From the IMG/VR virus record IMGVR_UViG_3300036944_000510, positions 1 through 21,796 of that record: DNA of 21,796 nucleotides; one strand, given 5' to 3'. The stretch is from a virus. The position numbers were made by a program, and so were the translations under genes. Positions 1 through 21,796 of this stretch are shown here, in pieces (the first letter of the stretch is position 1; every line of letters starts with the position of its first letter). The notes below the pieces were generated by a model. It was not told where the DNA came from and did not search any database. It saw nothing but the letters and a program-made list of their open reading frames with translations.

Positions 1-222
1 AAGCGAAAGCAATTCGGCTTCGACAAGCTGCATGCAACAACGTACCTGAATAACGAGCGATGGAACGACCCACATGAAGAAAATCAACCAAGAGTTACTG
101 AATCAGGCTACAAGCCAAATTCAATCGACGCATACAACGAGAGGTTGCTCGCCAAGTACGGACATGCTTCCGCACCGATCGAACGGGAAATCAATCCAGT
201 TGACGGTAGCGGATTGGGTTAA
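1..222 (+). CDS. Phage replication protein, O-like, C-terminal fragment (partial)
   Basis: The frame is open from base 1 to TAA at 220-222, giving the last 73 residues of a protein that starts outside the window. It holds a pattern with F-D-K-L-H, then T-Y-L-N-N, then R-W-N-D, which I associate with the C-terminal tails of phage replication initiators carrying helix-turn-helix or DnaT-like domains. The rest is polar and probably flexible. The position just before a lambda P-like gene fits an O-type origin-binding initiator that hands the origin to the P loader. The downstream frame opening at base 74 overlaps it by about 149 bases, which is long for O/P pairs. With only the tail visible, the family assignment is inference. 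Confidence 0.5.
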   Translation, partial: KRKQFGFDKLHATTYLNNERWNDPHEENQPRVTESGYKPNSIDAYNERLLAKYGHASAPIEREINPVDGSGLG

Positions 223-772
223 TACCAAGTTCCGTGAGGCTTACTTGAATCGCTGGTCGTCAGAATCTCTACCCGCGACATGGGAGCAAGGGCTTAGTGT
301 TCTTACCGTTGAGCAAATCCGCAAGGGTATGGCGAAAGTACTGATTGATTCAGCTAACGGCTGGCCTCCAACACTTTCAGAGTTTATCGATGCTTGCCGG
401 AATCTCGGGTTTGATTTGTCAGCTTGCTTCGAGCGATTCATGGCGAACGCTAAGCCAAGCAATCACTTTGAAAGACTCGTATTTACCGATGCTGTACATG
501 CAAACGTTAAGCGCAGAGCGATTGGTGACGATGAACGAGCATTTAAAAAAATTTTCGACAAATGGGTTAAGCGATTTTCAGCCGGTGATATTCCTCAGGA
601 TGTTCCAGCGCTTCCTCCAAAGTCGGTAGTGATGCCAACAGATATCGCAAGAGAACGAGCTGGCGTTCCTGACCCAAGTAAGTATCGCAACGGTTCGATA
701 TTCAGTCGAATCGCACAGCTAGGCAGCAAGTCTAGTCAAGTTGGAAAAGAAAACCGAGGTAACGACCAATGA
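74..772 (+). CDS. Replication protein P-like helicase loader
   Basis: This 232-residue protein resembles lambda P, which brings the host DnaB helicase to the phage origin. Residues about 47-110 carry the pattern I recognise from P proteins: a hydrophobic/aromatic segment with F-R-E-A-Y, an L-T-V-E-Q-I-R-K-G-M segment, then G-W-P-P-T-L-S-E-F-I-D-A-C-R, matching the P motif where a W/F-x-P-S/T segment precedes a Cys-Arg pair. The C-terminal third is basic and proline-rich. The start is uncertain: ATG 74 has a weak ribosome site, and ATG 164 or TTG 200 in the same frame would shorten or remove the long overlap with the upstream gene. The stop TGA overlaps the next ATG (769) in an ATGA, so the two are translationally coupled. 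Family by pattern memory only. Confidence 0.68.
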   Translation: MKKINQELLNQATSQIQSTHTTRGCSPSTDMLPHRSNGKSIQLTVADWVNTKFREAYLNRWSSESLPATWEQGLSVLTVEQIRKGMAKVLIDSANGWPPTLSEFIDACRNLGFDLSACFERFMANAKPSNHFERLVFTDAVHANVKRRAIGDDERAFKKIFDKWVKRFSAGDIPQDVPALPPKSVVMPTDIARERAGVPDPSKYRNGSIFSRIAQLGSKSSQVGKENRGNDQ

Positions 773-999
773 GTACTGATTTAATCAACTTAGACATCAT
801 CAAGCCAAAGACAATTGAGGTTGTCACCCTAAATGCATTCATGGCAGCAGTTCGCGGAAACCAGACGCAAGCGGCGATCTATCTTGAAATCAATCGAGGC
901 ACTTTACGAAAGTACCTCAAGAAAGATGAGTACTACCGACTTGAAGTCATCAGAAACTCAATCGGTGATGTTATCAACGTCAAAATCATCAACAAGTAG
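769..999 (+). CDS. NinH-like small helix-turn-helix protein
   Basis: A 76-residue protein. Residues about 29-50 contain the core G-N-Q-T-Q-A-A followed by R-G-T-L-R-K-Y-L, the Fis-like helix-turn-helix signature of the lambda NinH family (GNQT, then R-x-T-V-R-K-Y). The family consists of small DNA-binding proteins in the nin region of lambdoid phages; the role of NinH itself is not firmly established. Translation is coupled to the P-like gene by the ATGA overlap at 769-772. Its place between P and Q agrees with the nin assignment. The N-terminal 25 residues and the I/V/N-rich C-terminal tail show no further motif. Confidence 0.7.
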   Translation: MSTDLINLDIIKPKTIEVVTLNAFMAAVRGNQTQAAIYLEINRGTLRKYLKKDEYYRLEVIRNSIGDVINVKIINK

Positions 1000-1006
1000 G
1001 TGTGCC

Positions 1007-1333
1007 ATGAATCTTGAACAATGGAAATCAAGCAAGAAATACCAAAGCCGAATTAACTACGGAACACAAATCGGCAGAGTGATCCGAGTTATGACCGAGT
1101 ATGGCGGTTGGTACACGTTGAGAGAAATCGAAAAGATGATCTCAGCTCGTTATCAGGACAAAGACACTCAAGCAGCAATCAGTGCTCGTCTACGTGAAAT
1201 TAGCGCAGTTAAACACGGCCTTGTTAAGCACAGAAGAATGGAAATGGTTAACGGCAAGCAAGTACATCGATACAGCTTAATTCCGTTTGTGCCGGTGCGT
1301 GATGTTGCTGAGAAAATCGGGGTAACGGCATGA
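1007..1333 (+). CDS. Small putative winged-helix DNA-binding protein, unknown function
   Basis: This is a 108-residue protein starting at ATG 1007, with an AGGT ribosome site at 998-1001. The frame extends upstream to 833, but that part lies over the NinH-like gene and has no convincing start. Residues about 30-75 (Y-G-G-W-Y-T-L-R-E-I, then a run of I-S-A-R-L-R-E-I) resemble a winged-helix fold used by phage DNA-binding proteins, with a likely recognition helix and a following basic wing (H-R-R-M-E). I do not recognise a specific family. It ends in an ATGA overlap with the HNH gene, so it belongs to the same operon. Function unknown. Confidence 0.6.
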   Translation: MNLEQWKSSKKYQSRINYGTQIGRVIRVMTEYGGWYTLREIEKMISARYQDKDTQAAISARLREISAVKHGLVKHRRMEMVNGKQVHRYSLIPFVPVRDVAEKIGVTA

Positions 1334-1773
1334 ACAAGAAACGTAAAGCTATTTGGGACAAGTCTGGCGGCAAGTGCTGGTATTGCGGGTGCGATCTACC
1401 TGAAAAAGGTTGGCATGCAGATCACTTTGAGGCGATTGTCAGAAGTCCAGTTATAACTGGGTATGAGACGGTAAAAAGGGAAACATACCTAGGCGTAGAT
1501 ATGTCATACAAGCGCCCAGTTTATGGAATATCCATAAAACACGAGTCTCTTGATACTCAGGACAATCTAGTACCTTCATGCGCTCCATGCAACTTAATGA
1601 AAGGCAAGCTAAGCGTTGACGGTTTCAGGAATCTAATAGCAGACCAAAAAAGAATGCTGCTAAGTAAACCATTCCTAAGAAATGCAGTGAGATTCAAAGT
1701 AATCAATTTGTCTGAAGAACCTATCGTTTTTTGGTTTGAAGAAAATAACTCTTTAGGTGGCACTCATGAATAA
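1330..1773 (+). CDS. HNH endonuclease
   Basis: A 147-residue HNH family nuclease. Visible elements are C16-x2-C19, the D31-H32 core, then N79-L-V-P with C84-x2-C87 followed by N88 and a Lys/Gly segment. These give the two zinc-binding Cys pairs and the His/Asn catalytic core of the ββα-metal fold. Residues 35-78 form an insertion between the DH and the second Cys pair. The C-terminal 50 residues show no motif. It is coupled to the preceding gene by ATGA at 1330-1333. It could be a free-standing homing nuclease or a nuclease serving phage DNA metabolism; packaging-associated HNH genes usually sit next to terminase, and this one does not. The cleavage target cannot be read from the sequence. 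Confidence 0.8.
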   Translation: MNKKRKAIWDKSGGKCWYCGCDLPEKGWHADHFEAIVRSPVITGYETVKRETYLGVDMSYKRPVYGISIKHESLDTQDNLVPSCAPCNLMKGKLSVDGFRNLIADQKRMLLSKPFLRNAVRFKVINLSEEPIVFWFEENNSLGGTHE

Positions 1774-1969
1774 ACTAACCATTTTGAGCGTGTTCTTCAT
1801 CACTGCATTGGTTGCGATGCTGGTAGGAGTACTGATTTCTCATCTTGAAATCAGCGGTGAATCTAAAGGCATTGCCATCTATGCGTGCTCTTGCGTTGTT
1901 GCTTATGTGCTTTACGTCATTTCTGGTGAGTCAAAGCGTGACGATTTGGAGGATGAAGGCGATGACTAA
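1766..1969 (+). CDS. Small two-helix membrane protein, unknown function
   Basis: A 67-residue protein starting at ATG 1766, preceded by AGGTGG at 1755-1760; a GTG at 1757 in the same frame is less likely. Residues about 3-25 form a hydrophobic helix rich in L, V, F and I; residues about 35-55 form a second one (I-A-I-Y-A-C-S-C-V-V-A-Y-V-L-Y-V-I). The C-terminus is highly acidic (D-D-L-E-D-E-G-D-D). Predicted: an inner-membrane protein with both ends on the same side. It lies in the nin-type operon, overlapping the HNH gene by 8 bases and the resolvase gene by 8 bases. Its distance from the lysis cassette argues against a holin role. No family recognised. Confidence 0.62.
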   Translation: MNKLTILSVFFITALVAMLVGVLISHLEISGESKGIAIYACSCVVAYVLYVISGESKRDDLEDEGDD

Positions 1970-2459
1970 ATTCGTGATTGGAATTGACCCAGATTCAAAG
2001 GCTCATGGTGTCTCAATCTACGAGAACGAAAAGCTTATTGAGCTGCATTCTCTGAATACACCAAAGCTATCCATGTTGCTCAAGAACTTGAAGCAATTCG
2101 GTGAAATCATTGTATCTATCGAGGACAACGATTCTGTTAGTGCGGTGTACGAAGGCCGATTTAAAAACACCGATTCACAGGCTGTCAAAGCGAAGAAATC
2201 CCAGCATGTCGGCATGGTGAAACAGGCGCAGCGCGAAGTTGAACGCTGGTGTGAAGAGCTTGGTATTACCGTTGTTAAGCAGAAGCCATCAAGCGCATGG
2301 AAAGATACCAATGACAATCAATTCAAACTTGTTACAGGTTGGCAAGGTCGCAGCAACGAAGATACCAGAAGTGCAGCATACATGGGATTTCTCGGGCTAA
2401 ACAAACCTGTTCCATTCAGAGCTAAAAACCATCGTTTAGTTAATCAGGTAATGAGGTGA
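1962..2459 (+). CDS. RuvC-like Holliday junction resolvase (RNase H fold)
   Basis: A 165-residue protein starting at ATG 1962, with GGAGG at 1948-1952. The frame continues upstream but only over the previous gene. The N-terminus F-V-I-G-I-D-P-D (Asp9) is the first catalytic strand of RuvC-type resolvases; V-S-I-E-D supplies Glu54; and the C-terminal N-E-D-T-R-S-A-A (residues 132-139) supplies the acidic metal ligand followed by the R-S-A-A helix typical of the fold. The expected activity is metal-dependent cleavage of branched DNA, which resolves recombination intermediates before packaging. In lambda this position is served by Rap (NinG) and in others by RusA, so this is a plausible functional replacement. 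Confidence 0.75.
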   Translation: MTKFVIGIDPDSKAHGVSIYENEKLIELHSLNTPKLSMLLKNLKQFGEIIVSIEDNDSVSAVYEGRFKNTDSQAVKAKKSQHVGMVKQAQREVERWCEELGITVVKQKPSSAWKDTNDNQFKLVTGWQGRSNEDTRSAAYMGFLGLNKPVPFRAKNHRLVNQVMR

Positions 2460-2462
2460 TAT

Positions 2463-2903
2463 ATGGATAAGATGGTTGTCATTACCAGCGAAGAGAGCGT
2501 AGAAATTGTTAGAAAGCAGCTTTTAGAAGGTCTTAAAAACGGCAAGCGTCAGATCGCAAAAATTACAGACAAGCGGTCTCTTGATGCAAACGCTCAGGTT
2601 TGGGTCTGGACGCCAATTATTGCAGATTTCATGGGGTGGACCGTTCCAGAAGCAGCTAAAGAATTGAAGTTAGATTTCGGGCTTCCAATACTGCTTAGCG
2701 ATCCTGATGCAGGAAAGAAAACAAAATTCATTCTGAGGAAATGTGGATTTTATACAGCCGATCGTTCTTTTCAATTGAACATGATTGATTACCTTCCTGT
2801 TACAAGGCTCTTTTCTACAACTCAGCACAATGCTTACCGCGATGCTATTCAAATCCACTTTGCAAAGAACGGGCTCGTTCTCGAGTATGAGGATAAGAAA
2901 TGA
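2463..2903 (+). CDS. NinB-like recombination protein (tentative)
   Basis: A 146-residue protein starting at ATG 2463, with AGGTG just upstream. The R-S-L-D-A-N-A-Q-V-W segment (residues about 39-48) resembles the R-S-L-D-Q-N-R-K-L-W motif of the lambda NinB (Orf) family, single-strand DNA-binding mediators of phage recombination. The downstream part (F-G-L-P-I-L; G-F-Y-T-A; T-R-L-F-S-T-T-Q-H) is conserved-looking but I cannot tie it to known NinB residues. The position between a resolvase and a YbcO-family nuclease, all in one operon, supports a recombination role. Its stop overlaps the next start in ATGA. The assignment rests on one motif and the context. Confidence 0.48.
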   Translation: MDKMVVITSEESVEIVRKQLLEGLKNGKRQIAKITDKRSLDANAQVWVWTPIIADFMGWTVPEAAKELKLDFGLPILLSDPDAGKKTKFILRKCGFYTADRSFQLNMIDYLPVTRLFSTTQHNAYRDAIQIHFAKNGLVLEYEDKK

Positions 2904-3190
2904 CTCTGGCCAGAAGTAAAAAAATCATGAAATCCGCTAAGGGCGAAGACTGCACGCTTCGTCTAGTTGGCATTTGCAATTTCAATCCTGAAACAACCGT
3001 TGCTGCTCATGTTGGCGTTCGTCGCGGCATGGCTATTAAGTGCGGTGACAACATGGTTGTTTACGCTTGTTCCAGCTGTCATTCAGCTATCGATTCAGCA
3101 GGGCGCGATCAATACGCATCAGACAAGTTACGTGCCATCGAAGAAACTCAGGAAAAACTCATTGAAAAAGGGCTGTTGGTGGTTGAATGA
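2900..3190 (+). CDS. YbcO-family (DUF1364) nuclease
   Basis: A 96-residue protein closely resembling E. coli prophage YbcO: an N-terminal K-S-A-K-G-E-D-C segment, V-G-I-C-N with N-P-E-T-T-V, then A-H-V (His37), and the C57-x2-C60-H61 segment followed by acidic residues. In this family the Cys and His residues hold a structural metal, and the fold is related to HNH-like nucleases; the cellular substrate is not settled. The length is normal for the family. It overlaps its neighbours by ATGA on both sides (2900 and 3187), so it is translated with the NinB-like protein and Q. Assignment is by pattern from memory, but the match is long. Confidence 0.78.
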   Translation: MTLARSKKIMKSAKGEDCTLRLVGICNFNPETTVAAHVGVRRGMAIKCGDNMVVYACSSCHSAIDSAGRDQYASDKLRAIEETQEKLIEKGLLVVE

Positions 3191-3573
3191 GAGACTATTT
3201 AAAAGATTTGGGAGCAACGCAGGCAATTATTAGGCAATGGGGGGCATGGGCGCACAATAACCCTGGTTGTGGTTGGTATACGGAAATGCCAGGGCTGTCA
3301 AATGTACTGCCAAGGAAAAACTCATCAATAACCAATAGATTGACAGATGAAGAAGCAATGAAAATAGAAGAGATTGTTGCTATGGCGTTCAGATATGAAC
3401 CAAGAAAAAGCGCGAAAGATTTCTTTATTCTTCATTACGTTAATCACCGGTCAAAAAATGAGATAGCTATAGCTACTAAGTGCGACCCAATGACGGTAGG
3501 CAGACAGATAAGAGATATCGAGCATTTCATATCAGGCGTGCTCGCCTCAAGAAACTACAATTTATGTGGTTAA
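3187..3573 (+). CDS. Q: Late antitermination protein Q
   Basis: A 128-residue protein of the Phage_antitermQ type. Near the N-terminus it has W-G-A-W-A-H-N-N-P-G and, after a short stretch, G-L-S-N-V-L-P, matching the family pattern W-G-A-W-A followed by G-F-x-x-L-L/I-P. The C-terminal half has H-Y-V-N-H-R-S-K-N-E-I-A and a helix-turn-helix-like segment with D-P-M-T-V-G-R-Q-I-R. Q proteins bind DNA at the late promoter, load onto the paused RNA polymerase and make it pass terminators, which switches on the lysis, head and tail genes. This fits its position: the last gene of the early operon, followed by a leader with an intrinsic terminator and then the lysis genes. Confidence 0.85.
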   Translation: MRDYLKDLGATQAIIRQWGAWAHNNPGCGWYTEMPGLSNVLPRKNSSITNRLTDEEAMKIEEIVAMAFRYEPRKSAKDFFILHYVNHRSKNEIAIATKCDPMTVGRQIRDIEHFISGVLASRNYNLCG

Positions 3574-3749
3574 AAAAATCGAAAAAAATCTGTGCAGTCT
3601 ATATTTTTTACTCTAGTCTGACAGTATCAAAGCTACGGCGGCTGCACTGTTTCGCTGCTATCAAATAAAACAAAGCTCGGCATTTATGTCGGGCTTTTTT
3701 CGTTTTCTATCCTCAGTTGTTAAGAAGGACACTCCGACAGGGGGTGGAT
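3574..3749 (+). promoter_or_regulatory. Late leader region: expected site of the Q-dependent late promoter
   Basis: This 176-base gap between Q and the holin corresponds to the pR'/tR' region of lambdoid phages. It begins with A-rich tracts (3571-3588), contains an inverted pair GTGCAG (3592-3597) and CTGCAC (3642-3647), and ends with a terminator at 3674-3700. I looked for a sigma-70 promoter. The TATATT at 3600-3605 has no convincing -35 box at a normal distance, and CTGACA at 3618-3623 has no -10 partner, so I do not assign exact boxes. Function as the late promoter and Q-loading region is inferred from position. Confidence 0.5.
3674..3700 (+). terminator. Intrinsic terminator in the late leader (tR'-like)
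   Basis: AGCTCGGC (3674-3681) pairs with GTCGGGCT (3689-3696 region), with two G-U wobbles and a short ATTTAT loop, and is followed by a T-rich run reaching 3700 and more T's beyond. It sits between Q and the first late gene, where lambdoid phages keep the terminator that Q overrides. Confidence 0.75.
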
Positions 3750-3965
3750 ATGCGTATGAATAAAGATATCTCCAGCGCTCTGTCGTATACGTGGGCTTGG
3801 GTTTGTGGGTTGTTTGCGTGGGTTCCCGGCATTTCTCCAGACTGGTGGACGGTGATTATCGGTGGTGTAGGTATGGTGATAACCGCTGCAATTAACTGGC
3901 ACTGGCAGAAGAAGACATTTCAAAAAAGATTCAAGAAGGAACGCATGGATGAGCAAAGTGGCTAG
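3750..3965 (+). CDS. Holin, pinholin-like, possible dual start
   Basis: A 71-residue protein with two hydrophobic segments: residues about 11-28 ([14 protein letters not shown]) and about 33-52 ([17 protein letters not shown]), then a strongly basic tail. The size and layout match phage 21 S, a pinholin whose first helix leaves the membrane and which depolarises the cell to release a SAR endolysin. The gene begins M-R-M-N-K: ATG 3750 behind GGGGGTGG, with a second ATG at 3756. Phage 21 S begins M-K-S-M and makes an antiholin from the first Met and a holin from the second, the extra Lys marking the antiholin; the Arg here could do the same. An upstream TTG (3717) in frame is an unlikely start. 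The stop overlaps the endolysin start by 17 bases. Confidence 0.8.
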
Positions 3966-4560
3966 TACTGCTCGTGCTTTAGCCTTGGCTGGTGCTGGTG
4001 CGATAGCAATAGCGGTGTCGATGATTAAGCCATTAGAAGGTTTAGAGTTAAAGCCTTATTACGATGTAGCAGGTGTTCTTACTGTCTGCTGGGGTCACAC
4101 AGGTTCCGATATCATTGAAGATAAGACATATACCAAACAAGAATGTGAAGATCTTCTTGAGTCTGACCTAGAAAAGGTAAAGCGAAGAATTGACCCGCTA
4201 ATCAAGCCAGCTCTTCCAGAATCCACCAAAGCAGCGCTTTATTCATTCACCTACAACGTTGGTATTGGCGCATTTTCCCGATCAACCTTACTGAAAAAGC
4301 TGAATAGGGGGCAGATAACCGGAGCATGCGAAGAGCTAAAGCGATGGGTTTACGCTGGCGGTAAAAAGTGGAAAGGCTTGATGACTCGTAGAGATATCGA
4401 GGAAGCGATATGCAAGTTCTCTTTAAAGTCAGTAGATATAAGACTTGAGCACTACATCAAGCTAAAGGATAGCGGTGAAAATGTTGACGCGATTGAAATT
4501 TATAATGCCGGCAGTCTTAGCTCTTTTGTTTATAGCAATTACATCTCTCTATCTAATTGA
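3949..4560 (+). CDS. SAR endolysin, GH24 lysozyme
   Basis: A 203-residue muramidase similar to phage 21 R. Residues about 8-26 are a weakly hydrophobic Ala/Gly-rich segment ([12 protein letters not shown]), typical of a signal-arrest-release anchor: the enzyme is exported inactive, tethered to the inner membrane, and freed when the pinholin depolarises it. The catalytic triad is E30, D39 and T45, with the same spacing as E11/D20/T26 of T4 lysozyme. Later motifs ([25 protein letters not shown]) are typical. The start ATG 3949 has AAGGA at 3936-3940. R21 ends soon after the segment matching R-R-D-I-E-E-A-I-C (residues about 147-155). Here about 45 more residues follow and run into the Rz gene, possibly a lost stop. 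Confidence 0.88.
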
Positions 4561-4954
4561 AAGGGAGCGGCTTAAGGCATCAAGAGTTGAGCTTAGCCAA
4601 GCTCAGTCAGAGCGTGATTCACTCTACGACTTGAGTATTCGCCAGGTTGAAAAAATTCACTCGTTCAACGAACTCAGTGAAAAGCATGCAAAGGAACTGT
4701 CCAATGCACAGAAAGAAATTGATCGCCTTAGCGATAGTATCCGCACTGGCAAACAGCGGGTGTACGTCAAAGCCGATTGTCCAACAGTGTCCGGAGCCGA
4801 TAAAGCCGGAAGCGTGGGCGATGCAGGAACCGCACGACTTAGCGACACAGCTAGAGAAGATTATCTACGCCTCAGAAGAATGATGGCGGATAACTTACAG
4901 CAAACGAGATACTTGCAGGACTACATAAGAACCCAGTGCTTATCGGTCAAGTAG
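4475..4954 (+). CDS. Rz: Rz-like inner-membrane spanin
   Basis: A 159-residue i-spanin. Residues about 8-28 ([17 protein letters not shown]) are a single N-terminal membrane anchor, followed by a long periplasmic coiled coil (Q-A-Q-S-E-R-D-S through K-E-I-D-R-L-S-D) and a C-terminal domain rich in R/L/M ending near a Cys, as in Rz proteins. Rz joins Rz1 in the outer membrane to fuse the two membranes at the last step of lysis. GTG 4475 lies 5 bases after AAGGA (4465-4469); ATG 4481 is the alternative start. The first 86 bases overlap the endolysin frame, and the Rz1 gene lies wholly inside in another frame, the usual nested spanin arrangement. Confidence 0.85.
4704..4883 (+). CDS. Rz1: Rz1-like outer-membrane spanin lipoprotein, nested in Rz
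   Basis: A 59-residue protein in the +1 frame inside Rz. ATG 4704 has AAGGA at 4691-4695, 8 bases upstream; the frame runs further upstream but without a signal sequence. It begins M-H-R-K-K with a hydrophobic stretch ([11 protein letters not shown]) and then N-S-G-C-T-S-K-P, a lipoprotein processing site followed by proline-rich sequence ([12 protein letters not shown]), as in Rz1. The residue three before the Cys is Asn, where Leu is usual, so processing may be atypical. It partners with Rz to form the spanin bridge. Confidence 0.82.
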   Translation: MHRKKLIALAIVSALANSGCTSKPIVQQCPEPIKPEAWAMQEPHDLATQLEKIIYASEE

Positions 4955-4967
4955 TGAATTTAAACTC

Positions 4968-4982
4968 ACAATTTTGAATTGT
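4968..4982 (+). repeat. Short AT-rich inverted repeat after the lysis cassette
   Basis: ACAATT and AATTGT form a perfect 6-base inverted repeat around TTG, in the 88-base gap between the spanins and the terminase. It is too short and AT-rich to be a convincing terminator alone, although T-rich sequence follows. The role is unclear. Confidence 0.3.
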
Positions 4983-5042
4983 TAATCATTTTTGTTGGAA
5001 ATAATCCGGCTTTTTATCAGTAGTTATGAATAGAGAGTGAAT

Positions 5043-5561
5043 ATGAGCAAGCTTACTGACAAACAAGAGATGTTCTGTCGGGAGTATCTCATTGACCTGA
5101 ACGCTACACAGGCAGCGATTAGAGCTGGTTACAGTGAGAAGACAGCCAAAGAGACTGCATACGAAAACCTCACAAAACCTCACATAGCAGATCGCATAAC
5201 TGAACTTAAATCCCAAAGGGTAGAAGATACCAAGATTAGCGCTAACTATGTCTTAAATCGCTTGGTTGAAATAGACCAAATGGACGTTATCGATATCACT
5301 AATGATGACGGATCTCTAAAGCCTATCAGCCAGTGGCCTAAAGTATGGCGCACAACATTAAGCGGATTAGATGTCGCTGAAATTATGCAAGATGGTGGCG
5401 TGGCTGGATTACTGAAGAAGATTAAGTTGCCTGACAAGGTTAAGAACCTTGAATTACTCGGAAGACACGTTGAAGTTCAAGCGTGGAAAGATAAAGTTGA
5501 AATTGAAGCCTCTGAGAATATGACTCCTTGGGGGTTAATCAAGGCTGGAGTAGATGAGTGA
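5043..5561 (+). CDS. terS: Terminase small subunit
   Basis: A 172-residue protein of the Terminase_2 type. The N-terminal segment L-T-D-K-Q-E-M-F-C-R-E-Y-L, then D-L-N-A-T-Q-A-A-I-R-A-G-Y, then T-A-K-E-T-A-Y-E-N-L, is the characteristic DNA-binding helix-turn-helix of small terminases. The middle (D-V-I-D-I-T-N-D-D-G) and C-terminal parts form the oligomerisation region. It recognises the packaging site and presents phage DNA to the large subunit. ATG 5043 follows a purine-rich GAGAG (5033-5037); a GTG at 5037 is a weaker option. Its stop overlaps the large-subunit start by 8 bases. Confidence 0.88.
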   Translation: MSKLTDKQEMFCREYLIDLNATQAAIRAGYSEKTAKETAYENLTKPHIADRITELKSQRVEDTKISANYVLNRLVEIDQMDVIDITNDDGSLKPISQWPKVWRTTLSGLDVAEIMQDGGVAGLLKKIKLPDKVKNLELLGRHVEVQAWKDKVEIEASENMTPWGLIKAGVDE

Positions 5562-7035
5562 ACTTGCATTTTATCCTCAGAAAGTATTTGCACCGGCTTA
5601 CTACACAGACCCGAATGAAATACTAAAGCGTAGAACTATATTCAGAGAGGAATACGATTTCTTTGTTGATTATGGTGGTCGTGGTGGCGGTAAGACTCAA
5701 GATAAAGTTGAAGCTGTAGTTGTAGAGGCTTCACTTAGAAGAGTTCGCGTTCTTGTTGGTCGTGAGCTGCAAAACTCAATTGAGGAATCAGTAAAAGCAG
5801 AGATTGAAGAAAAGATAGCTGAGCTTGGTCTTGGCTGGTTCTTCAAGATTACTGATAAACAGATCGTTGGTCGCAATGGTTCAAAGTTCATATTCAAGGG
5901 CATCAAGAACAACATCAACAACCTTAAGTCGATTGCTAACGTTGATATTGTTTTACTTGAAGAAGCTGAGAATATTTCCAAGAAGTCTTGGGAAAAGCTT
6001 TTGCCATCTATTCGACCTAAGTCTGGGCGTCCAATTGTCATTGTCATATTCAACCCAGACGATGAGTTAGACGACACTTATCAGCGCTGGATTGTTGATA
6101 CTCCAGATAAAACCCTAATCACCAACTGCAACTATTACGACAATAAATACTTTCCTAAGCATCTGGAAGAGCAGCGTAAGCATGCTAAGAAAACACTTCC
6201 GTTGCGTGACTATGAGCATATCTGGCTTGGAAAACCAAAAGGACCAGGTGGAAACATCATCATTGATCCTGAGTGGGTTAAGGCTGCTAGGTTTGCTAGT
6301 GATAATCCTGATTGGGTCAAGGTAGGGAAGAAAGTTGTTGGTTATGACCCAGCTGGTCAAGGTCGAGATTGTCATGCCGTTACCTATATTGACGGTAACC
6401 AGCTAGAAGAAATCGATGAGTGGCCGTTATCGCCTGATTTGAGAGTTGGAACAAGACGCTCTCTTGCAATGGTGCGCAAGCATAATGCAGACCTTTACCG
6501 TTACGATGAATGTGGTGGTTTTGGTGATGGTGTCGCTGTTTTTGTTAACGACAACATTACAGGCAAAGATGAAGACGAAGACGGCAAGTTAATTCCTTCT
6601 ATCAATGTTGAAGTTGTGCCTTTCAATGCTGGTGATTCGCCAGTTAATGCTGATAAGGAAATCGAAGGTACTGAAAAAACTTGGGGCGAAACATATACGA
6701 ATGCTAAAGCTCAAGCTCATGCGGTATTCGCTCAATTACTTTACAACACCTATCGATTCATCGTGCTCGGTGAGAGAGACATCAATCCTGAAGACATGTT
6801 GTCTATTAATCTTCCTGACGATACTGAGTTCAATAAGCTTCGCAAAGAGCTAACCACGCCTATCTGGGTTAAGTCAGAAGTAAATAGCAAGAAGAAGGTC
6901 GAAAGCAAAGACGCGATGGAGAAGCGGACTGGGCAACCATCGCCTAACATCGCGGACTCTTCAATTATGTGTAAAGCACCATTAGAGAAGAAAAACAACG
7001 CTCTCGGAATGATGATCCCTAAACGATTGAGATAA
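5554..7035 (+). CDS. terL: Terminase large subunit
   Basis: A 493-residue packaging motor of the Terminase_3/PBSX type. The ATPase half has a Walker A motif G-G-R-G-G-G-K-T at residues 41-48 and a Walker B V-D-I-V-L-L-E-E at 130-137. The nuclease half starts with G-Y-D-P-A-G-Q-G-R-D (Asp265 and Asp271), an RNase H-like catalytic strand, with further acidic residues downstream (Y-R-Y-D-E-C-G-G). The protein cuts concatemeric DNA and pumps it into the prohead through the portal. Length is normal. No intein or intron interrupts it, although terminases are frequent insertion targets. Confidence 0.92.
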   Translation: MSELAFYPQKVFAPAYYTDPNEILKRRTIFREEYDFFVDYGGRGGGKTQDKVEAVVVEASLRRVRVLVGRELQNSIEESVKAEIEEKIAELGLGWFFKITDKQIVGRNGSKFIFKGIKNNINNLKSIANVDIVLLEEAENISKKSWEKLLPSIRPKSGRPIVIVIFNPDDELDDTYQRWIVDTPDKTLITNCNYYDNKYFPKHLEEQRKHAKKTLPLRDYEHIWLGKPKGPGGNIIIDPEWVKAARFASDNPDWVKVGKKVVGYDPAGQGRDCHAVTYIDGNQLEEIDEWPLSPDLRVGTRRSLAMVRKHNADLYRYDECGGFGDGVAVFVNDNITGKDEDEDGKLIPSINVEVVPFNAGDSPVNADKEIEGTEKTWGETYTNAKAQAHAVFAQLLYNTYRFIVLGERDINPEDMLSINLPDDTEFNKLRKELTTPIWVKSEVNSKKKVESKDAMEKRTGQPSPNIADSSIMCKAPLEKKNNALGMMIPKRLR

Positions 7036-7037
7036 CT

Positions 7038-7268
7038 ATGGCCTTATTCAAAGTAAAAGCGCGAGACGGTTCTGTTTCGCTGCTTGTCCGTGCGCGCTGC
7101 ATAACATGCGCTCGTGAAACAGCTGTTAATACCTACACAGCGAAAGAAACATTACTTTGGCGTGATCCTAACTTATCCAGCGTTGAAGTAATCCATAACC
7201 CATCGACAACATTGCATGAACCAAACGGCAAGCGTTGTGTGCTTGAACGGACGGAATACGAAGTATGA
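7038..7268 (+). CDS. Small protein between terminase and portal, unknown function
   Basis: A 76-residue protein starting at ATG 7038, two bases after the terminase stop, and overlapping the portal start by 4 bases (ATGA at 7265). It has a C21-x2-C24 pair and one later Cys (in G-K-R-C), too few for a complete zinc finger. Composition is balanced and the frame fits the tight operon, so it is probably real. I do not recognise a family. Confidence 0.6.
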   Translation: MALFKVKARDGSVSLLVRARCITCARETAVNTYTAKETLLWRDPNLSSVEVIHNPSTTLHEPNGKRCVLERTEYEV

Positions 7269-8605
7269 GCGATAAAATACAAATGGCAGTTAACCATGCT
7301 CTTCATCTGCGAGCTAATAGCTACCAGAATGATGCAGTTGCTGCTGCTCGTGCTGCGCTAATCAATCCCATGGGTATGGACCATAAACGGTCTTCTGCTT
7401 GGTACGAGTACGGCTGGAAAGAGCAATTAGATTTCTCCGACTTGTATAACGCTTATCGTCGTTGTGGGTTGGCGTTCTCTGCTGTAAACAAGCTAATCAG
7501 CAGATGTTGGTCGTCTTTCCCTCAGGTTATTGAGGGTGAAGAGCAAGATGAATCCAAGAAAGAAACTGCTTGGGAGAAATCGAACAAGACCATTTTAACT
7601 AAGAAATTATGGAAGGCGTTTTCAGAAGCGGATAAGCGCCGTTTGGTTGGGCGTTATGCGGCAATACTGATTCACTTTCGTGATAGTAAGAAATGGCATG
7701 AGCCAGTAGATAAAGGGCGAGGTATTGCAAAGTTTACCGTAGCTTGGGCGAACTGCATTAAGCCTAAATCCTATGAATCCGATTTAAATAGCGAAGCATA
7801 CGGAGAGCCAACTGCATGGTCATACACGGCAACTTTACCAAATGGCGGCAAGAAGGTATTTGATGTTCACCCAGACAGGGTATTTATCCTCGGTGATTAC
7901 ACGCTAGATGCTATCGGATTTCTTGAGCCGGGTTACAACGCACTAACCAACATCGAGAAAGTAGAGGGCGGTTCTGGTGAGTCATTCCTCAAGAACGCTG
8001 CCAGACAGTTGAACATCAACTTTGATAAAGAAATTGATTTTAATAACCTCGCTTCGTTATACGGTGTGAGTGTTAATGAGCTACAGGATAAATTCAACGA
8101 AGTAGCCAAAGAGATAAACAGGGGCAATGACGTATTGATGTCAACGCAAGGGGCTACAGTTACGCCACTTGTCGCTAATACGCCAGATCCAACTCCGCCA
8201 TATGATATTAACCTGCAGACGTTCTCATCATCGGTGGATATTCCGGGACGAATTCTAGTTGGCAACCAGCAGGCTGAACGGTCAAGCACTGAGGACAACA
8301 AGTATTTTAATGCCCGTTGCCAGTCTCGAAGAGAAATGGAACTCAGCGGTGAAGTAGAAGAGCTTGTCGAAAAACTCACTAATTTAGGCACCATCAAGCC
8401 AATATCTGAATTTACGGTTGTTTGGGATGATCTGAACGAATCAACTCAAGTAGAGAAGTTAGAGCAGGCTGAGAAGATGAGCGTTATCAATGATAAGGCT
8501 ACGTCAACTGGAGCGCCTATATTTGATGACAACGAAATACGTACCGCTGCAGGTTATGAGCCGATAAAGGAAGGCGATCCCCTTCCAGATGAAGAACCGG
8601 ACTAA
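7265..8605 (+). CDS. Portal protein, DUF1073-type
   Basis: A 446-residue protein that I recognise as the DUF1073-type portal found between terminase and Mu F-like proteins. Supporting segments are L-A-F-S-A-V-N-K-L-I-S (residues about 69-79) and F-S-S-S-V-D-I-P with I-L-V-G-N-Q-Q-A-E-R-S-S (about 320-340), followed by an N-A-R helix and a C-terminal D/E/P-rich tail. Portals form the dodecameric ring through which DNA enters and to which the tail attaches. The same Pfam family is also labelled as an anti-CBASS Acb1-like N-terminal domain; nothing here suggests the nuclease part of Acb1, so this is structural. Confidence 0.82.
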   Translation: MSDKIQMAVNHALHLRANSYQNDAVAAARAALINPMGMDHKRSSAWYEYGWKEQLDFSDLYNAYRRCGLAFSAVNKLISRCWSSFPQVIEGEEQDESKKETAWEKSNKTILTKKLWKAFSEADKRRLVGRYAAILIHFRDSKKWHEPVDKGRGIAKFTVAWANCIKPKSYESDLNSEAYGEPTAWSYTATLPNGGKKVFDVHPDRVFILGDYTLDAIGFLEPGYNALTNIEKVEGGSGESFLKNAARQLNINFDKEIDFNNLASLYGVSVNELQDKFNEVAKEINRGNDVLMSTQGATVTPLVANTPDPTPPYDINLQTFSSSVDIPGRILVGNQQAERSSTEDNKYFNARCQSRREMELSGEVEELVEKLTNLGTIKPISEFTVVWDDLNESTQVEKLEQAEKMSVINDKATSTGAPIFDDNEIRTAAGYEPIKEGDPLPDEEPD

Positions 8606-8608
8606 ACA

Positions 8609-10489
8609 ATGGCAAAGAAAGCTGCATCACCGATATTGCCGCGCAACATCGAAGATCCTACGGGAGTCGATAAGTTAGAGCGTGGTGCCATTAACCAGTT
8701 TGAAAAAAGACTGAAAAACATTGGCAGGCGATATGCGGATCTTGTTGAGCGAATTCCTAGCCAGCCAGTCGTTAATAAGAAATACCTGTACGAACTGGAT
8801 AGTTTAATCCTTCGCATCATCTTGGATGAAGGTGACGCTCTGATTGACGATGAGTTGATTGGTCGTGCAGAGAACGGATGGTTCTTTGAAACTTACGTAT
8901 CGACGGCCTATCAACGTGGAACTGGTCAGGAATTCTCTAATCTCTCTGCTCAATCTAAAACGTATCGGTCAGAAAACGAATCGCTAACGCAGGTCATTAG
9001 ACGTGAGCCTTATCGACGTCGAGTCGCAATGCTTCAGGCTCGTGTCTTTGAAGAGATGAAAAGCCTTACCGCAAAAGTAAAAGCGGATATGGCAAGGGTT
9101 CTGACTGATGGCATTGCCAGAGGACTCAATCCTCGTGATGTTGCTAGATCGTTAGTCACTCAAGCCAAGTTAGAGCAAGGTCGTGCTAACCGAATAGCAA
9201 GAACTGAGATACCAACTGCGTTACGTCGCGCTCGATGGGATGAAACCGAAGATGCAGAGGCGCGATACGGTTTCAAAACCATGCAGATGCACATGTCTGC
9301 GCTATCTCCAACAACGAGAACGTGGCACGCAAAAAGGCATGCGAAGTTATTCACGTTGGAGCAGGTCAGAGAGTGGTTTGCTACTGGAGCCAACTCAATT
9401 AACTGTTATCTGCCAGGAACGAGAGTCCAAGGCAGATTTTTGGCTGGTTCAAAAGCTGAGTACAGGGGGCCGGTCATCAAGATAGTGACTGCTAGTGGAA
9501 GGAATCTTACCGTCACCCCTAATCACCCCATAATGACAAGTAGGGGTTTGGTTTCGGCGGCAGAAATCAACAAAGGCGATTACGCGATCTCTCACGGCGT
9601 TGATGTTGAAGATTCTGTTGGGATAACTGACCTGTATTATCAAGATGTTGAATCCAGAATCGAGGATGTATTTACTTCTCTCTCTGAGATCGGTCATTCT
9701 TTCTTTGCTAGGGTGAGCGCTATAGACTTCCACGGCGATGCTGAATTCATGGATAAAGATATCGCAGTTGTAATGTCCGATAGGGCGCTGACCTTCACAA
9801 GAGATTCCAGAACGCTCAAGAGCTTGGATTATGTCAGCCTCAAACATACCAACTCTGCAGTTTCTCATGGCTTTGGATCTTCTGACTTTAACTTCATCAC
9901 TGTCAGCGCTTCCTCGCCTTGCAATTTGAGCGTCTTTTGCCCGGTTTTTCCTAAAATTGGCTCCGAGCTTTTGGTTGCTGAGAGTTGCTGCTTCGGACAT
10001 TGTTCGGCATTTAAAACCGTTGGATTTCAAAAACCTGTTTATTGTGATTCTGGAAAACCCAATATCCATGCTGATTTGTTGGATGGTTTCTCCACTCATA
10101 TGTCTAAGGTAGATGTCTTCTGCGGTGAAAAAGTCAGATATGAGCCTCATGCTCCTTATTCCATGCTTTCTTGCGTAGTTCATGACTGTAATTCTGGCAA
10201 TCCCGAGTTTTTTAGCAATATCGCTAGGGTCGGTTCCGGACTTCAATTCCATGACGAGATTATCGACATCGTTGTTTTTGAGTATTTTGGTCAAGTTTAC
10301 GATCTCCAAGAGGTTTCAGGTTTAATGGTTGCAAATGGAATAATAGCAAGTAATTGCAAATGTTCAAATGTAACAGTCCTAGTTGATAAAGATGGGAATC
10401 CGCTCAACGAAACGATCATTGAACGAGCCGAGAAAATGTTCAAGAAGTCGAAGTTCGCAACTAATCAAAAATGTTCATGCTGCCACTGA
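8609..10489 (+). CDS. Mu gpF/SPP1 gp7-like minor head protein, interrupted by an intein
   Basis: The precursor is 626 residues. The N-extein (1-265) is a Mu F/SPP1 gp7-type head morphogenesis protein: a helical N-terminal part, then I-A-R-T-E-I-P-T-A-L-R-R-A-R (about 197-210), H-A-K-R-H-A-K-L-F, and F-A-T-G-A-N-S-I-N. The C-extein (583-626) begins C-K-C-S-N-V and holds the end of the domain plus a Cys-rich tail (C-S-C-C-H). Removing residues 266-582 joins S-I-N to C-K-C-S, restoring the conserved N-C-x-C motif of the family, so the insertion sits at its most conserved site. The spliced protein would be 309 residues, normal for the family. It is made with portal and capsid proteins and acts in prohead assembly. 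Unspliced protein is probably inactive, so the phage depends on splicing. Confidence 0.88.
   Translation: MAKKAASPILPRNIEDPTGVDKLERGAINQFEKRLKNIGRRYADLVERIPSQPVVNKKYLYELDSLILRIILDEGDALIDDELIGRAENGWFFETYVSTAYQRGTGQEFSNLSAQSKTYRSENESLTQVIRREPYRRRVAMLQARVFEEMKSLTAKVKADMARVLTDGIARGLNPRDVARSLVTQAKLEQGRANRIARTEIPTALRRARWDETEDAEARYGFKTMQMHMSALSPTTRTWHAKRHAKLFTLEQVREWFATGANSINCYLPGTRVQGRFLAGSKAEYRGPVIKIVTASGRNLTVTPNHPIMTSRGLVSAAEINKGDYAISHGVDVEDSVGITDLYYQDVESRIEDVFTSLSEIGHSFFARVSAIDFHGDAEFMDKDIAVVMSDRALTFTRDSRTLKSLDYVSLKHTNSAVSHGFGSSDFNFITVSASSPCNLSVFCPVFPKIGSELLVAESCCFGHCSAFKTVGFQKPVYCDSGKPNIHADLLDGFSTHMSKVDVFCGEKVRYEPHAPYSMLSCVVHDCNSGNPEFFSNIARVGSGLQFHDEIIDIVVFEYFGQVYDLQEVSGLMVANGIIASNCKCSNVTVLVDKDGNPLNETIIERAEKMFKKSKFATNQKCSCCH
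9404..10354 (+). mobile_element. Intein of 317 residues in the head protein
   Basis: The intein starts at Cys1 (TGT 9404) and ends at Asn317 (AAT 10352-10354); the next residue is Cys. Block A: C-Y-L-P-G-T-R-V. Block B: N-L-T-V-T-P-N-H-P with Thr38 and His41 (T-x-x-H). Block F: F-E-Y-F-G-Q-V-Y-D-L-Q-E-V-S-G. Block G: A-N-G-I-I-A-S-N followed by Cys+1. All nucleophiles for standard class 1 splicing are present, but the penultimate residue is Ser316 where His is usual. Residues about 65-287 form the linker between splicing halves. In the sense frame this carries no recognisable endonuclease; instead the opposite strand of codons 16-302 encodes one. Inteins are selfish protein introns, spread by homing. 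Confidence 0.9.
9449..10309 (-). CDS. Putative homing endonuclease encoded antisense inside the intein
   Basis: A 286-codon minus-strand frame, nested in the intein with 45 bases of intein outside it at each end. Two similar helix-turn-helix units occur at residues about 24-51 (I-A-K-K-L-G-I-A-R-I-T-V) and 72-99 (I-S-M-D-I-G-F-S-R-I-T-I). A Vsr/PD-(D/E)XK-like nuclease domain follows at about 155-250: F-E-A-D-I (Glu157), Y-N-C-D-I-F-I (Asp183), I-A-V-E-V-Y-S-A-H-P (Glu194, His199), then R-S-K-Y-I-L-D-S-G-F-N-I-L-I-I-Q-V. DNA-binding repeats plus a small nuclease is a homing endonuclease layout. The frame opens at TTG 10309; TTG 10294, 9 bases after a GGAG, has the better ribosome site, and ATG 10252 is possible. 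A promoter candidate lies upstream at 10340-10367. Expression and cutting are inferred. Confidence 0.8.
   Translation of the reverse strand: MEIVNLTKILKNNDVDNLVMELKSGTDPSDIAKKLGIARITVMNYARKHGIRSMRLISDFFTAEDIYLRHMSGETIQQISMDIGFSRITINRFLKSNGFKCRTMSEAATLSNQKLGANFRKNRAKDAQIARRGSADSDEVKVRRSKAMRNCRVGMFEADIIQALERSGISCEGQRPIGHYNCDIFIHEFSIAVEVYSAHPSKERMTDLRERSKYILDSGFNILIIQVSYPNRIFNINAVRDRVIAFVDFCRRNQTPTCHYGVIRGDGKIPSTSSHYLDDRPPVLSF
10340..10367 (-). promoter_or_regulatory. Promoter candidate for the antisense endonuclease gene
   Basis: Read on the minus strand: TTGAAC (10367-10362), 16 bases, then TATTAT (10345-10340) preceded by TGC, an extended -10. TATTAT matches the sigma-70 -10 consensus at 5 of 6 positions and TTGAAC matches the -35 at 4 of 6. 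The expected start near 10333 would give a leader of about 25-40 bases. The -10 lies in the codons for the last intein residues and the -35 in the first C-extein codons, so the promoter spans the insertion junction. Confidence 0.55.
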
Positions 10490-10506
10490 TGCAGTTAGGG
10501 GATGAA

Positions 10507-11838
10507 ATGAAAAAATCAAAAGTTTCACTTGTCGTTAACTCATCACTCGCGGTGAATCGTGAGTCTTGCATCCAAGTGAACGTTACTACTCGCGTTAACA
10601 ATCAATCGATTCGACGCGAAACATACAACGGCCGTGAGCATTGGGTATTGCCTAGTTACACGCTACCAGCAAACGTGATTATGAACGGTGGTTTGTACAC
10701 CGCTGAGCAGATAGATAAGCACTATGAAGGTCTGGAAGGTACTTTAGCTCCGCTAGGCCATCCTACTTTGAACGGTGCATTTATCTCTGCGTTTAGTGCT
10801 GAAGGTATTAACCAAGGCCACGTTGGGGCATGGAACCGCAACGTTAAGAAATCTGGTAACCGTGTCTATGTGGAAAAATGGGTAGATATCGAGAAAGCCA
10901 AAGAGTCACCAAAAGGCAATGAGCTCATTGAGCGTGTCGAAGCTATCGAACGTGGTGACGATGTTCCTCCTATTCATACAAGTATCGCGGTTTTTCTTGA
11001 AGAGCTAGAGCCAACCGAAGAACAGCGAAACATGGGCGCGAATTGGGTGGCTGACATCAAAGCCGTTGACCATGATGCCATTCTGCTAAATGAAGTTGGC
11101 GCAGCTACACCGGAACAAGGCGTTGGTTTGATGGTTAACGCTGACCTAGCAAAGCCTATGCAGATGCTAAAAGTTAACTCTGGCGTTCTTGTGGGCGAAA
11201 GCTTCCGCGAGTTAGAACGCCGATTAGAGAAAGCCGCCAAAGATAAGTTTGCACCGGGTAACGATGAATATGCGTGGGTGGCAGACTTTACCAGTTCTCA
11301 GGCGATCGTCATTACCAACGGCGGTAAGGCAAAAGTATACGGATACAAATCTGAAAGCGGAAAAATTGTATTTGACGATGATGGTACTGATGTCCAGAGA
11401 ACTGAGTCATGGACAGCGATTATCGCAAACAAAGCAAAGAATTTATTCAACCTGCAGAAACAACCTGCAGCAAACAAACAGGAGGGCGACATGCCTTTAA
11501 CACCAGAAGAGAAAAAAGAACTCGTAGGCGAGGTTAGTCAGGCTGTCGCTGCCAATATGCAAGAAGCCTTAAAACCGATTACTGAACAGTTCACTACTTT
11601 CCAAGCAAACACAGAAGAGCAGTTCAAAAAGCTTACTGCTAACCACGATGCAGATGAAGCGCGCAAGCGTGAAGCTGTTTCAAAACAGTTCGGTGAAATC
11701 GTTGCTAACTCACTGCAAGGTGATGCTCTTGATGAAATGTTCAAGAAGTGTGGCTCTGCTGCGCCGATTGGTACCAACTCTGCTACTGAGCAGGCTGAAA
11801 CGGGTGCGCCAAAAGCGGACGAATATTTCCCTCAATAA
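10507..11838 (+). CDS. Prohead protease (DUF2213-like) with C-terminal scaffold
   Basis: A 443-residue protein from ATG 10507, with AGGGG at 10497-10501; the frame extends to 10471 without a good site. The N-terminal half resembles the DUF2213 proteins that precede capsid genes in phages: L-P-S-Y-T-L-P-A-N-V-I-M-N-G-G, then P-L-G-H-P-T-L-N-G (His85) and I-H-T-S-I-A-V (Ser159). His85 and Ser159 are candidates for a U35-like serine protease pair. The last 115 residues form an acidic/lysine-rich coiled coil (E-E-K-K-E-L-V-G-E-V-S-Q) like a scaffold. An in-frame start at 11491 behind AGGAGG would make this part separately. Expected roles: directing prohead assembly, then cleaving scaffold and head proteins. 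The C-terminal E-Y-F-P-Q leads into the decoration gene. Confidence 0.75.
   Translation: MKKSKVSLVVNSSLAVNRESCIQVNVTTRVNNQSIRRETYNGREHWVLPSYTLPANVIMNGGLYTAEQIDKHYEGLEGTLAPLGHPTLNGAFISAFSAEGINQGHVGAWNRNVKKSGNRVYVEKWVDIEKAKESPKGNELIERVEAIERGDDVPPIHTSIAVFLEELEPTEEQRNMGANWVADIKAVDHDAILLNEVGAATPEQGVGLMVNADLAKPMQMLKVNSGVLVGESFRELERRLEKAAKDKFAPGNDEYAWVADFTSSQAIVITNGGKAKVYGYKSESGKIVFDDDGTDVQRTESWTAIIANKAKNLFNLQKQPAANKQEGDMPLTPEEKKELVGEVSQAVAANMQEALKPITEQFTTFQANTEEQFKKLTANHDADEARKREAVSKQFGEIVANSLQGDALDEMFKKCGSAAPIGTNSATEQAETGAPKADEYFPQ
11448..11470 (+). repeat. Ten-base direct repeat in the protease-scaffold linker
   Basis: CAACCTGCAG occurs at 11448-11457 and 11461-11470, separated by AAA. It encodes the linker L-Q-K-Q-P-A just before the internal scaffold start at 11491. 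It may be a slippage duplication that lengthened the linker. Confidence 0.6.
11491..11838 (+). CDS. Scaffold protein from an internal in-frame start (Nu3-like)
   Basis: ATG 11491 is in frame with the protease gene and is preceded by AGGAGGG at 11480-11486, one of the strongest ribosome sites in the window. Translation from it gives a 115-residue protein starting M-P-L-T-P-E-E-K-K-E: acidic, alanine- and glutamine-rich, mostly coiled coil, with a small C-terminal domain. This copies the lambda C/Nu3 design, in which a scaffold is produced in excess from a start inside the protease gene, and the protease carries the same segment as a prohead-targeting tail. Seen: the site and frame. Inferred: separate expression. 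Confidence 0.68.
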   Translation: MPLTPEEKKELVGEVSQAVAANMQEALKPITEQFTTFQANTEEQFKKLTANHDADEARKREAVSKQFGEIVANSLQGDALDEMFKKCGSAAPIGTNSATEQAETGAPKADEYFPQ

Positions 11839-11850
11839 GGATGGTGAACA

Positions 11851-12279
11851 ATGCGCTATCGTCGTATTAACCTAGACGGCAAGTCCGTCACAGAAACCCG
11901 CTTGGCTGCTGCTAATACACTGCCTGGCGTTCTCGTAAACATCGATTCTAGTGAAGAGTTTGCCGTTGTTTCAGCTCTATCTGGACGTATGTACGTAATG
12001 CATCCAGCATCACACCAAGGCTTAGGAATTGCAGAAGCGGTTCCAGCTGGTGATTCTGGTGTTGCTGAATACGTCGAAGAAGGTCGCGAACTCGCGCTTC
12101 TTTGTCCTGCTGGTGCATACAAAAAAGATACACCAATCAAGCTTGGTACCGCTGGCAAAGGTGCAATTGGTGTTGAAGGTACGGACGTTATTATTGGCTA
12201 TTCTCAGGACGAAGTTACCCTGACTGCTAATGATCTCATCCGTGTTCGTTTCCGTAGTGGCGTTGCTGTAACCGCTTAA
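11851..12279 (+). CDS. Head decoration/stabilisation protein (DUF2190-like)
   Basis: A 142-residue protein from ATG 11851, with AAGGATGG upstream. It is rich in G, A and V with β-strand-like stretches: P-G-V-L-V-N-I-D, A-G-D-S-G-V-A-E-Y-V, P-I-K-L-G-T-A-G-K-G-A-I-G-V, and ends R-V-R-F-R-S-G-V. Small β-rich proteins of this kind directly before the major capsid gene usually cement the expanded shell. The position between scaffold and major capsid supports this, but the exact family (DUF2190 or another) is uncertain. Confidence 0.62.
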   Translation: MRYRRINLDGKSVTETRLAAANTLPGVLVNIDSSEEFAVVSALSGRMYVMHPASHQGLGIAEAVPAGDSGVAEYVEEGRELALLCPAGAYKKDTPIKLGTAGKGAIGVEGTDVIIGYSQDEVTLTANDLIRVRFRSGVAVTA

Positions 12280-12292
12280 CAGGAGAAAGTAG

Positions 12293-13363
12293 ATGTTTTT
12301 TACTCGTGAAACACTGGCGGCTAACCGCAACGTTCAAGGCCACTGGGAAGATCTTTGGGCTACACGTAACATTGTTAGCGCCAATATGCAGTCAATGATC
12401 ACTGCAAACCGAGCTCACATGACACCGGAAATGATTGCCGCTAACGCTGCAACTGGTTTCGCTCGTGAGTTCTGGCAAGAGGTTGACCGCATGGTTGTTC
12501 AATCTCGTGAAGAAACCATTGGTATGGAAATGCTGATTGATCTTCTTGCCATCCAAACCACACTACCAATCGGTAAAACTGCCAAACTATACAATATTGT
12601 TGGCGACATTGCGGATGATGTTTCAATCACAATCGATGGTCAGGCTCCATTTAGCTTTGATCACACAGATTATGATTCTGACGGTGACCCGATTCCTGTT
12701 TTCCTAGCAGGTTTTGGTGTTAACTGGCGTCATGCTGCTGGCCTAAGCTCTGTAGGTCTTGATTTAGTTCTAGACTCTCAAGCTGCGAAGATGAAGATCT
12801 ACAATGAAAAGCTAGTCAGCTATGCGCTTGATGGTGCCGCTGGCGTCAGAGTGGATAGCAAAACTGGTCAAGGTGCGCGAAACCACCGAAATACCAAGAA
12901 AATCAATCTTGGCGCTTCTGGTTCGAATATCGACCTCACCAGTGCTACACCTTCTGAGTTGCTAAATTTCTTCACTAAAGGTGCATTCTTCACTAACGCC
13001 ATCGACAACTATGTAACAGTTTACGATGTTGTTTGGGTGTCTCCGCAAATCAAAGCAAACCTTGGCACTGATTACGTGGTTAATGGTGTTGTGAAAGGCA
13101 CTATCGAGAAAGAGCTGATTGCTCGCGGTAAGGTTCGTGAGTTCCGAGAAACGTACGCCATGACAGGTAATGAATTCTTGGGTTACGAGCGTAAGCAATC
13201 AACGATTACACCTCTTGTCGGTATGACAACTGGTATTACCCCGTTACCTCGTCCAATGCCTAACAGCAACTATAACTTCCAGATCATGGGTGCTATGGGT
13301 ATGCAGGTTAAGAAGGACAAGGACGGTCGTTCTGGTGTCGTTTACGGCGCGAACATGGGCTAA
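12293..13363 (+). CDS. Major capsid protein
   Basis: A 356-residue protein from ATG 12293, with AGGAGA at 12281-12286. It follows the scaffold and decoration genes and has the size, composition and layout of an HK97-fold capsid protein. There is an N-terminal helical arm (W-E-D-L-W-A-T-R-N), a P-F-S-F-D-H-T-D-Y-D loop where an E-loop would be, and C-terminal strands with G-Y-E-R-K-Q-S-T-I and a G/M-rich end (M-G-A-M-G-M-Q-V). I link it to the capsid group found with DUF1073 portals (DUF6260-like), from memory. It forms the icosahedral shell. Codon use and spacing suggest strong expression. Confidence 0.85.
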   Translation: MFFTRETLAANRNVQGHWEDLWATRNIVSANMQSMITANRAHMTPEMIAANAATGFAREFWQEVDRMVVQSREETIGMEMLIDLLAIQTTLPIGKTAKLYNIVGDIADDVSITIDGQAPFSFDHTDYDSDGDPIPVFLAGFGVNWRHAAGLSSVGLDLVLDSQAAKMKIYNEKLVSYALDGAAGVRVDSKTGQGARNHRNTKKINLGASGSNIDLTSATPSELLNFFTKGAFFTNAIDNYVTVYDVVWVSPQIKANLGTDYVVNGVVKGTIEKELIARGKVREFRETYAMTGNEFLGYERKQSTITPLVGMTTGITPLPRPMPNSNYNFQIMGAMGMQVKKDKDGRSGVVYGANMG

Positions 13364-13373
13364 GGAGTAACAC

Positions 13374-13778
13374 ATGAAATATATCGTTGAAATCCCTTGG
13401 CATGGCGTAAAAAAAGGCGCAATCGTTGAGCTTAAAGAGCTTCACCCTTCACTAAAGGCAAATGTTAGACCATACATTGAAGTTGAAAGTGATGGTGATG
13501 AAAACGAGCTGAAATTGCAAGTTGGTGCAATTCTGCAAGAAGCTCGAGATGGTGCAGCGCTGATTATTAGTGATGCTGAAAGCAAAGCTAGAGAAATCAT
13601 CGCAGATGCTGAGGCAAAAGCCGGAGCTTTGGTTCCTGCCACACCAGAAGCAACGTCTGTAAAGACAACTATCAATCTGGAAGACAAAGACCAAGTTAAA
13701 GCAAAACTCAAAGAACTGAATATTGAGTTTGACGGTCGCTCTAGTCTTGAAGATCTAGTTGCGTTACTTCCTGCTTAA
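13374..13778 (+). CDS. Coiled-coil protein with a HeH/LEM-like C-terminal domain, head region
   Basis: A 134-residue protein from ATG 13374, with GGAG upstream. The first 35 residues resemble short β-strand head-associated domains. The middle (A-R-D-G-A-A-L-I-I-S-D-A-E-S-K-A and E-I-I-A-D-A-E-A-K-A-G) is an Ala/Glu coiled coil. The end (V-K-A-K-L-K-E-L-N-I-E-F-D with L-E-D-L-V-A-L-L) resembles the helix-extension-helix (HeH/LEM) domains often encoded just after phage capsid genes. Such proteins are thought to help head completion; here that is inference from position. The gene is closed by a strong terminator. Confidence 0.6.
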   Translation: MKYIVEIPWHGVKKGAIVELKELHPSLKANVRPYIEVESDGDENELKLQVGAILQEARDGAALIISDAESKAREIIADAEAKAGALVPATPEATSVKTTINLEDKDQVKAKLKELNIEFDGRSSLEDLVALLPA

Positions 13779-13800
13779 TCAGACATTAAGTAAAACAATA

Positions 13801-13825
13801 AAGCCTCACTTCGGTGGGGCTTTTT
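13801..13825 (+). terminator. Intrinsic terminator after the head genes
   Basis: AAGCCTCAC (13801-13809) pairs with GTGGGGCTT (13814-13822) around a TTCG tetraloop, with one G-U pair, followed by a T tract. A strong hairpin in the middle of the late operon. It would reduce connector and tail expression relative to capsid unless Q-modified polymerase reads through. Confidence 0.88.
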
Positions 13826-13838
13826 CTTTGAGGTCATC

Positions 13839-14234
13839 ATGATCACATCAGAACAAGCAAAGCAATATTTACAGTCACAGGGAATTGATGCCGGTACCAC
13901 ACCAGATTTCATTGTCATTGGTTGGGTAGAGTTGGCTAACTCAGTGAATGATTGTCTAGATGCAAATTATTCTGCAAATACCGCTTTGCTTATTCAGTGT
14001 TATTTAATCTCGCTAATGGCTTACGCCCAATCGGACAAGATGTTATCAAGTCAAACGGCTCCGTCCGGTGCGGCTCGCTCATTCAAATACAAAAACTTTG
14101 CCGATCGATGGAAAGCGCAGTTGAACCTATTGCGTGGACTAGACAAAAGTGGATGCACTACTGATTTGATACCACCAGACCCAACGCAAAATTCATTTGC
14201 AGGGATATGGCTAGGTAAGGGTGGGTGCTTATGA
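13839..14234 (+). CDS. Putative head-tail connector protein
   Basis: A 131-residue protein from ATG 13839, with GAGGT upstream. Largely helical: M-I-T-S-E-Q-A-K-Q-Y-L, then C-L-D-A-N-Y-S-A, then I-S-L-M-A-Y-A-Q-S, and a conserved-looking F-K-Y-K-N-F-A-D-R-W-K-A-Q-L. It fits the connector/adaptor proteins (gp6-like, DUF7370-like) encoded directly after the capsid region, which attach to the portal. Its stop overlaps the next ATG (14231) in ATGA. Family uncertain. Confidence 0.58.
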   Translation: MITSEQAKQYLQSQGIDAGTTPDFIVIGWVELANSVNDCLDANYSANTALLIQCYLISLMAYAQSDKMLSSQTAPSGAARSFKYKNFADRWKAQLNLLRGLDKSGCTTDLIPPDPTQNSFAGIWLGKGGCL

Positions 14235-14551
14235 GTGCTACTGCTAACTGGTCATACACCAACACAGCAACAGTAAAACCATTTATCGGTATTGACCAAT
14301 GGTCAGGTGAAACGACCTATGGTGAAGAGTTTGAGATTGCTTGCACATGGACTGCTAAGTCTGAACAGATGCGAGACGATAAAGGGAAAGAATTCATATC
14401 AAACTATGAAATCTTCACCGAAAACGCTGCGCCTAAATATCTCGATCTCATCCAGTTAAATGGTCATTCCGAATGGCAAGAAATACGGTCCCGTACTGAA
14501 TGGGATATGAGTTTTTTCTCAGAAGAACCTGATTACAAATTGGTGACATGA
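14231..14551 (+). CDS. Putative head closure or minor head-tail protein
   Basis: A 106-residue protein from ATG 14231, coupled to the connector by ATGA; an upstream GTG at 14225 is less likely. β-rich (Y-T-N-T-A-T-V-K-P-F-I-G; E-F-E-I-A-C-T-W-T-A-K), with Trp-rich segments. The position is that of the head-closure (stopper) protein. I recognise no specific family. Confidence 0.52.
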   Translation: MSATANWSYTNTATVKPFIGIDQWSGETTYGEEFEIACTWTAKSEQMRDDKGKEFISNYEIFTENAAPKYLDLIQLNGHSEWQEIRSRTEWDMSFFSEEPDYKLVT

Positions 14552-14880
14552 TGCATAACCCAAAGCCAGAAAACGCAATAAAACCGAAACCACCCGGAGC
14601 TGAATATCCAAGCAAGGCTAAGCAAGCTCTGATTAAAGCGCTTGATTTGCTTCTCGATGAATATGATGAAGATCCGCGCAATCCAGTGATTAAAGAACTG
14701 CAACAGCTTGTCAATGCACAAGATGATATCCCTTCTGGAGAGGTTGAACTCACTGCCGTTCTTTCTCCGGGTGGAGCATACAAAGTTCACGATCAGCATG
14801 GACGCCCAGTAAAAGGGGTTAAATCTGTCGCAGTATTTCCAGATCAAAGCGGGCAATCGGTGTTTCAAATTAATTTGTAG
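14548..14880 (+). CDS. Small protein of the connector region, unknown function
   Basis: A 110-residue protein from ATG 14548, coupled by ATGA to the previous gene. The N-terminus is proline- and lysine-rich (K-P-E-N-A-I-K-P-K-P-P-G), followed by an acidic helix (L-L-L-D-E-Y-D-E-D-P), and a C-terminal half resembling a small β-domain (G-P/S-rich with Y-K-V-H-D-Q-H-G-R-P). Not recognised. The coupling argues that it is a real virion or assembly gene. A second ATG lies at 14551. Confidence 0.5.
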   Translation: MMHNPKPENAIKPKPPGAEYPSKAKQALIKALDLLLDEYDEDPRNPVIKELQQLVNAQDDIPSGEVELTAVLSPGGAYKVHDQHGRPVKGVKSVAVFPDQSGQSVFQINL

Positions 14881-14899
14881 CGTACAGCGGTCGTAGATT

Positions 14900-15361
14900 A
14901 TGACGGTTAAAGGAATAGAAAAAGTTAAAGCTGGTTTTGATCGCATTGTTGGAACCATCGAGGAAACTCGTACAGAAGCAGCTATATACGCAATTCTTAG
15001 CGAAGGTGGCGCGATTGCTCAAACGATGGTGCCAGTCGATACAAGTACGTTGATTAACAGTCAGTACGCGCCTCAGTTCGAAAATAGAGCTGGGGGAATG
15101 ACGGGGTATATCGGTTACACAGCCAAATACGCAGGCGCAGTGCATGAAATGCCCGGAAAGCTTAAGGGAATGCCAAGAGCGCATTTCGGCAAAACAGGGA
15201 ATCAATCTGCATTTGGTCCTCAGCAAGTAGTTGAGTTTGGTGGTGGGTCTCTTACTGGCAATTACTGGGATCCAGATGCTGAACCTCAATGGTTGACTAA
15301 AGGGTTTAACGAGTTGCAGCCAAAAATACCATCAATATTAGAGAGGATGTACCGTGTCTGA
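14900..15361 (+). CDS. Neck/tail completion protein, HK97 gp10-like
   Basis: A 153-residue protein from ATG 14900. The pattern A-Q-T-M-V-P-V-D-T-S-T-L-I-N-S (residues about 40-54) followed by G-Y-I-G-Y-T-A-K-Y-A-G-A-V-H-E-M (about 70-85) is the hallmark of the HK97 gp10/lambda Z-like family: V-P-V-D-T-G-x-L followed by a Y-A-x-x-V-H/E-x-G segment. These proteins complete the head-proximal end of siphophage tails. Its stop overlaps the next start at 15354. Confidence 0.75.
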   Translation: MTVKGIEKVKAGFDRIVGTIEETRTEAAIYAILSEGGAIAQTMVPVDTSTLINSQYAPQFENRAGGMTGYIGYTAKYAGAVHEMPGKLKGMPRAHFGKTGNQSAFGPQQVVEFGGGSLTGNYWDPDAEPQWLTKGFNELQPKIPSILERMYRV

Positions 15362-15716
15362 GCAATTAAAAGCGTGGATTGAATCTCTATTAGACAGCAA
15401 GTATCAGTACAGCATGGGCGCTTGGGTTGATAACGAGACCATTCAGTACATCTGTGCCATTTATCACATGGGCGGTGCTCCTGTTGACGTTGATACCCGC
15501 CGTCCTAGATTCAGAATCTTACTCGTGGGTCCTGAAAATGGTCGTCAATATGCTGCCACTCTTCTATCTGACATCGAATTACTTATGCAAGAGTCAATCG
15601 ATGGCACCGTTCCTTGTGGTGCTGCTGCAATACGAGCAATGACGGAGCCTTCCGGCGTTGGTTACACAGAAGAAAACAGGCCGTTTGTGTCTGTTGATTT
15701 TCAACTTACTTACTAG
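15354..15716 (+). CDS. Tail terminator-like minor protein
   Basis: A 120-residue protein starting at GTG 15354, overlapping the gp10-like gene by 8 bases, with an AGAGGA site at 15342-15347. α/β composition (F-R-I-L-L-V-G-P-E-N-G; L-L-S-D-I-E-L-L-M-Q) and a β-rich end (P-F-V-S-V-D-F-Q-L-T-Y). The length, the position between the gp10-like gene and the tail tube, and the fold-like pattern suit a tail terminator (lambda U-like), which caps the growing tube. No direct motif match, so the name rests mainly on position. Confidence 0.58.
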   Translation: MSEQLKAWIESLLDSKYQYSMGAWVDNETIQYICAIYHMGGAPVDVDTRRPRFRILLVGPENGRQYAATLLSDIELLMQESIDGTVPCGAAAIRAMTEPSGVGYTEENRPFVSVDFQLTY

Positions 15717-15726
15717 GAATCATTAG

Positions 15727-16464
15727 ATGAATTGTAATAAAACAAAATACGTCGGTCGTGATGTCGTGCTCGAATATGCGATTGGCTGTGGTGATACGTT
15801 ACCAGCATCGGCGGACTGGAAGGTTTTTGGCTCACTACGAACCAAAGAGTTTAACCTGTCTTGGGATACAACAGATGGCACTGACGCTGACTCTATTGGC
15901 GCACTGCGTGAGAACTTAGCAACATTCCAGAGTTTGTCTATTTCTGGTGATGGTGTGTGTAAGGCTAGCGGTGCTGGTGCTCAAAACCTTATCGACTTAA
16001 CTAAGCATGTTGCAAACCCTGTAGCGACAGATGGTCAACCTAAAGCTTGGCTACGTATGACGTTCCCAGATCTTACGTTTACAGCATTAATGCTTATTTC
16101 AAATATGAGTCGTTCAGCGCCATACGATAACGTTGTTACTTACAGTATGGAATCATCAGCTACCGCTTCTGACTTTGGTTTGATTGTTGAAGATACACCT
16201 GATGCAGATGCAGCTGATGTTGTTTCTGTAACAGCTTATCCTGACACGTTAACCATGGCAGCAAACGATACTCGTCAGCTAGCTGTAGCGGTTGAGCCTA
16301 CTGATGCACCTCAAGGTGTGACTTATGAAAGTGATGACGTGAATGTTGCAACCGTTACTCAAAACGGTGTTGTTACCGCAATTGCGACAGGTAGCGCAGT
16401 GATTACCATCAAGTCAACATCGAACACCGCGATCACAGATACAGTTGCTGTAACAGTATCTTAA
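15727..16464 (+). CDS. Major tail (tube) protein with a C-terminal Ig-like BIG2 domain
   Basis: A 245-residue protein from ATG 15727. Residues 1-155 form the tube subunit, with strands such as D-W-K-V-F-G-S-L-R-T-K-E-F-N and W-L-R-M-T-F-P-D-L-T-F. Residues about 163-245 form a bacterial Ig-like (BIG2) domain: V-V-S-V-T-A-Y-P-D-T-L-T-M-A, D-D-V-N-V-A-T-V-T-Q-N-G-V-V-T-A, then G-S-A-V-I-T-I-K-S-T. In lambda V and other tube proteins such a domain decorates the tube surface and may help weak binding to cells. The linker A-D-A-A-D is short. It is followed by two overlapping hairpins before the next gene. Confidence 0.82.
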   Translation: MNCNKTKYVGRDVVLEYAIGCGDTLPASADWKVFGSLRTKEFNLSWDTTDGTDADSIGALRENLATFQSLSISGDGVCKASGAGAQNLIDLTKHVANPVATDGQPKAWLRMTFPDLTFTALMLISNMSRSAPYDNVVTYSMESSATASDFGLIVEDTPDADAADVVSVTAYPDTLTMAANDTRQLAVAVEPTDAPQGVTYESDDVNVATVTQNGVVTAIATGSAVITIKSTSNTAITDTVAVTVS

Positions 16465-16472
16465 AACCAGCA

Positions 16473-16526
16473 GGAACTCTAAGGGTGAAGATTTTATCTT
16501 TAGAGTTCCAAGTTAACTTCTCTTGG
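16473..16526 (+). promoter_or_regulatory. Two overlapping RNA hairpins before the tail-chaperone gene
   Basis: GGAACTCTAA (16473-16482) and TTAGAGTTCC (16500-16509) form a perfect 10-base inverted repeat that can lengthen inward with G-U pairs. CCAAG (16508-16512) can pair with CTTGG (16522-16526), which contains the start of the GGTGA ribosome site before ATG 16533. The two structures share bases 16508-16509 and cannot both be complete. They may tune translation of the chaperone; no T tract follows, so a terminator is unlikely. Confidence 0.5.
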
Positions 16527-16532
16527 TGAATT

Positions 16533-17138
16533 ATGATACTGACGGATATTGGTGAAATAGGTGTTCATTACAAAGGTAACACTTATATTCTTAGGCCATC
16601 TCTCTATGCAATGACTCAGATAGGCGATAAAAAAGAGATACTTCTTTCTTACGCTATCGTAATGAGTGAATTTACCGACAAGAAGTCAAAATGGCGTCAG
16701 TTTAATGAGGCGTTAGCGGTTATTAATTCATGCAGCGAAGTTGATCTGTCGGAAGTGTTTGGATACTTAAATGAAAAGCGTAAGTACGTAAAGAAAGCTG
16801 CCAATTACACTGACGTAATCGCCATTGCTAGATCATTGCTAAAACACGGCATAACTGGAGCGCAAGAGCCTCTAAAAAACAAAGAACCAGACCAAAGTAC
16901 ATACACAAATGAATTTAAGGCAAGTGAGCATGTTTCCTTGGCTATGGCACATCTTGGCGTCACAGAAAAAGAAGCTTGGAACATGACGATGACGAGCCTA
17001 GTTGGCGCTATGCGAGCTAAGTTCCCAGAACCTGAAAGCAACGAACCCGGTTCAAAAGCACCAACGAAAGAACAGCACGAAGCAACAATGGAATGGTTTG
17101 AAAAAATTCAGCGTAAGCGCGGTCAGAAATTGCATTGA
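16533..17138 (+). CDS. Tail assembly chaperone-like protein (DUF6246-like)
   Basis: A 201-residue protein from ATG 16533. It starts D-I-G-E-I-G-V-H-Y with Y-I-L-R-P-S-L-Y-A-M-T-Q-I-G, then V-I-A-I-A-R-S-L-L-K-H-G-I-T-G, then Y-T-N-E-F-K-A-S-E-H, and G-V-T-E-K-E-A-W-N-M-T-M. This is the pattern I remember for DUF6246 proteins, found between tail tube and tape measure and considered the counterpart of lambda G. Chaperones here bind the tape measure and recruit tube subunits. I found no second overlapping frame or clear slippery site for a G/GT-type frameshift product, so it appears as a single protein. Confidence 0.72.
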   Translation: MILTDIGEIGVHYKGNTYILRPSLYAMTQIGDKKEILLSYAIVMSEFTDKKSKWRQFNEALAVINSCSEVDLSEVFGYLNEKRKYVKKAANYTDVIAIARSLLKHGITGAQEPLKNKEPDQSTYTNEFKASEHVSLAMAHLGVTEKEAWNMTMTSLVGAMRAKFPEPESNEPGSKAPTKEQHEATMEWFEKIQRKRGQKLH

Positions 17139-17183
17139 TATAATTGAACAAAAATTAGCCTTAGTCTTTATGGTTATAAAAAT

Positions 17184-17194
17184 TGCTATATATT
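17184..17194 (+). promoter_or_regulatory. Possible extended -10 promoter of the lipoprotein gene
   Basis: TGC at 17184-17186 (TTGC context) is followed by TATATATT (17187-17194), an extended -10 element in a very AT-rich gap of 93 bases. The -35 region (around 17161-17169) is poor. It would allow lipoprotein expression independent of Q. Confidence 0.35.
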
Positions 17195-17231
17195 GAAGCT
17201 AATAATTAATGATATATGCAAGGACCAATGT

Positions 17232-17657
17232 ATGAAAAAAATTAAAATCACTGCTTTGTTGTTTTCAGTAGCTCTTGCAGGGTGTGGAACATCACCAACA
17301 TCTATAAGCAATGCTAAATTAGTTCCAGTAGATCAAGTTTTAAATAAAAATATATTAAATAAAGATTCGACTAAAAACGTAGAGATCATTGTATCAAGGG
17401 ATAGTGGTGGCTTTGTCGGTCAAGGCAACTCTTACCGAGTTTATATCGATGGTAGGGCAGTTGCAGACTTAGATCGTGGTGAATATTTTATCGCTTATTT
17501 ACCACAAGGAAGGCATATATTAAGTGTAGAGTCCGTTGGTTTCTTTAATGATGTAATGAAAGAAATTGAAGTAAACGCCTTTGATGGTGATAAGTTAAAG
17601 TTTCGGTTAGGCGCAGATCACTCTGGAGATTATTTTATCTACCCAACCGTTTTTTAG
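17232..17657 (+). CDS. Lipoprotein, moron-like, inserted between tail chaperone and tape measure
   Basis: A 141-residue protein from ATG 17232, with AAGGA at 17220-17224. It starts M-K-K-I-K-I-T-A-L-L-F-S-V-A-L-A-G-C, a clean lipoprotein signal with lipobox A-L-A-G-C. The mature part has Y-R-V-Y-I-D-G-R-A-V-A-D-L and G-E-Y-F-I-A-Y-L-P-Q-G-R-H-I-L-S-V, resembling PEGA/DUF2846-type β-domains of outer-membrane lipoproteins. It is more AT-rich than its neighbours, sits in a long gap, and has its own terminator at 17676. It is not a tail protein by sequence. It is likely a moron expressed from the prophage, for example changing the cell surface or excluding superinfecting phages; that role is inference. 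Confidence 0.78.
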   Translation: MKKIKITALLFSVALAGCGTSPTSISNAKLVPVDQVLNKNILNKDSTKNVEIIVSRDSGGFVGQGNSYRVYIDGRAVADLDRGEYFIAYLPQGRHILSVESVGFFNDVMKEIEVNAFDGDKLKFRLGADHSGDYFIYPTVF

Positions 17658-17675
17658 TTTTATTAACGTTAACAG

Positions 17676-17697
17676 CCCCGCAAATGCGGGGTTTTTT
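17676..17697 (+). terminator. Intrinsic terminator after the lipoprotein gene
   Basis: CCCCGC (17676-17681) pairs with GCGGGG (17686-17691) around an AAAT loop (the A/T pair at the base of the loop may close), followed by six T's. It closes the lipoprotein unit 18 bases before the tape-measure start. Confidence 0.9.
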
Positions 17698-17714
17698 ATT
17701 ATCTGGAGTAAGGC

Positions 17715-19949
17715 ATGGCTATTGATGCTGGTACCGTCTATTACACTGTTGATGCAAACACGCAAAAGGCCATTGATTCTGCTAGTGAGATTAAAACGTC
17801 ATTAGAACAGATGCAAACGGCTATGGCTAAAACAGATTTACAAACCAAGCAGTATGTAAAAACGCTTACAGATGCAGGTAATAGTATTTCCAAGGCTGGA
17901 GTTGTCCTAGATGAGTTCGGCAACATAAATACCCAAGCTACAGCCAAGATGCAAAAGCTAATGGCTATGTCTGATTCGTTAAATCAGAGACATATTCAAC
18001 TTTCTAAAACAGCGACAGGTGTAAGAACTGGAATTGCAGGGATAGGACGCAACGCAGGCCAAGCGGCGATTCAATTCCAACAACTTATTGGTCAGATCCA
18101 AGGTGGTCAAGATGCCATGCTGGCCTTGTCAGCTCAAAGTGCTGACTTAGGCTTTGTTCTTGGCGCTCCTCTGCTTGGTGCTGTAATTGGTATCGGCGCT
18201 TCTCTGGCCGGAATGCTGATCCCAAATCTATTTAAAACAACTAATGCACTTGAAGATGTAGAAAAAGCGACTGAGCGCGTAAAAGCCGCTATTACTCTTT
18301 CATCAGAGGGCATCACTGGTTATTCAGAACAAATGAAAGTTCTTGCTGGAGTATCACAATCTCTAGCGAGAGTTAAGTTAGCTAACTTAATAGCAGATCA
18401 AGCTAATGCTATGAAGATTGCTGCTGAATCTGTTGGTGATGAAATTACAGACGCACTAAGCAGACCTTTCAGTTCGTATGCTAGCAACATAAAAGATATT
18501 TTTGGCACAACATCAGCTTATGCCTATGAGGCAGCGGCTGAATTGCGTGGGGCGGCTAACGAATTAAGCTCTGGGATCACAACTGAAGGCATTGATAAAC
18601 TAGCTAAAGCGCTTGAAATGGCAATTGATGCTGGAATAAATAACACTGAAGCTGGTCGGTTAATGGTGTCTAACATGACTGATCTAATTGCGAAATATAA
18701 GCTTGGAGAGCTTACAATTCAGCAATTCAAAGAGCAGTTAGAAAAATCCGTAATCACATTTGACGATGTAGGCAAGGCTGCAGAAAAAGCGGCTAACAAT
18801 CAGAAGAAATGGGCTGACAATGCAGAAAGGCTATCTGTTAGAACGGAAGAGTTACGCTCTAAACAGCTTGAGCTTGAAAAAGCTATTGCCATCAAAAAAG
18901 CGACAGAAGAAGGGGCGACTCCAGAAACAATCAAGTCTATGGAAGCCTCTTACGACAAAGCAATTGCAAATGAGAAGGAGGCTGAATCAGAAAAAGCACT
19001 GGCCAAATCAAAAAGAGACAGGGCCGCGGCGGAAAGGGATTCCAAAAAAGCGTCAAAGGATTTCATCAAGAATTTTGGTGATGAAGATTTCTCAACAAAT
19101 GCGGATACCGAAGCAACTGGGTTTAGCCGAACCATAACGAGCACATACGACGAAGAAACCGCGCTTGAGAGGCTTGACCGAGAGCGCAACCTGATTCAGA
19201 TGTACCAAGAGCTTGAGATCGGCGACGCACAAGCACACGCCGATGCAATCAAAGCTATCGATCAGGAAATTGCTGACGAGAAGAAAAAGGCGCTAGATGA
19301 TCAAGTCAAAGAGCAGCGTAACGCGACAAACGCTCAGTTAAATATTTACAGCCAGTTGTTTAGCGGCATGCAGTCACTGACGTCAAACATGCTTGCCTCA
19401 ATGGACGAACAGTCAAGCGGTTACAAAGCCATGTTTGCTGTAAATAAGGCGTTCGCAGTTGCTCAGGCAATTGTGTCGGCTGAATTAGCGGCAGCTCAGG
19501 TTTTGGCTCACGACGCCGGGATTATGGGGATGAGCGCTGCGGCAACATCAAATGCAATCAGGGCTATGGGTTACGCCTCAGCTGGTGTTATCGCAGGTAC
19601 GGCGATTGCTGGTGGGCGCTTGTATGGCGGTGCAGTTCAAGCCAACGGCATGTACCGAATTAACGAGAACGGGGCGCCGGAAGTGTTCAACGCGGCGAAT
19701 GGACAGCAATACATGCTACCGAACACGCGTGGCGAGGTGGTGAGCAATAAGGACGCCTCTGGAAGTGGCAGCACCGTCATTCAGGTTAATATCTCAAGCG
19801 ACGGGTCAGTTTCCACGGACGGCGGGTCTATGATGGCACAATTCGGCAAAGAGATCGGCCAGTTCGTCGAGGCCAAGTTCAAGCAAATGCAATCACAGTC
19901 AATGCGCCAAGGTGGTGCTATCTGGCAGTATATGCAAAAAGGTAAATAA
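17715..19949 (+). CDS. Tail tape measure protein
   Basis: A 744-residue protein from ATG 17715, with GGAG and AAGG upstream. Typical tape-measure layout: a helical N-terminus, then G-Q-A-A-I-Q-F-Q-Q-L-I-G-Q-I-Q-G-G-Q (about 115-132) and a hydrophobic segment (F-V-L-G-A-P-L-L-G-A-V-I-G-I-G-A-S-L-A-G-M-L). A long coiled coil follows to about 560, then a second Ala-rich hydrophobic region, and a C-terminus with N-E-N-G-A-P-E-V-F-N-A-A-N-G. It sets tail length and passes into the cell at infection. By the usual rule of about 1.5 Å per residue it implies a tail of roughly 110 nm. Base composition rises sharply in the last third (35/60 GC in 19621-19680 against 21/60 in 18661-18720), suggesting mosaic origin. 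Confidence 0.9.
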   Translation: MAIDAGTVYYTVDANTQKAIDSASEIKTSLEQMQTAMAKTDLQTKQYVKTLTDAGNSISKAGVVLDEFGNINTQATAKMQKLMAMSDSLNQRHIQLSKTATGVRTGIAGIGRNAGQAAIQFQQLIGQIQGGQDAMLALSAQSADLGFVLGAPLLGAVIGIGASLAGMLIPNLFKTTNALEDVEKATERVKAAITLSSEGITGYSEQMKVLAGVSQSLARVKLANLIADQANAMKIAAESVGDEITDALSRPFSSYASNIKDIFGTTSAYAYEAAAELRGAANELSSGITTEGIDKLAKALEMAIDAGINNTEAGRLMVSNMTDLIAKYKLGELTIQQFKEQLEKSVITFDDVGKAAEKAANNQKKWADNAERLSVRTEELRSKQLELEKAIAIKKATEEGATPETIKSMEASYDKAIANEKEAESEKALAKSKRDRAAAERDSKKASKDFIKNFGDEDFSTNADTEATGFSRTITSTYDEETALERLDRERNLIQMYQELEIGDAQAHADAIKAIDQEIADEKKKALDDQVKEQRNATNAQLNIYSQLFSGMQSLTSNMLASMDEQSSGYKAMFAVNKAFAVAQAIVSAELAAAQVLAHDAGIMGMSAAATSNAIRAMGYASAGVIAGTAIAGGRLYGGAVQANGMYRINENGAPEVFNAANGQQYMLPNTRGEVVSNKDASGSGSTVIQVNISSDGSVSTDGGSMMAQFGKEIGQFVEAKFKQMQSQSMRQGGAIWQYMQKGK

Positions 19950-19951
19950 TT

Positions 19952-20305
19952 ATGCCACAGGTATTTGAATGGGCCCCGTTGATTGAGTTCTCGGGGTCTT
20001 CTTCTTTTCGCACTTTGTCAGCCAAGTTCGGTGATGGTTACGCGCAAGAAGTTGGTGACGGAATTAACACTAAGTCAGACTCATACTCTCTTCAGTTCAA
20101 GGGGAGCTTTGAAAAGATAAAAGCCATCATGGATTTTATTGATGAGCATAAAGGGTGTGTACCTTTCTACTGGTCACCAAAAGATTACGGCGATGAAATG
20201 TTGCTCTGGGTCTGTAATGGATACAGTAAAAATAACATCACACATGGAAAAGACGCTGGTCTTTGGTCGCTATCTTGCGCATTTGAACAGAGGTTTAACC
20301 CATGA
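19952..20305 (+). CDS. Minor tail protein M-like
   Basis: A 117-residue protein from ATG 19952, two bases after the tape-measure stop. It resembles lambda gpM: F-E-W-A-P near the N-terminus, F-G-D-G-Y-A-Q-E-V-G-D-G-I-N-T (about 27-41), F-Y-W-S-P-K-D-Y-G, and W-S-L-S-C-A-F-E-Q-R-F. M acts in tail-tip assembly around the tape measure. Its stop overlaps the L-like start by 4 bases (ATGA). Confidence 0.85.
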   Translation: MPQVFEWAPLIEFSGSSSFRTLSAKFGDGYAQEVGDGINTKSDSYSLQFKGSFEKIKAIMDFIDEHKGCVPFYWSPKDYGDEMLLWVCNGYSKNNITHGKDAGLWSLSCAFEQRFNP

Positions 20306-21036
20306 TCTTAGAAGACGTACAAAAATTAACGCCAGGTAACTTGGTTACTCTGTATGAGTTAGATACATCTGAGCTAGGTGGTGATGTTCAGCGCTTCCAC
20401 AATTACGATCATTCAATTATCTACTGGCAAGGTAATGCTTTTTATCCTTGGGCTATAGAGGCATCAGGATTTGAAAGAACCGGTGACGCACAACAACCAA
20501 ACCCATCACTCACAGTCGGCAATATTGGTGAAGATGGTGCAGGGAATAAAGTTACTGGAGTCATTACCGCACTTTGTCTCGCTTTTGATGATCTAGTAGG
20601 TTCAAAGTTAATCAGGCATAGAACGTTTGCGAAGTATCTCGATGCGGAAAACTTCGGAGGTGTTAACCCAACAGCTGATCCTGATGAGCATTTCCCTGTA
20701 GAAACATGGATTGTTAGCCAGAAAGAGCGAGAAACACCGGAAGCTATTTCTTTTGTATTGGTTTCTCCGTTAGCTATCGATGGTGTTCAGCTTCCGCGAA
20801 GACAGGTAATTGCCAATGTGTGCGGTTGGTTAGTTATGGATAGTGCCGGCTATGGTGGTTATCGCGGTGCTGGGTGTGGTTATACCGGTTCTAATTACTT
20901 TGATAAAGATGGGAATGTGGTTACAGATCCGTCCCTTGATAAGTGTGGTGGTCGAGTATCCGACTGTAAGAAACGGTTTGGTGAAAACAAGCCATTATCA
21001 TACGGAAGTTTCCCATCAGCAGATAGGTTGAGCTAA
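20302..21036 (+). CDS. Minor tail protein L-like, iron-sulfur
   Basis: A 244-residue protein from ATG 20302. It resembles lambda gpL, which holds a [4Fe-4S] cluster in the tail tip. Four cysteines with similar spacing are visible: C174 (A-N-V-C-G-W), C192 (A-G-C-G-Y-T-G), C215 and C222 (D-K-C-G-G-R-V-S-D-C-K-K-R-F). The last pair has the same seven-residue step that I recall for lambda gpL. The N-terminal domain (residues 1-150) has the usual tail-tip β-sandwich pattern. The TAATG at the end couples it to the K-like gene. Confidence 0.87.
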   Translation: MILEDVQKLTPGNLVTLYELDTSELGGDVQRFHNYDHSIIYWQGNAFYPWAIEASGFERTGDAQQPNPSLTVGNIGEDGAGNKVTGVITALCLAFDDLVGSKLIRHRTFAKYLDAENFGGVNPTADPDEHFPVETWIVSQKERETPEAISFVLVSPLAIDGVQLPRRQVIANVCGWLVMDSAGYGGYRGAGCGYTGSNYFDKDGNVVTDPSLDKCGGRVSDCKKRFGENKPLSYGSFPSADRLS

Positions 21037-21796
21037 TGAGAGCGCATATCAAAAAAGCCATCGAGAAGCATGCTATTGCCGATTATCCAAGAGAGTGCTG
21101 TGGCGTGATCATCGCCGATGGTAACAAGCAAAAATACATCCATTGCAGAAACATTGCTGAGAATAACCTTGATTTTAGACTCTCGGCAGAAGATTACGCA
21201 TCTGCCGAAGATGTTGGTCAAGTTCTTTCAATTGTTCACTCACATATCGATCGTGATGCTTACCCATCTGAAGCTGACAAAGTCAGTTGTGAGCAAACAG
21301 GTATTCCTTGGCACATCGTATCGGTCGGCTGTGATGCTGGCGATTCAGATCCATCAGTTAGGCAATGGCACAGTTTTGAGCCGACAGGTTATGAAGCTCC
21401 ATTAGTCGGGCGAGAGTTCTTCCATGGAACTTTGGATTGCTATGGACTAATTCGTGACTTTTATTCGCGAGAAATGCGCATAGAAATACCAGACTTCGAT
21501 CGGGAAGACTTCTGGTGGCAAAGAGACGATGCGCCAGAACTGTACTTAGAGAACTTTGAAAAAGCTGGATTCTATCAAGTTGATGATGCACCGAAGTTTG
21601 GCGATGTTGTTTTGATGCAATATCGGAGTGACAAAACCAACCACGGCGGTGTTTATATTGGTAATTGCAGCTTAAAAACCCAATCCGACTTACATCAAGT
21701 GCCAAACGCATTACTTCACCACCCAATGCCGAGATTATCAGAAAGAGTTGTTTACTCTGGTTACTGGCAGGACATCACAAGAATGATAGTGAGGCA
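21036..21796 (+). CDS. Tail assembly protein K-like, JAB and NlpC/P60 domains (partial)
   Basis: The frame from ATG 21036 stays open to the window end, giving 253 residues; the C-terminus is missing. The N-terminal JAB/MPN metallopeptidase domain has E20, the H68-S69-H70 motif with S78 and D81 (H-S-H-x7-S-x2-D), all ligands or catalytic residues. The second domain is NlpC/P60-like, with the catalytic Cys135 (T-L-D-C-Y-G-L-I) and His203 (N-H-G-G-V-Y-I-G). This two-domain arrangement is that of lambda K, which acts in tail-tip assembly and may process tail or cell-wall components. It overlaps the L stop by one base. Confidence 0.88.
   Translation, partial: MRAHIKKAIEKHAIADYPRECCGVIIADGNKQKYIHCRNIAENNLDFRLSAEDYASAEDVGQVLSIVHSHIDRDAYPSEADKVSCEQTGIPWHIVSVGCDAGDSDPSVRQWHSFEPTGYEAPLVGREFFHGTLDCYGLIRDFYSREMRIEIPDFDREDFWWQRDDAPELYLENFEKAGFYQVDDAPKFGDVVLMQYRSDKTNHGGVYIGNCSLKTQSDLHQVPNALLHHPMPRLSERVVYSGYWQDITRMIVR

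Follow-up and report, generated by a model that had tools for sequence, protein, structure and literature searches.

Fractured genes, reportedly described by Dassa et al. in 2009, contain split inteins with a free-standing gene for a Vsr-like (EDxHD) endonuclease between the two halves. In canonical mobile inteins, endonuclease and intein are translated as one fused polypeptide (PMC3943268). The ShiLan type is a same-strand, out-of-frame HNH gene in a phage methylase without an intein (PMC11855218), and antisense homing endonuclease genes are found in nuclear group I introns (PMC9548176).

The locus described here lies in a window of 21,796 nucleotides, the whole stretch of viral DNA that was analysed (IMG/VR record IMGVR_UViG_3300036944_000510, positions 1 to 21,796). 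It very probably represents a mobile intein that interrupts the MuF-like minor head protein of a phage, with the homing endonuclease encoded by a separate antisense gene that fills nearly the whole intein. Like the canonical mobile inteins with an in-frame endonuclease domain (PI-SceI type) it combines a HINT splicing domain, a single conserved insertion site and a homing-type nuclease, but the nuclease is not in frame with the intein polypeptide; the opposite strand instead carries it as an independent gene that overlaps the splicing blocks. With the fractured genes it shares the phage setting and a Vsr-like homing endonuclease that is tied to the intein and not translated within it, whereas the intein here is contiguous and acts in cis, and the endonuclease overlaps it in antisense rather than lying between two separate genes. 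The ShiLan-type hidden endonuclease is similar in that its frame overlaps an insertion that is kept open in the host frame, but its combination of a same-strand, out-of-frame HNH gene with no detectable splicing domain does not describe the window, where the gene is antisense and Vsr-like and the intein intact. The antisense genes of group I introns are likewise homing genes opposite a self-splicing element that need a promoter of their own (PMC9548176), but an intron need not stay open as protein, whereas here both strands must code. I-Bth0305I (EDxHD, PDB 3r3p) has the same nuclease fold and is the best match in sequence-profile and Foldseek searches, but is located in a group I intron, and in the family described here the His of EDxHD is not invariant. 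The locus probably belongs to a class of mobile inteins that is widespread and had not been described before, in which the splicing domain and the homing endonuclease are encoded by overlapping antiparallel genes. Nearly the whole element would then be double-coding, down to the promoter, ribosome-binding site and start codon of the antisense gene, which lie in the splicing blocks. In the papers searched in full text, no antisense endonuclease in an intein was found; a 2025 preprint on actinophage inteins with "non-canonical architecture" (Gosselin et al., 10.1101/2025.01.02.630785) may overlap, and priority is uncertain.

The head protein is encoded by a single uninterrupted plus-strand ORF of 626 codons (8609-10489), not by two genes with an endonuclease between them, and as a whole it matches phrog_758 with an E-value of 1.6e-113. 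The N-extein (8609-9403) also matches PF04233 (5.7e-9) and is followed by a contiguous intein of 317 codons from Cys1 to Asn317 (9404-10354), inserted just before Cys+1 of a conserved N|CKC motif, and then by the C-extein (10355-10489), which begins with Cys+1 and has uninterrupted homologues in Vibrio phages. The intein scores 24.9 bits with TIGR01445, over its cut-off, and 1.9e-7 with Pfam Intein_splicing (PF14890), which is under the gathering cut-off. Blocks A and B make up the N-terminal splicing region (9404-9601), with Cys1 at 9404-9406, Thr38 at 9515-9517 and His41 at 9524-9526; blocks F and G make up the C-terminal region (10244-10354), which ends with Asn317 (10352-10354). The residue set for cis-splicing is thus complete, with a nucleophile at position 1, the block B TxxH, a C-terminal Asn and Cys as the nucleophile at +1, all as given in the preliminary description. 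C1, G22, T38, H41, G48 and N317 are unvarying across the 54 inteins compared. The penultimate residue of block G is Ser rather than His, Ser being the most frequent state in the family. In the AlphaFold model the ends are confident (codons 1-66 and about 281-317), with pLDDT of at least 92 in both terminal regions (93-98 at residues 1-60 and 92-97 in the C-terminal region), and the best Foldseek matches are RecA and other solved inteins (probability 1.00), in agreement with a HINT fold. Residues 147-264 are disordered (pLDDT about 30), and the sense-frame middle matched no nuclease family in Pfam, NCBIfam or PHROGs; on these two grounds an in-frame sense nuclease was rejected. Weak matches of the same region to Shiga toxin A in NCBIfam and the PDB (E 0.01-0.05) were set aside as chance. 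Residues 80-130 (9641-9793, plus strand) are modelled with a pLDDT of 65-89 and contain a conserved DFHGD...VDIV motif whose exact reverse is the nuclease motif YNxDF...VAVEV. Because free-standing homologues of the minus-strand protein retain the nuclease motif, the sense motif is read here as a shadow of the minus-strand active site, although it may also have a minor role in the sense protein. As a caution, sense-strand conservation of the kind shown by DFHGD and VDIV can reflect a nuclease active site encoded on the opposite strand.

Opposite the intein, a minus-strand frame is open from 10309 to 9449, with its codons exactly facing those of the intein (position 2 facing 2, and 1 facing 3). 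It had been described as 286 codons long, and the frame is present; its start is more likely the TTG at 10294-10292, because relatives have ATG at precisely that position, which gives a gene of 281 codons plus stop (9449-10294). An in-frame upstream TTG at 10309-10307 is a possible alternative. Homologues share 66% (Vibrio phage H2), 48% and 45% identity, among others, and a minus-strand coding pattern extends over intein codons 61-290. The AlphaFold model of the protein (mean pLDDT 91.5) shows a first helix-turn-helix (HTH) at residues 7-43 (10166-10276), which is missing in shorter relatives, a second at residues 58-91 (10022-10123) and a Vsr/EDxHD-like PD-(D/E)XK nuclease domain at residues 148-247 (9554-9853). 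Used alone, the protein gave weak Pfam scores for HTH families and for the nucleases MTES_1575 and DUF559, and phmmer found no relevant match in the PDB. Its 66 relatives matched HTH_7 in 37 cases (best 2e-13), MTES_1575 in 37 (best 1e-9) and DUF559 in 17, and profile searches of the PDB did give matches, namely the phage homing endonuclease I-Bth0305I (1.8e-6) and 3hrl (2.6e-6 and 5e-8), as well as the archaeal tandem-HTH protein 2lvs, which the family profile reaches at 1.9e-8 over both HTHs. The top Foldseek match is again 3r3p, with a probability of 1.00 but an E-value of 0.01. VIA-align gave Z-scores of 11.5 for Vsr over 114 residues, 10.1 for 3r3p, 10.0 for 3hrl and, for the first HTH, 8.7 (rmsd 1.0) for the GcrA DNA-binding domain, from a comparison list without other homing nuclease families, whose absence among the matches carries no evidence. 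These searches bear out the earlier reading of two HTH repeats and a nuclease domain. Of the four active-site residues proposed with it, E157, D183 and E194 (E152, D178 and E189 in 281-residue numbering; 9839-9841, 9761-9763 and 9728-9730) are kept in 65, 66 and 65 of the 66 relatives, and Y175 and N176 are also invariant or nearly so. Of the EDxHD residues, E and D are invariant in the family, and the His (H199, the fourth of the proposed residues) is found only in the clade of the window.

The TTG start in place of ATG and the shortened nuclease frames of some relatives (L212, L224, REQ3), which the homing-cycle model predicts, would fit a decaying relic, that is, an intein that persists with a dead nuclease because splicing is needed. 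This is very unlikely for the window, where the frame is full-length, all three catalytic-type acidic residues are present, the fold is confident and, relative to phage H2, the minus strand is conserved more than the sense strand.

The layout is not a single oddity but that of a widespread family with at least 75 non-redundant loci. Searches with tblastn detected it in Vibrio phage H2, Cronobacter phage ES2 and in Pseudomonas, Idiomarinaceae, Salmonella, Gordonia and Rhodococcus phages. A profile of the nuclease core found 227 relatives in viral contigs; in each of the best 80, the codon-aligned frame of the other strand is open across the matched core. Nearly all of the 75 non-redundant loci show blocks A, B, F and G on the strand opposite the nuclease, and 64 have a clear Cys1...Asn|Cys. 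The N-exteins (n=58) match Phage_Mu_F in 46 cases and Phage_min_cap2 in three, and the usual insertion site is (N/R/Q)|C(R/K)(C/S). When inteins were selected by the sense N-terminal splicing block only, 80/80 carried the antisense gene in the same phase, by this test full-length in 70 and partial in 10, several of the latter being cut by contig ends. Scanning genome contigs for the pattern opposite block B returned one locus. In a search of 398 bacterial genomes, most hits of the family profile were generic nucleases of the DUF559 type, and the two full-length matches (G001, G220) are both antisense to inteins. In the intein-bearing records inspected, annotation gives the head protein alone and misses the antisense gene.

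Variants of the layout were also observed. The insertion sites of L092, L119/L123 and L141 differ from the MuF N|CRC (for example ECDL|CRPWEG and HYS|CGAAAT), and the element has therefore reached other positions or hosts. Antisense frames are shortened, with the HTH part lost or the frame broken, in L015/L224, L027 (Rhodococcus phage REQ3) and L212, as expected for the decay stage of the homing cycle. In the Acinetobacter phages BUCT629 and IME285 (L033:3767-4660 and L026:455-1348) a free-standing endonuclease homologue is convergent with, and overlaps the end of, an intein-free MuF-like head gene; it has 12 antisense-stop codons in the opposite frame and is possibly an ancestral or derived non-intein form. 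On the plasmid NZ_LN890657.1 of Candidatus Promineifilum breve, a gene annotated as encoding a phage minor head protein likewise covers an endonuclease relative with 29% identity (26722-27564), and the layout may thus occur in a Chloroflexi phage-plasmid too.

An empty allele exists at the exact insertion site, since the MuF genes of Vibrio phages NF, Seahorse and phiV208 read through IN|CKC uninterrupted. The intein-bearing MuF of H2 and the intein-free MuF of NF are 97% identical in amino acids and 90% in nucleotides. Between the window and H2 the inteins are 75% identical in nucleotides and the exteins 62%, a difference that could stem from slower evolution of double-coded DNA and is by itself no proof of transfer. 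It is conceivable that the antisense gene is real but encodes no homing enzyme, being a DNA-binding regulator or a Vsr-like repair nuclease that lives in the intein: the HTH units resemble those of regulators and transposases, and the fold is also that of Vsr. Such a role is very unlikely in view of the strict tie to inteins (75/75 and 80/80), the conserved nuclease residues E152, D178 and E189, the similarity to I-Bth0305I and the presence/absence polymorphism at one site, and a homing endonuclease is preferred.

Double coding is apparent from the open frames. Judging from the codon usage of the window itself, about 16 TTA, CTA or TCA codons (antisense stops) are expected in the overlap, and the only one found is the stop of the minus frame. 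Across loci, where expectations were taken from the extein codon usage of each locus, the expected number is 815 for the intein strand and 590 for the endonuclease strand, versus 0 observed on either. The opposite codon-aligned frame is stop-free across the entire nuclease gene in 75/75 non-redundant loci, whereas nuclease relatives outside inteins have opposite-frame stops within the domain in 22/28 cases despite high GC. Substitutions follow the same division. When the window is compared with H2, sense positions 1/2/3 differ 93/37/59 times in the intein middle versus 77/42/129 times over 200 head-protein codons. Summed over 22 disjoint pairs, the differences in the endonuclease core at endonuclease codon positions 1/2/3 are 1557/999/2186 (position 1 vs 3, binomial p 8e-25; pooled p-values in this and the expression-signal tests are optimistic and indicative, since related loci are not fully independent), with 1870 amino-acid changes in the endonuclease frame vs 2529 in the intein frame. 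The end of the endonuclease that overlaps block B (425/168/394) is constrained on both strands. In 10-codon bins over 23 disjoint pairs, all bins from 61 to 290 are endonuclease-like or even, and the nine terminal bins (codons 1-60 and 291-317) are all intein-like; the two switches, near codon 61 and at codon 291, coincide with the end of the N-terminal and the start of the C-terminal splicing region.

These patterns support selection on the splicing domain and the nuclease, each in its own frame. Its recurrence in many other phages marks the layout as a conserved design rather than an accidental open frame. That the minus ORF is a mere by-product of codon bias in a conserved intein, its conservation mirroring the sense protein, can be dismissed as extremely improbable: codon-opposite frames are prone to shadow ORFs in GC-rich DNA, and conserved motifs of the sense protein, DFHGD and TPNHP among them, exactly face motifs conserved in the minus-strand protein, but the codon-position tests and independent homology speak against it, as in the middle of the intein the minus protein is conserved better than the sense, matches independent Pfam, PDB and fold families, stays open in genomes of 35-45% GC and has free-standing homologues. 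The earlier claim that splicing and nuclease functions share the same DNA on opposite strands thus holds in 75/75 loci and in the 80/80 chosen on the sense strand alone, and checking the relatives for minus frames broken at random beside intact sense frames did not refute it. The gene had been placed within the intein; its antisense orientation stands, but it is more than an insertion between the splicing blocks, since it overlaps the blocks themselves.

The C-terminal blocks of the intein also contain candidate expression signals for the minus strand, namely a start codon, a Shine-Dalgarno (SD)-like sequence and often a sigma-70-like promoter, above codon-shuffle expectation. The start codon (TTG in the window, mostly ATG in relatives) faces the His of the block F motif GHVY(D/N)L, whose codon is CAT in 51 cases vs CAC in one, compared with 174:219 in exteins (p 1e-15). 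The Leu codon of the same motif is CTC in 41/48, which places GAG at the SD position. The window has an SD-like GGAG (10304-10307, minus strand) 9 nt ahead of the TTG, and SD-like sites occur in 20/63 members of the family vs 3.1 expected. Further upstream, a promoter-like TTGAAC-16-TATTAT with an extended TG (10340-10367, minus strand) points into the endonuclease gene; it is the sole sigma-70-like match in 9300-11300 and by itself is without significance (codon-shuffle P 0.10). Promoter-like sites with a score of at least 10 lie over blocks F-G on the minus strand in 26/63 loci vs 5.7 in protein-preserving codon shuffles, with 0 in the N-extein and one on the sense strand as controls, and several of the family sites read TTGACA-18-TATAAT. 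Independent expression from the minus strand is therefore supported by the conserved start codon, the SD-like sequence and the promoter-like sites.

It is proposed that plus-strand translation of the head protein runs on through the intein, and that the N- and C-terminal splicing regions form a HINT domain that would excise the intein, the middle (about codons 66-280) being a tolerated linker in this frame. The minus-strand promoter, ribosome-binding site and start codon opposite the last intein blocks would drive transcription and translation of the small HTH-HTH-nuclease protein. In co-infected cells, or in a lysogen that is superinfected, this protein is predicted to bind MuF genes that lack the intein and to cut them at the conserved N|C(K/R)C codons; repair of the break would then copy the intein along with its endonuclease as a single unit. 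An antisense gene of its own would be a new answer to how an intein endonuclease is expressed, uncoupled from head-protein synthesis and from splicing. The 75 or more phage loci are a large natural set of long, fully antiparallel overlapping genes with known folds for both products, a rare combination that allows selection on each strand to be measured directly. Elsewhere in the window, a plus-strand ORF of 147 aa (1330-1773) has the CxxC...H-DH pattern typical of HNH endonucleases and is a possible second mobile endonuclease of the same phage.

Follow-up and report, generated by a model that had tools for sequence, protein, structure and literature searches.

The locus examined here raises the question of whether a conserved motif in the linker of an intein, D-F-H-G-D, is merely the complement of a nuclease core encoded on the other strand or whether both are under selection together. 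The window, meaning the whole stretch of DNA analysed, is the 21,796 nucleotides of IMG/VR virus record IMGVR_UViG_3300036944_000510. Based on sequence comparisons and structural models, the preferred reading, to which a probability of about 0.88 is given, is that the locus carries a mobile intein whose homing endonuclease would be a separate antisense gene, codon-aligned with it through nearly the whole intein.

The intein and the reading frame on its opposite strand

The plus-strand gene at 8609–10489 encodes a MuF/SPP1 gp7-like head protein interrupted by an intein, with matches to Pfam Phage_Mu_F (2.9e-9), to the PHROG head morphogenesis family (1.6e-113) and to Pfam Intein_splicing (5.4e-7, at a score below the gathering cut-off). 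The intein (9404–10354, 317 amino acids) begins with Cys1 at 9404 and ends with Asn317 at 10352–10354, followed by Cys+1; together with the TxxH of block B (TPNHPIMT) these residues are the hallmarks of a class 1 Hint intein. The +1 residue is Cys in 114 of 116 inteins of the family, and Ser and Thr in one each. The N-terminal Hint half, with blocks A and B, lies at 9404–9583 and the C-terminal half, with blocks F and G, at 10220–10354. Both have pLDDT above 90 in the AlphaFold2 (AF2) model of the sense product, which superposes on the Mtu RecA intein with a VIA-align Z of 12.8 (104 aligned residues, 1.1–1.2 Å). Between the halves, an accessory segment of codons 80–130 (9641–9793), which includes the motifs IEDVF and DFHGD, is predicted to be ordered (block pLDDT 77–90) and would pack on the Hint fold, while most of 132–263 is below 50. 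The pLDDT of codons 80–130 could be raised by conservation imposed from the other strand. Searched with Pfam for an in-frame endonuclease domain, the sense strand gave no nuclease family at an E threshold of 1, only Phage_Mu_F and Intein_splicing. Weak NCBIfam matches between the sense linker and a toxin A chain (E 0.02, with 14.5 bits where the cut-off is 718) were rejected as chance.

Inside the intein, the minus strand carries an ORF at 9449–10309, and translation of both strands showed that each intein codon facing it is the exact reverse complement of one of its codons. The codon boundaries therefore coincide, and first positions on the sense strand pair with third positions on the antisense strand, and third with first. 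The codon-aligned register had been part of the original prediction, as had the complementarity of D-F-H-G-D to I-A-V-E-V and three residue pairings, and all of these proved exact. D108-F109-H110-G111-D112 (GAC TTC CAC GGC GAT, 9725–9739) lies opposite V195-E194-V193-A192-I191, the pairs being F109/E194 (9728–9730), I120/D183 (9761–9763) and V104/H199 (9713–9715). The sense residues I120-A-V-V123 (9761–9772) face Y180-N-C-D183, so that the nuclease core Y-N-x-D...A-V-E lies opposite the DFHGD segment, and sense L146 (9839–9841) faces E157. Antisense residues are numbered from the first TTG of the ORF; the likely start is codon 6 (TTG, 10294–10292), and the protein is therefore probably 281 amino acids long.

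For the minus-strand product, modelling predicts a Vsr/EDxHD nuclease fold together with two helix-turn-helix (HTH) domains. The AF2 model (mean pLDDT 92.8) places the first HTH at residues 12–48 (10166–10276, minus; helices 12–23, 28–35 and 39–48) and the second at 63–96 (10022–10123, minus; helices 63–71, 76–83 and 87–96). The C-terminal nuclease domain, assigned from VIA-align and residue counts, comprises residues 152–252 (9554–9856, minus) and includes E157, D183, E194 and R211. The model aligns with Vsr (1cw0; Z 11.1, 115 residues, 2.9 Å), I-Bth0305I (3r3p; Z 9.9, 94 residues, 2.6 Å) and 3hrl (Z 9.8). Foldseek E-values were above 0.001 for the sense and antisense models alike, the weak antisense matches to 3hrl and 3r3p being at 0.014–0.031, and the antisense sequence profile (alignment A2) matched 3hrl at 1e-6 and 3r3p at 5.8e-5. 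The minus protein of the window scores below the Pfam gathering cut-offs for MTES_1575 (20.2 against 38.2 bits) and DUF559 (14.5 against 20.6); at E up to 0.01, 68 of 99 family members match the former and 15 of 99 the latter.

The codons of the sense C-terminal splicing blocks also hold the candidate expression signals of the antisense gene, and across the family the start, Shine-Dalgarno (SD) and -10 sequences are enriched there. In the window the likely TTG start (10292–10294, minus) is opposite the Gln of GQVYDL, an SD-like GGAG (10304–10307, minus) precedes it by 9 nt, and a -10-like TATTAT (10340–10345, minus), preceded by TGC (TGC-TATTAT, 10348–10340), lies in the sense ATA ATA of GIIASN. 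A promoter scan of 9300–11300 found one promoter-like site against 2.4 expected by shuffling, so the -10 of the window is not significant alone. The homologous start column, opposite the residue preceding VYDL, is mostly ATG (ATG 77, GTG 16 and TTG 2, giving 95 of 110); the usual start is absent from the aligned column in 15/110, four of which (L026, L027, L028 and L070) have ATG one codon later. Where His precedes [VI][YF][DNT][LVI] at this column it is encoded by CAT 67 times and CAC 16 times, against 290 and 477 in the exteins. An SD-like sequence in the YDLQ codons was found in 60/96 inteins, with 19.9 ± 3.6 expected from synonymous resampling; counted at the start-column alignment, the pattern is missing in 42/110. 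In these enrichment counts near-duplicates on a list of 18 ids were dropped where present, leaving 103 inteins. TATAAT in the codons shortly before Asn occurs in 18 of the 103 (2.4 ± 1.4 expected) and in its exact form is absent from 85, the TG extension occurs in 32 (11.4 expected), and a hexamer with at least 5/6 matches plus TG in 17 (3.2 expected).

Selection on the two strands

At E up to 0.001, 113 phage records were matched by the sense intein and 40 by the antisense protein; Vibrio phage H2, the nearest relative, is more alike in the antisense protein (66.1%) than in the sense product (60.6%). A search keyed on the Hint block TPNHP alone, covering the best 80 of 582 confirmed viral loci and 38 genome loci, was pooled with loci found earlier to give 148 with the TPNHP block, 131 of them distinct. 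Seven of the 131 (L024–L029 and L031) had been reached via antisense matches and the remainder via sense matches. The antisense profile matched 126 of the 131 in the aligned frame and the same register. The five without a match (L145–L149; three archaeal, Microbispora and Crocinitomicaceae) are the weakest matches of the TPNHP genome search, and their displayed stretches are without the motif. As the profile was made from antisense translations, its scores could be lifted by sense homology alone; the 126/131 matches therefore do not by themselves prove an antisense gene, and the argument is carried by codon tests and not by profile E-values. Inteins of this type occur in phages and in the genomes of several bacterial phyla, and in no examined record of an occupied gene is the antisense gene listed as a CDS. 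A mini-intein wholly free of the nuclease was not found among the best 80 of 582 viral matches and the 38 genome loci, a retrieval that favours full-length relatives. Searches of 295 and 296 genomes with the antisense profile gave mostly weak HTH-only or nuclease-only matches; those covering the greater part of the profile came from G001 in the first set and from G002, G505 and G558 in the second.

Column counts were made over all 126 inteins, near-duplicates included, codon-position information over 110 representatives below 80% nucleotide identity, and antisense codon choice (third-base shares) over 96 representatives below 60%. Ten of the 126, in which both ends were not found, were left out of the +1, stop, start and signal counts. 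Loss of E194 or D183 in homologues would have spoken against the original prediction; they are conserved in 125/126 and 124/126, respectively, N181 in 123/126 and Y180 in 119/126. R211 is kept in 123/126, mostly opposite sense Ala, Ser or Thr. The other near-invariant acidic residue of the minus protein is E157 (Glu in 122/124), which faces sense Leu and Phe 61 times each. H199, originally proposed as catalytic, can be dismissed as a conserved catalytic residue, the column, examined for the His-Asp part of the EDxHD motif, being His in only 78/124. On the sense strand, the His and Asn of TPNHP are present in 125/125, and the antisense residues opposite vary (V/M, I/V).

Codon usage shows that the register of the minus ORF is not due to chance and that antisense selection is present. 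Antisense stops arise from the sense codons TTA, CTA and TCA. Leu and Ser are encoded by these three at 16 of 5343 positions within the intein interiors but at 909 of 6658 within the exteins belonging to those genes; in the gene of the window the figures are 0/48 and 14/42. An interior antisense stop is absent from 101 of 116 inteins, with 6.4 expected from their own exteins, and deep in-frame antisense stops occur in three (L062, L064 and L136). Substitutions were compared in 21 related pairs, hand-picked before counting, and in ten disjoint pairs drawn from them after their counts had been seen, with no locus reused and the most distant pairs dropped; the totals of the 21 overlapping pairs agree with those of the ten. 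Sense changes at positions 1 and 3 in the ten pairs numbered 447:950 in the exteins; the Hint N region gave 89:162 and the part facing the HTHs 439:225. Over codons 67–149 (about 9602–9850), the stretch for which this comparison had been proposed, they were 242:145, and the core ratio exceeds that of the pair's own extein in 10/10. As the sequences are related and not independent, P values of the stop and pair tests are indicative only. Codon-position information is 0.874/1.204/0.42 in the Hint N region (110 inteins), while opposite the HTHs it is higher at sense third positions (0.503) than at first positions (0.178). Taken with the column counts, this pattern indicates that the sense strand dominates the Hint N half and the antisense strand the HTH half, and that the core is shared.

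DFHGD-like strings in other phage head-protein inteins, part of the original suggestion, are real, and whether they are a shadow of the nuclease or jointly selected is answered differently for different residues. F109 follows from the antisense Glu, since Phe and Leu alternate in the sense while the third base is fixed as the antisense requires (TTC 105, CTC 20, TTG 1 and TTT 0; n = 126). The sense [IV]x[VI]V is a pure shadow of D183, N181 and Y180, its residues switching between Val and Ile while the antisense residue stays fixed (constraint scores 0.06–0.26 sense against 1.98–2.56 antisense). Three Ile/Val positions after F109 are fixed as GTC/ATC, GTT/ATT and GTA/ATA, the third bases C, T and A being those demanded by Asp, Asn and Tyr on the antisense. 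At the remaining residues the restriction runs the other way. Opposite H110 the V193 codon is GTG in 81/83, against 216/1353 (16%) elsewhere in the same ORFs; opposite G111 the A192 codon is GCC in 89/91, against 913/2137 (43%); and opposite D112 the V191 codon is GTC in 64/66, against 573/1353 (42%). These Val, Ala and Val codons are restricted beyond the need of the nuclease, so H110-G111-D112 is under joint sense and antisense selection. Selection on each strand appears to keep the two motifs where they are.

A reading in which, in the middle of the element, the antisense nuclease alone is selected, with DFHGD entirely its shadow and the sense linker a disordered filler, describes F109, [IV]x[VI]V and, by its codon-position pattern, the region opposite the HTHs, and agrees with the low pLDDT of most of sense 132–263. 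We nonetheless consider it unlikely for the middle as a whole, because H-G-D fixes antisense third bases that the nuclease can spare and because sense 80–130 is predicted to be ordered, subject to the effect of cross-strand conservation mentioned above. It is also opposed by a free-standing nuclease homologue, an annotated CDS of Acinetobacter phage IME285 adjoining a MuF gene that has no intein, which keeps V-A-L-E and an intact Asp with no H-G-D read opposite. In this homologue, a control of one lineage only, the aligned frame on the other strand is broken by 13 stops; compared with a relative of 96% identity, its own frame has changed mostly at third positions (7/7/28 at positions 1, 2 and 3). 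The codon-position information, the H-G-D codon choice and the free-standing homologue speak against the whole DFHGD block being a pure shadow.

Signs of movement of the element

Uninterrupted MuF genes are present in Vibrio phages NF and Seahorse and in Pseudomonas phage P52. The occupied site of the window reads SIN/CKC, and the empty site is SIN-CKC in NF and P52 and GIN-CKC in Seahorse; the MuF proteins of NF and Seahorse are 309 amino acids, equal to the extein total of the window. Residues +1 to +3 are CRC in 58 and CKC in 20 of 116 inteins. In Gordonia phages Angelicage (L032) and Kewpiedoll (L027) the exteins are 100% identical over the 200 and 100 amino acids compared, and the inteins, of 316 and 275 amino acids, are 34.7% identical. 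Recent movement of the element is indicated by the empty and occupied alleles and by the dissimilar inteins that near-identical genes carry.

From these sequences we infer expression, splicing, cleavage and the cut site as follows. The plus strand would produce a MuF head protein from which the Hint intein is presumably spliced out between Asn and Cys. Its counterpart on the minus strand would be a two-HTH EDxHD/Vsr-like nuclease that presumably cuts intein-less MuF genes at ...(N)/C(K/R)C..., after which repair would copy the element into the empty gene. With a gene of its own on the opposite strand, the nuclease could be made independently of the structural gene, in a lysogen for instance.

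The antisense protein could instead act as a regulator that binds DNA, or be a decayed nuclease no longer able to home, as its two HTH domains and the poor conservation of H199 would allow. This is improbable given the near-invariance of E157, D183, E194 and R211 among 94–96 inteins below 60% nucleotide identity and the signs of recent movement. Least credible of all is that the sense intein alone functions and the antisense ORF is an artefact of codon usage mirroring its conservation: codon-aligned antisense frames do echo sense similarity and stay open where TTA, CTA and TCA are rare, as in the GC-rich Gordonia phages, in which other frames are also partly open, but the contrast in these codons between exteins and inteins of the same genes and the position changes of the ten pairs rule out a pure open-frame artefact, and the third-position conservation opposite the HTHs, the retention of R211 opposite Ala, Ser or Thr and the free-standing homologue also oppose it.

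Returning to a mobile intein with an antisense homing endonuclease, the family as a whole leans towards a broader proposal, held with less assurance. It may be a widespread class of mobile intein in which the unrelated Hint and EDxHD/Vsr-like folds have co-evolved codon for codon, the splicing-block codons also serving the nuclease gene as promoter, ribosome-binding site and start, and the core codons forming a folded sense H-G-D. Decay of the nuclease would then be held back, many changes also touching the intein. The three of 116 inteins with deep antisense stops may be compared with this possible constraint on nuclease loss.

Comparison with known systems

Intein homing endonucleases are known as in-frame domains of canonical large inteins, and nuclease-free mini-inteins are common. 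The element resembles the large inteins PI-PfuI (1dq3) and PI-PkoII (2cw7) in its Hint fold, blocks A, B, F and G, single insertion site and element-borne nuclease, and differs from them in its antisense nuclease, which would be translated on its own. The minus protein shares its predicted fold and acidic catalytic-type residues with I-Bth0305I (3r3p, also by profile) and Vsr (1cw0). Relative to EDxHD/Vsr-like homing endonucleases it has a D-x10-E pair (D183 and E194) with the His not conserved, and its coding sequence, unlike those of I-Bth0305I and Vsr, is antisense to an intein.

No description of an antisense-encoded intein nuclease was recognised among the papers listed in searches of the open PMC literature. 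A 2025 preprint by Gosselin, Arsenault and Gogarten reportedly concerns, by its title, actinobacteriophage inteins with a 'non-canonical architecture', and may cover part of the antisense-nuclease arrangement, namely its Gordonia members. Among published systems the nearest analogue found is in phage methylases: PMC11855218 describes out-of-frame HNH nucleases in the insertions of ShiLan and Pacc40, without detected self-splicing domains. In both cases a phage gene has an in-frame insertion, and a different reading frame of that insertion conceals a nuclease presumed to home; here it is EDxHD/Vsr-like, antisense and in a Hint intein. A second parallel is provided by the ambigrammatic narnaviruses, in which, according to PMC8316113, the reverse ORF is kept open against the forward gene by avoidance of UUA, CUA and UCA. 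Stop-codon avoidance is common to both systems, the narnaviruses being RNA viruses, whereas here two recognisable folds share double-stranded phage DNA.

Mobile inteins and EDxHD/Vsr-like nucleases are each of a known kind. Their antisense arrangement here is a clear example from nature of one DNA segment encoding two folded proteins in codon-aligned antisense, and as near-invariant nuclease residues lie opposite conserved sense residues, it opens the cost and rules of sense/antisense coding to direct test.

A second constrained spot in the sense frame

The sense motif IEDVF (window 9623-9700, + strand) is a second sense-constrained spot, with the constraint falling at F90 and E87. The spot lies opposite a helix of the nuclease encoded on the minus strand, and the segment is itself helical in the predicted model of the sense protein.

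Atypical and possibly interrupted inteins

The intein of Rhodococcus phage REQ3 (L031:2351-3025) has Ala and not Cys as its first residue, yet the antisense D and E are both retained; it is perhaps class-3-like or splicing-dead. The Brasilonema intein (L140:2033-2485; ~210 aa) has a truncated antisense frame, although the codons for the antisense E and D are retained, and this frame is a candidate for a decaying nuclease. At a further intein locus, L013 (3001-3613), the sense ORF stops after 161 codons and a C-terminal Hint match lies farther along, outside this ORF, which may reflect either an assembly error or a broken sense frame.

Putative free-standing nuclease genes

In the window, the ORF at 1330-1773 (+), read by eye alone, is a candidate free-standing HNH-type nuclease. 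In Acinetobacter phage IME285, a homologue of the antisense nuclease is a free-standing gene, tail-to-tail with an intein-free MuF-like gene (the two lie at L030:413-1345 and 1342-2118); BUCT629 and P1068 are 99.7% matches. Such a pair may be an intermediate stage through which the arrangement arose.
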